Positions 1 to 64,000 of a stretch of DNA of 64,000 bases are shown in pieces; position 1 is the first letter of the stretch, and every line of letters begins with the position of its first letter. The notes beneath the pieces were generated by a model, which did not search any database, was not told where the DNA came from, and saw only the letters and a list, made by a program, of their open reading frames with translations. Source of the stretch: Bacillota bacterium. Lineage in GTDB: Bacteria; Bacillota; Bacilli; Alicyclobacillales; SLC66. Location of the stretch: contig JAKACV010000009.1 of assembly GCA_021821085.1 (NCBI GenBank), positions 1 to 64,000 of the forward strand, written 5' to 3'. The position numbers and the translations under genes are program-made.

Positions 1-49
1 TTTGGATGATTTGGTGTTTGTGATACGAACCATCAAGGAGGTCGTCATC

Positions 50-763
50 TTGTATATGCACGAATTTAACATGATGTCATTTGTGTCGTTTTCGCAAAAG
101 ATAGACACTGTGCTTATTCCAATCGGAATGATTGAGGCGCATGGACCACACTGCTCACTCTCGACAGATATTTTAATTCCACGCGAATTTGTTCGTCGTC
201 TGAATCAAGTGATGGGCAACCAATTGCTAATGGCACCTGAAATTCCTTTTGGTCATTCATTTGGTCTCGCTCCCTTTCCGGGAACTATTGATATTCCGGG
301 AGACGTTTTTGGCGCGTATGTTTTTGAAGTAGCAAAAGCTTTCTTGAAGCAAAATATGCGTAATATTGTTCTGTTTAATGGCCATGGTGGCAATATGTCG
401 AGTCTTTCACTTGTTAGCGAAAAACTTGCAGATCTAGGTGCTGTTGTTTTGACGATCAATTGGTGGGTAGATTATCGTTCTGAAATTGTAAAGTATGCAC
501 CGGAAACCGGTCATGCGGGAGAGGATGAGACTTCTACTATACTCGCTATTGATGCGTCCCTTGTGAATATGCAGGATGTAACAAGTCAAACGATATCAAC
601 TCCCTCTAATTTGAAAATGAAGGACATGGGGCGACTTGCTTATCCACATGCCTATTCAGGCAATGCGGGAGCGGCGACAGCAGAAAAAGGTGAACAGATC
701 TACTCGGCCTTACTTCCGTTGATCATTGCTGACATTGAAAAAATGTGGGCGTTTTCTTATTAG
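50..763 (+). CDS. Creatininase / creatinine amidohydrolase family protein
   Basis: ORF 2..763 with family motifs IEAHGPHCSLSTD and NGHGGN; AAGGAGG just upstream of an in-frame TTG at 50 suggests the real start. Confidence 0.82.
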   Translation: MYMHEFNMMSFVSFSQKIDTVLIPIGMIEAHGPHCSLSTDILIPREFVRRLNQVMGNQLLMAPEIPFGHSFGLAPFPGTIDIPGDVFGAYVFEVAKAFLKQNMRNIVLFNGHGGNMSSLSLVSEKLADLGAVVLTINWWVDYRSEIVKYAPETGHAGEDETSTILAIDASLVNMQDVTSQTISTPSNLKMKDMGRLAYPHAYSGNAGAATAEKGEQIYSALLPLIIADIEKMWAFSY

Positions 764-832
764 AGGTTGATCAACCAGATTGCGGAGAAGCCGCTCGTAT
801 CATGATCATGTTGTAGGATCGAGTCAATTGAG

Positions 833-2098
833 GTGGTGTTGTTCTTGTTCAAATTTATTCACTGTGCAGATCTCCATCTGGACAGTCCTTTGCGTGGATT
901 ATCCATGAAATCAAACGCGCCTGTAGAGCAAATTCGGACTGCCACACGTCGAGCATTGAATAACTTGGTTGATTTGTGTATTCAAGAAGAGGTGCAGTTT
1001 CTTGTGATCGCAGGAGATGTATACGATGGAGATTGGCCAGACTATACGACAGGACTTTTCTTCAGCGCTTGCATGGGGAAGCTACGGGAGCATCATATTG
1101 CAGTCTATCTCATTCGAGGCAATCACGATGCAGAGAGTACTATTACAAAGAAATTGGTACTACCATCAAATGTTATCGAATTTTCCTCGCAACAACCGGA
1201 AACGTATTTGATAAACGACATTAAAGTGGCGTTGCATGGTCAAAGCTTTTGGCAACGAGAGGTGCGTGATAATTTGGCCTCCACCTATCCAGAGGCTATG
1301 CTGGGTTACTTCAATATTGGCATTCTTCACACTGCAGCTGAGGGGCAAGAGGGACACGAGGCATATGCCCCATGTCGTATCAATGAGCTCGTTCAGAAAG
1401 GTTACGACTATTGGGCACTTGGACACATTCATAAACGGCAAATTCTTCACGAGAAACCGTATGTGGTTTTCCCGGGCAATCTTCAGGGAAGGCATATACG
1501 GGAAACGGGCCATAAAGGATGTACGTTAGTTACTGTGGATGGAACCAAAGTCTTTTTAGAACATCAAATACTCGATGTATTGCGTTGGTATGTGTGTGAG
1601 GTTGATTTGACTGACGTGGATACAGATGAAGAGTTGAATGCATCCATTTGCGTTCAAATGGAGAGGCTTCTTACCGAAAATCAGGGATATCCATTGGCAC
1701 TTCGGGTGCGATTTTCAGGGCAGACACGCCTCCATGGGTATCTACTTCAGAATATGGAAAGGTATATCCACGAAGTGCAAAATGCCGCTGCGATAATGGC
1801 TGGGGACCTCATATGGATCGAAAAGGTGAAATTCTCAACAGAGCCTATCGGGGATATGGAAGGATCACAGGATCAAGATGACGCTATCGCAACGTTGCTT
1901 CAATCGAGGGATTCCGCATTGACTGATCCTGAGTTTCTTGACGACTTTCTTAAACATGTAAATCTGATTCAAGGACGCATAGGAAAGTATACACAGTCAT
2001 CTGATGCTACGGTGATTGCAACCTCGAGTGATGTGGAGCCATTGCTAAAAGATGCTCAATCTATCTTGTTGAATATGCTTGGAAAGGGGAACTCCTGA
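833..2098 (+). CDS. yhaO: Metallophosphoesterase, SbcD/YhaO-type DNA repair exonuclease
   Basis: FIHCADLHLDSPLRGL, GDVYDGDW, IRGNHDAES and GHIHKR calcineurin-like motifs; followed immediately by a YhaN-like gene. Confidence 0.85.
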   Translation: MVLFLFKFIHCADLHLDSPLRGLSMKSNAPVEQIRTATRRALNNLVDLCIQEEVQFLVIAGDVYDGDWPDYTTGLFFSACMGKLREHHIAVYLIRGNHDAESTITKKLVLPSNVIEFSSQQPETYLINDIKVALHGQSFWQREVRDNLASTYPEAMLGYFNIGILHTAAEGQEGHEAYAPCRINELVQKGYDYWALGHIHKRQILHEKPYVVFPGNLQGRHIRETGHKGCTLVTVDGTKVFLEHQILDVLRWYVCEVDLTDVDTDEELNASICVQMERLLTENQGYPLALRVRFSGQTRLHGYLLQNMERYIHEVQNAAAIMAGDLIWIEKVKFSTEPIGDMEGSQDQDDAIATLLQSRDSALTDPEFLDDFLKHVNLIQGRIGKYTQSSDATVIATSSDVEPLLKDAQSILLNMLGKGNS

Positions 2099-2100
2099 CG

Positions 2101-5100
2101 ATGCGAATGAAGCGACTCGGGATGCAATCTGTCCTGCACTACGATGCGTTTGATCTCGATTTTGGTGAAGAGCAAAATGGATTGCACGTGCTTTATGGCC
2201 CGAATGAAACAGGAAAAAGTACTTTGCTGCATGTTCTGTTAGATGTGCTATTTGGCGGTCGAATCGAGGGTGATAGGAAAGAGCTGTATCCATCGCCCAA
2301 ATCAAGAATTACTGGCGTGATCGAACGAGTGAATGGAACAGAGCTTCGGGTGAATCGCAAGAAAAATAGATCCACGCTTGTTTTGGCGGAAGGTTCGTCA
2401 ACTGAGCTCTCTGAAGATCAACTGATCACGCTAGTAGGGGGCTATGATCGTGAGCGTTTCACCTTGCTCTTTGGTTTCGATCACGCTCGTTTGCGTCAGG
2501 GGGGGGAAAGCTTACTGCAGTCAGGAGGGCATGCTGGCGTATCGCTGTTTGAGGCAGGTGGTGGGGTCCAGCATCTGCAACGACTGTTCACTACCTTGAC
2601 GGAGCGTTCGACACAATTGCTGGATCCTGGTTTTACAAAAACATCAGCAAAACAGCTGAATAAAGCATTGCGTGCGTATAAGGAGGCGGAGAAAGCTATT
2701 CGTACCTGCGGGATGATGGGAGATGAGTGGCATGGAGAACGTCGTCACATTTCAGATGTAGAGCATAAGATTACTGAGTTAACTGCGCAAAAGACCCAAT
2801 ACAGTCGGATCCTTTCCAAGTTGCAACGCGTACTACGGGTGCGCGGGTCAATCGGGCGTTGGCAGACTTTTAAAGATCTATTAGAAAAAATGGGTCGCGT
2901 AGTCGTGTTATCCGCAGATGAGGATGAGCGTATTATTCAAATTCTAATAGACTATGAAAATGCCGTAAAGGCACGTAATGAGCTGACTTCTGCTTTGCAA
3001 CAGTATGAATCAGACATCGAGTCAATTCATGTTAATAGACGTGTGTTGGCACATGAAGAGTTGATTGGATTGCTCAGTGAACAGTTAACGCAATACATTG
3101 ATTTTAAACAATTGGATATTCCACGGCTTATGGAGCAAAAGTTGCATCACGAGAAGGCTGCAGAGGAATTATTGTCATCGTTAGCACCTGAATTGAATCT
3201 ACAGGAAGTCGAGAAATTGCGCATTCCATTCGTATTGGGAGAGCGTATTCAACAGATTTCTGTGCAGGTAAAGGATGCCCACAATGCTCTAACAGTTGCA
3301 AAGCAACGAGTTGAAGAGCAAGTAACGGTGAACGCGCGGATTGAAGGGGTACTAGTTGGACTAAGAGAGTCGATCGATGTATCCGCCTTGCGACTGCTTA
3401 TTACGCAGGTTCGTCAAGAAGGAAATCTAGAGAAGGCATTGTATGAGAAGGAACAAGAATGGGCAGCAAGTCGAGTCGCTCTTGAAGGTCTTCTGCGGAC
3501 ACAGAACTTTTGGAATGGTTCGGCTGAAGAACTTGCAACACTGCCAATACCGCTGCGTGAGACAATTGACCAATTTGAACACGAGTGGCGAACTGTCACG
3601 CACGAGATCGAAGCTGCAGAGAGGGAATTCGCTCGACTGAAAGCAGAATTCGACAAGGTACAGGTGGACATCGATATGTTTGAGAAAAATGGACATGTCC
3701 CTGATGAATCAGAGTTAGGAGAAATTCGTCGTCGCAGAGATTTAAAATGGGAACTCGTTCAGCGGGTTTGGCTGAAAGAGGAGATGGATGAAGAGATCTT
3801 ACGCGAATATGGTAGCTATGAGTCACTCGCTCAGTCTTACTCATCGTCGATACAGCATGCAGATCAAATGGGTGACTGGATGCGGCGCGAGTCAAAGCGA
3901 TTGGCTCACCGCATGGAATTGATTCGTCAAAAAACTCAGCGAACACATGATATTCAGGTATGTGAGGACGGTCTGACTGCCAAACGACAACAATTCATTG
4001 CACTATCAGAACGCTTTACTGCTGCTTGGGAGAAGACTGGCATTACACCTCTTTCTCCGATTGAGATGCGGGCATGGATGACTGAATATTATCGCCCGAT
4101 TCGTGCAGAACTTCAACAAGTTCAGGAGTTGGCGCGTGATCGGGATACGATTAGAGAACGCGGTGATAAGTATATTTTTCAGGCTCAATCTGAACTTTTA
4201 CGACTGCAAATGGCGAAGGAGCCGCAGATAGGGGACTTGAACAGGTGGATTCAGCGCTGTGAACAGGTTGCTAGTGAGGCGGAGGAACGTGAGCGCATAA
4301 GACGGGATCTTATCAATAGGCTAAAAGAATCAAATGAGCAGTTCGAAAGATATGATCGGATATACAAACAGGCGCTAGCGGAGTATGAAGAGGTGACAAG
4401 AGCTTGGATGCAGATACAGGTGCAGCATCCATCATTGCCGAATGATGCAGATATTGCGATAAGGTATGTAGGGCAAATTCACCTGTTGTTTGATCATGTG
4501 GGTCATATACAAAACATACAAGATGACATTGCAGGAAAGCAGAATAAATGTCATGATTTTGAGTCTCAAGGTGATCAGTTGGCAACATTGCTCGAGGAGG
4601 ATTTGTCGCCTCATGTCTCCTGTGAGCATTGGGTTCGGGGTCTCCTGAAACGACTTAACGAGTCTAAAGAGCAAGATGTGCGAATTGGAGAAATGGAGAA
4701 ACGAATCACAGAAATCGAGACGAACATCAAACAGTTGGAAGGCGAGATGGACGAATTGGAGTCCATATTGGCTGTTTCCAAGGATCAATATGGTTGTGCA
4801 GATCAGGCAGCATTGCGAGAATTGATCCGAAAATCTCGTGAGTATAAGAGGATAGATCAGCAAAAGAAGGAGACGGAAATTGCAGTACGCGAAAGTGGAG
4901 ATGGTCTCATAGTTGAAACTTTGGAGATGGAAGTAGAGGAGATGGGCGATCCGGATGCGATTCAAAGTCAGATTTACGAAATCGAACAGAAAATCAATCA
5001 ATTGGCACAACAGGTTGATTCAGAACAGCAACAACTTTGGAGTCTGAAACAGAAGTTTGAAGCCTGGGATGGCAGTCAAGCAGATGCTGCAGAGCAGGCG

Positions 5101-5652
5101 CAAAATGCGCAAAATTATTTGGCTGAAGTGGATCAATATTGGAATCAGTATCTTCGTATTGAGTTGGCGCGTCGACTGTTAAAGCGTGCAATTGATCAGT
5201 TTCGTCAGCAAAATGAGTCTTCGATATTGGAACTAGCTGGCGCTTTTTTTGCAAAGCTCACACTCGGTCACTATCCAGAGCTCACAGTACAATACTCGGA
5301 CAATGAACCGTACTTGGCTGCGAAAAACTCTGATGGATATGTGATACGCATACATCAGATGAGTGATGGGACGCGAGATCAACTATTTCTGGCGATGAGG
5401 TTGGCATTTATCGAGCAACATTTGCGGTCTGCAGAACCATTGCCACTCATTATGGACGATATTTTAGTCCATTTTGATGATGATCGAGCGCAAGCTACAC
5501 TGGAAGTTCTTCGACAGTTGGCTCAAAAAACGCAGGTAATCTATTTTACTCATCAGCGGTCTGTTGTCTCAGCGGTCGAGCGTATGCGTGATAATCTGAT
5601 ACATTATCACGATTTGAGTGAGAGACGGTCAACAGCCGAATCGACAGCATAA
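2101..5652 (+). CDS. yhaN: Large coiled-coil AAA ATPase, YhaN/SbcC-like
   Basis: Walker A GPNETGKSTLL, long coiled coil, C-terminal LPLIMDDILVHFDD Walker B; partner of the upstream SbcD-like gene. Confidence 0.85.
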   Translation: MRMKRLGMQSVLHYDAFDLDFGEEQNGLHVLYGPNETGKSTLLHVLLDVLFGGRIEGDRKELYPSPKSRITGVIERVNGTELRVNRKKNRSTLVLAEGSSTELSEDQLITLVGGYDRERFTLLFGFDHARLRQGGESLLQSGGHAGVSLFEAGGGVQHLQRLFTTLTERSTQLLDPGFTKTSAKQLNKALRAYKEAEKAIRTCGMMGDEWHGERRHISDVEHKITELTAQKTQYSRILSKLQRVLRVRGSIGRWQTFKDLLEKMGRVVVLSADEDERIIQILIDYENAVKARNELTSALQQYESDIESIHVNRRVLAHEELIGLLSEQLTQYIDFKQLDIPRLMEQKLHHEKAAEELLSSLAPELNLQEVEKLRIPFVLGERIQQISVQVKDAHNALTVAKQRVEEQVTVNARIEGVLVGLRESIDVSALRLLITQVRQEGNLEKALYEKEQEWAASRVALEGLLRTQNFWNGSAEELATLPIPLRETIDQFEHEWRTVTHEIEAAEREFARLKAEFDKVQVDIDMFEKNGHVPDESELGEIRRRRDLKWELVQRVWLKEEMDEEILREYGSYESLAQSYSSSIQHADQMGDWMRRESKRLAHRMELIRQKTQRTHDIQVCEDGLTAKRQQFIALSERFTAAWEKTGITPLSPIEMRAWMTEYYRPIRAELQQVQELARDRDTIRERGDKYIFQAQSELLRLQMAKEPQIGDLNRWIQRCEQVASEAEERERIRRDLINRLKESNEQFERYDRIYKQALAEYEEVTRAWMQIQVQHPSLPNDADIAIRYVGQIHLLFDHVGHIQNIQDDIAGKQNKCHDFESQGDQLATLLEEDLSPHVSCEHWVRGLLKRLNESKEQDVRIGEMEKRITEIETNIKQLEGEMDELESILAVSKDQYGCADQAALRELIRKSREYKRIDQQKKETEIAVRESGDGLIVETLEMEVEEMGDPDAIQSQIYEIEQKINQLAQQVDSEQQQLWSLKQKFEAWDGSQADAAEQAQNAQNYLAEVDQYWNQYLRIELARRLLKRAIDQFRQQNESSILELAGAFFAKLTLGHYPELTVQYSDNEPYLAAKNSDGYVIRIHQMSDGTRDQLFLAMRLAFIEQHLRSAEPLPLIMDDILVHFDDDRAQATLEVLRQLAQKTQVIYFTHQRSVVSAVERMRDNLIHYHDLSERRSTAESTA

Positions 5653-5834
5653 AATCGACTATCTGTATTTACGTACCAGTAAGTAAAATCATAAGTGGCT
5701 CCGTTTTGCTCTGAACGAGTGGTGGAAAGGTCGACCATCGCATCATCAAGGGATCTATCACTCGTTGGGCAAACGGTCCACATTTTGATGCAATCATGGA
5801 AATGGCAATCTAGAATCCTCTAGTGAGTGATGGA

Positions 5835-5863
5835 TTGACATCAATATTCCTGAATTATATTCT
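5835..5863 (+). promoter_or_regulatory. Candidate sigma-A promoter of acoR
   Basis: TTGACA (5835-5840), 17-nt spacer, TATTCT (5858-5863); overlaps inverted repeat TTATATT-N5-AATATAA (5855-5873). Confidence 0.5.
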
Positions 5864-5898
5864 AAAAATATAATAAAAATTAGTAATCATGGTGGTGG

Positions 5899-7839
5899 GT
5901 GATAGGTTTGAAGGATGAACAATTACTCAAGTCGTCATGGGAACATTTCATCTATCATCGATGTTTAGATGTCGATGTGGATCCAATTATTTTAGCGTCT
6001 TGGCAGCGGGCAAAGGCCTATGGGGTTAACCCAGAACAAAAGCAAGGTCAGCACGGTCTGAATCAACGAGAACTCCAAAAACTTCAGTATATTTCTAGAG
6101 AAATCATTATGACGTCTCTTTCACTGATGGAGCAATTGTATGAATTGGTCAAGGGGTCTGGGTTCATGGTGACCTTATGCGATCCGAATGGGATTTTGAT
6201 TAAGGTAATTGGTGATCAAGTGATACTTCAAGAAGCCGAAAAGATTCTGTTTGTAGAGGGAGCTGATTGGAGTGAAGAGGTGATGGGGACCAATGCGATT
6301 GGTACCTGTATCAAATTAGATCGCCCCCTTCAAGTCTATGCGGCTGAACACTTTTCTCGTGCCTGTCATTTCTGGACTTGTTCTGCGGCACCCATTCATA
6401 ATCCCAATGGAGACGTGGTTGGGGTGCTCAACATGTCAGGTCCGTTTCAAAAGGTCAATGCGCACACATTAGGGATGGTGGTGTCGGCTGTTTGGGCGAT
6501 CGAAAATCATCTTCGGGTTCTGGATAATCATCAAAAAAATGAAGTAATACACCGGTATTTGGAGGCAACTGTTCATGCACTACAGGATAGTGTTGCCATT
6601 GTAGATGATGCAGGTCATGTGCTAAAGGTTAATCCGCTCTTTTTACACATGTTTGGTCTTCATGAAGAGAAAATTAAAAATGTCTTGTTACAAGATCTTT
6701 TGAGAGTTCATGGTCATACGAATTTATTTTCCGGTCAACAATCGTTTTTACACAAGGAATTCATCATCGAAGTGAAAGATACGAACAAAATGGTACGCGT
6801 GTTAACGGATGTTCAACCTATCTTTAGCCTACGTTCAGAAAAAATGGGGTACCTTATTACCTTTAAAGAAATGAAAAAGGTCCGTCAATTTGTTAATCAT
6901 ATGACAGATAGTCGAGCAAAGATTGCATTCCCGGATATTATTGGGAAAAGTCGTATTTTTTTAGATGCGATAAGTGAGGCGAAGTTGTCTGCCAAATGTG
7001 ATGCGACTGTACTTTTGATGGGGGAGAGTGGAACTGGGAAGGATCTTTTTGCGCAAGCAATCCATCATGAAAGCGTTAGGCGCAATAAACCGTTTATTGC
7101 AATTAATTGCGGGGCAATTCCACGGGATTTACTCGGGAGTGAGTTGTTTGGGTATGTGGATGGGGCATTCACAGGCGCGCGTAAAGGCGGAAGTGCAGGC
7201 AAATTTGAATTGGCTGATGGCGGATCTCTATTTTTAGATGAGATTGGGGAGATGTCTCTCGAAATGCAGGTATTGTTGCTAAGGGTATTGCAGACGCAGG
7301 AAATTACTCGCATTGGTGGGCACGAGGTGATTCCTGTAGATGTGCGCATTATTGCAGCAACGAACAAAGATCTTGCACAAGAAGTTTCATCTGGTCATTT
7401 TCGCGCGGATTTATTCTATCGGTTACATGTCATGCCCATTCGATTGCCGGCATTACGTGATCGCCAAGAGGATATACCATTATTTGCAGAATACTTCATA
7501 ACGCGTTTTTGCGAAAAACTTGGGAAGGGAGAGTGTGCAGTTTCAGATTCTGCTATGCAGGAGCTAATGCATGCTGATTGGCCTGGGAATGTGCGAGAAT
7601 TACAGAATGTGTTAGAACGAGCGGTGATAAGATCGTCTACCCAAGAGATTGTCTTACATAGTGAGACAAAGCTGCCAAGTCGTTCATCATTGCCGGTAAA
7701 GGAATCGATCAAAAGGGAAGCGCTGATTCGTTCAATTGAACACTGCAGGGGAAACTTTAAGGAAGCTGCCAAATATTTAGGCATTTCACGTAGCACATTA
7801 TATCGGCAGCTTGAAAAATATGGATTGCGCGAAACGTAG
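5899..7839 (+). CDS. acoR: Sigma-54-dependent transcriptional activator, AcoR-like (GAF/PAS, AAA+, Fis HTH)
   Basis: LLMGESGTGKDLFAQAIH, ELFGYVDGAFTGAR, C-terminal EAAKYLGISRSTLYRQLEKYG; directly upstream of acoABC-type genes. Confidence 0.88.
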   Translation: MIGLKDEQLLKSSWEHFIYHRCLDVDVDPIILASWQRAKAYGVNPEQKQGQHGLNQRELQKLQYISREIIMTSLSLMEQLYELVKGSGFMVTLCDPNGILIKVIGDQVILQEAEKILFVEGADWSEEVMGTNAIGTCIKLDRPLQVYAAEHFSRACHFWTCSAAPIHNPNGDVVGVLNMSGPFQKVNAHTLGMVVSAVWAIENHLRVLDNHQKNEVIHRYLEATVHALQDSVAIVDDAGHVLKVNPLFLHMFGLHEEKIKNVLLQDLLRVHGHTNLFSGQQSFLHKEFIIEVKDTNKMVRVLTDVQPIFSLRSEKMGYLITFKEMKKVRQFVNHMTDSRAKIAFPDIIGKSRIFLDAISEAKLSAKCDATVLLMGESGTGKDLFAQAIHHESVRRNKPFIAINCGAIPRDLLGSELFGYVDGAFTGARKGGSAGKFELADGGSLFLDEIGEMSLEMQVLLLRVLQTQEITRIGGHEVIPVDVRIIAATNKDLAQEVSSGHFRADLFYRLHVMPIRLPALRDRQEDIPLFAEYFITRFCEKLGKGECAVSDSAMQELMHADWPGNVRELQNVLERAVIRSSTQEIVLHSETKLPSRSSLPVKESIKREALIRSIEHCRGNFKEAAKYLGISRSTLYRQLEKYGLRET

Positions 7840-7879
7840 TGTCGCGTTGTGTGTCATGAATCGTTGTCCGTGTCTCATG

Positions 7880-7904
7880 GCGTCCCAAAACGGGACGCTT
7901 TTTT
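7880..7904 (+). terminator. Rho-independent terminator after acoR
   Basis: GCGTCCC-AAAAC-GGGACGC followed by TTTTTT. Confidence 0.85.
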
Positions 7905-7948
7905 ATGGATTGACATGAAACTTTCTAAAGATATTCAGTGTGTGAGAC

Positions 7949-7965
7949 TGGCATGAATATTGCTT
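7949..7965 (+). promoter_or_regulatory. Sigma-54 (-24/-12) promoter of the aco operon
   Basis: TGGCATGAATATTGCTT matches TGGCAYRN4TTGCW with the canonical 10 nt between GG and GC. Confidence 0.88.
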
Positions 7966-7996
7966 GACTAGAATGTAGATGAAAGGGGAGATCAAT

Positions 7997-8989
7997 TTGG
8001 GCGTTCCAATTGAGAAAATCGAGTGGATGTATGAAACAATGTACAAAATTCGGTATTACGAAGAGAGCATGGTTAACATTTATGCAGAGGGAAAGAGTCC
8101 TGTGTTCAATATTGGTGCAGGTACTGTTCCTGGTGAGATGCATTTGGCGGCTGGTCAGGAACCTGCTGCAGTAGGGATTTGTGCACATTTGAAACGAGAA
8201 GATACTGTAACTGCACCGCATCGTCCACATCACAATGCGATTGCTAAAGGTGTTGATTTGAATCTGATGACAGCTGAGATTTTTGGAAGAAAAACTGGAC
8301 TTGGCAGAGGTAAAGGTGGACATATGCACCTCTTTGATCCAAATGTTAAGTTTTCCTGTGGGGGGATTGTGGCTGCTGGATTACCTCACGCAGTCGGAGC
8401 CGCATTGGCTGCACAAATGAAAGGGGAAGATTGGGTTGCTGTTGCGTTTATCGGAGAAGGTGCCGCGAATGCCGGTGCATTTCACGAATCGCTCAATCTG
8501 GCGGCAGTGTGGAAGCTTCCATTGATTGTAGTTGTAGAGGATAATGCGTACGGCATCTCTGTCCCCAAAAGCGCTTCAACTGCGGTTGCATCAAATGTAG
8601 AACGCGCGGCGGCATATGGAATCGCTGGGTATTCGGTTAAAGATAATGATCCGATTACTATGTATGAAATTTCGGAGAGAGCAGTTCAGTTGGCACGACG
8701 TGGGGAAGGGCCTACATTGATCGAAATTGAGACGTTTCGCTATTTAGGACATTTTCAAGGTGATCCTGAACTTTATCGTAATAAGCAGGAGGTTCCATCA
8801 CTCCAAAAAAGAGATCCGCTTTTGCGTGTTGAGGCGCTGTTAAAGAAACAAGGAATTCAGGAGATCGAGATTAAGCACATGCAGGAAAGGGCAATTGCGC
8901 AGGTTGATGCCGCCTATCAGTTCGCGCGCGAAAGCGATTACCCTAATGCGACGCAGGCATTTGAGGATGTTTTTGTTGTGGGAATGTAA
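7997..8989 (+). CDS. acoA: Acetoin (2-oxo acid) dehydrogenase E1 alpha subunit, TPP-dependent
   Basis: GxGKGGHMHLFD and IGEGAANAGAFHESLNLA...NAYGIS TPP motifs; ORF track starts at ATG 7979, but AAAGGGGAG precedes TTG 7997. Confidence 0.88.
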   Translation: MGVPIEKIEWMYETMYKIRYYEESMVNIYAEGKSPVFNIGAGTVPGEMHLAAGQEPAAVGICAHLKREDTVTAPHRPHHNAIAKGVDLNLMTAEIFGRKTGLGRGKGGHMHLFDPNVKFSCGGIVAAGLPHAVGAALAAQMKGEDWVAVAFIGEGAANAGAFHESLNLAAVWKLPLIVVVEDNAYGISVPKSASTAVASNVERAAAYGIAGYSVKDNDPITMYEISERAVQLARRGEGPTLIEIETFRYLGHFQGDPELYRNKQEVPSLQKRDPLLRVEALLKKQGIQEIEIKHMQERAIAQVDAAYQFARESDYPNATQAFEDVFVVGM

Positions 8990-9022
8990 CTTGTGATGTG
9001 ACTGATAACGGGGGGATACCAG

Positions 9023-10045
9023 ATGAGTATATCCATTCATAAAAGGCTACTGACTGGAAATAAAGCGCTAGCAGAAGCGATTGCATTAGAAATGGAGAGT
9101 GATCCCAATGTTTTTGTGATGGGTGAGGATGTTGGTGTTTATGGTGGGATTTTTGGAGCTACGGAAGGATTATATCAAAAATTTGGTTCCACGAGAGTTC
9201 GTGACACGCCAATTTCAGAAACGGGATTCATCGGTGCGGCGATTGGAGCTGCGGCGGAAGGGATGCGACCCATTGCAGAGTTAATGTTCGTGGATTTCTT
9301 TGGCGTATGTATGGATCAGATCTACAATCATATGGCAAAAATTCACTACATGTCTGGTGGTCACGTGAAACTTCCTATGGTGCTAATGACGGCAGTTGGT
9401 GGAGGATATAATGATGCTGCGCAACATTCCCAAACTTTGTATGCTACTTTTGCGCACATGCCGGGGTTAAAAGTGGTCGCACCCTCCACACCGTATGACT
9501 TAAAAGGCATGATGATTTCAGCCATTCGCGATGATAATCCTGTAGTCTTTATGTTTCATAAAACATTGCAAGGGCTCGGATGGATGGATCAACTAGACTA
9601 TTCAATTGGGCATGTTCCGGAAGAAGCCTATACAGTACCTCTGGGAAAGGCAAATGTAGTTCGTGAAGGTAAGGATGTGACGATCGTAGCCATTCAGATG
9701 ATGATGCACCGCGCAAACGAGGCTGCAAAACAGCTTGCTGAGATAGGAATCGAGGCTGAAGTGATTGACTTGCGCTCACTGGTGCCATTAGATAAAGAAA
9801 CAATTCTAGAATCTGTAAGAAAGACACATCGCCTACTCATCGTGGATGAAGATTACCGTTCTTATGGGATGACTGCGGAAATTTCCGCCATAGTCGCTGA
9901 GGAAGCATTATATGAGTTAGAAGTGCCTATTCGTCGTTTGGCAGTACCTGATGTACCCATTCCATATAGTCGCCCGCTTGAGCAGGCTGTCATTCCGAGT
10001 GTGGAGGCCATTTTAGATGCGGCTAAGCAGCTAGTACAGCACTAA
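9023..10045 (+). CDS. acoB: Acetoin dehydrogenase E1 beta subunit
   Basis: ALAEAIALEMESDPNVFVMGEDVGVYGG...; adjacent to E1 alpha. Confidence 0.9.
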   Translation: MSISIHKRLLTGNKALAEAIALEMESDPNVFVMGEDVGVYGGIFGATEGLYQKFGSTRVRDTPISETGFIGAAIGAAAEGMRPIAELMFVDFFGVCMDQIYNHMAKIHYMSGGHVKLPMVLMTAVGGGYNDAAQHSQTLYATFAHMPGLKVVAPSTPYDLKGMMISAIRDDNPVVFMFHKTLQGLGWMDQLDYSIGHVPEEAYTVPLGKANVVREGKDVTIVAIQMMMHRANEAAKQLAEIGIEAEVIDLRSLVPLDKETILESVRKTHRLLIVDEDYRSYGMTAEISAIVAEEALYELEVPIRRLAVPDVPIPYSRPLEQAVIPSVEAILDAAKQLVQH

Positions 10046-10097
10046 AAAGTGAATCATATGTAGGATAAAGGTGAGTAGTTCTTGGAGGGAATGTACC

Positions 10098-11249
10098 ATG
10101 TTTGAGTTTAAGTTGCCACAGACATCAGATGATCTATATGAAAGTGTCATTGTCATTTGGTATAAATCAGAAGGTGAAGTTGTTCGAGCAGGTGAGGTTT
10201 TAGTCGAGGTACAAACAGAAAAGGCAACATTTGAATTAGAGTCACCCGTCACAGGAGTTATTTCGAAAATACTGGTCAATCGAGCACAAACGGCGGAAGT
10301 TGGAGATGTAATCGCGTGGATTGAGGATCAAACACAAAGCGATGCAAGGGATGGCGGGCAGGCTTCTGAGGTATTTTCACAAGAATCGGATACTCATGAT
10401 ACTCATCAGCTTATGACAGGAGCAGCAAACGGTGCAACCGACTTTGTTTCCATGTCACCTCGTCTTCGGAAATTGGCAGAACAACTGGGTGTCGATTCGC
10501 ATTCTGTGACGGGAACAGGACCGCAAGGTCGAATCACAGAGGATGACATTCGCCGTGCAAAATCTGATTCGCGGATACTATCTGGGGTGCAAAGTGTACG
10601 GAAAACAATCACTAGGCGAACGATTGCGGAGCATATGACACAGAGTTTGCAGCAAACGGCACAGTTAACGTTACAATCTTACGTTGACGTGACCGAACTA
10701 GCTTTGCAGCGAAAAAGTCTTGAACGCGATGCGAGTTGGAATGAATGGGTTTTGCGTGCAGTGGTAGTTGCTCTACGCCAACATCCCCTGTTAAATGGTC
10801 ACTTGATAGAAGATGGAATGTCGGACGAGGTAGAGATTCATCTTGGAATTGCAGTGGACACAGAGGATGGATTGTTGGTTCCAGTGATTCATCATGCAGA
10901 CCAACTCTCGCTGCATGCGCTTTGTCAAGAAGTGAGTCGGTTAGTCATAGGGGCGCAATCGAGGAATCTGACTGCCGCCGACCTAAGTGGCGGTACATTT
11001 ACAGTTACAAACTTAGGCGGATTTGGGGTTCAGTTCTTTACGCCCATTATTAACTATCCTGAATCAGGTATTTTAGGTGTGGGGCAACTTGAAGAGTATC
11101 CTGTTCGTACTGAAAATGATCAAATTGCATTTCGACAGCGTCTACCCCTTAGTTTGACATTCGACCATTGTGTACTGGATGGAGCTCCAGCAGCTCGTTT
11201 TTTGCAAACGTTACAGCGCTTACTGAGTGAACCTAAGGGACTGTTATAA
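10098..11249 (+). CDS. acoC: Dihydrolipoamide acyltransferase E2 (acetoin dehydrogenase complex)
   Basis: Lipoyl domain EVQTEKATFELESP, E3-binding motif SPRLRKLAEQLGVD..GPQGRITEDDI, catalytic LSLTFDHCVLDGAPAARF. Confidence 0.9.
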   Translation: MFEFKLPQTSDDLYESVIVIWYKSEGEVVRAGEVLVEVQTEKATFELESPVTGVISKILVNRAQTAEVGDVIAWIEDQTQSDARDGGQASEVFSQESDTHDTHQLMTGAANGATDFVSMSPRLRKLAEQLGVDSHSVTGTGPQGRITEDDIRRAKSDSRILSGVQSVRKTITRRTIAEHMTQSLQQTAQLTLQSYVDVTELALQRKSLERDASWNEWVLRAVVVALRQHPLLNGHLIEDGMSDEVEIHLGIAVDTEDGLLVPVIHHADQLSLHALCQEVSRLVIGAQSRNLTAADLSGGTFTVTNLGGFGVQFFTPIINYPESGILGVGQLEEYPVRTENDQIAFRQRLPLSLTFDHCVLDGAPAARFLQTLQRLLSEPKGLL

Positions 11250-11274
11250 GACGGCGCAACGCATAGAGAACATA

Positions 11275-11320
11275 AGTACCGGAAAATAAGGGACAAGGCA
11301 ACCTTATTCTCCGGTACTTT
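11275..11320 (+). terminator. Terminator hairpin after acoC
   Basis: AAGTACCGGAaAATAAGG...CCTTATTcTCCGGTACTTT long near-perfect stem. Confidence 0.8.
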
Positions 11321-11550
11321 CATTGTGAGTTAGTCCTCATTTGTCACTGCTGTTGTAAAAAAACCAAAAATACGGGTAATTATCATAATATTTCACACAA
11401 AAAGAAACTTCAACATTAGATTCGCATGGGGGATATCGATTTTTATCAAACTATCGTTCATGCAATATGTCTAGTAGTATTTTTCGATATTTTATATATA
11501 ATAAAATAAATACAGAATATATAGTTTACAATTCGAAAGGGGAACTTAAT

Positions 11551-12777
11551 TTGCGGGTTATTGGATTGAGCAGCACAGATACTGTGCGATCACTGTCAAA
11601 GCGCAGTACGTTCATGTTTATCATTATCGTCCTAGTCTCAGCAATCCCTGCTTTTCTCGAAGGATTTGATACCAATTTGTATACGTTTGGCGCTCCATTT
11701 ATTGTACCTGCTGTTCATGGAACAGTGACGCTATTAGGCCTTATCGCAACTGGATTTGCACTTGGTATCGCCGTTTTTAGTCTGGTCGGTGGATATTTAT
11801 TTGATCGCTTTTCTGTAAAATACACGATTATTTTATCGGTATTGATCTTCACGATCTTCACAGTGGCGACAGGTTTTGCAAATAGTCCATTTACGTTGAT
11901 GATTTCGCGATTTTTAGTTGGCGTTGGAGTGGGGATGTTTCAACCCGCTATTATCGCTTTATTAGGCGATATTTTCTATGAGACGCGTGGTCGTGCAGTG
12001 TCGGCATTTGCTGTGTTTTTTGGATTGGGGTTATTTATTGGCCCTTATTTAATCGCGCCGTTTCTCCCTGCTTTTCGGATTCCGTTTATCATCTCAGGTG
12101 TCTTTAGTTTAGTTGCTCTCGTTCTCTTTTATCTCATCATTCCGAAGACATACAAAAAAGTCGAGCGCAATTCACTTTCCTTCAAGGGAATGTTTAATCG
12201 CAATGTACTTGTTTTATCCGTTTCGATCTTTCTTTTTGGCATCACATTATTCGGTTACTTGGGATATTACTCAGAATTTCTATTGAAAGTTTTGATGCTG
12301 CGAGCATCGACTGCTGCAAACATTTCTTCAATGGGAGGGCTAGGCGGACTCATTTGCGCCTTTCCGCTTGGTATGCTAGCAGATAAAGTGGGGAGAAAGT
12401 ATATTGTAAGCTTTGCGTCACTCCTGATTGCGATTGGCAGTATAGGGATGTTTGGGATAGCCAAGACACCTGCTGAATTGCTCGTTGCAACCTTTCTCTT
12501 CGGGGCTGGATGGGGTATTTATGTTGACTTGACTGCGGCACTTTGCCAGGATTCTGTTGATGATTCGATTGCAGGGACTATTACAGGTGTTATTTTCCTT
12601 GTGTTTAATATAGGGGCAATGCTTGGAGGGCCTTTGTTTTCTTTTTTAAAACCGATGGGATTTGTGTCTGCAGGACTTATTACTTTAGGTGTCTCGAGTA
12701 TATTATCACTCATTTTGACACTGTTTACGCAACCAGTAGGAGAAAATGCCATGAGTCGAGAAGAGATGGCTATGTGA
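11551..12777 (+). CDS. MFS transporter
   Basis: 12-TM hydrophobic ORF with GGYLFDRFSVK, ADKVGRKY; TTG 11551 preceded by GAAAGGGGAAC. Confidence 0.85.
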   Translation: MRVIGLSSTDTVRSLSKRSTFMFIIIVLVSAIPAFLEGFDTNLYTFGAPFIVPAVHGTVTLLGLIATGFALGIAVFSLVGGYLFDRFSVKYTIILSVLIFTIFTVATGFANSPFTLMISRFLVGVGVGMFQPAIIALLGDIFYETRGRAVSAFAVFFGLGLFIGPYLIAPFLPAFRIPFIISGVFSLVALVLFYLIIPKTYKKVERNSLSFKGMFNRNVLVLSVSIFLFGITLFGYLGYYSEFLLKVLMLRASTAANISSMGGLGGLICAFPLGMLADKVGRKYIVSFASLLIAIGSIGMFGIAKTPAELLVATFLFGAGWGIYVDLTAALCQDSVDDSIAGTITGVIFLVFNIGAMLGGPLFSFLKPMGFVSAGLITLGVSSILSLILTLFTQPVGENAMSREEMAM

Positions 12778-12833
12778 GCGTTATGCGCGATCATGATTAT
12801 TTTATGAGTTCGCAAAAAGGTGTGCATACGTGA

Positions 12834-14237
12834 TCAGAGCGTCCACTTGCGCAATCGATATTGAAGACTTTGCCGGCTAATCCCTAGTTCTCGAGCAGTA
12901 AGGGAGATATTGCCGTTGTTTTTTTCGAGTGTCTTTAGGACATAGGTACGTTCGAAGTGTACCAAGTGTGTGTGTAAATTTCCCACATTCACAATTGATG
13001 TTGGGTATCTTGCGCTCTGGAACGGGAGCGCTGCAGACGTCTCATCTAGCATATTGACTTTTCGCCGCATATGAAAGGGAAGGTGAACAATGTCGAGTTG
13101 GCTATGATCCGACACTAAATTCATCGCTCCCTCAATTGTGTGCTGCAATTCGCGAATATTGCCTGGCCAAAGGTGTGTCTCAAAATATCTTGTGACGTCA
13201 TCACTTAGACTTTGTACATGCAGATGAAAGAGATCATTGTATTTATCCAAAAAATACGCAGTGAGTAAACTAATATCGCCTTCTCGTTCGCGTAGAGGGG
13301 GTAAGAACAAGGTTACCACACTGAGGCGATAGTAGAGATCTTTTCGCAACCTGCCAGCAGTGACGGCGTCAAAAGGATCCTCGCTGATCGTGGCAAGAAT
13401 GCGAACGTCAATGATTCGATTTTTTGTATCGCCAAGACGCCGAACAGTTCGCTCTTGAATGACCCGAAGTAACTTTGCCTGAAGGGGTAAGCTAAGCGAA
13501 TGAAGCTCGTCAAGCAAAAGAGTACCGTGATCGCCCTGTTCCAATAGACCAGGGCGATCCATTGCGCCTGGGAATACGCCTTCGCAGGTTCCGAATAGAA
13601 TGCCTTCAATAAGTGATTCCGGTAGCGCCGCGCAGTTTTGTGAAATAAATGGACCGGCTGACCGCGGACTTGCGTGATGGATACTCTGTGCAATCATTTC
13701 TTTACCAGTGCCGGTTTCCCCGACAATGAGAATGGATGAGTTTGTCCGCGCGGCACGTTTCGCCTGATCGATCACATCGATAAGAGATTTGCTAGATCCA
13801 ATCACGCTTTCGAACGTGTAACGGAGCTCATTTCTACGCCAAATATTTTCCTGGATTCGTTCGATTTTTGTAATATCGCGTGCAATTTCCACAGCGCCAA
13901 CTATCTCGCCAGCGATGACAAATGGCACTGTATTGTTAATTGTTGTAATTTCATGACCTTTGACATTGTAGTAGACCTGCTTACTGTTTTGTGTGGCCTG
14001 TCCCGTGTAGAGAGCGTGCAAAAGTGTGCTATATCCTTCCTTTGGAAACGTAAAAACGTCGAGTACGTCTTTGTTTAAAACGTCTTCTTTTGACATAGCC
14101 TCAATGATTGCCATCTTCTGATTGTAAATTAGCGTGCGTCCGTGGCGATCTACCACGTGAATTCCTTCGTCAAGTTGATCTACAAAAAACTCATAGAATA
14201 TTTTCCAAGTATCCTCCTCTTGGCCATCACGTGTCAT
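12834..14237 (-). CDS. Sigma-54-dependent regulator, RocR-like (PAS, AAA+, Fis HTH)
   Basis: ILIVGETGTGKEMIAQSIHH, LWPGNIRELQHTIEGAMN, LTARELGISRQSLQYRLRKW; divergent from rocD. Confidence 0.85.
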   Translation of the reverse strand: MTRDGQEEDTWKIFYEFFVDQLDEGIHVVDRHGRTLIYNQKMAIIEAMSKEDVLNKDVLDVFTFPKEGYSTLLHALYTGQATQNSKQVYYNVKGHEITTINNTVPFVIAGEIVGAVEIARDITKIERIQENIWRRNELRYTFESVIGSSKSLIDVIDQAKRAARTNSSILIVGETGTGKEMIAQSIHHASPRSAGPFISQNCAALPESLIEGILFGTCEGVFPGAMDRPGLLEQGDHGTLLLDELHSLSLPLQAKLLRVIQERTVRRLGDTKNRIIDVRILATISEDPFDAVTAGRLRKDLYYRLSVVTLFLPPLREREGDISLLTAYFLDKYNDLFHLHVQSLSDDVTRYFETHLWPGNIRELQHTIEGAMNLVSDHSQLDIVHLPFHMRRKVNMLDETSAALPFQSARYPTSIVNVGNLHTHLVHFERTYVLKTLEKNNGNISLTARELGISRQSLQYRLRKWTL

Positions 14238-14314
14238 ACAAAAGTCCTCTCCTTGTGATCACCGCTCGTTGTATAAACATACGATGCCTCTATGTTAACA
14301 GAAGCATTCCTCTC

Positions 14315-14377
14315 TGCACAAAAATTTTGCATGTGCAATAAACATTGGCAATTGATTTATGCTAACATATTTTGCAT
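14315..14377. promoter_or_regulatory. Candidate activator-binding sites between rocR-like gene and rocD
   Basis: TGCACAAAAATTTTGCA dyad (14315-14331) and a second ATTTTGCAT copy (14369-14377; first copy 14324-14332). Confidence 0.4.
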
Positions 14378-14429
14378 GATTACAGTAGATCATTAATGGT
14401 ATGAATGAGTGATAAAGGGAGTGAGTTTT

Positions 14430-15614
14430 ATGACAGAAACGACAGTGATGAGGTTAGAAGAAGAATACGGGGCACATAATTATCATCCATTGCCGATCGT
14501 TCTCGTGAAAGGAGAGGGGATTTGGGTAGAGGATGCAAACGGTAAGCGCTACATGGATATGTTAAGCGCTTACTCTGCTTTGAATCAGGGACATCGTCAT
14601 CCGAAAATCATTCAGGCGCTAAGAGAGCAAGCAGATAAAATAACGTTGACTTCACGCGCCTTTCATAACGATCAACTGGGGCACTTGTATAGCCGACTTG
14701 CACAACTGACAGGAAAAAATATGATTTTGCCAATGAATACTGGGGCAGAAGCAGTTGAGACTGCAATTAAGGCTATTCGACGGTATGCCTATGATGTTAA
14801 AGGAATCGCACAGAATCAGGCGGAAATCATTGTAGTGAATGGGAACTTCCATGGCCGTACAACTACCATTATTTCATTTAGCTCAGAGGATGAATATAAG
14901 CGGGGGTTTGGGCCTCTAACACCTGGTTTTCGAGTGATTCCCTATGGTGACCTGAATGCGCTAGAGCAAGCGATTACGAAAAATACGGCGGCTCTGTTGA
15001 TTGAACCGATTCAGGGAGAAGCTGGGATCATTATTCCACCAATGGGATATCTAAAAGCTGCGTATGCACTCTGCAAGAATCATGGAGTGTTATTTGTCGC
15101 CGATGAGATCCAAACAGGGTTAGGGCGCACAGGGAAAATGTTCGCATGTGATTGGGAAGATGTCACACCTGATATGTATATCATTGGGAAGGCGCTTGGC
15201 GGTGGAGTGTTCCCTGTTTCAGCAGTTGCGGCTGACAAAGAAATTTTAGGTGTATTTGAACCGGGTTCGCATGGATCTACATTTGGGGGAAACCCACTTG
15301 GAAGCGCGGTGGCTGTAGCGGCGTTAGATGTAATCATAGAGGAGAAGCTCGTAGATCGGTCCTGTGAACTCGGTGCATATTTTTTGAACAAGCTGCAAAT
15401 GATTCAACATCCGCTTATTCATGATGTGCGTGGACGTGGATTGTTCATTGGAATGGAATTGACTACAAAAGCACGTCCGTACTGTGAGAAGATGATGGAT
15501 TTAGGATTGTTGTGTAAAGAAACGCATGAGAACACGATTCGTTTTGCCCCGCCACTTGTTATTACCACAGAAGAAATCGATATGGCAGTTGATCGTATCC
15601 AGTCCGTTTTTTAA
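14430..15614 (+). CDS. rocD: Ornithine aminotransferase
   Basis: [52 protein letters not shown] lysine region [18 protein letters not shown]. Confidence 0.93.
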
Positions 15615-15689
15615 CAGTAGTGAAATCCTCCATCGCAGTAGAAATCGTGATGGCATGAAAATAATACAGGTGGGCCCCGATTTGATAGA

Positions 15690-15926
15690 ATGGAAGTGTC
15701 AAAGCAACCAATACCATGGGGGTTCACCTGTATGGTGATTATACTACAACTCAGCCTATTTGCGTGGAATGAGATCGATTCATTGGGAGACTTGGAGCGT
15801 CGCGAAGGGCACTTGCACTGTCCGATTGTCTCGGTGGCTTGGCGAGTACCCATGATCGTGGATCGACTGATTTTTATGACGATCGATCACAGCAGCTACA
15901 AAAGATATCCGCAGGCGCCGTCTTAA
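15690..15926 (+). pseudogene. Possible transposase N-terminal remnant
   Basis: ILQLSLFAWNEIDSLGDLER resembles the N-terminus of some DDE transposases; the rest is degenerate. Confidence 0.3.
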
Positions 15927-16106
15927 GGACAGGGCCGTTTTTGCATGGCTATGGATAACTAAGCGAGAGTGCGCGGTTGAGTATGTAGAAGAACGTATTT
16001 GCATGGTCACATTTTCTTCACTGTAAAAAGGAGAGTGCAGGTGTGTGGGATCGTGTGTACTCTGGTATGATAAATAAAGTATATCATTTATGAGGAGGTT
16101 GTAATT

Positions 16107-17315
16107 TTGAAAGAGACAGATATGAATCGCCGTGAATTAGCTGTTGAAACGATGTTAGTACATGCAGGAAATGTACGTCGAGATGTCGACTCGACTGCTC
16201 TAGCGATCTATCCCAGCACCAGTTTTATGGCTGATTCGCCAGAACAATTGGATCGAATTATGGCAGGAGAAGAGGACGGCTTTTCGTATTCGAGACATGG
16301 CAATCCGACCGTTGATGGTTTAATGGTCGCGATGGCACAATTAGAGGGTGCAGAAACGGTTATTGCCACAGCGTCTGGGATGGCCGCGATCGATGCTGCC
16401 TTATTTGCAGTTGGTTTGCGAACTGGGGATACTGTGCTGTTAAGTCGTGATTTATATGGCGCGTCACTGAACTTAGTGGGAAAAGTTTGGGCGCAATACG
16501 GAGTGAAGACAGTCGTCGCAGACTTGACTGATCTGAATCAACTGGAAGCGATTCTTCACAGGGAACGTCCTAAAGCTCTTTTATTTGAGATATTATCTAA
16601 TCCCATTCTAAAAGTTGCAGATGCACCCAAGATCGTGGCCATGGCTCACGCAGTTGATTGTCAAGTCATTGTAGACAGCACTTTTACGACCCCACTTATG
16701 GTAAAGCCCCTGTCGTTTGGAGCAGATCTTGTCGTGCATAGCGCAACTAAATATCTTGGTGGACACGGTGATGCAATGGCAGGGATCGTTGCAGGGAGTG
16801 GACGCTATCATGATGCGTTGCACCAATACTTGAAGTTGCGCGGAGGCGTTTTAGGTCCGTTTGAAGCGTGGCTCATCCATCGTGGAATTCAAACATTAGC
16901 TGTTCGATTTGAACGGCAATGTGCAAATGCGTGGGAACTGGCGCAACATCTTGAACAAACAGGAGTTTTTCGCCATGTGTACCATCCATTCTTGCAAAGT
17001 CATCCCACTGTTGCTACAGCACAAAGATTGTTACCCGCCCATATGGGGGGAGCTGTTGTCACCATTGAATTGATGGGTGCACGCAAAGAAGCCTATACGT
17101 TCTTACGGTCACTGAGGGTTATTCGTTCCGCCACTACAATTGGGGATGTCTATACGCTGTGTCTCTATCCTTTAGTCGCATCTCATCGTAACCAAACAGA
17201 TCAGGAACGGCTGGCTATGGGAATCACAGAGGGAACGATGCGAATTGCAGTTGGTCTTGAGCATCCAAATGATCTGTTTGCGGATATTATGCAGGCGGCT
17301 ACAATGGCTCAGTAG
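16107..17315 (+). CDS. Trans-sulfuration family PLP enzyme (cystathionine gamma-synthase / methionine gamma-lyase type)
   Basis: [56 protein letters not shown]. Confidence 0.9.
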
Positions 17316-17460
17316 AAGAATAGCGCTTCCCCTGGCATACATGCTGCATAGGACGGGATGCATGCCGGTATGGTGCAAATAGAAATTACTCATATTTGCT
17401 ATGGATATCATGGATTGAACGTGTCAACGAGGCGAATTGACAATAGGGGAGTGTCGATGA

Positions 17461-18204
17461 ATGGCAGGAATCAAAGTTACTGTTTGGAATGAGTTTTTGC
17501 ACGAGAAGAGTAGTGCAGCTGTCCGGCAGATTTATCCTAATGGAATTCATGAAGCGATTGCGGCTCCTCTACGTGCTGCTGGTTATGAGGTGAGAACGGC
17601 GACCTTAGCCGAACCAACTCATGGCTTGACGGAAGATGTGCTGGATCACACGGATGTATTGTTGTGGTGGGGGCATGTGGCGCACGGTGAGGTACAAGAC
17701 GCCGTGGTTGAAGCTGTGGTTAAGCGCGTATGGCAGGGAATGGGGCTGATTGTACTGCACTCTGGGCACTTCTCCAAGGTATTCAGGCGATTGATGGGTA
17801 CTTCATGTGATTTGAAGTGGCGCGAAGCGGGAGAACATGAACGATTGTGGGTTGTGAATCCCGCTCATCCGATTGCAACTGGAATATCGGAGACAATCGA
17901 ACTGCCCCATGAGGAGATGTATGGAGAACATTTTGATATTCCTACGCCAGATGAACTGGTGTTTGTTAGCTGGTTCCCTGGGGGAGAAGTATTTCGCAGC
18001 GGATGTACGTTTGTGCGCGGTAATGGTAAAATATTTTATTTTAGACCAGGTCATGAAACGTATCCAACCTATCACAATACAGCAATACAACAAGTGTTAC
18101 AAAATGCCGTGCAATGGGCTCGACCTGTTGAGGGTCCAAACTTTCAACGGGGAAACGTAAAACCGCTTGAATCGCTGCATGAAAAGAATGATTTCGTCAA
18201 GTGA
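17461..18204 (+). CDS. ThuA-like (trehalose utilization) domain protein
   Basis: [12 protein letters not shown]..., [32 protein letters not shown]. Confidence 0.85.
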
Positions 18205-18235
18205 AGCTGACTACATAGACATGGGAGGGAACTCG

Positions 18236-18796
18236 ATGAAGACGTCTGAAAACACGCTGGCGATGATCTATTTAGCAGCAATTCGAGATCAATTGCGCAG
18301 TATCAAAATTTTAGGAGATCGTACTCTTTCGCAACTTCACGAAGAACAGATGCACTTCGCGCCAAATGAAGAGTCCAATAGCATCGCTGTGATCGTTAAG
18401 CATCTCTGTGGGAATATGAAATCACGTTGGACTGATTTTCTTACAACGGACGGAGAAAAGGAAGGTCGTGATCGGGATGATGAATTCGTCGACAGTTTAT
18501 ATTCGAAAGAAGAGATCCTTCGCGCATGGGAAACTGGATGGGATGTTGTCTTTGCAGTAATTGATGCGCTAACTCCCGAGCATCTAACCGCTACCGTTTT
18601 CATTCGCGCAGAAGAACATACGGTGGTTCAGGCGATTGAGCGTCAGATGGCGCATTATAGTAATCACGTGGGTCAGATCATCTATCTCGGGAAACAAACG
18701 AACAACACAAGCTGGACAACACTTACCATTGCGCGAGGTAAATCAAAGGAGTATGTGCAGCAAAAACTTGCAGAAATTCAAGTAAGGAGATCATGA
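18236..18796 (+). CDS. DUF1572 / DinB-like protein
   Basis: IAVIVKHLCGNMKSRWTDFLTTDGEKEGRDRDDEF; GGGAGGGAACTCG before ATG 18236. Confidence 0.75.
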   Translation: MKTSENTLAMIYLAAIRDQLRSIKILGDRTLSQLHEEQMHFAPNEESNSIAVIVKHLCGNMKSRWTDFLTTDGEKEGRDRDDEFVDSLYSKEEILRAWETGWDVVFAVIDALTPEHLTATVFIRAEEHTVVQAIERQMAHYSNHVGQIIYLGKQTNNTSWTTLTIARGKSKEYVQQKLAEIQVRRS

Positions 18797-19414
18797 TGCA
18801 ATTTGTGCGTTCGTTTGATCATAGGGCAGTGTTGCTGCAGTAGTGTCATCCTTTTTTGCATGAACGGCTATAGAGATTAGGGGATTCGCTACTTCCTCCA
18901 TTTCTAGCAGTTGCCTTTTCATGGCGAGTCCCCCTCGATAGCCAGTGAGTTTTCCGTTTTTCCCTATTACACGATGACAAGGCAAAACAAAGGGCAGTGG
19001 ATTTGCTCCATTTGCAGCGCCGACAGCGCGTACGGCCTTTGGGTTACCAATCTTGTCAGCCAGATCGGCATATGAAACGGTCACTCCATATGGAACATGA
19101 GCGAGTTCCATCCACATGGATTTTTGGAAAAATGTTCCATGCAAATCGAGAAAAAAGGTAAATTCAGTTCGATTTCCTTCGAAATACTCTGTGAGTTGTT
19201 CGATGTAGAACGCCAATTTAACCGGATCGTGAATGAGTATGACCGAAGGGATTGAGCGGTCAACCCAATTAGCGAGTGTTTCAAATGATTCGTTTGGAAG
19301 TGTAATACAAGAGAGTCCGTGTTCGGTAGCTGCCAAATACAAGGTCCATTCTTTATAGACTAACATGTCCCAATAAACTTCCGATTTCATGTGATCACCT
19401 TTGGCTTCAGCCAC
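18791..19414 (-). CDS. ogt: Methylated-DNA--[protein]-cysteine S-methyltransferase
   Basis: Active site PFVLPCHRVIGKNGKLTGYRGGLAMKRQLLEME. Confidence 0.9.
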   Translation of the reverse strand: MAEAKGDHMKSEVYWDMLVYKEWTLYLAATEHGLSCITLPNESFETLANWVDRSIPSVILIHDPVKLAFYIEQLTEYFEGNRTEFTFFLDLHGTFFQKSMWMELAHVPYGVTVSYADLADKIGNPKAVRAVGAANGANPLPFVLPCHRVIGKNGKLTGYRGGLAMKRQLLEMEEVANPLISIAVHAKKDDTTAATLPYDQTNAQIAS

Positions 19415-19453
19415 TTTCTTGCACCTCCTGCTGCCTCATGATAGAAAACGTAC

Positions 19454-19477
19454 AATGGGCTCAAGAGTGAGCCCATT
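19454..19477. terminator. Hairpin downstream of ppaC
   Basis: AATGGGCTCA-AGAG-TGAGCCCATT perfect 10-bp stem; weak U-tract. Confidence 0.5.
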
Positions 19478-19487
19478 AGTAAAGCCA

Positions 19488-20426
19488 TTAGCGGGTCGTT
19501 TTTGTGAAAATGTCAGTTAGTATGGGAACAATTTGTTTTTTGCGCGATACAACGCCTTTAAGTAGCGCTTTGTGATCGATAAGTTTTACCTGATAAGCTT
19601 CTTCCACTGCCTGTATTTCGCGTCCTAAGACGAGTGCAATCGAATCGTTATTTAAGATGTCTGTTACAACGAATATGAACAAATCTAGCTTTTCATCTGC
19701 AATGACCGTGTGTAGCGCCGTCTCCAGTTCTGTTTGACGACTAAAGACGTCGTCTGTATCCACTGCATTGACCTGAGCAATTTTAACTTTCTTATCGCCC
19801 ATCGGGAACTCCTTTGCATCAAGGGAAATGAGTTCAGCAATCGTTTTGTCCCGCAAGTCTGCGCCAGCTTTTAATAACTGTAACCCATAATCCTCAAGAT
19901 GTACTTCTGCAATTGCAGCTAACTCATGAGCCGCTACCACATCTTCTTCCGTGCATGTGGGTGATTTTAACAATAACGTGTCGGAAATAATCGCGGAGAC
20001 CATTAATCCTGCGATTTCTTTGCGAATGGCTACTCCATGTTCCTTATACAACTTATTTAAAATGGTTGCCGTACATCCCACTGGTTCCGCTCGGTAGTAT
20101 AGAGGATTGCTCGTCTCAAAATTTGCAATGCGATGGTGATCTATGACTTCTATTACGCGTACGTCAGCGATGTCATCAGCGCTTTGTTGACGTTCGTTGT
20201 GGTCGACTAAAATCACATCTTGCGCTTCGTTTGCAACTGTATGAACGAGGCGTGGTTCTTTGATATGGAAGTAGTCTAAAGCAAATTTCGTTTCACTACT
20301 TATATGACCTAAGCGAACAGGTTCAACCTGTACATTCTTTTGATTTTTTAATTCTGCATAGGCGAGTGCAGAACAGATAGTATCTGTGTCTGGATTCTTA
20401 TGGCCAAAGACAAGAACTTTACTCAT
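19488..20426 (-). CDS. ppaC: Manganese-dependent inorganic pyrophosphatase
   Basis: [42 protein letters not shown] (DHH family). Confidence 0.94.
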
Positions 20427-20513
20427 AAAGCACCTCTTTTATCATCTCGAATATAGGCAAAGTATCTCATAAAGTGAGGTCTTTTGCCAAAGTAAATTGA
20501 TAATAGAAAGGAT

Positions 20514-20552
20514 GTCAGGCAACACGTGTATAAGCACGCGGTACCTGACTGT
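20514..20552 (-). terminator. Possible terminator of the RND locus
   Basis: Imperfect stem GTCAGG...CACGTG/CACG...CCTGAC just past the permease stop. Confidence 0.35.
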
Positions 20553-20557
20553 AGACT

Positions 20558-23500
20558 CTACATACCAGGTGTGACCGAATGGTCGATGACGTTTGCTTTG
20601 CGCTTAAACAGGCGTTTGATGCGCTTCATGTTATTGTCTGCTGTGACATAGATGACAGGTACGAGAATCAACGTCACGAGTGTCGAGAATAACAATCCAA
20701 ACGAAATGACTGTGGCCATGGAGGCGAGCGTAGCGCCTCCTGTGCCAAAACCAAGTACGAGCGGCAACATCGCGAGTACTGTGGTAAGTGTTGACATGAG
20801 AATGGGGCGCAGCCGAATTGGTCCTGCTTCTTGTAATGCCTCTGTAAGGGATCGTCCACGTTCACGCAATTGGTTGGTGTAATCCACGAGTACAATCGCG
20901 TTGTTGGCGATAAGCCCCATTACCATAATGACACCGATAAACGAATCGATATTGAGTGAGCGATGGGTGATAAAGAGTCCGAGTGCTCCGCCAATAAACG
21001 TGGGTGGTAGCGAAAACATAATTACGAACGGCGTGATAAACGACTCAAAGAGACTTGCCATCACCATATAGAGAAGAACGATGGAGAACAAAACGGCGAT
21101 ACCAAGGTCCATAAATGCTTGGCCGATGAATTTTCCTTGTTGTCCAAAGTTCACCGAATATCCTGCCGGAATGCGCAGGTGTTTGATTTCTGCACCGATG
21201 ATCCCCTGTGCGCGTCCCGCAGTGATGCCGTAGACGCTTGCATTGATCCTCACTGAACGCACACCATTTGAGTGGTTGATTACTGGTGGTTCCTGTGACG
21301 TACTAAGTGTCGCCACTTGATTGAGGGGAATCATGTCACCTGCGTTATTCATGATGAAGATCTGCGATAGATTCGAGATGTTGCGCGCGAAACTTTGCGG
21401 TAACTGAACATTGATGTTGTATTGATTGTTTCCGACAAAGTAAGTGGATGCATTGACGCCTTGAAATGCATCGTGCAATGTGGATTCAACCGTTTGTTCC
21501 GTGAGACCATATTGTTCGAGTGCAGCCTGATTGATTGTCAACACATAGTCTGGCATTCCTGTGGCAAGTGTATTGTCTACATACTCTAATCCCTTTGTTC
21601 GTTGCATGATGCCAGCCACTTCATTACTCAAAATGGTGAGCGTCTTTAAGTCGGGCCCTTGCACATCTACTTGTACACCTGATGTTGTTGGACCATTGCT
21701 CGCAGCAGACACAGGTTGCACGATAATCTGTGCTCCAGGAATATTTGAGATATAGCGATCAAATTCATGTGCAATTTGCCCCAAACTGTGCACCTTCGAG
21801 CTTAGTGTCACTGTCACTGTAGACGAGTTGGTTGCCCCAAAACTCTGTGAAGAGGTGCTTCCGATTTGTGCAAACACAGATTGAACACTTGGCATGTGTT
21901 CTTGTGCAAGTTGCTCTAATTGCTGCGTAAGCTTTGTGGTCGTAGATAAGTTAGTGCCATTTGCAAGAGTTGTTGCAATGGTGATCTGATTGCTGTTGAC
22001 TGTTGGAACAAGTTCAAATCCGATCAAAGGAACGAGTGTAAAGCTGACAAGGACCATCACAACTGCCCCGCCGATGATTGTTAGGCGGTGACGTAAACTC
22101 CATGTGAGTAGCTTGCGGTATAGTTGAGTCACATCGTACATAGCACGACCAGACCAGTCAAATAAAATCCATGGTCGAAATGGCGCCGTTTTACCGGGAA
22201 TGGACTCCTCTTGCTCAAAGTGTTTGCCCTTTAGAAATTTTGCGGCAAGCATCGGTGTGAACGTGATCGCTACAAATAATGCAGCAATGTGTGAAAAACT
22301 GACAGTCATAGCGATCGGGCCAAAAAACTGTCCTGCAACACCAGGAACGAAGATGGACGGGGCGAATACAGAAATTTGCGCCATCGCGGCGACGATGACT
22401 GCAAGCCCGACCTCGGACGTTCCTTGTTTCGCAGCTTCAATTGGATTGAGTCCGCGTTGCCGCGCGCGAAAGATGCTTTCTAGTACGACAATGGAAAAGT
22501 CAACTAGCGATCCGAGTCCAACCGCAAGGCTGCCAAGCGTTGCAGAGTTGATGGTAAGCCCTGCCGCGTTCATCAGAATAAACGTTGAAATCATTGCAAT
22601 TGGAATTGCAACGCCAATAATCAGTGTCGTGCGAACGCTGCGTAAAATCAGTAACATCACGAGAATCCCTATGATGAAACCAAGAATGGTGTGCTCGACA
22701 ACCGTCTGAATCGTCCCTTGAATGGTATTTGCCGAGTCGCTGATCATTGTCAGTTTTGTTCCTGGTGGAAGTTGATGTTGTAACTGCTTTATCGCTTGTT
22801 TTGTTGCTTGAGAAACTTGTACAGTATTGGCGTTTGTCGCTTGAGTAATTGTAAAACTTACAGCAGGTTGGTGATTCAAAGTTGAAATAAAGGAAACAAC
22901 CGCATAACCGTCTTGTACCGTAGCAACATCGCCGACTGTGAGATTTGCTTGTCCACTGCTAATTGGGATCGACGCGATTTGATTGGGTGATGTGATCTGA
23001 CCTTTGACCCGTAATGGAATGAGTTGGTTGCCCTTATTGACCTGTCCCGCATCGACTGTGACATTGCCTGAGGAAATCGCTGAAACAACTTGTCCGATCG
23101 AAATGTGATAGAACGTTAGCCGATGTGGATTGACGAGAACGTTGATTTGCCGATTGAGTCCACCCACTACATTGACCGATCCAACGCCGTTTAGATGCTC
23201 AAAGGCCGGAGCAACGACGTTGTTAGCTAGGTCTGTGATCGCTGACAGAGGTTCATTACCTGATAGTGCAATTGTAATAATCGGTTTATTGCTTGGGTTA
23301 AATTGTTGAACAATCGGCGTTTTTGCATCAATTGGAAGTTGTCCTTGGACACGATTCACAATGCTGCGCATATCATCTACTTCTTGGTATATATTCACGC
23401 CGTAATTGAACTGTACAACGACTTGGCTACTTCCAAGCGAGGAGGTTGAACTGATTTGCGAAACGCCAGCTAAACTTTGCAGCGCACTCTCAATGGGGTG

Positions 23501-23692
23501 TGTAACCTGTTGTTCCACTTCTGTGGGGGAGGCACCAGGCCATGAGGTGGCGACCGATGCAACCGGGATGTTTAGCGACGGTTCGAGTTCAATCGGCAAC
23601 TGAAAGATGGAGAACACGCCAATCAAAACGACTGCAGCCATGATCATCGTGATGGTCACAGATCGCCGTATAGAAAAGTCCGCGATTTTCAC
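20558..23692 (-). CDS. RND efflux transporter permease
   Basis: 1044 aa; SIRRSVTITMIMAAVVLIGVFSIFQLPIELEP, SWPGASPTEVEQQVTHPIE, large periplasmic-type loops. Confidence 0.92.
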   Translation of the reverse strand: MKIADFSIRRSVTITMIMAAVVLIGVFSIFQLPIELEPSLNIPVASVATSWPGASPTEVEQQVTHPIESALQSLAGVSQISSTSSLGSSQVVVQFNYGVNIYQEVDDMRSIVNRVQGQLPIDAKTPIVQQFNPSNKPIITIALSGNEPLSAITDLANNVVAPAFEHLNGVGSVNVVGGLNRQINVLVNPHRLTFYHISIGQVVSAISSGNVTVDAGQVNKGNQLIPLRVKGQITSPNQIASIPISSGQANLTVGDVATVQDGYAVVSFISTLNHQPAVSFTITQATNANTVQVSQATKQAIKQLQHQLPPGTKLTMISDSANTIQGTIQTVVEHTILGFIIGILVMLLILRSVRTTLIIGVAIPIAMISTFILMNAAGLTINSATLGSLAVGLGSLVDFSIVVLESIFRARQRGLNPIEAAKQGTSEVGLAVIVAAMAQISVFAPSIFVPGVAGQFFGPIAMTVSFSHIAALFVAITFTPMLAAKFLKGKHFEQEESIPGKTAPFRPWILFDWSGRAMYDVTQLYRKLLTWSLRHRLTIIGGAVVMVLVSFTLVPLIGFELVPTVNSNQITIATTLANGTNLSTTTKLTQQLEQLAQEHMPSVQSVFAQIGSTSSQSFGATNSSTVTVTLSSKVHSLGQIAHEFDRYISNIPGAQIIVQPVSAASNGPTTSGVQVDVQGPDLKTLTILSNEVAGIMQRTKGLEYVDNTLATGMPDYVLTINQAALEQYGLTEQTVESTLHDAFQGVNASTYFVGNNQYNINVQLPQSFARNISNLSQIFIMNNAGDMIPLNQVATLSTSQEPPVINHSNGVRSVRINASVYGITAGRAQGIIGAEIKHLRIPAGYSVNFGQQGKFIGQAFMDLGIAVLFSIVLLYMVMASLFESFITPFVIMFSLPPTFIGGALGLFITHRSLNIDSFIGVIMVMGLIANNAIVLVDYTNQLRERGRSLTEALQEAGPIRLRPILMSTLTTVLAMLPLVLGFGTGGATLASMATVISFGLLFSTLVTLILVPVIYVTADNNMKRIKRLFKRKANVIDHSVTPGM

Positions 23693-25587
23693 GATGAAAT
23701 CCCCTTTTTCTTAGAATGGTGTTTCGTGTCTGCAGCCACGGAGTGGCTTCTACTGATAAGGGACTTGCCATTTAACGAGACGAGCGTAACTTGGTTGCCT
23801 GGTGAAAGTAAATTTTGGCCTTGTACCACAAGTTCTTGACCGAGACTCAAGCCACCTGTAATTTGATACTCATTTTGTGTCATGGCACCAATTTGTACGA
23901 TTTGCGCTTGGGCCACGCCGTGTGAAACGATGAACACCTCGTTCGCTCCACTTTGCAGACTTAATACAGCATCTGCTGGTACCATGATGCCTAAGTGCGA
24001 AACGCTTGAAGATTCGACGGCCTGAACTTCGAGACCGGGTAGTAGGGGTGCTGTTGATCCGCTCACCTCAATATCAACCGGATACGCCAAGGTGCTTGTA
24101 GATAGTTGTGGGTGAATGGCCAAGACATGACCATGCAGCACTTCATTTAGTGAAGGTACGGTCACTGTCATGCCCGTTCCATCATGCAACTTGTTGATGT
24201 CAAATTCAGGGACATTCACTGTAACCATCTCAGGACTCATTGAAGCGAGTGTAACTAAGGTTGATTGCGCTCCCACTCCTTGACCGACTTGATCGTTAAC
24301 CGCCTGTACATAACCGCTGATTGGGGCAAGGATTTGACCGTCTTGAATTTGCGCCTGAAGGACTTGAACACCTGCATTGGCAGCTTGGATTTGTGCTTGA
24401 TTGACTTGAATCTGAGGGTTGTTCACCTGCGTGTCGTAAGAAGTTGTGACTTGTTGTAGTTGTGCTTTTGATGCTGCAATGCTTGTTGTTGCAGAACCTT
24501 GTGCAGCGACAAGTGCTGTTTTTGCCTGTTCGAGTTGTGCTGCTGCGACGCTGAGCGACTTACTTTGTTTAGCTGATGTAAGTGCTTGCTGTGCTTGATT
24601 TAGCTGTGCAGTGGCGACTGCAACCGGTTGATTTGCTTGTGCTGATTGTAAGTTGGCTTTTGCTGCTGCAAAACTTCCCTCCGCTTGTTGCAGAGCGCTA
24701 CTTGATTGTTCTAATTGGAGTGCATTTTGTGCATTTTGCAAGGCTGTTTGAGATTGATCATATTGACTTTGTGCCTGTAAGATCGCAGGAGCGGTCATCA
24801 GGTGATTCATTTCTTCCGCTTGTGTGAGTGTGGTATTGGCGTTTTGTAGTTCCTGTTGTAGATTTGCGACGTTTGCTTCATCTGTAGTGATAGTTGCAGA
24901 TTGTTGCTTTTTAACTGCAGTTAGATTTGCCTGTGCGGTATCGTACTGACTTTGTGCTTGTGCAATGACGTTTTGTTGATTGGTTTGTGCACTTTGCAAT
25001 TGCTGCTTGGCAAGAGATAAAGCATTTTCTTCTGCTACAATCGATGTATCAAATTGTTGAACCGCATCTTGATACTGTTGTGTTTGTGTATTTACCGTTT
25101 GTTGATTTTGCGCAATGGTATTTTGCGTAGTGGTTTGTACTTGTGCAAGATTTGCTTGCGCAGTTTTAATTGACGCTTGCGCCTGTTCGAGTGCATGATT
25201 ATTTGATTCCATAGCAGAGGTTAATTCTGTTTGTGAGACACCTGCATTGGCTTGCGATTGCGTAAGTTGTGCTTGCAATTGATTGGTGTTTAATGTGGCA
25301 AGGACTTGACCTTTTGCGATCACCTGACCCGGACGCACGTCAACTGTAGCCAGTACACCTGAGATGGCTGGCGAAACACTTGTCTGAATGTACGGTGTGA
25401 CTTGACCAAGATAGGTGTTTTGTGAGGTAACAGGGGATCGCGCAACAGTTTGCACACTGACTGGCAATGGTTGCAAGGCGGTTGCTTGGATATTGGATTT
25501 TGTTCCACATCCTGCAAGTAAGGAACCAAGCATGGTCGTGAAGATGAGGGTTGGTATGAATCTCCTTAAATGATAATCATTATTCAT
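23689..25587 (-). CDS. RND/HlyD-type adaptor subunit (lipoprotein)
   Basis: Lipobox LLAGCG; barrel-sandwich GVLATVDVRPGQVIAKGQVLATL and ILAPISGYVQAV flanking a long Gln/Ala coiled coil; overlaps the permease start. Confidence 0.9.
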   Translation of the reverse strand: MNNDYHLRRFIPTLIFTTMLGSLLAGCGTKSNIQATALQPLPVSVQTVARSPVTSQNTYLGQVTPYIQTSVSPAISGVLATVDVRPGQVIAKGQVLATLNTNQLQAQLTQSQANAGVSQTELTSAMESNNHALEQAQASIKTAQANLAQVQTTTQNTIAQNQQTVNTQTQQYQDAVQQFDTSIVAEENALSLAKQQLQSAQTNQQNVIAQAQSQYDTAQANLTAVKKQQSATITTDEANVANLQQELQNANTTLTQAEEMNHLMTAPAILQAQSQYDQSQTALQNAQNALQLEQSSSALQQAEGSFAAAKANLQSAQANQPVAVATAQLNQAQQALTSAKQSKSLSVAAAQLEQAKTALVAAQGSATTSIAASKAQLQQVTTSYDTQVNNPQIQVNQAQIQAANAGVQVLQAQIQDGQILAPISGYVQAVNDQVGQGVGAQSTLVTLASMSPEMVTVNVPEFDINKLHDGTGMTVTVPSLNEVLHGHVLAIHPQLSTSTLAYPVDIEVSGSTAPLLPGLEVQAVESSSVSHLGIMVPADAVLSLQSGANEVFIVSHGVAQAQIVQIGAMTQNEYQITGGLSLGQELVVQGQNLLSPGNQVTLVSLNGKSLISRSHSVAADTKHHSKKKGISS

Positions 25588-25640
25588 TGAAGTGAACTCC
25601 CCTGTCGCATCAATCTTTTATGTCTACAGCGTGGTGCAAC

Positions 25641-26129
25641 TTAATTGCAAGAATGAGAATCTTCGGCAAAGTGCACGAGTTGTTCATCGGCAGCGCGTAA
25701 TAGCCCATGCAATCCAAGCTCTAGGGCTTCTTTTTCAGATGCACTTAAAAGGGTGATTAGGGTGGCAAATAGGTCATCTGTAACCATTTTCATGACTTCT
25801 TTCATAACAGCTTCAGACGCCTCGGCTAGGTATAAACGATAGGAACGGCGATCATCTGTGTTTACAGCTTTTTTTACCATCTTTAATCGCTCATAGCGAT
25901 CCACCATGCCAGACGTAGTACTTTGTGCTACGCCAAGACGTGTGCTCAACTCTTTAATGGTCAGCCCAGGATGTCGGTTGATCATGCGTAGCGCAATGAA
26001 GTCGATGATTCGCAGTTCTGGTACACCGACTTTGCGATGAATCTCTTGACGAACCGTTTTGCGTACTAAGCGATGCACACGGTCAAGACAGAGCGGGAGA
26101 AGTTGGGCGAGTTTCATTTCTTCTGCCAT
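25641..26129 (-). CDS. MarR family transcriptional regulator
   Basis: HPGLTIKELSTRLGVAQSTTSGMVDRYERLKMVKKAVNTDDRRSYRLYL; ATG 26129 preceded by AAAGGG. Confidence 0.9.
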   Translation of the reverse strand: MAEEMKLAQLLPLCLDRVHRLVRKTVRQEIHRKVGVPELRIIDFIALRMINRHPGLTIKELSTRLGVAQSTTSGMVDRYERLKMVKKAVNTDDRRSYRLYLAEASEAVMKEVMKMVTDDLFATLITLLSASEKEALELGLHGLLRAADEQLVHFAEDSHSCN

Positions 26130-26179
26130 ATAGAGCAACCCTTTCGCAATATCGTGCGCCAATATAACGAGATAGTTAT

Positions 26180-26191
26180 AACGGATCCGTT
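26180..26191. promoter_or_regulatory. Palindromic candidate MarR operator
   Basis: AACGGATCCGTT perfect palindrome about 50 bp upstream of the probable marR start. Confidence 0.5.
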
Positions 26192-26306
26192 GTAAATATG
26201 CGAGATTTATGCGAGATTGTCAAGCGTTATTATGGCGCACAAATATTAGCCATCACAAAAGAGTGCTGGCTAATCGGAGGAGAAGGAGGGATCTATGTCT
26301 ATTTTT

Positions 26307-27440
26307 TTACGTGTTTATATTTTTTTCTAAAAATTCCGCGAGAAGGGCGGCGCGATAGGGAAGGTTGGCGATGACGATATGTTCGTTGCGCGCGTGTGCG
26401 CCGTCGCCGACGGGACCCAGTCCGTCAATGGTTGGGATGCCAAGTGCTGCTGTGAAATTGCCATCGCTTCCACCACCAGATAATCCTTCTTGTAAATCAT
26501 AACCGTGACGTTTTGCAATGTCTCGTAGTTGCAAAAAAAGGTGGACGCCCTGTTCTGAACGTTCTAGCGGATAGCGATTTATTCCACCTGTTACGGTGAT
26601 CCTCGTACCTTTTAGAAACGAGCGGCGATCTATCATATGGTTTGCCACGCGCTCTCCTTGTTCTTTTGTCATAAAACGCAGCTCGACTTCTGCCTGCGCA
26701 TACTCTGCTTTGACGTTTACGCGCGTTCCCCCTGTGATTAGACCGACATTGATGCTGACGCCTTCATCAATGTTGTTTAGTTGGCGCAGATCAGCTATTT
26801 GCATCGCTAATTCTTCGATTGCATTGACACCGGCTTTTGGATCATGCCCTGCATGCGCTGGAATCCCGCGCACGGAAATCGTAAAGTCGGCAATTCCTTT
26901 GCGTGCTGTTTTAATGTCGCCATTTGGTGGGATGCTAGACTCTGGGACAAGCACACAGATACTTTTGCGTGCTTCTTGTTCAATTAATTCGCGGGAGGCA
27001 TGTGATCCAATTTCTTCATCAGAGGTGGCTAAAAAGACGATTTTGCGATTGCCGTGCACATGATGTGCCGCGAGTGCATGCATCGCCCATAGTGCAACCG
27101 TAAGGCCACCTTTCATATCAAATGCACCGGGTCCATATAGCTTGCCGTCGCGCTTTGCAATCGGCAGGTCGCCTTGATTCCATACGGTGTCAAAATGCCC
27201 AAGTATCAGAAGTTGCTCCTGACCTTCGCCGTAGGTGAAACGGTAGCAATCTCCAACTCTCTCTTTGGCAATGCGCTCTGATCGGCCGCCGACGAGTGCA
27301 CTAAATTCGACAGCGAGGACTTGACCACATTGATCGACGAGTTGTTTATCGAGTGATGGAGATTCCGCTTCGATTAGAGTGATCAAAGTCTGCTCAATCT
27401 CCGATGTTCGTTGCACTAAGTAATCTAGTATTTCAGACAA
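26307..27440 (-). CDS. M20 family metallopeptidase (carboxypeptidase G2-like)
   Basis: LGHFDTVWNQGDLPI, GPGAFDMKGGLTVALWAMHAL, SDEEIGS, GGGSDGNFTAALGIPTIDGLGPVGDGAHARNEH. Confidence 0.9.
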   Translation of the reverse strand: MSEILDYLVQRTSEIEQTLITLIEAESPSLDKQLVDQCGQVLAVEFSALVGGRSERIAKERVGDCYRFTYGEGQEQLLILGHFDTVWNQGDLPIAKRDGKLYGPGAFDMKGGLTVALWAMHALAAHHVHGNRKIVFLATSDEEIGSHASRELIEQEARKSICVLVPESSIPPNGDIKTARKGIADFTISVRGIPAHAGHDPKAGVNAIEELAMQIADLRQLNNIDEGVSINVGLITGGTRVNVKAEYAQAEVELRFMTKEQGERVANHMIDRRSFLKGTRITVTGGINRYPLERSEQGVHLFLQLRDIAKRHGYDLQEGLSGGGSDGNFTAALGIPTIDGLGPVGDGAHARNEHIVIANLPYRAALLAEFLEKNINT

Positions 27441-27561
27441 TGGAAGACCTCCCCAAACTACACTCTACGTTATCATACCGTTCGCGAGTTTTTGCGACAA
27501 GGGCTAGGCGCAGAGGATATGGGGAGGTGATTTTTTTGGACCTCATGGATTGATTGTAAAA

Positions 27562-28131
27562 TTAAAATTGTTTTTTTGTCTCTTGATAATCTTTTAAAAT
27601 TTCTACTGCTTCACGAAAACGAATTGCATGAATAATTTCACGTTCTCGTAAAAAAGCAAGACTATCGCGAAGATCGACATCGTCGGTCAAATTGATGAGC
27701 CACTGATAAGTCGCGCGGGCTTTCTCTTCGGCCGCAATATCTTCATATAAATCAGCAATTGGATCACCTTTGCTCTGAATATAGGTTGCTGTAAATGGAT
27801 TACCAGCCGCATTTTCATAGAACAGAGACATTCCATGATTGGCATAATGTCCACCCAGTCCTGCTGTGCGCAACTGTTCTACTGTCGCATCTTTTGTTAG
27901 TTTGTACACCATCGTGGCAATCATCTCAAGATGCCCCAACTCTTCTGTGCCGATATCTGTCAGTAATCCGATGACCTTATCAGGAATCGTAAAACGCTGA
28001 TTTAGATAGCGTAGTGCAGCAGCCAATTCACCGTCTGGTCCACCATATTGTTCCAATAGATACTTGGCGAGTCGCGGATCACATGTACTCACCTTTACCG
28101 GATATTGTAATTTTTTCTCGTATGCCCACAC
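27562..28131 (-). CDS. cotJC: Spore coat protein CotJC (manganese catalase family)
   Basis: MWAYEKKLQYPVKVSTCDPRLAKYLLEQYGGPDGELAAALRYLNQRFTIPDK...TDIGTEELGHLEMI. Confidence 0.92.
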   Translation of the reverse strand: MWAYEKKLQYPVKVSTCDPRLAKYLLEQYGGPDGELAAALRYLNQRFTIPDKVIGLLTDIGTEELGHLEMIATMVYKLTKDATVEQLRTAGLGGHYANHGMSLFYENAAGNPFTATYIQSKGDPIADLYEDIAAEEKARATYQWLINLTDDVDLRDSLAFLREREIIHAIRFREAVEILKDYQETKKQF

Positions 28132-28207
28132 GACTGTAGCCTCCTTCGTTACAACATCCTATGCGACAAGGACAATAAGTAGGTTTACAGCGTCTGCGTA
28201 AGTATTC

Positions 28208-28957
28208 TCAATTGTCGTGAGTTGTCTCATCCCAGATATGCTCGGCCATCGCGATACAGCGATCAGCCGCTGCGGTTAATTTCCAAGCCGTCCTTATGTG
28301 ATCAAGAGCCGATCGCAGTCCTGGTGTGCGAAGGGTTGAATCATGTGCGTCACTCGCAACGAAATGTACTTTTCCCGCAGCCAGTAGACGGTGTGCTGTG
28401 CGTTCACACGCAGTACCAAAATTACCCATAACGGACGCGGCAGTCACTTGCAGAAGTGCACCTTCGGTGAGCGCGGCATCGACTATACGATCATTTTTTT
28501 GCGCCGCGAGATTGCGTTCCGGGTGCGCAATGATGCTAGTAATGTTGCGCAAGTTTAATTTATAGATGGTGTCTGGTAGTGACTTTGGCCATTCGCGCGT
28601 AGGGAGTTCGATCAAGGCATAGCGAATTTTATCATCGGCTACTGCTCCGAGACACAGTGCATCGGACGCAAGTAGGTGAGTGATGACATCTGCATGATAC
28701 CGAATTTCCATTCCTGGTCGAACCGTAAGCGGAATCTGCGCGACTTTTAGTGCCTGATTAAAGCGTTTTGTTTCGGTGCGAATAACATCTGTATGGACGT
28801 GATAGACGGGTGAATAGCCGTGCGGCGTGGCAAATAGTGCCGACGTTCCAGCCGCGACAAAAGCGTTGGCCATCTGTAGTGCGATTTCTGTATTCGCTGC
28901 TCCATCGTCTACTGCAGGCAAGATATGCGTGTGTATGTCTACTAATGTCGCCATCAT
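28208..28957 (-). CDS. CpsB/CapC/YwqE-type tyrosine-protein phosphatase (PHP domain)
   Basis: LVDIHTHILPAVDDGA, FATPHGYSP, IAHPERN, FVASDAHDS. Confidence 0.9.
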   Translation of the reverse strand: MMATLVDIHTHILPAVDDGAANTEIALQMANAFVAAGTSALFATPHGYSPVYHVHTDVIRTETKRFNQALKVAQIPLTVRPGMEIRYHADVITHLLASDALCLGAVADDKIRYALIELPTREWPKSLPDTIYKLNLRNITSIIAHPERNLAAQKNDRIVDAALTEGALLQVTAASVMGNFGTACERTAHRLLAAGKVHFVASDAHDSTLRTPGLRSALDHIRTAWKLTAAADRCIAMAEHIWDETTHDN

Positions 28958-29048
28958 TCGATCTCCTCTCCCGCGAAGCTATTTCTCCCATTATACTGAC
29001 GATTTCTTGCAGTTACGCGACATTCGTAGGCTTGCTGTATAAAATGAA

Positions 29049-29118
29049 TTGACAAAATAATAGATATAACTATATTATTGTTAATTATCAAGTTATTCGA
29101 CTGTCGACTGTCGACAGT
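29049..29118 (+). promoter_or_regulatory. Promoter and 19-bp palindromic operator for the gntR gene
   Basis: TTGACA...TATTAT promoter-like hexamers; ACTGTCGAC-T-GTCGACAGT perfect dyad at 29100-29118. Confidence 0.7.
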
Positions 29119-29146
29119 TTTAGTTGAGAAGGAAAGGAGAAGCGAA

Positions 29147-29812
29147 TTGGAGTCTTTGATTGTGCGGAGTGAACCACTTACAAAGCAAGTATACCGGGCA
29201 ATAAAAAATGCTATTTTGTCTGGTGAATTACACCCTGGAGAACGAGTGGTGGAATCGAGGTGGTCAAATCAACTCCATGTTTCTCGCAGCCCTGTTCGCG
29301 AGGCGATTCGATTACTTACCGCAGAGTACTTCTTGACCGAACAAGATGGTGTAATTGAAGTGTATCGACCTACTGTTGGGGATCTTCGGCAACTCTATGA
29401 GGTGCGACTTGCGATTGAAACAATGGCTGTGAAGTTGGTCGCACAAAGAGAACCTTCAGAAGCTCTATTGGAGCAATTAGAAAAAAACGTAGCAAGTACG
29501 GTTTGTGTTTTACGAGACGCCCCCACGATCTCAAACGTCGTGACACTGAATACCGAATTTCATTGGTCGATCGTAGTTGCAAGTGAAAATCACTATTTAA
29601 CCGAGATCTATCAGAACTATTCACAGTTGACAGAGACGTATGGACATTGGATTTTGCAGCGCAATCTTTTGCAAACCAAGATCGTAGAAGAACATAACGC
29701 TATTTTACATGCATTAGAGCAAGCTGATGCAGAAGTCGCGTTTCAAGCGATGTTCAACCATATCGCACACGATATTTCTGCCATTCAAAGCATTCATTTA
29801 GAGGGGGTATAG
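29147..29812 (+). CDS. GntR family transcriptional regulator (FadR/FCD type)
   Basis: LTKQVYRAIKNAILSGELHPGERVVESRWSNQLHVSRSPVREAIRLL; GAAAGGAGAAG before in-frame TTG 29147. Confidence 0.88.
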   Translation: MESLIVRSEPLTKQVYRAIKNAILSGELHPGERVVESRWSNQLHVSRSPVREAIRLLTAEYFLTEQDGVIEVYRPTVGDLRQLYEVRLAIETMAVKLVAQREPSEALLEQLEKNVASTVCVLRDAPTISNVVTLNTEFHWSIVVASENHYLTEIYQNYSQLTETYGHWILQRNLLQTKIVEEHNAILHALEQADAEVAFQAMFNHIAHDISAIQSIHLEGV

Positions 29813-29814
29813 AG

Positions 29815-31371
29815 ATGGGGATGCGAAAGCGGTCCAAATATTTTGCTGTATCTACGTTAGCGTTGCTGAGTTTAGGTACGATCACTGCTTGTGGGACGAG
29901 TACGAGTACAACATCGCCCCCATCGAGTCCTGCAGTCAACACATCCAATCAAACGCTGAACATCGGACTGAGTGCAGACCCTCCGACATTAGACCCTGCT
30001 TATTCCAGTGCCTTAGTGGACCGTCAGGTCATGTTTAATCTGTACGATACCCTCTTTCAATTATCTTCAAAAAATACAATTATTCCAGATTTAGTAAAAT
30101 CATACACGGTCTCTCCGGACGGATTAACGTATACATTACAACTGCATCAGCACGTGAAGTTTCAAGATGGCACGCCATTTAATGCTGCAGCAGTTAAGTT
30201 TAATCTTACGCGCGATATGCAACCGGCATCGGCGCGCCACTCGTCTCTTGCGGATGTTACAAATGTCACGACACCAAGCACTTACACGGTAGTGATTCAG
30301 TTGAAAAAGCCATTAAGTCCACTTCCGGCGATCCTTGCTGGACGTGCAGGGATGATGGTGTCACCGACGGCCGTTCAAAAAGAAGGATCGAATTATCCAA
30401 ATGATCCAGTTGGAACAGGGCCATTTGAGTTTAAGAGTCGTGTGAAAGGTTCCACGATTAAACTTGTACGAAATCCTCACTATTGGCGTGCTGAACCGAA
30501 GCTGTCTGCAGTGACCTATCGTATTTTTACGGATCCGAACGTGGAGTTAACCAATCTTCAAAGTGGTGCGGTGCAAATCGTCGATACGGTTCCGCCACAA
30601 CAGGTAAGTTCAATGGAGCAAAACAGCAATTTTACGGTAGTTAATCACACTGGGTTAGGGTACGAAGGGGTCTATTTGAATGTCAAACAGGGTCCATTTA
30701 CGAATCTTTTCCTTCGTCAGGCGGTCAATCTTGCAATAAATCGTCAAACGCTAGTGAACGTCGCATTAAAGGGAGTTGCAACGCCCGCCAATAGTCCGTT
30801 TAGCGCCGCTTCACCTGTCTATAATGCGCAAGAAGACGTTCCGCCGACAGCTAGTACGAGTGAAATGAAACGCTTGTTATCTGAAGGTGGTAAACCACAT
30901 GGCTTTAGTTTCACATTGCAATCTGCGAATGATCCTGTCACGACACAGGTCGATCAAATTATGCAAAGTATGCTAGCACAATACGGGATTCAAATGAAGA
31001 TTGAACAACTTGACTTTGGAACCCTTCTTGCCAATAATGAAGCGCACAATTTTCAAGCATCATTTCTCGGGTGGTCTGGTCGCTTGGACCCTGATCAAAA
31101 TGTCTACTCCTTTTTTTATAAAAATGGAGCGCTCAATGCTTCACAATTTGTCAATGCACAAGCGGATACTTTGTTGAATCAAGCGAGGCAAGAAAGCAGC
31201 ATGGCGCAACGAGCCAAAACGTATGCTGCATTCGTTCAGATTATACAGCAACAAGTTCCATATGTATTCTTGTATCATCAAAATAACGTCTTTGCCTATG
31301 CGAAGACTGTACAAGGTTTCCATTACTATTCGGATGGTGTCATCCGCGCTTATGGTTTGTCCTTGTCATAG
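29815..31371 (+). CDS. ABC transporter substrate-binding protein (peptide/nickel family 5), lipoprotein
   Basis: Lipobox ITACGTS; LNIGLSADPPTLDPAYSSALVDRQVMFNLYDTLF; VGTGPFEFKSRV. Confidence 0.92.
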   Translation: MGMRKRSKYFAVSTLALLSLGTITACGTSTSTTSPPSSPAVNTSNQTLNIGLSADPPTLDPAYSSALVDRQVMFNLYDTLFQLSSKNTIIPDLVKSYTVSPDGLTYTLQLHQHVKFQDGTPFNAAAVKFNLTRDMQPASARHSSLADVTNVTTPSTYTVVIQLKKPLSPLPAILAGRAGMMVSPTAVQKEGSNYPNDPVGTGPFEFKSRVKGSTIKLVRNPHYWRAEPKLSAVTYRIFTDPNVELTNLQSGAVQIVDTVPPQQVSSMEQNSNFTVVNHTGLGYEGVYLNVKQGPFTNLFLRQAVNLAINRQTLVNVALKGVATPANSPFSAASPVYNAQEDVPPTASTSEMKRLLSEGGKPHGFSFTLQSANDPVTTQVDQIMQSMLAQYGIQMKIEQLDFGTLLANNEAHNFQASFLGWSGRLDPDQNVYSFFYKNGALNASQFVNAQADTLLNQARQESSMAQRAKTYAAFVQIIQQQVPYVFLYHQNNVFAYAKTVQGFHYYSDGVIRAYGLSLS

Positions 31372-31401
31372 CGCGTGTGATGATGGAGGGGGGGTGACCA
31401 C

Positions 31402-32340
31402 ATGGCTTATGCGGCAAAGCGACTGGTTACGATGATCCCAGTTTTGATCTTTCTTTCGATCATCGTATTTTCTCTTATTCATCTCATTCCAGGAAATCCA
31501 GCACAAGTCATTTTGGGGCAAGATGCCTCTCCGTCCTCAATTCGAGCATTAGAAATGCAACTCGGGCTCAATCTACCGTTACCCGAACAGTACCTTTCTT
31601 GGCTCGGCGGTATACTTCATGGTAACTTGGGCCGTTCATTGTTAGATAATCAACCGGTTTCGCAGTTGATTTTGCAGAGTTTGCCAGTCACGGCTGAATT
31701 GGCCGTTGGCACGATTATTGTTGCGATTGCGATTGCTTTTCCTTTAGGTATTTTAGCAGCCGTTTATCGAGATAGGTGGGCGGATGCGGTTACGTTATTT
31801 GTATCTACTATCGGAATCTCTGTCCCCCCTTTTTGGCTTGGTATGATTTTTTTGATTGAATTTACCGTTCGTGTTCATTGGTTTCCTTCTTCTGGGTATG
31901 AACCATTATGGTCTCATCCACTACGGAATCTATCCGTAATGACATTGCCGATTCTAGCTACAGGCTTTCGCGAAGCCGGAGTGCTCCTTCGTATGCTCCG
32001 GGCTTCACTCCTCGACGTGCTGGATCAAGATTTTATTCGTACGGCTCGAGCAAAGGGGATCTCGGGATGGAAGGTGATTTTCCATCACGCAACTAAAAAT
32101 GCGCTCATTCCAGTGATCACAACAGGTGGTCTTCAAATCGCAGGATTACTAGGTGGCATTGTGATTACGGAAACAATTTTTTCATTACCTGGATTTGGTA
32201 GTTTATTGGTAGAGAGTGTGTTTAGCCGCGATTATACGACGATTCAAGGAACGGCGTTGGTCGCAGCGTTAGCTGTCGTAGTAGTCAATTTACTTGTCGA
32301 TATTACGTATGGATTGGTTGATCCACGAATGCGTAAGTAA
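31402..32340 (+). CDS. ABC transporter permease (DppB type)
   Basis: MAYAAKRLVTMIPVLIFLSIIVFSLIHLIPGNPAQVILG; DFIRTARAKGISGWKVIFHHATKNALIPV. Confidence 0.92.
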   Translation: MAYAAKRLVTMIPVLIFLSIIVFSLIHLIPGNPAQVILGQDASPSSIRALEMQLGLNLPLPEQYLSWLGGILHGNLGRSLLDNQPVSQLILQSLPVTAELAVGTIIVAIAIAFPLGILAAVYRDRWADAVTLFVSTIGISVPPFWLGMIFLIEFTVRVHWFPSSGYEPLWSHPLRNLSVMTLPILATGFREAGVLLRMLRASLLDVLDQDFIRTARAKGISGWKVIFHHATKNALIPVITTGGLQIAGLLGGIVITETIFSLPGFGSLLVESVFSRDYTTIQGTALVAALAVVVVNLLVDITYGLVDPRMRK

Positions 32341-32356
32341 AGGGGGATGTGAGGAG

Positions 32357-33244
32357 ATGCACCCAAACGAAACGGGATCGGTTGTCGGAATTGTCTCCCC
32401 ACAGCCACTGCGGGTTCGAATTGGATGGGAAGATATCAGGAAGCGGTTCTCTTTGTATGTGGGTGGGGTCATGGTCGTCTTCGTGTTGCTGGGTGCACTC
32501 TTCGCGCCATTTTTTACGCCCTATTCACCCATTCAGCAAAATTACAGTGCTGTGCTGCAAGGCGTTAGCATGGCGCATTGGCTCGGCACTGATAATCTTG
32601 GTCGGGATACGTTTACGCGACTTCTCTTTGGAGCTCGGACTTCAATGGAGGTTACAATCGGTTCTGCCCTGCTTGGGGTTGTGGTTGGCGTGCCGATCGG
32701 ATTATTGTCAGGATTTTATCAAGGTTGGTTTGACGATTTGATTCTCATGCGGATCATCGATGCATTACAGGCATTTCCATTCCTAATTCTTGCTCTCGTA
32801 TTAGCGGCAATGCTTGGACCTGGCATTCGCAATGCGGCGATTGCAATTGGGATTGGCTATATTCCCATTTTTGTTCGCACGGTACGAGGACAAGTATTGA
32901 AAGAAAAAAACAAGGAGTATATTGAGGCTGCGCGCATGACGGGGTGTCGTTCCTCACGTTTGATGATAGTACATCTTCTTCCAAATATTATGACGCCATT
33001 GTTAGTGCAAATCACGCTTGCCATTGCGAATGGAATTGTTACGGAGGCATCGCTTGGCTATTTAGGATTAAGTGCCCAACCGCCCACAGCGAGTTGGGGA
33101 TCCATGTTGCAGGTTGCACAAGGATATATTTCTACAGATCCATTGATGGCGATTGCACCTGGACTCGCCATTGTTTTTGCTGTGTTGGGATTCAATCTGC
33201 TTGGTGATGGGTTGCAAAGTCGATTGAACAAAAGGCAAGTGTAG
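32357..33244 (+). CDS. ABC transporter permease (DppC type)
   Basis: HWLGTDNLGRDTFTRLLFGARTSMEV; EAARMTGCRSSRLMIVHLLPNIMTPLLV; start ATG 32357 with GAGGAG. Confidence 0.92.
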   Translation: MHPNETGSVVGIVSPQPLRVRIGWEDIRKRFSLYVGGVMVVFVLLGALFAPFFTPYSPIQQNYSAVLQGVSMAHWLGTDNLGRDTFTRLLFGARTSMEVTIGSALLGVVVGVPIGLLSGFYQGWFDDLILMRIIDALQAFPFLILALVLAAMLGPGIRNAAIAIGIGYIPIFVRTVRGQVLKEKNKEYIEAARMTGCRSSRLMIVHLLPNIMTPLLVQITLAIANGIVTEASLGYLGLSAQPPTASWGSMLQVAQGYISTDPLMAIAPGLAIVFAVLGFNLLGDGLQSRLNKRQV

Positions 33245-33272
33245 AGGTGAATTTACTGTTCGGAGGGATCTT

Positions 33273-34880
33273 ATGGACTTCAATATACACGAGTATCCGT
33301 ATGCATCAAAGCGTTCTGTTGTGGTTGCAAAACATGGCATGGTGGCAACTGGGCAACCACTGGCCGCACAAGCTGGGCTTGCAGTGCTCCGACGTGGGGG
33401 CAATGCGATTGATGCCGCGATTGCGGCAGCCGCTTGTCTCACGGTGGTTGAACCGACTGCAAATGGAATTGGCAGCGATTTATTTGCCATTGTTCATGTG
33501 GAAGGCAAACTGCATGGACTCAATGCGAGTGGTCCTGCTCCTGCGCTGTTGACTGCACAAAAGGTAGAACAAGCTGGTCATCGCGAAATGCCGCGGTTTG
33601 GTGTCTTACCTGTCACTGTGCCGGGAACTCCACATGGTTGGGCAACCCTTTCAGAACGATTTGGCAGATTGTCGCTTTTAGATGTCATGGAAGATGCGAT
33701 TTTGTATGCTGAACGGGGTTTTCCTCTTTCACCTGTGCTTGCACAGATGTGGGAACGAGCATTCTCTGCATACAAGACTCATTTGCGCGGTGCGGAGTAT
33801 GCGGAATGGTTTCGCACGTTCGCTCCTTTAGGACGAGCACCACGTGTGGGAGAGATATGGCGTTCACCAGATCACGCTCGGACGTTGCAAGAGATTGCAG
33901 AGACGAACGCTCGATCCTTTTATGAGGGAAATTTGGCACAGCGTATTGATGCGTTTTTCACTGGACACCATGGCTATCTCTCACAAGCAGATCTTGCGGC
34001 ATTTCAACCAGAGTGGGTGGAGCCGATTCATGCGGCGTATCGTGGATATGAAGTTTGGGAATTGCCCCCGAATGGTCAAGGACTCATCGCATTGCTCGCT
34101 TTAAATCTTTTGCAGTTAGATGAATTTCCCACCAAAGAATCGTCAGATACCTATCATCACCAGATTGAGGCGATGAAATTGGCGTTTGCAGATGGGCTGG
34201 CCTATATAACAGATCCGCTGCACATGTCGATGGACGTTAAGGATTTATTGTCACAATCGTATGCGCGTCTGCGCAGGAAAGAGATGGGTCAACGTGCATC
34301 TGAGCCTACTGCCGGAACGCCGATCAAAGGCGGAACAGTATATCTTGCAACGGCAGACGATGAGGGCAATATGGTGTCACTTATTCAGAGTAACTATATG
34401 GGATTTGGCTCAGGGATCGTGATTCCAGGTACGGGGATTAGTATGCAAAATCGCGGTCAGTTATTTTCTTTGGACGAACATCATGTGAATTATTTACAAC
34501 CAGGGAAGCGCACATTTCACACAATTATCCCCGGCTTTTTGACACAACAGGGCCGCGCACTCGGGCCATTTGGTGTAATGGGTGGCTATATGCAACCACA
34601 AGGTCACCTGCAGGTTATGATGAATTTGCTGCAGTTTCAATTCAATCCGCAAGCGGCGCTTGATGCACCTCGTTGGCAGTGGACGAAAGGAAAAACGGTG
34701 GAAGTTGAACGAACGGTTCCAGAAACTGTAGTCAGTGGATTGCAGGAGCGGGGACACGATGTACGCATTGCAACCAATTCAACATCGTTTGGACGGGGTC
34801 AAATCATCTTACGAGATACGCATGGGGTACTGATGGGGGCAACAGAGCCGCGTACAGATGGCTCTGTTGCATCATTCTAA
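33273..34880 (+). CDS. Gamma-glutamyltransferase family protein
   Basis: GMVATGQPLAAQAGLAVLRRGGNAIDAAIAAAACLTVVEPTANGIGSDLFAIVH; GGTVYLATADDEGNMVSLIQSNYMGFGSG. Confidence 0.92.
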   Translation: MDFNIHEYPYASKRSVVVAKHGMVATGQPLAAQAGLAVLRRGGNAIDAAIAAAACLTVVEPTANGIGSDLFAIVHVEGKLHGLNASGPAPALLTAQKVEQAGHREMPRFGVLPVTVPGTPHGWATLSERFGRLSLLDVMEDAILYAERGFPLSPVLAQMWERAFSAYKTHLRGAEYAEWFRTFAPLGRAPRVGEIWRSPDHARTLQEIAETNARSFYEGNLAQRIDAFFTGHHGYLSQADLAAFQPEWVEPIHAAYRGYEVWELPPNGQGLIALLALNLLQLDEFPTKESSDTYHHQIEAMKLAFADGLAYITDPLHMSMDVKDLLSQSYARLRRKEMGQRASEPTAGTPIKGGTVYLATADDEGNMVSLIQSNYMGFGSGIVIPGTGISMQNRGQLFSLDEHHVNYLQPGKRTFHTIIPGFLTQQGRALGPFGVMGGYMQPQGHLQVMMNLLQFQFNPQAALDAPRWQWTKGKTVEVERTVPETVVSGLQERGHDVRIATNSTSFGRGQIILRDTHGVLMGATEPRTDGSVASF

Positions 34881-36031
34881 GTGTGACGCCACGTCGCGAC
34901 GACCTGTTCAAGGGCCTTGATGAGCATTGTCACACTTTCTCTCGTTGTTGTGCGTCCCATCGTGATGCGTAGACTTTCCAAGGCGCGATCTCGCGAATGT
35001 GTCATAGCAAGAAGAACATAGGATGGTTCGTGGTCGGTTGAGCTACATGCAGAACCGCTGGAGGTTGCAAACCCGAGGCGATCTAATTCTAGCATGAGAG
35101 CCTGGCCTTCAATCTGGTCGATACTGATATTGATGTGGGTCGGAAGAGAGCTTGTGCGATGTCCATTTTGTTTACAGCCAGGGATGCGCTGCAAAAGAGT
35201 TGTTAGTAGATATTCTCTTAGTTCTCTCAGGCGGCGCATTTCATCTGGTTGTTCACGCAAAGTGTCTTTCGCAGCTGTGGCAAAGGCGCAAATTGCAGGG
35301 ACGTTTTGCGTGGCTGGACGCAAATTACGTTCTTGTCCACCACCGAAGATAAGCGGTTCTAGGCGGATTCCGCTTTTGACATAGAGTGCCGCTACGCCTT
35401 TTGGTCCGCCAATTTTATGCGCATTGATTGTTATGAGATCAGCCTTCAGAGCAGAGACATCCATTGGAATTTTGCAGTACGTTTGTACTGCGTCCGTATG
35501 AAAGAGCACTCCCTGTTTGCGTGCAATGTTCCCGATTTCCTCGATTGGCTGAATTGTTCCAACGACGTTGTTTGCGTGCATGATACTGATGAGCACTGTG
35601 TCGCGTCTTATGGCATGTTGTATTGCGTTCAGATCTACTAGCCCATCTTGATCTACTGGAATTTTCGTGACCTTAAATCCATCCTGTTCTAAAGCGTCAC
35701 ATGCTTTTAGAACGGATGGATGTTCGATGCAACTTGTAATGATCTCATTTCCTCGCTTCATTTTACGCAATCGACGAGCTACGCCAAGAATGACCAGATT
35801 ATTTGACTCTGTACCACTCCCAGTAAAATAAATTTCTGTACTCGAGGCGCCAATGGATTTGGCAATGGTTGCTCTTGCTTCATCAAGTGCCTCCTTCGCA
35901 ACGAATCCAAACTCGTGCAGGCTGTTTGGATTGCCAAAATCGACGAGTAAGAAGCGTTTCATGACGTCATATGCTTCTTGACGTAAAGGTGTCGTCGCTG
36001 CGTGATCGAAATAGTATGCGATGTTTGCCAT
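34877..36031 (-). CDS. nifS: Cysteine desulfurase (NifS/IscS family)
   Basis: YYFDHAATTPLR, HTDAVQTYCKIPMDV, INAHKIGGPKGVAALYV, SSGSACSS; divergent from nadA. Confidence 0.9.
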   Translation of the reverse strand: MANIAYYFDHAATTPLRQEAYDVMKRFLLVDFGNPNSLHEFGFVAKEALDEARATIAKSIGASSTEIYFTGSGTESNNLVILGVARRLRKMKRGNEIITSCIEHPSVLKACDALEQDGFKVTKIPVDQDGLVDLNAIQHAIRRDTVLISIMHANNVVGTIQPIEEIGNIARKQGVLFHTDAVQTYCKIPMDVSALKADLITINAHKIGGPKGVAALYVKSGIRLEPLIFGGGQERNLRPATQNVPAICAFATAAKDTLREQPDEMRRLRELREYLLTTLLQRIPGCKQNGHRTSSLPTHINISIDQIEGQALMLELDRLGFATSSGSACSSTDHEPSYVLLAMTHSRDRALESLRITMGRTTTRESVTMLIKALEQVVATWRHT

Positions 36032-36055
36032 ATCGATGCGGTAACTCCTTTTCTT

Positions 36056-36071
36056 TATTGTATATACAATA
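36056..36071. promoter_or_regulatory. Perfect 16-bp palindrome in the nifS-nadA intergenic region
   Basis: TATTGTATATACAATA, followed by a partial second copy GTATACAATA (36074-36083). Confidence 0.6.
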
Positions 36072-36086
36072 AAGTATACAATAGAT

Positions 36087-36115
36087 TTGACAATAAGCGA
36101 TAGAGACGGAATAAT
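36087..36115 (+). promoter_or_regulatory. Candidate sigma-A promoter of nadA
   Basis: TTGACA (36087-36092), 17-nt spacer, AATAAT (36110-36115). Confidence 0.55.
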
Positions 36116-36187
36116 AGAAATGAAAGTACGATTCGTTTGATGCATGTACAGATGAGTGTCATTCGACTATCAAAGGAACGTGATCAG

Positions 36188-37285
36188 ATGATCGATTTAG
36201 CAGGAGCACATTCGATTTTAAATGTGAAGGATCTACAAATGGATTCGGTGGAATTGGATCAACGAATTGCTGATGCAAAGGTGCGACTAGGGGAACGTGT
36301 GGTCATCCTTGGCCATCACTATCAGCGTGATGATGTCATTCAATTCGCGGATTATCGTGGAGACTCCTTAGCATTAGCGCGCGTTGCGGCAGGTTTAACG
36401 ACAGCTGTCGTGATTATTTTTTGTGGTGTGCACTTTATGGCTGAAACAACAGATATTCTGACATCGGGTGATCAGCATGTTATTTTGCCTGATCCGCGCG
36501 CAGGGTGCTCAATGGCAGATATGTCTAATTTGCAAGAAGTAGAAGAATGTTGGGACGTGATTACGCAAAAATTTGGTTTGTCGATTATGCCTGTAACTTA
36601 TGTCAATTCTACTGCTGAAATCAAGGCATTCGTTGGACGACATGGCGGAATCACCGTTACTTCATCGAATGCAGAACGTATTCTTACCTATGCTTTGCAA
36701 GAGAAGAAGCGCGTGTTGTTTTTGCCAGATCAGCATCTTGGGCGAAATACGGGGGCAAAACTAGGGGTGTCCTTAGAAGACATGAGTGTATATAATCCAG
36801 CAGCGATGGAATTGGAATTTCCACATGGGGAAGGGGATTCCCGACTCATCTTATGGAAAGGACATTGCTCTGTACACCAAAAATTCGAACCGCGCCACGT
36901 GCAAAATGTACGAAAAAAATACCCGGATATTCGCGTCTTAGTACATCCTGAATGCATGTATGAAACGGTTCAATTGGCAGATGAATATGGTTCTACAGAT
37001 TATATCATTCATGCGGTGCAAAATGCTTCACCAGGAACTAAATGGGCAATTGGAACGGAGCACAATTTGGTGAATCGTCTCGCAAAAGAACATCCTGATC
37101 AATTCATTATTTCCCTGAATGAGATGGTATGTCCGTGTTTGACGATGAACCGCATTGATAGACCGCATCTATTATGGTCGTTGGAACAAGTTTTAGAAGG
37201 AAACAGGGGTCACGTTGTCACAGTCGAACCGGAGACTGCAAAATGGGCCAAATTGGCAATCGAACGGATGTTGGAGATGTCATAG
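36188..37285 (+). CDS. nadA: Quinolinate synthase NadA
   Basis: VILGHHYQRDDVIQFADYRGDSLALAR; HPECMYETVQLADEYGST; GTEHNLVNRL; AAAGGAACG before ATG 36188. Confidence 0.93.
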   Translation: MIDLAGAHSILNVKDLQMDSVELDQRIADAKVRLGERVVILGHHYQRDDVIQFADYRGDSLALARVAAGLTTAVVIIFCGVHFMAETTDILTSGDQHVILPDPRAGCSMADMSNLQEVEECWDVITQKFGLSIMPVTYVNSTAEIKAFVGRHGGITVTSSNAERILTYALQEKKRVLFLPDQHLGRNTGAKLGVSLEDMSVYNPAAMELEFPHGEGDSRLILWKGHCSVHQKFEPRHVQNVRKKYPDIRVLVHPECMYETVQLADEYGSTDYIIHAVQNASPGTKWAIGTEHNLVNRLAKEHPDQFIISLNEMVCPCLTMNRIDRPHLLWSLEQVLEGNRGHVVTVEPETAKWAKLAIERMLEMS

Positions 37286-37354
37286 GTCAACAAAAACTCA
37301 TAAGGAGCATTTTCGAAGGTAAGCGGGCGTGTAAAATCTCTCGTGTTCACTGCT

Positions 37355-37385
37355 CTCTCAAGGTTTATCGCCTTGAGAGTTCTTC
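37355..37385 (+). terminator. Terminator-like hairpin after nadA
   Basis: CTCTCAAGG-TTTATCG-CCTTGAGAG followed by TTCTTCATTT. Confidence 0.6.
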
Positions 37386-37570
37386 ATTTGTCCCCACGGT
37401 CCTCGCCAGTTCCAATAGGTCTCAAATTGCCATGTGCCAACAGATGAACGCTTGGTACCAAGAGAGCAATTTCGCCCTGCTCCTGTTCGCTCCTTGAGAA
37501 TTCCCATCAAATTCGTTGCCCCATTTGGTCTCGCGGACATCGCAAATAGCTCATGAGAAGATCGTTTAAG

Positions 37571-37725
37571 GGTTGTTCAAAAAGGGTCGAGAACTCTGCG
37601 GCGCAGGGCTTCGGCTTGTGCTGGACATGCGTGCTCATGTCCCACCTATCGTACACTCCGCGCGCATGTCCAGACTTCACCAAACCCCTGCTTGCATCTT
37701 ACCTCAACCCTTTTTGAACAGGCTC
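37571..37725 (+). mobile_element. MITE-like element, long form, copy 1
   Basis: Ends GTTCAAAAAGGGT...ACCCTTTTTGAAC; internal CTGGACATGCG...CGCATGTCCAG; near-identical inverted copy at 56834-56992. Confidence 0.8.
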
Positions 37726-37839
37726 GTTTAGCAAGGATGCGAAATTCTTTTTTGCTTTTTAAAGCTATTTTCAATCTTGCTTCGTCATAATACAACGTGT
37801 TAGGGAAATTACTCGTACATGTGAGAGGGGAGATTGGCG

Positions 37840-38823
37840 ATGGGATTATCTCGCACAAAGAAAGTGGTAGCTGGAGCGGTGTTGTCGATTGCCACATTGA
37901 GCACAGCGCTGACGATGGTATCGAGCGCTTTTGCCGCAACCATTCCTACAACTAGCGTCACTAGCACGACGACTGCCCATGCGGTGCATCATGGGAAACA
38001 CAAGGCGCCGAACCGGGCATGGTTATTTCGGGCATTAGCAAATGATTTACATATAAAACCGAGCGTATTCTTTAAAGAACTTCATCAAGGCGATACCGTC
38101 ACGCAAATTGCGACGAAACAAAATGTAGCGGCGACAACGCTTCAGTCAGATCTTCAGACGATTGTCAGTGACCACTTCTCTGCCCTGGTGACAAAAGGGA
38201 AGATGACGCAGCAAAAAGCAACCCAGATTGAACAGAAACTAGATGCCAAGTTGCCTACGCTTGTCAATCGCAAATTTCCAATGGGACACCACGCAAAGCA
38301 TAAGAGTGGGAATTACGTTTGGCTATTTCAATCGATTGCGAAAAATTTGAATGTACAGCAGAAAACTTTAGTTAAAGAACTTCATCAAGGAAATACATTA
38401 GCGCAAATTGCGACGAAACAAAATGTAGCGGCGACAACGCTTCAATCAGATCTTCAGACGGTCGTCAGTGATCACTTCTCTGCCCTGGTGACAAAAGGGA
38501 AGATGACGCAGCAAAAAGCAACCCAGATTGAACAGAAACTAGATGCCAAGTTGCCTACGCTTGTCAATCGCAAATTTCCAATGGGACATAAAAAAAGTGA
38601 TCCTACGGTGATGGCAATGAAACGCGCTGGCATGCTAAAAGAAGTTTCCACCATTTTGCATCTGACGCCACAACAATTACATCAGGATCTTCATTCTGGG
38701 CAAACGATCACCGAGATTGCCGCAAAACAACAGGTCTCATCTAGTACGTTGACAAGCGGTATGCAGTCGTACTTTGCACAACGAACGAATCAAGCAATAA
38801 CAAAATGGCTCAGCAAGAACTAA
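37840..38823 (+). CDS. Secreted protein with two near-identical ~100-aa repeats
   Basis: Signal peptide-like N-terminus ending SAFAA; repeated AWLFRALANDLHIK...KELHQG..QIATKQNVAATTLQSDLQT.VSDHFSALVTKGKMTQQKATQIEQKLDAKLPTLVNRKFPMGH. Confidence 0.8.
   Translation: MGLSRTKKVVAGAVLSIATLSTALTMVSSAFAATIPTTSVTSTTTAHAVHHGKHKAPNRAWLFRALANDLHIKPSVFFKELHQGDTVTQIATKQNVAATTLQSDLQTIVSDHFSALVTKGKMTQQKATQIEQKLDAKLPTLVNRKFPMGHHAKHKSGNYVWLFQSIAKNLNVQQKTLVKELHQGNTLAQIATKQNVAATTLQSDLQTVVSDHFSALVTKGKMTQQKATQIEQKLDAKLPTLVNRKFPMGHKKSDPTVMAMKRAGMLKEVSTILHLTPQQLHQDLHSGQTITEIAAKQQVSSSTLTSGMQSYFAQRTNQAITKWLSKN
38074..38590 (+). repeat. Direct repeat, 300-bp period, inside the secreted protein gene
   Basis: aaagaacttcatcaagg... 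at 38074 and again at 38374; long stretches identical, including synonymous sites. Confidence 0.9.
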
Positions 38824-38871
38824 ATGTAGTGTATATAAAACAGCTAGGTGTTAGGACCATGAGGAGGCGAA

Positions 38872-40026
38872 ATGTTAATGGGGAAAATGGCGATGACAAA
38901 ACGCGTGGCGGTCTCTGCTGCGGCGATTCTTATCCCGCTGTCGACTGCTTCGATGGCTTTTGCAAGTACACCTTTTGATACGCAGTATCAAGCAAATGCA
39001 ACGAAAGAAACTGCGCTCCTACAAACGGCTCAAGGATCGAGTGTGACGAGTGCACAGATTACGGCGCTCAGTAGTACGGTGCAAACGATCAATGCGCAAA
39101 TTACCGCTCTCAATCAGGTAGAGCAAAACTTGGCCGCGCAGGAAGTTAATATTCCCAAAACGACCTCACAATATCGGCAGGGACTAGCGCAGTTACAACA
39201 ACAGAGATGGGACATCTTACACAAGTCTCAAGCGGCCTGGAATGTAGTGGATAAATATCAGTTTAATCACACTCAAAAGGGCCGCAACATGTTTCGGCAG
39301 GGTTATCATGAGTGGCAAGGAATTGGGGCGCAATTGAGGGGCATCAATAGTCGGATTAGTTCCTATGAACGGGCAAATCCGACGAAGTGGAATTCTGCGC
39401 CTTATGATGGAGCGCTCTCTGGTTTGCAGGCGACGATTTTACAGTTGCAAGCTTCTGCCATTCATTATACGAATTCGTGGATTGCACTTGAGAAAATGTC
39501 GACCTCAACGCCAACCACGTCAAGCAGTGCGGTAAACACACCAAGTGCGACTGCGAGCAGCAGCAATGGCGTGTCAACTGTCTCTGTGAGCAATGTTACG
39601 CCCGGAGCCACAGTGAACCTCGATAACACGGCAGGGCAAGTGGTGATGTCGACGACAGCAAATGAATCTGGAACTGCGAGCTTCACGAATGTGGCGAATG
39701 GGACTTACTTTGTGGTTCAAAGTGTGAACGGACAACAAAGTGCCCAGTCAGCTACCTTTTCGGTGACGACGAGTGTATCTACACCAAGCGCGACTGAGAG
39801 CAGCAGCAATGGCGTGTCAACTGTCTCTGTGAGCAATGTTACGCCCGGAGCCACAGTGAACCTCGATAACACGGCAGGGCAAGTGGTGATGTCGACGACA
39901 GCAAATGAATCTGGAACTGCGAGCTTCACGAATGTGGCGAATGGAACTTACTTTGTGATTCAAAGTGTGAACGGACAACAAAGTACCCAGTCAGCTACCT
40001 TTTCGGTGACGACAACTTTAGGATAA
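38872..40026 (+). CDS. Secreted coiled-coil protein with two C-terminal Ser/Thr-rich beta-type repeats
   Basis: Signal peptide ...STASMAFAS; repeat SSSNGVSTVSVSNVTPGATVNLDNTAGQVVMSTTANESGTASFTNVANGTYFV.QSVNGQQS.QSATFSVTT twice. Confidence 0.8.
   Translation: MLMGKMAMTKRVAVSAAAILIPLSTASMAFASTPFDTQYQANATKETALLQTAQGSSVTSAQITALSSTVQTINAQITALNQVEQNLAAQEVNIPKTTSQYRQGLAQLQQQRWDILHKSQAAWNVVDKYQFNHTQKGRNMFRQGYHEWQGIGAQLRGINSRISSYERANPTKWNSAPYDGALSGLQATILQLQASAIHYTNSWIALEKMSTSTPTTSSSAVNTPSATASSSNGVSTVSVSNVTPGATVNLDNTAGQVVMSTTANESGTASFTNVANGTYFVVQSVNGQQSAQSATFSVTTSVSTPSATESSSNGVSTVSVSNVTPGATVNLDNTAGQVVMSTTANESGTASFTNVANGTYFVIQSVNGQQSTQSATFSVTTTLG
39547..40018 (+). repeat. Direct repeat, 243-bp period (81 aa)
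   Basis: gcgactg(c/a)gagcagcagcaatggcgtgtcaactgtctctg... at 39547 and 39790, nearly identical. Confidence 0.93.
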
Positions 40027-40271
40027 TAACGTAAAGAATCGTAGAATTCCATTCTGTACGAGTATGCGACCGGACAATACTGTTTGCTCTCTCTCGATGT
40101 GTGGTCGGGGGGAAGGATGCAGTGTGGTTCGGTCGCAGTGCGTATTGGCGAATGCGTTCATCAATCTCGTATTTAACTCGTATTTAAATCAAATTTCAAG
40201 GTTTGCACTCTATGATCTAGGCAATGGATCGAATGGACATCCGGATCATTCCGGAATAGGAGGCACTAGAT

Positions 40272-42347
40272 ATGATGATCCCGCGCTCGCGGATTGTGCG
40301 CACGGTCCTCATTGCAGGGGCTACCGTCTTGATTGCCGGAGTGATCTACCAAGGTACGGCATCCCACTCGTCGGCTTTTGCAGCGAGTGGTGCAAAGGGT
40401 AAACAGGTATATGTGCAAACAGCGAATGTCACAGCAGGTATGGTGAAGCAGACCGTATCCCTTTCGGGAATTGTTGTGAGTCGAAATACAGTCGATATTG
40501 TTCCAACTGCTTCAGGCATGATTGCTTCTATCAATGTGCATACCGGAGAGCACGTCACTGCAGGGCAGGTGCTTGCGCAACTGTCGGATTTTACGCAATT
40601 GGCACAACTTCAGATTGCAGAGGGGAATTTGGCAGCGGCAAAAGGGAAATTGGCGCAGATCGGACTGGCTAACAGTCCGCAGAGCATTGCCATTGCACAG
40701 GATAATGTCACGATTGCAAAAGCCCGTTTGCAGGCCTTGCAGTCAGGGCCCTCTTCCTCTGCCGTGGTCCAAGCCAATACTGCGGTGGTCAACGCAGAGC
40801 ACAATCTTGCCCAACTCAAACAGGAGCAGGCGTTGATTGATTCACCCCATGGTACGGCGGCTGTTGCCTTTCAAAATGCGAGTCAAGTCTTAACCCAAAT
40901 TCAAACGGGTCAAAATCCCGTTTCTGTTGCCGTGGAGAATGCGACGCAAGCGGTCAATGATCTGGAGTCCGGGACGGCGCCGCAAAATGTGGCATTACAA
41001 AATGCACAGTCTTCTGCTGCGACGGCGAGTACGAGTGTGCAAACCGCACAAAGTGATCTGACCACTGTGCAAAGTTCGTCAAGTCCGCAAGGCGTTCAGG
41101 TGGCAAACGATCAGAATGCGCTGTATCAAGCACAAAGTAATCTTTCTACGTTACAAAGTGAACTAGCACAGGCTACGAGTAGTTCAACCTCTTCCGTGTC
41201 CACCTTGCAGTCTGAGGTAGAGGCAGAACAGACAACGGTCAGTCAGGATCAGGCCAAACTCGCGGAAGATCAAGCCTCCTGGACGAATGCCATCAGTGGA
41301 GCAGAAAGTCAACTGAGCGCGTCCGAGGCGAGTGCCGCTCAGCAGAGTCAAGCCAATGCCAATAACACGGCGCTGTTGCAAGCACAGGAACAACAGTCAT
41401 TACAAAATGCACAGGGCGCACTGGCGACTGCAAAAGCGCAGGCGGCCGCATCTCTTAGCAATGCGCAGGCGGCTGTGGCGAGCGCACAGGCGAATAACAG
41501 CAGTGCACAAATGCAAATCAACGCACAAGTTTCGCAAGCGCAAAATGCATTGGCTGTGGCGCAGGCGAATCGACAAGCGCTGATGGCGCCGTCCACGTCT
41601 TCTTCTTTGACAGAGGCACAAGCGCAGGTCAATACGGCGCTTCAACAATTGCAGGCCCTTCTTCATCCAGCCAATTCCGGCACGCTGGCCGCGGCGCAAG
41701 GTAACGTACAAACGGTACAAGGGCAAGTGGCGCTCGCGCAAACAGCGTTACAAAACATGACTCTCCTCGCACCGATCAGTGGGGTGATTTCGCAGCGCTA
41801 TGACTCGGTTGGATCGCTTGCGGGCGCGCAAAAACCGGTCTTCTCGATGATCGGAAAAACGCTTGAAGTGCAAGCGACCTTAGATCAACAGCAATTAGGG
41901 GCGATTCGTCCAGGTGACACGGTGAATTTCACGTTGCCCTCGAATCCGAATCAGGCGGAGGTTGGAACGGTCTATTCGGTGTCTCCGACAGCGAATGTTC
42001 AGACGCTGTCTTTTACGGTGACGATTTTGCCGAAGGGCTCTGTTACGGGTATGGCGGCAGGTGAAACGGCGCAGGCGCAGATCGTGACTCATACGTTGCC
42101 CCACGCGCTGCTCATCCCGACGGCCGCTATTTCCATGAATCACGCGACACCACAAGTATATGTCGTGGAGAACCACCGAGCCGTGCTAAAAAATATTACC
42201 ACGGGTGCGGTGGATGGTACCATGACGCAGGTGACGAGTGGACTGAGTGCGGGACAACAAGTTGTGACGATGGGGCAAACCTTCCTCGCATCTGGGGATC
42301 GCGTGACGGTGGCGAATAATCCTAGCACTTCGTCGGCAGGAGCGTGA
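40272..42347 (+). CDS. RND/HlyD-type adaptor subunit with very long coiled coil
   Basis: GMIASINVHTGEHVTAGQVLAQL and NMTLLAPISGVISQRYDSVGSLAGAQKPVFSMI flank a long Gln/Ala/Ser coiled coil; AGGAGG before ATG 40272. Confidence 0.9.
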   Translation: MMIPRSRIVRTVLIAGATVLIAGVIYQGTASHSSAFAASGAKGKQVYVQTANVTAGMVKQTVSLSGIVVSRNTVDIVPTASGMIASINVHTGEHVTAGQVLAQLSDFTQLAQLQIAEGNLAAAKGKLAQIGLANSPQSIAIAQDNVTIAKARLQALQSGPSSSAVVQANTAVVNAEHNLAQLKQEQALIDSPHGTAAVAFQNASQVLTQIQTGQNPVSVAVENATQAVNDLESGTAPQNVALQNAQSSAATASTSVQTAQSDLTTVQSSSSPQGVQVANDQNALYQAQSNLSTLQSELAQATSSSTSSVSTLQSEVEAEQTTVSQDQAKLAEDQASWTNAISGAESQLSASEASAAQQSQANANNTALLQAQEQQSLQNAQGALATAKAQAAASLSNAQAAVASAQANNSSAQMQINAQVSQAQNALAVAQANRQALMAPSTSSSLTEAQAQVNTALQQLQALLHPANSGTLAAAQGNVQTVQGQVALAQTALQNMTLLAPISGVISQRYDSVGSLAGAQKPVFSMIGKTLEVQATLDQQQLGAIRPGDTVNFTLPSNPNQAEVGTVYSVSPTANVQTLSFTVTILPKGSVTGMAAGETAQAQIVTHTLPHALLIPTAAISMNHATPQVYVVENHRAVLKNITTGAVDGTMTQVTSGLSAGQQVVTMGQTFLASGDRVTVANNPSTSSAGA

Positions 42348-45300
42348 TGCGCGTGAATCTCACGGAGTTTTCGGTGCGCCGTCCAGTCACGATTTTGATG
42401 ATCGTTTTGGGACTGGTTGTCGTGGGTTCGATTTCGTTCACTTTGTTGCCGGTAAGACAACTCCCTAGTGTGCATACTCCGGTCTTGCAGGTGTCTGTCA
42501 ATGACCCGGGTGCAGATCCACAAGATGTGCGCACAAGTGTGACTGATGTGTTAGAAAATGCCCTGACCACGGTCAACGGGGTTTCCTCGATGACATCCGT
42601 TTCGATGCAGGGTGTGTCAGATATCACGTTACAGTTTCTGGCCGGAACGAATATGAACACGGTGGCCAATGATGTGGCTCAAGCGGTGCATCGGGTACAG
42701 GGACGATTGCCTGCAACGGCGAGTTTGCCAAGCATTTTGCAGTCCAATCCGGCTTCGATGCCGATTGAAACGTTGTCGTTATCAGGGAAATTGAATGCCT
42801 CGCAGTTGGATACCTTGGCGCAAAAAACGCTTGTCCCTGCACTGGAAAGCGTGCCTGGAGTGGCCAGTGTGAATGTCCAAGGGGGACTCCTTTCCCAAGT
42901 GAACGTCATGGTGAACACATCCGCACTGGAGGCGTACCATGTGACGTTACAACAGGTGCGACAAGCCCTTGTTGCTCAAAATGCGACGGTGCCAGGTGGC
43001 GTTATCGCCAATGGGTCGCAGTCTTACTTGACTGCGACCAACACACCGTACACGAGCGTGTCGTCTTTACAGCAATTGATCGTGCCTGGGGCTAGCACCA
43101 AGGGGGCACAGGGGAGACAATTGACGCTTGGTCAGATTGCTACCATTGAGCAAAGTCATGCGCAACCGACAACCATCACGCAAATGAATGGGAAAAGCGC
43201 GATGGGGATCGCCATTACTGCTCAAAGTGACGCCAATAGTTTGACGGTGGCCAATGGGGTACAGCAGACTCTCCAAAAGCTAAAAGGCGCGTTGCCCCCA
43301 GGAGCTATTTTGAAGGTGGTGAGCAATAGCACGATTTATACGCGTGCGGCGCTCAGTGCGGTGCTCCATGATTTGCTGTTGGCGGTGTTACTTGCAGCGA
43401 TGGTGCTATATCTCTTTTTACGTCGGATCAGTCACACGTTTATCGTGTTGTTCGCCATTCCAACGAGTCTAATCGCCACGTTTGCCGTGATGTATGCGCT
43501 TGGCTTCTCACTTGACTTGATGAGTATGCTTGCCCTCTCGTTATTGATCGGCATTTTAGTGGATGATTCGATTGTGGTGCTCGAAAATATTGATCGTCAT
43601 CTGGCGTCTGGACTCGATCCCAAACAGGCGGCCGTGCGAGGGCGCATGGAGATTGGCGCGGCGGCGTTTGCGATCACATTGACAGATATTGTCGTGTATG
43701 CCCCAGTGGCATTTGTTCATGGCACGATTGGGCAGTTGTTTCGCGAATTTGGACTGACCATCGTTGCCGCAACGCTCTTTTCTTTGTTTATCTCGTTTAC
43801 GTTTACGCCGATGCTCGCCTCGAAATGGCTTCGTGCGCATCCGCCTCAGGAGCAAGTTGGAAAGATTACAGAACCAGAGCGAAGTACGAGCGAGACGGAA
43901 AAAGAGGGCTTGTGGCGAACTGCGCGGAGATACGTGCGCGGATGGGGAAAATACAATCCGTTTGGCGCACGGATCTGGCGTAAGCCGTTTGCCCGTGTAA
44001 TGCAGGGATATGAACGCATCTTACGCAGCGCACTGCGAAGACGGCTCGTTGTCGTCGCGCTCGGATTTCTTACGTTGGCGATCAGTGTGGCGTTTATGCC
44101 GCTGGGGTGGATTCATACGGAATTTGTCCCACAGGAAAATGCGAATGTGTTTCAGGTGGCTGTGTCCATGCCGACCGGAACTTCGCTTGCAACCACGGAT
44201 CAAGCGATGATTGCTTTTGCTAAGAAAGTACGTAAGATTTCGAGTGTCAGCGGTGTCTTCTTCACGGCGGGGGAAACGCCAAATGGCTTAACCGCTACGA
44301 ATCAAGGCATTTTGACGGTAGTACGCGGGACGGCTATGACCAGCAAAACATCTCAGGCGAAAACGAAACCCCGTCATGCGGGCGTCACTTCTTCAAAGGC
44401 AGGTGGAGGTGGGAAAAAGCGTAAAGGTGCAGGGAAAGGCATTGCGCATTCGGGTGCGTTTCGCGCGTTCGGTACGGCGCCTTTGAATTTGCCGCCCATT
44501 GCCCCTGTGGTGCAGACGATCACGAAGTTGGCACCGACGATTCCGGGGATGCAGGTACAAGTTAATATCCCCAATCCACTGGTGATGAGTGGGACGCAAC
44601 CGCTTGGGGTTGTGATTTCCGGGCCGCAACTTTCTGTTTTGCAGGCGATCGGCCTGCAAGTGCAAGGCAAGCTTGCGCAGTTGCCAAATGTCTCAAATGT
44701 GCAAGATAGTGCGACGTCCCTTCAACCGGAGTGGATGGTGCAGGTGAATTCGTCTTTTGCTGCGACCTACGGAGTGAATGCAGCGACGATTGGTCAGGCG
44801 GTGCAAACGGCGATTAGTGGAGCGGTTGCCTCGACGATTCAGGCGCCTGGCTCACAAATTCAGTCCAATGTGTTTGTCCAACTGTTGGGTGGTGCGCAGA
44901 TGACGCAAGCGCAGATGCAAGGGATTCCGATTGCAACGGTGGGTGGGCAAACGGTGACCTTAGGACAGGTGGCAACGATTGAACAGGCGCCAGGCCCTGT
45001 CTCTCTGAATGAAACGAATCGTCAGCTCTCGATTCTTGTGACAGGGAATGTCCAAGGGGCGGTAGGCCCTGTGGCGCAAGCGGCGCAACAAGCGTTGCAG
45101 ACTCTTTCCTTGCCCCCTGGCTACACGATTTCGTTAGGGGGACAGATTGCCTTGCAAAATGCTGCATTCACGCCGCTTTTACAGGCGTTTGCGCTCTCTA
45201 TCGTGCTTGTGTACATGTTGATGGCCGCCCTCTATGAATCGCTTGTGGTGCCGTTTGTCGTGTTGTTTTCCTTGCCCATGGCAACGGTCGGCGCTTTTCT

Positions 45301-45724
45301 GGCTCTGCTTGTGACCGGACAGACTCTCAATATTTTTTCGCTGATCGCGATGATTATGTTGATGGGATTGGTCGCTAAAAACGCAATTTTATTGGTGGAT
45401 TATACGCGAACGTTATTGTCCCGAGGCTATGCGCGCGAAGAAGCATTGGTCACTGCAGCAAAGACGCGCCTGCGTCCGATTGTGATGACCACGGCGACGA
45501 TGGTGTTCTCGATGATTCCTCTTGCCATCCATAACGGCGTGGGGTCGGCTGATCGGATGCCAGTGGCGGTGGTCCTCATCGGCGGCATGACGACCTCTAC
45601 TTTGCTCACGTTGTTCATGGTTCCTGCGATGTATACGTATTTGGATGATTTTCGAACGTGGCTCTTGCATTGGCGACATCGAACCCAACCTGTTTCATCA
45701 GATTCGCAGACATTCATTCAGTAA
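42344..45724 (+). CDS. RND efflux permease (first of a tandem pair)
   Basis: NLTEFSVRRPVTILMIVLGLVVVGSISFTLLPVRQLP; ILVDDSIVVLENIDRH; LVAKNAILLVDYTR; overlaps adaptor stop. Confidence 0.93.
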   Translation: MMRVNLTEFSVRRPVTILMIVLGLVVVGSISFTLLPVRQLPSVHTPVLQVSVNDPGADPQDVRTSVTDVLENALTTVNGVSSMTSVSMQGVSDITLQFLAGTNMNTVANDVAQAVHRVQGRLPATASLPSILQSNPASMPIETLSLSGKLNASQLDTLAQKTLVPALESVPGVASVNVQGGLLSQVNVMVNTSALEAYHVTLQQVRQALVAQNATVPGGVIANGSQSYLTATNTPYTSVSSLQQLIVPGASTKGAQGRQLTLGQIATIEQSHAQPTTITQMNGKSAMGIAITAQSDANSLTVANGVQQTLQKLKGALPPGAILKVVSNSTIYTRAALSAVLHDLLLAVLLAAMVLYLFLRRISHTFIVLFAIPTSLIATFAVMYALGFSLDLMSMLALSLLIGILVDDSIVVLENIDRHLASGLDPKQAAVRGRMEIGAAAFAITLTDIVVYAPVAFVHGTIGQLFREFGLTIVAATLFSLFISFTFTPMLASKWLRAHPPQEQVGKITEPERSTSETEKEGLWRTARRYVRGWGKYNPFGARIWRKPFARVMQGYERILRSALRRRLVVVALGFLTLAISVAFMPLGWIHTEFVPQENANVFQVAVSMPTGTSLATTDQAMIAFAKKVRKISSVSGVFFTAGETPNGLTATNQGILTVVRGTAMTSKTSQAKTKPRHAGVTSSKAGGGGKKRKGAGKGIAHSGAFRAFGTAPLNLPPIAPVVQTITKLAPTIPGMQVQVNIPNPLVMSGTQPLGVVISGPQLSVLQAIGLQVQGKLAQLPNVSNVQDSATSLQPEWMVQVNSSFAATYGVNAATIGQAVQTAISGAVASTIQAPGSQIQSNVFVQLLGGAQMTQAQMQGIPIATVGGQTVTLGQVATIEQAPGPVSLNETNRQLSILVTGNVQGAVGPVAQAAQQALQTLSLPPGYTISLGGQIALQNAAFTPLLQAFALSIVLVYMLMAALYESLVVPFVVLFSLPMATVGAFLALLVTGQTLNIFSLIAMIMLMGLVAKNAILLVDYTRTLLSRGYAREEALVTAAKTRLRPIVMTTATMVFSMIPLAIHNGVGSADRMPVAVVLIGGMTTSTLLTLFMVPAMYTYLDDFRTWLLHWRHRTQPVSSDSQTFIQ

Positions 45725-45736
45725 GGGGGAGGCCGC

Positions 45737-48700
45737 ATGCACATCACTCGATTTTCCATACGCCGGCCTCTCGCCATGCTGATGATCTTGCTTGCGATTG
45801 TCATCATGGGAGCGGTCGCATTGACGCAGTTGCCCGTACGGCGCTTGCCAAATGTGAACTTCCCACATATTACCGTCCTTCTCTCTGATCCTGGCGCGAG
45901 TCCGGATACGATGCGTACACAAATTGTGGATCCAGTTGAAAACGCCCTGACAAAAGTGAACGGTATTGTGACGATGACTGCGGTGGCGCGAAACGGCAGT
46001 GGAACGATTGGCTTGCGCTTTCCTGGCGGCACAAATATCAATACGGCGGCGAGTGAAGTGTCGCGTGTTGTGAATCAGATGGCCGGGCAATTGCCTGTTG
46101 GCACCGGGACGCCCACGATTTTAAAAGCGGACCCCAATGCGTTGCCGATTATGGATGTGGCGGTCTATGGGACGATGAGCCAAGCGAGTTTATACAATCT
46201 TGTCAGTCAGACCATTGAACCTGCCCTTACGACTGTGCCGGGCGTTGCAACGGTCAATCTTATTGGAGGGCGTCCGCCGCAAGTGAACGTGGTCGCAAAC
46301 GCCTCTTTTTTAGAACAAGATGGGCTGTCGTTAGCCGCGCTTCGTGCCGCGATTGCAGGGCAAAATACGTCGCAACCGGCCGGGGCCTCCCAACAAGGCG
46401 CTGTGACGTATCCGGTGCAGGTGTCAGGGAACGTCACGTCCTTGACGGCTTTAGACAACTTGCAACTCCCTGACCATGTCACGCTTGGGGAGATCGCAAG
46501 CGTGACGCAAGGCAATGCACCGATCACGACGGTGAGCCATCTAAATGGTCAAACGGCAATCGGTCTTGTCATTTCGGCACAATCGACCGCCAATTCACTT
46601 CAGACGGCCACAGATCTCAAAGCGAAGATGCAGCACTTGCAAAGTCAATTGCCAGCCGGTGTTCACATGGTCGTCACAGGGAATACGACCACGTATACCA
46701 GCCAAGCGATGACCGCGACGCAATCTGATCTGTTTTTGGCTATCCTTGCAGCGGCGATCATGATTTCCCTGTGGCTCCATCGGTTGCGCTTGACCGGGGT
46801 GATCGTGCTGGCGATTCCCACCACGCTCTTTGCCACGTTTTTGTTTATGTATTTTATGCATTTTTCGCTTGACATGATGAGCTTGATGGCGCTCTCGCTT
46901 CTGGTTGGCATTCTTGTTGACGATGCGATTGTGGTGCTTGAAAATATCGTGCGGCATCATCGGTTAGGTCAAAACGCAAAAGAGGCTGCGTGGATCGGAC
47001 GAATGGAGATTTCAGGCGCGGCCATTGCGATTACGCTGACAGATGTCGTCGTGTATGCGCCGGTTGCGTTTATGCAAGGGAATATTGGGCAGTTGTTTCG
47101 TGAATTCGGGTTGACGATCGTGTTTGCCTCGCTGTTCTCGCTGTTTGTTTCATTTACGCTCACTCCGCTCCTTGCGGCGCATCTTGGGTTACGTGAACCA
47201 AAGAGGCATGTGGGTGAGCACTTTGCGCGCAGATTTGAGGCAGGATTCGCGCGTATGGCGGATCGCTATGAGCGAACAGTGCGTGTGGCCTTTCGCCGCT
47301 TCTATGTGGTCCTTGGCGTTGCGCTTGTGGCGTTTAGTTTTAACGTGGCGGCGTTTCGCACAGGCCTTGTTGCGACAACTTATACGCCAGCACAAAATGC
47401 GTCTGTGTTTTTTGTCAATGTGCAGATGCCGATAGGAACGAATGTAGAGACCACAGATGGGGCTGTTTCGCAGCTCTCGCAAGCGATTCAACGCCTTCCA
47501 GGAATTCAATCGGTGCTCTCGACAACAGGGTTTGGCGCAGGATCTGCCACGTCGAGTAACATTGGACGATTGACAGTCGATATGAAAAGCGGAGGTGGGG
47601 TGCCGAGTGTCTTTGTTGTGATTCCGGAGATTCAACAAATCGCTAAGCAAATCCCTGGCATGAAGATTCAGACGAACGTGCCCAATGCGCTTGTGAATGG
47701 GAGTGGTGGAAGTTTATCTGTGGTGCTGCGCGGGAGTAATCTCCTCACCTTAGATGCCCTATCTGCCCATGTGGAGACGTTGTTTCGCCAGATTCCCGGA
47801 ATTAAAAATGTCACAAGCACTGCGCAAAATACAGTGCCTGAAGAATCGATTCAGGTGAATCCACAAGCGGCGGCGGCGTATGGACTGAGCACGCGCGTGG
47901 TGGGGCAAGCGATTCACATGGCTCTTCAGGGAATGACCGTATCACAATATCGGCCAAGTACGACGAGTGTGTCGGAACCCATTGTCATTCAATTGCAAAC
48001 GGGGGGCACGCCGTTAGGCCCAAGTGCACTGGGCGGACAGGGGATGTCGCTTGCGACGCTCCTGGCGTTGCCTGTAGGGACTGTGGGGGGACAGACGGTT
48101 ACCTTGCAGCAGGTAGCGACGGTGCAAGCGACGCAATCGCCTACGATTGAACGTGAATATAATCGGCAGTTAGAGGTGCAGGTTTCTGCGAATACCGGGG
48201 GCCAACCGCTTGGCCTGATTGCACAGGAAGCGAAGTCAGCCCTTCATAAACTGAGTGTTCCTTCCGGGTATTCCTACGGATTTAATGGGGCGATTCGCCA
48301 ACAGGGCCGTGCATTCGGTCCCTTGTTGCAGGCCTTGTGGCTCTCTGTGTTACTGATCTACATGTTGCTCGCAGCGCTATACGAAAGTTTTCTCGATCCG
48401 TTTGCCATGATTTTGACGCTTCCCTTAGCGCTCACAGGCGCCATTCTCGCCTTGTGGCTGACTCACACGCCATTTAGCATGTATGCGTTTATCGCGGTGG
48501 TGATGTTGACAGGGCTCGTGGCGAAAAATGCCATATTGCTTGTGGATTACGCGAAACGGATGGTGAAGTCAGGAGAACTTCCCTTACAAGAAGCGCTGAT
48601 TCAAGCAGGTCGAATTCGTCTTCGTCCGATTCTCATGACCACAGGCACGATGGTGCTCGCGATGCTTCCTTTAGCGCTCCCAGTGGGGGCCGGCGCTTCA

Positions 48701-48871
48701 GAGCGCATGCCGATGGCGCTCGTATTGATCGGTGGGATGCTGACCAGTACGCTGTTGACGCTCTTTGTTTTACCTGTGGTGTATCTTCTATTGCATCGTG
48801 TGAAAGGGGGGATGCTCCGAATTTTCCACTTGCGAAAAGATGTGAAGTCGATTGAAGTTTTTACTAAGTAA
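45737..48871 (+). CDS. RND efflux permease (second of a tandem pair)
   Basis: ITRFSIRRPLAMLMILLAIVIMGAVALTQLPVRRLP; ILVDDAIVVLENIVRH; LVAKNAILLVDYAKR. Confidence 0.93.
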   Translation: MHITRFSIRRPLAMLMILLAIVIMGAVALTQLPVRRLPNVNFPHITVLLSDPGASPDTMRTQIVDPVENALTKVNGIVTMTAVARNGSGTIGLRFPGGTNINTAASEVSRVVNQMAGQLPVGTGTPTILKADPNALPIMDVAVYGTMSQASLYNLVSQTIEPALTTVPGVATVNLIGGRPPQVNVVANASFLEQDGLSLAALRAAIAGQNTSQPAGASQQGAVTYPVQVSGNVTSLTALDNLQLPDHVTLGEIASVTQGNAPITTVSHLNGQTAIGLVISAQSTANSLQTATDLKAKMQHLQSQLPAGVHMVVTGNTTTYTSQAMTATQSDLFLAILAAAIMISLWLHRLRLTGVIVLAIPTTLFATFLFMYFMHFSLDMMSLMALSLLVGILVDDAIVVLENIVRHHRLGQNAKEAAWIGRMEISGAAIAITLTDVVVYAPVAFMQGNIGQLFREFGLTIVFASLFSLFVSFTLTPLLAAHLGLREPKRHVGEHFARRFEAGFARMADRYERTVRVAFRRFYVVLGVALVAFSFNVAAFRTGLVATTYTPAQNASVFFVNVQMPIGTNVETTDGAVSQLSQAIQRLPGIQSVLSTTGFGAGSATSSNIGRLTVDMKSGGGVPSVFVVIPEIQQIAKQIPGMKIQTNVPNALVNGSGGSLSVVLRGSNLLTLDALSAHVETLFRQIPGIKNVTSTAQNTVPEESIQVNPQAAAAYGLSTRVVGQAIHMALQGMTVSQYRPSTTSVSEPIVIQLQTGGTPLGPSALGGQGMSLATLLALPVGTVGGQTVTLQQVATVQATQSPTIEREYNRQLEVQVSANTGGQPLGLIAQEAKSALHKLSVPSGYSYGFNGAIRQQGRAFGPLLQALWLSVLLIYMLLAALYESFLDPFAMILTLPLALTGAILALWLTHTPFSMYAFIAVVMLTGLVAKNAILLVDYAKRMVKSGELPLQEALIQAGRIRLRPILMTTGTMVLAMLPLALPVGAGASERMPMALVLIGGMLTSTLLTLFVLPVVYLLLHRVKGGMLRIFHLRKDVKSIEVFTK

Positions 48872-48907
48872 TTGTCTAGATCATTGTGTGGGTAGGGGTG
48901 GATTGGA

Positions 48908-49408
48908 TTGAAGAAGTATCAATGGATTAGTGCACTTGCAATCGCAGGGGTAGTGACTTTAGGGGTGACAGGGTGTGGGACGGCAAATGCGGCTGGCGCA
49001 AACCCATCCCAAAGTTCATCGGCAGGTACGACGGCCAGTACGACAACTGGTACACCACATAAAAAGGCAGGGCATAAGCACGCTTCACCCTTACATTGGG
49101 CGCTCGTTACGACGCCGTCCACTGTGAGTGCGGGGAAATCGTTTGCCGTGCAACTGACCGTTAGCAAGACAAAAGGGACTTTGCCACAAGGCACAATGAC
49201 TGCGCATCTGGCGCCAGTGAAGAAAAAGGGTACAACAACAAGTGCAAGTGGTACGAGTACGCAGCCTGTCACGTTAGTGAGCAAAGGCAATGGGGTCTAT
49301 ACAGGGACACTCACTGCGCCTGCAACGCAGGGGAAATATGCGATGAGCATCGCTTGGAAATTGACAAAGCGTACGGTTCATCACCGTATTCTTGTGAACG
49401 TGCAATAA
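48908..49408 (+). CDS. Small lipoprotein with C-terminal beta domain (FixH/YtkA-like fold suspected)
   Basis: Lipobox GVTGCGTANA; TPSTVSAGKSFAVQLTVSK...GNGVYTGTLTAPATQGKYAMSIAW; co-directional with RND genes. Confidence 0.7.
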   Translation: MKKYQWISALAIAGVVTLGVTGCGTANAAGANPSQSSSAGTTASTTTGTPHKKAGHKHASPLHWALVTTPSTVSAGKSFAVQLTVSKTKGTLPQGTMTAHLAPVKKKGTTTSASGTSTQPVTLVSKGNGVYTGTLTAPATQGKYAMSIAWKLTKRTVHHRILVNVQ

Positions 49409-49422
49409 ACAGGTAGTTTTTC

Positions 49423-49500
49423 ACTCCCCGTCGTGAAGGGAGTAGTTCTGATTCCCGAAAATAGAGGGTGGCTACGGGAGTCGGGACTACTCCTCTATTT
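49423..49500 (+). terminator. Overlapping, mutually exclusive hairpins between the lipoprotein gene and serC (terminator or leader)
   Basis: GGAGTAGTTCTGATTCCCG (49439-49457) pairs with CGGGAGTCGGGACTACTCC (49475-49493); alternative AAATAGAGG (49459-49467)/CCTCTATTT (49492-49500). Confidence 0.55.
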
Positions 49501-49540
49501 GTCCTGAATATGCTATTGTTACAGAAATAGTAGTCATGAG

Positions 49541-50629
49541 GTGAATAGAGTGCGAAAGCATAACTTTAATGCTGGACCAGCTGCATTACCGCTTGAAGTT
49601 TTACAACGGGCGCAAGAAGAGTTTGTGGATTATGCAGCGAGTGGGATGTCCATTATGGAGATGTCACATCGCTCGGTTGAATATGAAGGAGTACACAATG
49701 AGGCACAAGCCCTGATTCGGGAACTTCTTGAAATTCCACAAGGATACCGTGTATTATTCCTTCAAGGTGGTGCATCGTTACAATTTGCTATGTTGCCAAT
49801 GAATTTTTTACCGTCCGATCAGATTGCTTGTTATATACAGACGGGTAATTGGTCCAATAAAGCGATTAAGGAGGCGCGATTACTCGGACAAGTTGAGGTG
49901 ATTGCGGCATCCGATGCGCGACCGCGTCGTGCCCCTGATTTACATGAGCTTCAATTGCCAACACATTCGGCTTATGTGCACATTACATCGAATGAAACGA
50001 TTGAAGGCTTACGCATCAATGACTACCCATACACAGGAGAAGTTCCATTAGTTTGTGACATGTCTAGTGACATCCTTTCTCGCAAAGTGGATGTGTCACA
50101 GTTCGCTCTTATTTATGCCGGGGCGCAAAAAAACCTTGGACCTGCTGGTGTGACGGTGGTTCTTGTTCGTGAGGATATGTTGGAACGCGTTAATAGAGAA
50201 CTTCCCTCGATGTTGCGATATGATGTTCATGTGAAGGGAAATTCGCTCTACAATACTCCACCTACCTTTTCTATCTATATGATGAATCTTGTGTTGCAGT
50301 GGATGAAGAGTCAAGGGGGTCTTGATGTTATTGAGGAACGCAACATACGCAAGGCGCAACTCATTTATGATGTGATTGATAAGAGTGGCGGATTTTACGA
50401 AGGACTGGTGGCGATGAAGGATCGTTCGCTTATGAATGTTACATTTGGAATCGCAACAGAAGACCTCGAGCAAACATTTTTAAGTGAAACAAAGGCAAAT
50501 GGTTTTATTGGATTGAAAGGCCATCGCGAAATGGGACATTTTCGAGCTTCGATATACAACGCAGTGACAGAAGAAAGTTGTCGTGAGTTAGCTAACTTTA
50601 TGAACGATTTTGCACAACGCCATCAGTAA
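49541..50629 (+). CDS. serC: Phosphoserine aminotransferase
   Basis: HNFNAGPAALPLEVLQRAQEEFVDYAASGMSIMEMSHRS; IYAGAQKNLGPAGVTVV. Confidence 0.95.
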   Translation: MNRVRKHNFNAGPAALPLEVLQRAQEEFVDYAASGMSIMEMSHRSVEYEGVHNEAQALIRELLEIPQGYRVLFLQGGASLQFAMLPMNFLPSDQIACYIQTGNWSNKAIKEARLLGQVEVIAASDARPRRAPDLHELQLPTHSAYVHITSNETIEGLRINDYPYTGEVPLVCDMSSDILSRKVDVSQFALIYAGAQKNLGPAGVTVVLVREDMLERVNRELPSMLRYDVHVKGNSLYNTPPTFSIYMMNLVLQWMKSQGGLDVIEERNIRKAQLIYDVIDKSGGFYEGLVAMKDRSLMNVTFGIATEDLEQTFLSETKANGFIGLKGHREMGHFRASIYNAVTEESCRELANFMNDFAQRHQ

Positions 50630-50668
50630 CATGGCCAATGCACATATGAATGAGTGATACTTAACATG

Positions 50669-50699
50669 AAGCGACTTCAGACCTATGAAGTCGCTTTTT
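50669..50699 (+). terminator. Rho-independent terminator after serC
   Basis: AAGCGACTTC-agacctat-GAAGTCGCTTTTT. Confidence 0.9.
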
Positions 50700-50787
50700 C
50701 GTGCGATGTGTGAGTGAGTACGATGTATACTTCTGCATCAGCTCGTCAAGGGTAGAGAGTAGGGACGGATCATTCAAGGAGGGAATC

Positions 50788-51603
50788 ATGCTCATCGAGC
50801 TTCTTGCAACAACGATTGGATCATTTCTTATCGCGTTTGGTGTAAATGAATTTATTGTTCCGACCCATTTATTAACGAGTGGATTGTCTGGGATTTGTAT
50901 TATGTTATTTAATCTGTTTCACTGGCCAATTGGCATATTATTTCTGGTCTTCAATATCCCTTTGCTAATCATTGGATACTATACAATTGGGCGCAAATTT
51001 AGTGTCTATACGATTCTATCTGTCATTGAGCAGGCGTTCTTCCTGAGTTGGTTGCACATTCCGCATTCGGTTACCGATGATCCGATGCTCGCAGCGATCT
51101 TTGGCGGATTTTTAATTGGATTTGGTGCGGGATTTACGCTTCGCGTCGGAGGATCTTCTGGTGGTTTTGATATTATCGCGCGTCTTCTCGCGCGTCGTAA
51201 TGTTCGATTTGGAACGACAAATTTAGTGCTGAATGGGATTATTTTGCTTCTCTCTGCAGCGTTGTTTAATATTGAACTTGCACTATACACCTTTGTTTCT
51301 ATTTTTGTTGCTGCTAAAACGTATGATATTGTATTGCGGAATATGGAGAAAGTTAGCTTGCTTATTGTGACGCAAATGGGTGAACAAGTACAGCAACAAC
51401 TACATACGCAACTTAATGGAGAAATTACATTATGGCAGAGTGCATCTCATACTGACAGTGGTCATCCGCAAATTCTCTTTTGTATAGCAGTTAATGCACA
51501 AATTGCCGCTATTCGCACGGCATTGCAGGCGGTTGATCCACATGCTGTTTGTTCCATTTTGCCAACTCAGGATGTTGTGGGTGGGAATCTGCGCACGTGG
51601 TAA
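50788..51603 (+). CDS. YitT family membrane protein (DUF2179)
   Basis: IAFGVNEFIVPTHLLTSGLSGICIMLFNL; GFTLRVGGSSGGFDIIARLL; AAGGAGGGAATC before ATG 50788. Confidence 0.88.
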   Translation: MLIELLATTIGSFLIAFGVNEFIVPTHLLTSGLSGICIMLFNLFHWPIGILFLVFNIPLLIIGYYTIGRKFSVYTILSVIEQAFFLSWLHIPHSVTDDPMLAAIFGGFLIGFGAGFTLRVGGSSGGFDIIARLLARRNVRFGTTNLVLNGIILLLSAALFNIELALYTFVSIFVAAKTYDIVLRNMEKVSLLIVTQMGEQVQQQLHTQLNGEITLWQSASHTDSGHPQILFCIAVNAQIAAIRTALQAVDPHAVCSILPTQDVVGGNLRTW

Positions 51604-51711
51604 ATTCGTAGCGAATGGATGAATGCTTCAGGGTTGCAATAAATATTAATATGAATGAATCTATGGATAGATGAATATGAATTCTGTTTTGCACATACAA
51701 GAGGTCTTAAA

Positions 51712-51808
51712 GAGGTTGTTCAAAAAGGGTCTTAAAGGCAATAGCAGATGTGAATCGATTAAAAATAATTGATTACTTGACCGAAGTCTCCCTTTTTGAA
51801 CAGGCTCT
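51712..51808 (+). mobile_element. MITE-like element, short form (same termini, different interior)
   Basis: AGAGGTTGTTCAAAAAGGGT...CCCTTTTTGAACAGGCTCT; interior AATCGATT...AATTGATT dyad. Confidence 0.75.
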
Positions 51809-51972
51809 AAAAACTGTCGTAGTGTAATTTTTATTGCGCCGTCGACTGGAGTTTCACAGCCGCTTGCATTACATAATTCGGAAATTATTTATGTAGGAGT
51901 GGGTAGCATAGTTTTGGCTCCTATAAACCTGATTATACGGTCTTACGATTCAAGTGAAGGAAACCCATTGAC

Positions 51973-52001
51973 TTGACAACCGGTAGATGCAAACGTATTA
52001 T
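51973..52001 (+). promoter_or_regulatory. Sigma-A promoter upstream of the small Cys-motif protein
   Basis: TTGACA (51973-51978), 17-nt spacer, TATTAT (51996-52001). Confidence 0.65.
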
Positions 52002-52042
52002 ATCTATGTATTAATAAATATTGATTCATGGAGGTTTATACT

Positions 52043-52306
52043 ATGGATATTCGTGAAGTGGCTACGATTAAAGAGGAAAATGAAGCGGGAAAAGTGGTTG
52101 TTGAATTTAATGGAGTTGAAACAGAAAAACTTCAGGAGTTGGTTACAGAGTGCTCCAGTGGTACATGTTCTTGTGGTAGTGAACAATTTCTTACCAATGT
52201 CGAATCATTTGTTCTCTCTGACGATGGGAAGACCATTGAGATATCTGGTAAGGTGAGTGCAGAAGAGGTTGCGAATACTCTTAAGGATTGGCAGAAAGAA
52301 TTATAA
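52043..52306 (+). CDS. Small protein with CSSGTCSCG cysteine motif (unknown function)
   Basis: MDIREVATIKEENEAGKVVVEFNGVETEKLQELVTECSSGTCSCGSEQFLTN...; start ATG near 52043 after GGAGG. Confidence 0.7.
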   Translation: MDIREVATIKEENEAGKVVVEFNGVETEKLQELVTECSSGTCSCGSEQFLTNVESFVLSDDGKTIEISGKVSAEEVANTLKDWQKEL

Positions 52307-52375
52307 GAAACACTGCAAAGGTATGGCCCACTTGGCGCGCATGCCTTCGTAACATCGTAAAGAGGAGTGAAACGA

Positions 52376-52744
52376 ATGGAAAAATCCTGGGAGTTTGAGG
52401 AGCAACAACTCCCCATTTTTGTAAAGGTAAATTTGAATGGAGTCTTTAAGGTGTTGGCCGATCCAACGCGCTTACAGATGTTTAAGATGCTTGCTGATGT
52501 AGGGGGTATCTGTTGCCGAATTGTACCCAATATAGAGCTGGAAGATGCAGAGGGAGTTACTTATGGATTGTGTGTACAAGACTTTGTAGCACATTTAAAG
52601 ATTCCACAATCTACAGTTTCACATCATTTATCATTGCTACGCAACGCAGGTCTCGTACAAAGTATAAAAAAGGGTCTATGGGTATACTATTACCGTGATG
52701 AAGTGACAGTTGAGGCGTTTAAGAATGCGGTCAAGATGCTATAA
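52376..52744 (+). CDS. ArsR family transcriptional regulator with internal Cys-containing insertion
   Basis: LNGVFKVLADPTRLQMFKMLADVGGICCRIVP...GLCVQDFVAHLKIPQSTVSHHLSLLRNAGLVQSIKKGLWVYYYR; AGAGGAG before ATG 52376. Confidence 0.88.
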   Translation: MEKSWEFEEQQLPIFVKVNLNGVFKVLADPTRLQMFKMLADVGGICCRIVPNIELEDAEGVTYGLCVQDFVAHLKIPQSTVSHHLSLLRNAGLVQSIKKGLWVYYYRDEVTVEAFKNAVKML

Positions 52745-52805
52745 ATTTCAACTCATCACATGTGTTATGCTTAAGGCGACGCATGACACATGGAGGGTTA
52801 CTGCA

Positions 52806-54101
52806 ATGAGTATAGGGGATTACCGTGAGCGTCAATTGGACACACATACATTGCGAAGATCGCTCACTTGGATTCAAGGAACACCTATGACAATAGGGGC
52901 TGTATTAGGTTCTGGCATTCTCGTTTTACCTGCGGTTACGGCAGATATTTCTGGTCCAGCTGCATTACTTGCTTGGCTTTTGATGTCCCTTTTGTCCTTT
53001 CCCATTGCTCTCACACTCGGAGCGTTGACAGCTAAATTGCCACATGCCGGTGGGATAGTCGCCTATGCTCGGGAAGCTTTTGGCCCTTCCGTCGGCGCGA
53101 TCGTTGGCTGGTTGTTTCTTGGTACGATTCCTATTGGTGTGCCGATTGTGGCACTCATCGGATCGAATTATATTGGCACGGTTTTAGGACTGACCTCATG
53201 GCAAGTGACACTGATTGGTGCAGGATTGGTCGCACTTTCTGTAACCCTGAATATTCGAGGCGTTGAGTTAGCTGGGTGGGTACAGGTGCTCGTGATTGCG
53301 TTAATTGCCATTCTCTTGACTGTGGCCATATTGGCGGCATTGCCACATGTGCTAATTAACAACTTTCAACCTTTTGCACCACATGGATGGTGGTCTGTGG
53401 GGTTCTCTGCTGTTATGATTTTTTGGTGTTTTGTGGGATGGGAAATGATCGCACATTTGGCGGAGGAATTTACCAATCCTAAGCGAGATGTACCCTTAAG
53501 TCTAGCACTTGCCGCACTCGTGATTGCAGTGTTATATCTTGCGGTTGCATTTGTAACGATTGGAACGCGCGCATATGGAGATCATATTGGTCTGGCGCCT
53601 CTCAGCATGTTAGTAGGAGCTATATTTGGTCGAACAGCTGCAGCGTTCACCGCAGTCCTCGCGTTGCTGATCTCTTTTGCTACCATTCATACAAATATTG
53701 CAGGGTTTTCGCGCATGATATATGCACAAGCGCGCCAAGGTGATTTTCCAAAAATATTTTCCAAAATTCATCGGACCTATCAGACGCCTGCAGCAGCTTT
53801 ACTGGGGTTGGCAGCCGTTTTTGCGTTGGTTTTTCTTGCGAATTTCATTTTTCATCCGAATCTTGGCACGATTATTAAATGGCCGAGCGCAATATTCATT
53901 GCATTATATATGATCGCTATGGCGTCAGGTGTAAAACTCTTTTCTATAGGTACGATGAATTGGTGGACGGCCAGCATATCGTTAGTGGTTTGTATGATTA
54001 TTTACGGTTTTAGCGGATGGGCTATGTTATTTCCGTTAGTACTTGGTGTAGTTGGATGGATGATGAGTAAACGGAGATATGTAGTAGAGGTGCAACGATA
54101 G
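52806..54101 (+). CDS. APC superfamily amino acid permease
   Basis: LTWIQGTPMTIGAVLGSGILVLPAVTADISGPAALLAWLLMSLLSFPIALTLGALTAKLPHAGGIVAYAREAFG. Confidence 0.88.
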   Translation: MSIGDYRERQLDTHTLRRSLTWIQGTPMTIGAVLGSGILVLPAVTADISGPAALLAWLLMSLLSFPIALTLGALTAKLPHAGGIVAYAREAFGPSVGAIVGWLFLGTIPIGVPIVALIGSNYIGTVLGLTSWQVTLIGAGLVALSVTLNIRGVELAGWVQVLVIALIAILLTVAILAALPHVLINNFQPFAPHGWWSVGFSAVMIFWCFVGWEMIAHLAEEFTNPKRDVPLSLALAALVIAVLYLAVAFVTIGTRAYGDHIGLAPLSMLVGAIFGRTAAAFTAVLALLISFATIHTNIAGFSRMIYAQARQGDFPKIFSKIHRTYQTPAAALLGLAAVFALVFLANFIFHPNLGTIIKWPSAIFIALYMIAMASGVKLFSIGTMNWWTASISLVVCMIIYGFSGWAMLFPLVLGVVGWMMSKRRYVVEVQR

Positions 54102-54372
54102 GTATGTAACATGATAGCAGAAATTGCTTCTTTTATGGGTGCCAACCCGTGTTTTCTCGTGGGATGTGAATGTGGCGTATTAGAAGTTGTCTTTTGAGTG
54201 TACAAGGGATTCCGCAGCGAGTACGCATTTGCATTTGGACCTGAGTTGCTTCTGGTCATTTACGCATGAACTTCATGATTCGCACGCTACAAATGAGAGA
54301 ATGATGGAATAGAGGCATGGATTGCATCAATAGTTCGATCGTCAATCCATGCCATCTCAGTTGCTGTTTTAT

Positions 54373-54639
54373 TTATACTTGCCAGGGCCACGGAGTATTA
54401 TTCCACTGCCATGAGTCATGAGTGCCATCATGACCTCCAAAAGACGTGAGGGGAGTGGGATTTTGCTCAAATTGCTTTGCTAAAACTTCCCTTCGATCTT
54501 TAAACTGTTGATATTGCGCAAGTGCCTGAGTGTCAGATGGATGTGTATCGAGATAGAGTGTTAAATCTGTAAGCACGAAATCGATTGATTGTAACTCATG
54601 CAACGCACGGTAATAAGTAGCAGGCAGTTGATCATTCAT
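54373..54639 (-). CDS. cotJB: Spore coat protein CotJB
   Basis: YYRALHELQSIDFVLTDLTLYLDTHPSDTQALAQYQQFKDRREVLAKQFEQNPTPL...WQWNNTPWPWQV. Confidence 0.92.
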   Translation of the reverse strand: MNDQLPATYYRALHELQSIDFVLTDLTLYLDTHPSDTQALAQYQQFKDRREVLAKQFEQNPTPLTSFGGHDGTHDSWQWNNTPWPWQV

Positions 54640-54845
54640 TTGATATCGCCTCCCGTATAGGGACTATAAAGATCTGGCCAGAGTGTCCCATGGCGCAATG
54701 CTTCGCGATAGGCAAATTGTTTGAGGTGACGCGGCTGAACGGTGATGAATTGATTGACGGGAATAATAAACGGTTTAGACGTATGCACTGGGCAGGGATC
54801 ATTGGCGCTATGGTACGGGGTATATGTTTGCCAGCGTGGATCCAT
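54636..54845 (-). CDS. cotJA: Spore coat associated protein CotJA
   Basis: KPFIIPVNQFITVQPRHLKQFAYREALRHGTLWPDLYSPY; GGAGGATG upstream; ATGA overlap with cotJB. Confidence 0.88.
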   Translation of the reverse strand: MDPRWQTYTPYHSANDPCPVHTSKPFIIPVNQFITVQPRHLKQFAYREALRHGTLWPDLYSPYTGGDIK

Positions 54846-55068
54846 CTTCGCATCCTCCTGAACGATGTAACTTTCTTGATGTTACTTTATGATATGCAGG
54901 GAGAACATAAAGTAGATCCATATCTTAATCGCAAGTAAAGTTGATGTGATTTCCAAGTGGGAATGTAACAAAAAAACTTCTCCATACTGTGTGTACAGAA
55001 TAGGTGGGTGCCCACTATGTGCGGAGTTTGACGTTTCTCGACGGTAAACAGGGGACTTTACGGCATTT

Positions 55069-55313
55069 TTAGGTAATGAGTGATTGTAGTGTATCACGAT
55101 GTATGATCAAATCAGCCAGTGTATAGGCATCAAGTATGTTCAGGGAGGCGTGTAGAGCTTCTGCTAATACTGTTTTTAACCGACAATCAGGAATTAGCGT
55201 ACAGATCCTGATCTGTTTATCAAAACATTCTGCTATGTTAAAATTCCCCTCTATCTCACGCATAACTCTCCCTATATTAATTTCCTCAGGTGGTGTGACT
55301 AATTGAATTTCGC
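55069..55313 (-). pseudogene. nsrR: C-terminal fragment of an NsrR-like Rrf2 family regulator
   Basis: QLVTPPEEINIGRVMREIEGNFNIAECFDKQIRICTLIPDCRLKTVLAEALHASLNILDAYTLADLI; the HTH half is absent. Confidence 0.8.
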
Positions 55314-55314
55314 C

Positions 55315-55602
55315 AAAGTGAATATTCCCGGACAATCCTATACTTATCGTCGTCAAAACAGTTTATCAGGTGTGCCTGGAAAAAAGAATTATCGCATTCG
55401 TGTCAAGCGTGAGAATGTACGCGGAGATTTGCCAGCTTGGGTCGTGTCAAACTGCTTGCATAGTAATATTAAAGAGGGGGACGTTGTACACATTGCACCA
55501 CCTTCTGGGAATTTTGTTCTCCATGCTAAAACAGATCGACCCGTACTCCAGAAAACTGGAATGGGGTCGTCTTTTCGCACTCTTTTTTTACTGTTTCAGT
55601 AA
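55315..55602 (+). pseudogene. hmp: Internal FAD-binding-domain fragment of flavohemoprotein
   Basis: KVNIPGQSYTYRRQNSLSGVPGKKNYRIRVKREN...VSNCLHSNIKEGDVVHIAPPSGNFVLHAKTDRPV; globin domain and C-terminal NAD domain missing. Confidence 0.8.
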
Positions 55603-55757
55603 AACCACAAGTTTTTCAGTGGCCTCGACACATTCCATCTTCTTTTTATTGTGTCTACGAGCTTAGATGAATGCAAATGCATTTTTAGTTTCTTTTAACT
55701 GCCGCTATACCACTGCATTTCTTTGCTGATTTGATGTGCTGAAGTAATATTTTGGTA

Positions 55758-56732
55758 CTATGCTTCTGCTCGTGCAGATCGATAAAGTCGATCGAGCGTG
55801 CGCGCCTGAGCGAGTGATGCGTCGCGAGTATCTTCTAAGGTGTTTTGATTGCGAATAGCATCGCAAAAATATTCGATTTCCTTTACATATTGATTGGTAT
55901 CAAGTACGGGTTCCATCCGTACTTCCGCGCCTTTGCGCACAATCAATTCGGCATGTCCTTTATCAGGGCGAAAAGGGTGAGTAACCACAATTGACCCTGA
56001 CGTGCCAACGATTTCGACATATTGACGATCGGGTGCTTCAAAAGAACAATCAAAATGGGCGATTCGTCCACCGGAGAAACGAAGTATTCCTGATAAGGTG
56101 AGATCAATGTCATTTGTTTCATGGAAATGGGCGACTGCGGTGACGTACAGTGGTTCCTCTTGCATCAATGTACGACTGACGTGTACGCAGTATGTTCCCA
56201 CATCGTAAAGAGCTCCTCCGCCATATGCTCGGTTCATGCGAATATCGTTTGATTTTGTCAAAGGAAAACTGAAATTCGATGTGATGATTTGGATCTGGCC
56301 AATCTCCCCGCTATTGATTAGTGCGCGAACGCGATCCCATTGTGGATGAATCGGATACATGAAGGCTTCCATAAGAACGATGCCATTTGTCGAGGCAGCT
56401 TCAATCATGCTTTTTACTTCTTGTTCATTCAAAGCGAGAGGCTTTTCGCAAAGAACGTGCTTCCCGCTTTGTGCAGCACGAATTGTCCATTTCGCATGTT
56501 CGTGGTTAGGAAGTGGGATGTAGACAGCATCGACATCAGGGTTGTCAAGAAGTGATTCATAGCAATCTTCGACTATGGGTATGAGATTCTGCTTGGCAAA
56601 TTGTTCTCCTCTGCCACTATCCCTGCTTGCGACCGCTATCACATCAGTTCCAGAAACTCTACGAATTGCAGGGATCAATTGCGTTTCGGCAATGTGAGCG
56701 CTTCCGAGTATCCCCCATTTAATTTGCTGCAT
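55758..56732 (-). CDS. Gfo/Idh/MocA family oxidoreductase
   Basis: KWGILGSAHIAETQLIPAIRR; VDAVYIPLPNHEHAKWTIRAAQSGKHVLCEKPLALN. Confidence 0.92.
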   Translation of the reverse strand: MQQIKWGILGSAHIAETQLIPAIRRVSGTDVIAVASRDSGRGEQFAKQNLIPIVEDCYESLLDNPDVDAVYIPLPNHEHAKWTIRAAQSGKHVLCEKPLALNEQEVKSMIEAASTNGIVLMEAFMYPIHPQWDRVRALINSGEIGQIQIITSNFSFPLTKSNDIRMNRAYGGGALYDVGTYCVHVSRTLMQEEPLYVTAVAHFHETNDIDLTLSGILRFSGGRIAHFDCSFEAPDRQYVEIVGTSGSIVVTHPFRPDKGHAELIVRKGAEVRMEPVLDTNQYVKEIEYFCDAIRNQNTLEDTRDASLAQARTLDRLYRSARAEA

Positions 56733-56760
56733 TGTTTCATCTCCTTAGAACGATGATGAA

Positions 56761-57123
56761 TTATTGTACCGTCGGATTATGTTTGCGGTGCTCTGTATGC
56801 GCAAATGAGTGGCTTTGTTCAAGATCTACTTTTAGAGCCTGTTCAAAAAGGGTTGAGGTAAGATGCAAGCAGGGGTTTGGTGAAGTCTGGACATGCGCGC
56901 GGAGTGTACGATAGGTGGTACATGAGCACGCATGTCCAGCACAAGCCGAAGCCCTGCGCCGCAGAGTTCTCGCCCCTTTTTGAACGACCTCTTTTACTTG
57001 TTCTTCGGAATAAACGTCTGAGGATCCAGCTCGTCGTAAATTTTGTCCGATGACTAATGCATGATGATGAAGACGAGATAAATTTTGAAGCGATTCATGA
57101 CGCTTTTGCGGAGAAGTACCCAT
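56761..57123 (-). pseudogene. Hemerythrin-like small ORF carrying the MITE-like element
   Basis: N-terminal HESLQNLSRLHHHALVIGQNLRRAGSSDVYSEEQVKE, then element-encoded residues (QKGARTLRRRASACAGHACS...) to a short 3' tail. Confidence 0.5.
56834..56992 (-). mobile_element. MITE-like element, long form, copy 2 (opposite orientation to copy 1)
   Basis: Reverse complement of 37571-37725 with very few differences by eye. Confidence 0.8.
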
Positions 57124-57335
57124 GTAATCACGCCTTTGTTATAGATACTTCACTTCATCATAAATCAGTGGACCGTAAATTCCTAGGAACATGTAGACGA
57201 AAAATATTGAGTATAGTCCATTATTGCGCCTGAATTATATTTTCTATATGAGTGCCGTCAACGATTTCACTGTTCTGCTGTACTTTAATAAGGAAAGTGT
57301 GATTTGTGCCACAGTGTCGCAAGGAGGTGAGGCGC

Positions 57336-58331
57336 TTGAATTCGACAGTGTATTCGGGGAAACAAATGTGGATTTGGGAAGTGGATCAAACATTCTCTGG
57401 CAATATCCAAACGATCATTAGTCAAGGCAAGCAACTCGGTCTCGATGGATTTATCGTAAAGGCACACGACGGTTCGACTGTATGGTCGCAGTTTGGGCAG
57501 GTGATAGCACCGTTAAAAGCGGCTGGTTTTACGGTGGCGGCATGGGGATATGTATACGCGAATGACGTTTCTGGTGAAAGTGCTGCAGCGCAAACGGTAA
57601 TCGATTTAGGTGCTGATTGGTATATACTTGATGCGGAGCAAAGTTTCGACAACCAATCGACGGCGGCTACTGATTTGTGCACCGCAATTCGCAGTCGCAA
57701 TCCAAAGCTCATTATGGGCTATGCGCCATTTGCGTTTCCAAATGATCATCCGAATTTCCCTTATGCGGAGTTTAGTCGATCTTGTAATGTTTGTTTACCA
57801 CAGATCTATTGGAGTGACTTTGGCATTACTCCCTCCGCAGCTGTGTCGCAAAGCTTTACTGAACTTCATAGCTTTGGGCTTCCGCTTGCTCCGATTGGTC
57901 AAACATATGGTTCGGTAACGGGCACCGAAATTCATGAGTTCGCGCAATCAGTTTCTTCACTTGGGGGAGTAGGGATCAGTTTTTGGGATTTCCAATCAGC
58001 TAACTCGAAGCAATTGCAAGCGATTGGTCAGATCCAAGGATTTTCATCAGGCAACTCGTCTAAGTCGCAAGTGCCTGCCGCATCAAAGTCAGGTGCAGAT
58101 GCTACGTCTACTCGTGCTGGGGGGGAGTATTTTGTGAAGGGTATGCCGCAAGATGTTCAGTTAAATGATTGGTTTTACGGTGCAGTGAGCGATTTACTCA
58201 CACGCGGAATTGTGACTGCCTATCAAGATGGACTGTTTAAGCCTGACGAAGCGATTACACGGGCGCAAGCTGCCGATTGGCTAAATCGCCTCCGCATCTA
58301 TTTGCAACAGCAAGGCGGGAAGATTGGGTAG
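57336..58331 (+). CDS. Glycoside-hydrolase-like TIM-barrel protein with C-terminal SLH domain
   Basis: MWIWEVDQTFSGNIQTIISQGKQLGLDGFIVKAHDGSTVW...; SLH motif DWFYGAVSDLLTRGIVTAYQDGLFKPDEAITRAQAADWLNR; AAGGAGGTG before TTG 57336. Confidence 0.75.
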   Translation: MNSTVYSGKQMWIWEVDQTFSGNIQTIISQGKQLGLDGFIVKAHDGSTVWSQFGQVIAPLKAAGFTVAAWGYVYANDVSGESAAAQTVIDLGADWYILDAEQSFDNQSTAATDLCTAIRSRNPKLIMGYAPFAFPNDHPNFPYAEFSRSCNVCLPQIYWSDFGITPSAAVSQSFTELHSFGLPLAPIGQTYGSVTGTEIHEFAQSVSSLGGVGISFWDFQSANSKQLQAIGQIQGFSSGNSSKSQVPAASKSGADATSTRAGGEYFVKGMPQDVQLNDWFYGAVSDLLTRGIVTAYQDGLFKPDEAITRAQAADWLNRLRIYLQQQGGKIG

Positions 58332-58362
58332 GGGCGGTTTAAAAATACCGCCTCTACAGAGG

Positions 58363-59529
58363 TTATTGAAATGTATGAGCCACCCGGTTTGCGGCATTGG
58401 TAAGAACATCCTCAGGTTGAACTAAAGCAAATCGAACGTAGTATTCGCCTTCAGGTCCAAAGCCGACACCAGGCACGCAAGCAACTCCGGTTTTTTCCAA
58501 AAGGTGTTTTGCAAATACTCGTGAATCCATGTGGTGAGGAGTTTTTAGCCAAACAAACATCGTGGCTTGAGATGGTGAGATGTCCCAACCTGCATGGTAC
58601 AAGGGATTCAAAAAGGCATCACGTCGCTTTTGATAAAGTTCACGTACATGAGCAATATGAATGTCGGGATGATCTTGTAAGGTGATTGTCCCTGCTCTTT
58701 GTGTGGCGAGAAATACGCCATAATCGATATTCGACTTTACGATGTGTAGAGCCTCCAGGATTTCGCAATTACCAGCAGCAAAAGCTAGTCGCGGGCCCGC
58801 GAAGTTAAATGTTTTTGAGAAGGAATGCAACTCAATGCCTACGTCTTTTGCCCCAGGAGTCGCTAAAAAAGAAGGGGATGTACGACCGTCAAATGTCAGT
58901 TCAATATATGCCGCATCATGTAAGACAAGAATGTGATGTTGATGGGCAAATTCCACGACATCAGCAAAGAAGGAAGGTGGTGCAACAGCAGTCACTGGGT
59001 TGCTGGGGTAGTTTAGAATCATGAGTTTTGCCCTGCGTAAAATATCGTGCGGGATTGCAGATAAATCGGGTAAATAGTTGTTCTCTTCACGTAAGGGCAT
59101 ACGATATGGTGTCGCTCCAACAAGCAGAGCTGTCACCTCATAGATAGGATAACATGGATCAGGAATTAGAATGACATCGCCTGGATCCACAACTGCTAGT
59201 GAAATGTGCGTTAGTGCATCTTGTGCGCCAATCACACTGAGCAATTCTGTATGCGGATCGACCACAACGTTGTAGCGCTGATATAAGAATGAGGCTGCGG
59301 CATGACGGAATTCATCGGTTCCTTCGGTAGTGGCGTATCCATAGACACGCGGATCGCGCAACGCCTCAAGGAAAGCTTCCTGAACATGAGATGCCGGTGG
59401 TGTATCTGGTGAACCAATCCCAAGGTCTATAACTTGAACGTCGCGTTTCCTGAGTTCTGTTTTGAGTTGGGTAAGTTCAAAAAAGACTGCTGAAGATATA
59501 GATGATAATCGTTTCGCCTTAACTTGCAA
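58363..59529 (-). CDS. Class I/II PLP aminotransferase (LL-diaminopimelate aminotransferase-like)
   Basis: IDLGIGSPDTPP, SVIGAQDALTHISLAVVDPGDVILIPDPCYPIYEV, HSFSKTFNFAGPRLAFAAG. Confidence 0.88.
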   Translation of the reverse strand: MQVKAKRLSSISSAVFFELTQLKTELRKRDVQVIDLGIGSPDTPPASHVQEAFLEALRDPRVYGYATTEGTDEFRHAAASFLYQRYNVVVDPHTELLSVIGAQDALTHISLAVVDPGDVILIPDPCYPIYEVTALLVGATPYRMPLREENNYLPDLSAIPHDILRRAKLMILNYPSNPVTAVAPPSFFADVVEFAHQHHILVLHDAAYIELTFDGRTSPSFLATPGAKDVGIELHSFSKTFNFAGPRLAFAAGNCEILEALHIVKSNIDYGVFLATQRAGTITLQDHPDIHIAHVRELYQKRRDAFLNPLYHAGWDISPSQATMFVWLKTPHHMDSRVFAKHLLEKTGVACVPGVGFGPEGEYYVRFALVQPEDVLTNAANRVAHTFQ

Positions 59530-59650
59530 CGTGATCCCCCCGAAGCGTTATAATATATATCCTACTATATTACGCCGATTTGTAACAGAAAGGACTTTGA
59601 AAAAACGAAAAATATGGAGATGAAATGATTGCTGCGCAAACTTCGAGAAG

Positions 59651-60946
59651 ATGAAGGAATTGTTTGAGACACCAAGTGCGTCCGTTCTTGTGATTGGGGG
59701 CGGACCGGCAGGACTCATGGCTGCGATTGGGGCGGCAAGATCGGGTGCAAAAGTCACGTTGCTTGAAAAAGGCAAGCGACTTGGCCGCAAATTACTTATT
59801 TCAGGTGGTGGTCGTTGCAATGTCACGAATGCACGAGGCATTGACCACATTGTTGAAAACACCCCTGGTAATGGTCGGTTTTTATTTAGCGCACTTCATC
59901 AGTGGTCAAATGAAGATATCATCAGATTTTTTCAGGAGCTTGGGGTTAAGCTAAAAGAAGAAGATCGCGGTCGAATGTTTCCGGTGACAAACCGTGCATC
60001 TACTGTACTTGATGCACTTTTGCGTGAATTAGATCTCTACGAAGTGCGTGTGGAATTCGGTGCAGTGGTAAAAAAAGTGATCTATCAAGAAAAAACCGAT
60101 AATTTCACTGTTCATATACAGTCTGGTGGAACTTTTGAGGGATCATCAGTTGTGGTGGCTGTAGGGGGTTGCTCTGTTCCAGAAACCGGTTCTACTGGAG
60201 ATGGATATATATTTGCACAGGCATTTGGGCACACAATTATCGAACCGTACCCGACTTCTGTGGCTTTGGTGTCTCATGATGAAGTTATTCAAAGTAAAGT
60301 GTTACAAGGCCTTTCTTTACGACAAGCTGTATTACGTCTGTATGATCCGCGAGGTCGACTGACAGCAACAGAGGATGGAGATATACTTTTTACGCATTTC
60401 GGCTTGTCAGGGCCCGCAGCGTTGCGAATTAGTCAATATGCCGTGAAAAATTGGGAAAAATTCGGGGCACAACCACTGTTACTGACTATCGATACTGATC
60501 CACAAAAGAGTATCGAAGATTGGATTGAACAGATATTCGCGATTGGAAAAACAATGCCCAAGCGAGCTATTCGGACAATTTTAAGAGATGTTACGGCAAC
60601 GAGCTTGGCGAATTATTTGGTTGATGCACTTCAGTTGCCAGGTGATTTAGCTGCAGCTGACATGAATAAACATGATGTTGCGGAATTTGTAAATTATCTA
60701 AAGGTGTTTCCCTTGCATATCGCAGATACGCTGGGTCTTTCCCGAGCCACTGTTACGGGTGGTGGAATTTCTGTGAAAGAGATTGACCCTCGTACAATGC
60801 AATCTCGTCGACAACCAGGATTATTTTTTGCAGGTGAAGTTATGGACGTACACGCGCATACTGGAGGGTATAATATTACAGTAGCCTTCTCTACTGGTTA
60901 CGTTGCCGGACAACATGCGGCTATGCGAAATGAGTTCGGCTCATGA
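59651..60946 (+). CDS. NAD(P)/FAD-dependent oxidoreductase, HI0933 family
   Basis: VLVIGGGPAGLMAAIGAARSGAKVTLLEKGKRLGRKLLISGGGRCNVTN; C-terminal GGYNITVAFSTGYVAGQHA. Confidence 0.93.
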   Translation: MKELFETPSASVLVIGGGPAGLMAAIGAARSGAKVTLLEKGKRLGRKLLISGGGRCNVTNARGIDHIVENTPGNGRFLFSALHQWSNEDIIRFFQELGVKLKEEDRGRMFPVTNRASTVLDALLRELDLYEVRVEFGAVVKKVIYQEKTDNFTVHIQSGGTFEGSSVVVAVGGCSVPETGSTGDGYIFAQAFGHTIIEPYPTSVALVSHDEVIQSKVLQGLSLRQAVLRLYDPRGRLTATEDGDILFTHFGLSGPAALRISQYAVKNWEKFGAQPLLLTIDTDPQKSIEDWIEQIFAIGKTMPKRAIRTILRDVTATSLANYLVDALQLPGDLAAADMNKHDVAEFVNYLKVFPLHIADTLGLSRATVTGGGISVKEIDPRTMQSRRQPGLFFAGEVMDVHAHTGGYNITVAFSTGYVAGQHAAMRNEFGS

Positions 60947-60967
60947 GATGAGAAGAGAAAGTGGGGG

Positions 60968-61348
60968 ATGTTGGTCGTGGAGGACACCATTTTTATGAAT
61001 GGCATGGAGTTTTATGGATATCATGGATTTTTTCCGGAGGAACAGCGTTTGGGTCAGAGATTTGTCATTTCCTTGACGCTGCTGTGTGATTTGGAGCCGG
61101 CGGCAAGGAACGACGATCTGGCGCTGACAGTTGACTACGGAGACGTGTATAATATAGTTAAAGAAGTGGTTGAAGGACCTCCGTACAAACTTGTTGAATC
61201 TGTCGCGCAAGATGTTGCGAATGTAGTTCTTGGTACATATCCGATGGTTGATCAAATCAAGGTACATCTGGAGAAGCCAGGGGCACCGATTGCAGGAGTT
61301 TTTGCCACAGTCGGGGTGGAGATTGTACGGTCCCGAACGAATACTTGA
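60968..61348 (+). CDS. folB: Dihydroneopterin aldolase
   Basis: GMEFYGYHGFFPEEQRLGQRFVISLTL...VDYGDVYNIVKEVVEGPPYKLVESVAQDVA. Confidence 0.92.
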   Translation: MLVVEDTIFMNGMEFYGYHGFFPEEQRLGQRFVISLTLLCDLEPAARNDDLALTVDYGDVYNIVKEVVEGPPYKLVESVAQDVANVVLGTYPMVDQIKVHLEKPGAPIAGVFATVGVEIVRSRTNT

Positions 61349-61368
61349 TTTATTGGGGGATCAGATAA

Positions 61369-61485
61369 ATGAAAAAGGCAATGTGGGTTTTTATGGCTCT
61401 TATAGCGGTGGTTGTCGGATGGTATACTTTTACGTCACCTGTTTGGGCAAACATCTCAGTTATTCAAATGTTATTAAGGGGATAA
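61369..61485 (+). CDS. Predicted 38-aa membrane or secreted microprotein
   Basis: MKKAMWVFMALIAVVVGWYTFTSPVWANISVIQMLLRG; GGGGGATC upstream of ATG, stop 3 nt before the thioesterase start; below the ORF-track cutoff. Confidence 0.5.
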   Translation: MKKAMWVFMALIAVVVGWYTFTSPVWANISVIQMLLRG

Positions 61486-61487
61486 TT

Positions 61488-61985
61488 ATGGAAGGGAAAC
61501 GTGTAAGTGAGTCGCGCACCTATATGACCGACCTTGTTTTGCCGCCGGATACCAATCTTCACGGAACGATTTTTGGTGGTCGAGTGATGGCGTATGTGGA
61601 CAAAATTGCCAGCATTACGGCTATGCGACATTGTCGAAAAGCCGTTGTAACAGCATCTAGTGATAGTCTTGATTTTCTTGCTCCCATCAAGGTTGGTGAA
61701 GCTATTCAATTAGAGGCTTTTGTGACGTGGACGCATCATACTTCGATGGAAATTTTTTGCCGGATTCAGTCTGAAAATCTGATGACTGGGGAAAAAACGT
61801 TAACGGCGACTTCGTATTTGACATTTGTTGCACTTGATGAGGATGGGAAACCAGCGATTGTGCCTTCTATTATCCCGGAAATGGATGAAGAGTGGTGGCA
61901 TTACAACACGGCTGCAGAACGTCGTGAAACTCGTTTAAAGCGACGTAAGGATCGAGCAGCGGCGGAAATTTCATACGCTCATTAA
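61488..61985 (+). CDS. Acyl-CoA thioesterase (hotdog fold)
   Basis: VSESRTYMTDLVLPPDTNLHGTIFGGRVMAYVDKIASITAMRHC; AAGGGG before ATG 61488 inside ORF 61230..61985. Confidence 0.92.
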   Translation: MEGKRVSESRTYMTDLVLPPDTNLHGTIFGGRVMAYVDKIASITAMRHCRKAVVTASSDSLDFLAPIKVGEAIQLEAFVTWTHHTSMEIFCRIQSENLMTGEKTLTATSYLTFVALDEDGKPAIVPSIIPEMDEEWWHYNTAAERRETRLKRRKDRAAAEISYAH

Positions 61986-62030
61986 TGATGATGGGCTTTT
62001 GTCCAGCCGATAAGGAGGCTGAATCGCATC

Positions 62031-63542
62031 ATGAAGTTGTCCGAGCGATATGATGTCAATTCTATAGATGGTAAGTGCGATGGGTGGAATATTGCCAAGG
62101 GATTCGATACGCGATTAGGTCGACCCGTGCTTGTTGCTGCAATGTCGGGACATCATTTAGATCGGTATTCGATGGATGCATGGCTTGCGAGGCGTGTGAG
62201 CGTCTCGCATGCTTATGTGGCCGAACTATTCGATGGATTGCCGCGGGACGACGCATTTTATTGTGTGTTTGAGAGTCGTAAGGATGATTTATTTGGTCTG
62301 CCTGATTTATCACGGCATGATCTATTGTCAGCTTTTGTAAAAATGGTGAGTGGCGTGGAGGCCTTATTTGACTCGGGAGTCGGATTTCGATTTTCTGAGC
62401 GACAGATTATATGGGATGGATCCAATCCACACGTCTTAGGACTTTTACCGCAGGCAGAGAATGCTCCACACCTTTCAAGCGAACAGCATGTCGAAGCGTT
62501 GATGCAGTATTTTAGCTTGCGATTACAGCAACGCATCGATGCGTCTGACGAGCCTGATCGCATTTTGTCGCGTTCACCTGTGTTGCGCATGGGGTTGAAT
62601 CGTTTATCTGGTGAAGGAACGCCATGCACAACGTTTAGTGATTTACGAATGGTACTTGAAGCGATGCTGATTGAAGAGCAACGGCGAAAAGTAGCGTTGC
62701 AGGCGGCATATGGTCAAAAGGAGAATGGCATCGCGACGAGTAGTTCACGGGGTTTACAGGAACCCGATCCGATAGAAACAGGCACTGAGCAGGAAGCTTC
62801 GATGGAAACGATCGTATTCTCTACAAAATCGCTAAAACAGGCGCAAAATCGCCGTGACTTGGATGAAATGGTCTTTATGCCAACGATAGCAGGAGAACGT
62901 CAAAGAAGACCGGAAGAAGACGTGGAGGAAAATGTTGAATCCACAGAAGATCTTGAAGACTTGGAGGACGATTCACTCCATCGCTTTTCGCGATCTCGGG
63001 TACTTTTGTTTGTCTTGTTAAGCCTTGTTGTGGCAATTGCTATTCTTTATGGGATAGTGACTTTTTTGCGGGGCGGACCATTCGGCGGGGCGGCAGCAAC
63101 GAATGTCGCTGTAAAGCCAGGTGGGACAACGTCTGTTAGTCAATCGCTCCACGTGACTGGACTAACGGCAAAAGCAGCTGTTCAACTTCTTGCTGCACAC
63201 GGAATTCACTCTGTGAATTTGCAAGCCGTTGCAATGAAAAGCGGAGTAACTCCCGGATCGGTTATCGCGTCGACTCCATCTGTTCTGAGTTCGACAAATT
63301 CTACAGGGTCAGTTACCTTACAAGTAGCCGTCCCTAGTGGTGAGGAAATGGTCCCAAATGTCATTCACTTATCTTTGCAAGCGGCAGAACAAAAACTTTT
63401 AGCTGATCACTTTCATTACTCCTATGTCATTCAACACGTTGCAGGGGCCACACCAGGCATGGTAATAGAGCAAAATCCGGCGCCCTATGGGTTGCTTACA
63501 GCCGAAAGCAACGTCTCGTTTGTGGTTGCACAAAAGTCTTGA
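62031..63542 (+). CDS. PASTA-domain membrane protein with degenerate kinase-like N-terminus
   Basis: N-terminal kinase-like KGFDTRLGRPVLVAAM...; TM VLLFVLLSLVVAIAILYGIVTFL; two C-terminal PASTA-like units (VTGLTAKAAVQLLAAHGI, VIHLSLQAAEQKLLADHFHYSYVIQHVAGATPGMVIEQNPA). Confidence 0.8.
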   Translation: MKLSERYDVNSIDGKCDGWNIAKGFDTRLGRPVLVAAMSGHHLDRYSMDAWLARRVSVSHAYVAELFDGLPRDDAFYCVFESRKDDLFGLPDLSRHDLLSAFVKMVSGVEALFDSGVGFRFSERQIIWDGSNPHVLGLLPQAENAPHLSSEQHVEALMQYFSLRLQQRIDASDEPDRILSRSPVLRMGLNRLSGEGTPCTTFSDLRMVLEAMLIEEQRRKVALQAAYGQKENGIATSSSRGLQEPDPIETGTEQEASMETIVFSTKSLKQAQNRRDLDEMVFMPTIAGERQRRPEEDVEENVESTEDLEDLEDDSLHRFSRSRVLLFVLLSLVVAIAILYGIVTFLRGGPFGGAAATNVAVKPGGTTSVSQSLHVTGLTAKAAVQLLAAHGIHSVNLQAVAMKSGVTPGSVIASTPSVLSSTNSTGSVTLQVAVPSGEEMVPNVIHLSLQAAEQKLLADHFHYSYVIQHVAGATPGMVIEQNPAPYGLLTAESNVSFVVAQKS

Positions 63543-63618
63543 AAAAGAAATCTACGACTCTATCATTGACAGACTTCCTCCAGCATCGACATAATAGGTG
63601 CTGGAGGGGAAAATACGC

Positions 63619-64000
63619 ATGGTTCGACAGCACACGACGATTATCGCCGTACTCCTTACAGGTGTAATGGCTATTGGTGTACCTATTAGTGCCAAGGCTG
63701 ATGTCATTTCTGCGCATAATGTCCCTTATGGGCACTGGGGATCGCATGGTAGTCCTGCGCAGAGTAGAGATGGGGCTCCAAGTGAGAATCCAGCCGTTTA
63801 TATCGTTTCATACACGTCCGGGACGAATCGAAAGCAGCAGTCGTTTTCATCCTTGCAACAGGCTGAGACGTTTGCGAAGGGTGAAACTGATGCGGTTGTT
63901 GCGGATGGTAAGCAGGGATCGATCGTTTATTCAAATATCGTTCGACCTTATGCGGTTGTTCCTCAGCAGTCTACGCTTAATTCAGGATCGCTTGCACAAT
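63619..64000 (+). CDS. Secreted protein, truncated by window end
   Basis: Open frame MVRQHTTIIAVLLTGVMAIGVPISAKADVISAHNVPYGHWGSHG... with signal peptide; GGAGGGG upstream. Confidence 0.65.
   Translation, partial: MVRQHTTIIAVLLTGVMAIGVPISAKADVISAHNVPYGHWGSHGSPAQSRDGAPSENPAVYIVSYTSGTNRKQQSFSSLQQAETFAKGETDAVVADGKQGSIVYSNIVRPYAVVPQQSTLNSGSLAQ

Follow-up and report, generated by a model that had tools for sequence, protein, structure and literature searches.

How does a bacterial genome come to hold the 3′ half of one gene and the middle of another, on opposite strands and without a single base between them? This arrangement lies between positions 55069 and 55602 of the window, by which we mean the whole 64,000-nucleotide stretch of DNA analyzed here. 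A preliminary description of the locus proposed that a divergent nsrR-hmp pair had been fused by a deletion. We put at about 93% the probability that an intact pair was destroyed here by an approximately 0.9-kb deletion and by a separate replacement with a hairpin repeat and that both leftovers are pseudogenes. The site is a case of ordinary gene loss by deletion in which two pseudogenes were made.

Remnants of nsrR and hmp lie on opposite strands

The minus strand carries, at positions 55069 to 55314, the C-terminal half of an NsrR-like gene with its native stop codon (coding part, 55072 to 55314; translation, GEIQLVTPPEEINIG...ECFDKQIRICTLIPDCRLK...SLIT, then stop). The open reading frame that contains it (55069 to 55356) matched the Pfam Rrf2 profile (E = 3.7e-12), with residues 15 to 84 of the frame aligned to positions 61 to 130 of 132, and also matched the NCBIfam RirA (6.5e-16) and NsrR (9.5e-14) models, both from profile position 62 to 63. 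The profiles agree with the earlier reading of this segment as an NsrR C-terminal Fe-S half starting at about 55313, and the homology reaches 55314. All three cluster cysteines (CX7CX5C) are present, within ECFDKQIRICTLIPDCRLK. By both profile and alignment, the N-terminal winged helix-turn-helix is absent from the remnant, with residues 1 to 68 (G002 numbering) missing, and the score of 51.6 bits is below the NCBIfam equivalog cutoff of 182. The remnant is 57% identical to the intact NsrR of a congener (G002) and keeps 18 of 20 residues that are invariant in intact relatives, the other 2 being changed.

On the plus strand, positions 55315 to 55550 encode approximately 78 residues of the FAD-binding domain of Hmp, 45% identical to intact Hmp from G002. 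The surrounding open reading frame (55303 to 55602) had no Pfam match but matched NCBIfam NF009805, the model for NO-inducible flavohemoprotein (6.7e-19; profile positions 194 to 270 of 399), and together with the alignment this match confirms FAD-domain homology from about 55315. The N-terminal globin domain is absent from the remnant and is found on no contig of the assembly. The C-terminal NAD-binding domain is likewise absent from the remnant: homology stops at about 55550, which is where that domain starts and is before the SGGVGMTP motif, and the rest of the frame, through 55602, belongs to a repeat instead of to Hmp. When compared with 11 intact relatives, the remnant keeps 20 of 25 invariant columns and has lost 5 (Y to N and D to G in RxYSLSD, S to R, G to W, and Y to C); in a leave-one-out control, each intact relative kept the 25 columns that were invariant among the others. 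The RxYS motif of the FAD domain is thereby disrupted, reading RQNSLSG versus RQYSLSD or RHYSLSD in intact Hmp. Because both leftovers are without a start codon and the hmp piece is without the heme and NAD domains, we regard both as nonfunctional pseudogenes. A NO-sensing repressor has thus disappeared along with the NO dioxygenase that is its target.

A single deletion would account for both facing ends

Alignments of both protein and DNA to G002, G006, and G013 place the deletion junction within positions 55312 to 55317. NsrR homology ends with codon 55312 to 55314 (G of GEIQL; GGIRL in intact protein), and Hmp homology starts with codon 55315 to 55317 (K of KVNIPG; KIDIPG in intact protein). 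The remnants had been described as abutting within a few bases; the alignment leaves zero bases between 55314 and 55315. In intact loci, the span between the same homology boundaries is 902 bp (G002) or 908 bp (G006 and G013), and what is missing relative to G002 is hmp codons 1 to 192, which encode the globin domain and the first part of the FAD domain, the intergenic region, and nsrR codons 1 to 68. The proposal that one deletion removed the helix-turn-helix, the shared promoter, and the globin domain is thus supported, since the remnants fit a single loss of 902 to 908 bp; the losses at the two facing ends would be one event.

The intergenic region of G002 contains a palindrome, AAGATATATTTAAAATACATCTT, that agrees at 21 of 23 positions with an NsrR-box consensus that we assumed. 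Scored against this assumed consensus, the intergenic regions of G006 and G013 reached 17 and 18, and the best site in the junction region of the window reached 14 of 23. Judged from the sequence, the shared intergenic promoter and the putative NsrR box are gone at the window locus.

A hairpin repeat replaces the 3′ end of hmp

A hairpin repeat of approximately 90 nt (55537 to 55627) directly adjoins the hmp remnant at its 3′ end; read along the minus strand, the repeat starts with GAGGCCACTGAAAAAC. The genome has at least two further copies, 84% and 79% identical to positions 55537 to 55627, and single copies occur in four relatives (G001, G002, G004, and G005); the repeat is longer in some relatives, at roughly 150 nt, and the flanks differ in every copy. 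The predicted fold of positions 55525 to 55630 has an energy of −30.3 kcal/mol (z = −3.27), and Rfam gave no match to the repeat. One copy abuts a TnpB-like fragment; because flanks differ in all copies, we make no claim that the repeat is the end of an IS605/TnpB element.

Intact hmp genes continue for 410 to 431 nt to the stop codon beyond the point that matches approximately 55550. Since hmp homology gives way to the repeat near that position, we attribute the 3′ truncation to a second rearrangement. The hmp fragment had been described as frameshifted or truncated at the NAD domain: truncation is correct, whereas a frameshift is ruled out as the cause of the 3′ end, since a repeat that also occurs elsewhere starts at 55537. 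At this second junction, the sequence read as hmp (GATCGACCCGTACTCCAG) overlaps that of the repeat (GACCCGTACTCCAG) by approximately 14 nt; such an overlap would be consistent with joining through short homology, although chance could also explain it.

Relatives carry the intact pair, two of them at the same position

Related species, to which the preliminary description had pointed for comparison, do hold intact divergent nsrR-hmp pairs. In G002, the pair is on contig C25 (hmp, 14715 to 15929, minus strand; nsrR, 16052 to 16519, plus strand), away from the GFO/IDH gene. In G006 (Ferroacidibacillus organovorans SLC66) and G013, both Ferroacidibacillus-type members of the same family, the intact divergent genes lie beside a GFO/IDH/MocA oxidoreductase gene. 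The window carries an intact GFO/IDH/MocA family oxidoreductase gene at 55758 to 56732 on the minus strand (Pfam PF01408, 2.6e-25), which is approximately 50% identical to the G006 and G013 neighbors and has the same relative order and orientation. Given this common neighbor, the remnants occupy the position that the whole pair occupies in these relatives.

A separate observation concerns G002, whose Hmp (encoded within L046:14715-16519) shares 78% identity with its Sulfobacillus thermotolerans Kr1 counterpart, versus 53 to 54% with those of its own family. By sequence similarity, this suggests horizontal transfer of the G002 hmp gene between acidophiles; as the G002 pair also has another location, at least one copy of the pair in the genus may have moved.

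When an alignment of intact Hmp was used as the query, 80 hmp loci were recovered from named genomes; the fragment as the query recovered none. An nsrR homologue was present at 60 of the 80 loci and was divergent beside hmp at every one of the 60 (55 by a coordinate test and 5 shorter loci by inspection of coordinates), in line with a comparative study that ties NsrR to hmp across bacteria, Gram-positives included (PMC1274295). The window locus resembles the divergent nsrR-hmp locus of Bacillota in its two gene families, in their divergent order, and in the GFO/IDH neighbor as found in F. organovorans; it differs in that both genes are cut at their facing 5′ ends, hmp is cut at its 3′ end too, and the promoter and putative NsrR box are gone. 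It also resembles pseudogene pairs left by single deletions across divergent promoters, in which 5′-truncated genes on opposite strands abut and are decaying yet recognizable. Nothing sets it apart from these in kind; the window adds a hairpin repeat that truncates the 3′ end of one remnant.

Proposed history of the locus and alternatives to it

In the history that we propose, the ancestor would have carried an intact divergent nsrR-hmp pair adjoining the GFO/IDH oxidoreductase gene. A single deletion of approximately 0.9 kb would have removed hmp codons 1 to 192, the promoter/operator region, and nsrR codons 1 to 68, and in a separate step, the short hairpin repeat would have taken the place of the last 410 to 430 nt or so of hmp together with some of the adjoining intergenic sequence. 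That the 0.9-kb loss was one event, the order of the deletion and the repeat replacement, and the NO-related phenotype of the loss are things that we infer.

The state of the reading frames counts against this history to some extent, as both remnants are free of stops and indels. By a rough estimate that assumes transition-biased substitutions and one indel per 10 substitutions, the chance that each frame stays open is approximately 0.2 at 0.05 and approximately 0.05 at 0.1 neutral substitutions per site. The event must therefore be recent, or the open frames must be luck. Given these low odds, the deletion is probably recent, and part of the residue changes may be older than the deletion.

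The remnants could alternatively have arrived already fused, as a defective segment gained by horizontal transfer, such that the pair was never whole here. The distinct location of the G002 pair and the closeness of its Hmp to that of a Sulfobacillus favor this idea, as does a tree of the two fragments (FastTree, approximately 159 columns) in which the window falls outside its family: the window is on a long branch, apart from the Ferroacidibacillus pair (G006 and G013), with supports of 0.63 to 0.78. Given this placement, the orthology of the remnants with the family locus rests on synteny. However, the GFO/IDH neighbor common to the window and the intact pairs of G006 and G013 is best explained by descent, and we hold a prefused arrival to be very unlikely. 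Slightly less likely still is an assembler artifact at 55313 in a genome whose nsrR-hmp pair is in fact whole. The draft assembly has 107 contigs and is 97.5% complete, but the rest of Hmp (the globin and NAD domains) is on no contig, and the junction lies within a 74-kb contig, its sequence occurring once in the window and its surroundings once in the genome. Because the junction sequence is unique in the genome, no repeat was available for a false join. Otherwise invariant residues are lost in the remnant, as in a pseudogene, and the repeat at the second junction differs by 16 to 21% from the other copies, too far to confuse an assembler.

The least probable alternative, which we consider extremely doubtful, is that the minus-strand NsrR fragment is still translated and used as a short cluster-binding Fe-S protein that keeps some NO-related function, for instance, as a NO sensor unable to bind DNA or as a dimerization partner. 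The frame runs open to the native stop and retains the three cluster cysteines, and just 2 of the 20 invariant residues are changed. Against this, the fragment has lost its own start codon, and the minus-strand frame opens at a TTG that lies within hmp sequence read in antisense; its native promoter is gone, and the four promoter-like matches around the junction are near chance (mean, 2.3; standard deviation, 1.7). A full-length NsrR partner was not found, with no second NsrR match at an E value of ≤1e-3 elsewhere in the genome. Destruction of an intact pair by deletion and repeat replacement thus remains our preferred reading.

NO defense in the rest of the genome

The survey of defenses against NO in the 97.5%-complete draft covered Hmp, truncated globins, NorB-like and flavodiiron NO reductases, and hemerythrin-domain proteins. 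The genome contains no second Hmp; the only two other matches to the Hmp model are ferredoxin-reductase-type proteins, whose best matches are electron-transfer subunits of dihydroorotate dehydrogenase. A search for truncated globins found none in the genome; the sister species G001 has two and G002 has one. No NorB model was among the matches of the three COX1-family proteins in the genome, which match terminal oxidases, and no flavodiiron NO reductase was detected, the ODP-domain matches being at most 40 bits in frames of 214 to 332 residues, which are too short. The suggested check for other NO reductases or hemerythrins thus turned up no NorB- or flavodiiron-like enzyme. It did turn up a RIC/ScdA iron-sulfur (di-iron) repair protein (TIGR03652, 249 bits versus a cutoff of 205), encoded near a selenide-water-dikinase-like gene (L071:2193-2990, contig C76). 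The sister species G001 and G002 have no hemerythrin-domain match, and no site upstream of the RIC gene matched the assumed NsrR-box consensus at 14 or more of 23 positions.

The preliminary suggestion that canonical NO detoxification was lost therefore holds at this locus and, for Hmp and truncated globins, genome-wide. It does not extend to a loss of all nitrosative-stress defense, which is unsupported given the RIC/ScdA repair protein.

Neighboring features

Several other features of the region were recorded in passing. A MITE-like element of approximately 160 bp (56834 to 56993) has imperfect terminal inverted repeats (GAGCCTGTTCAAAAAGGG...CCCTTTTTGAACGACCTC); at least 40 copies were scored in the genome at approximately 96 to 99% identity, and with 113 candidates, more copies are probable. 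The RIC/ScdA gene on contig C76 has one such copy downstream of it. On the other side of the remnants, genes for the spore coat proteins CotJA and CotJB occupy 54373 to 54845 on the minus strand. They have no adjoining cotJC, as the next downstream gene, which is on the opposite strand, encodes an amino acid permease. An ArsR-type regulator gene (52367 to 52744) adjoins genes for a small CSSGTCSCGSE-containing protein (52028 to 52306) and an amino acid permease.

Implications

For annotation, the consequence is that nsrR and hmp should not be listed at this locus. The loss of the pair leaves general understanding unchanged, and its physiological implication is small; the locus illustrates cleanly how a regulator and its target can both be removed when one deletion spans their divergent promoter. 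It also suggests that neither Hmp nor a truncated globin serves this member of a family that contains acidophiles in handling nitric oxide, and the RIC/ScdA repair protein, which is missing from the sister species, perhaps contributes to coping with nitric oxide.
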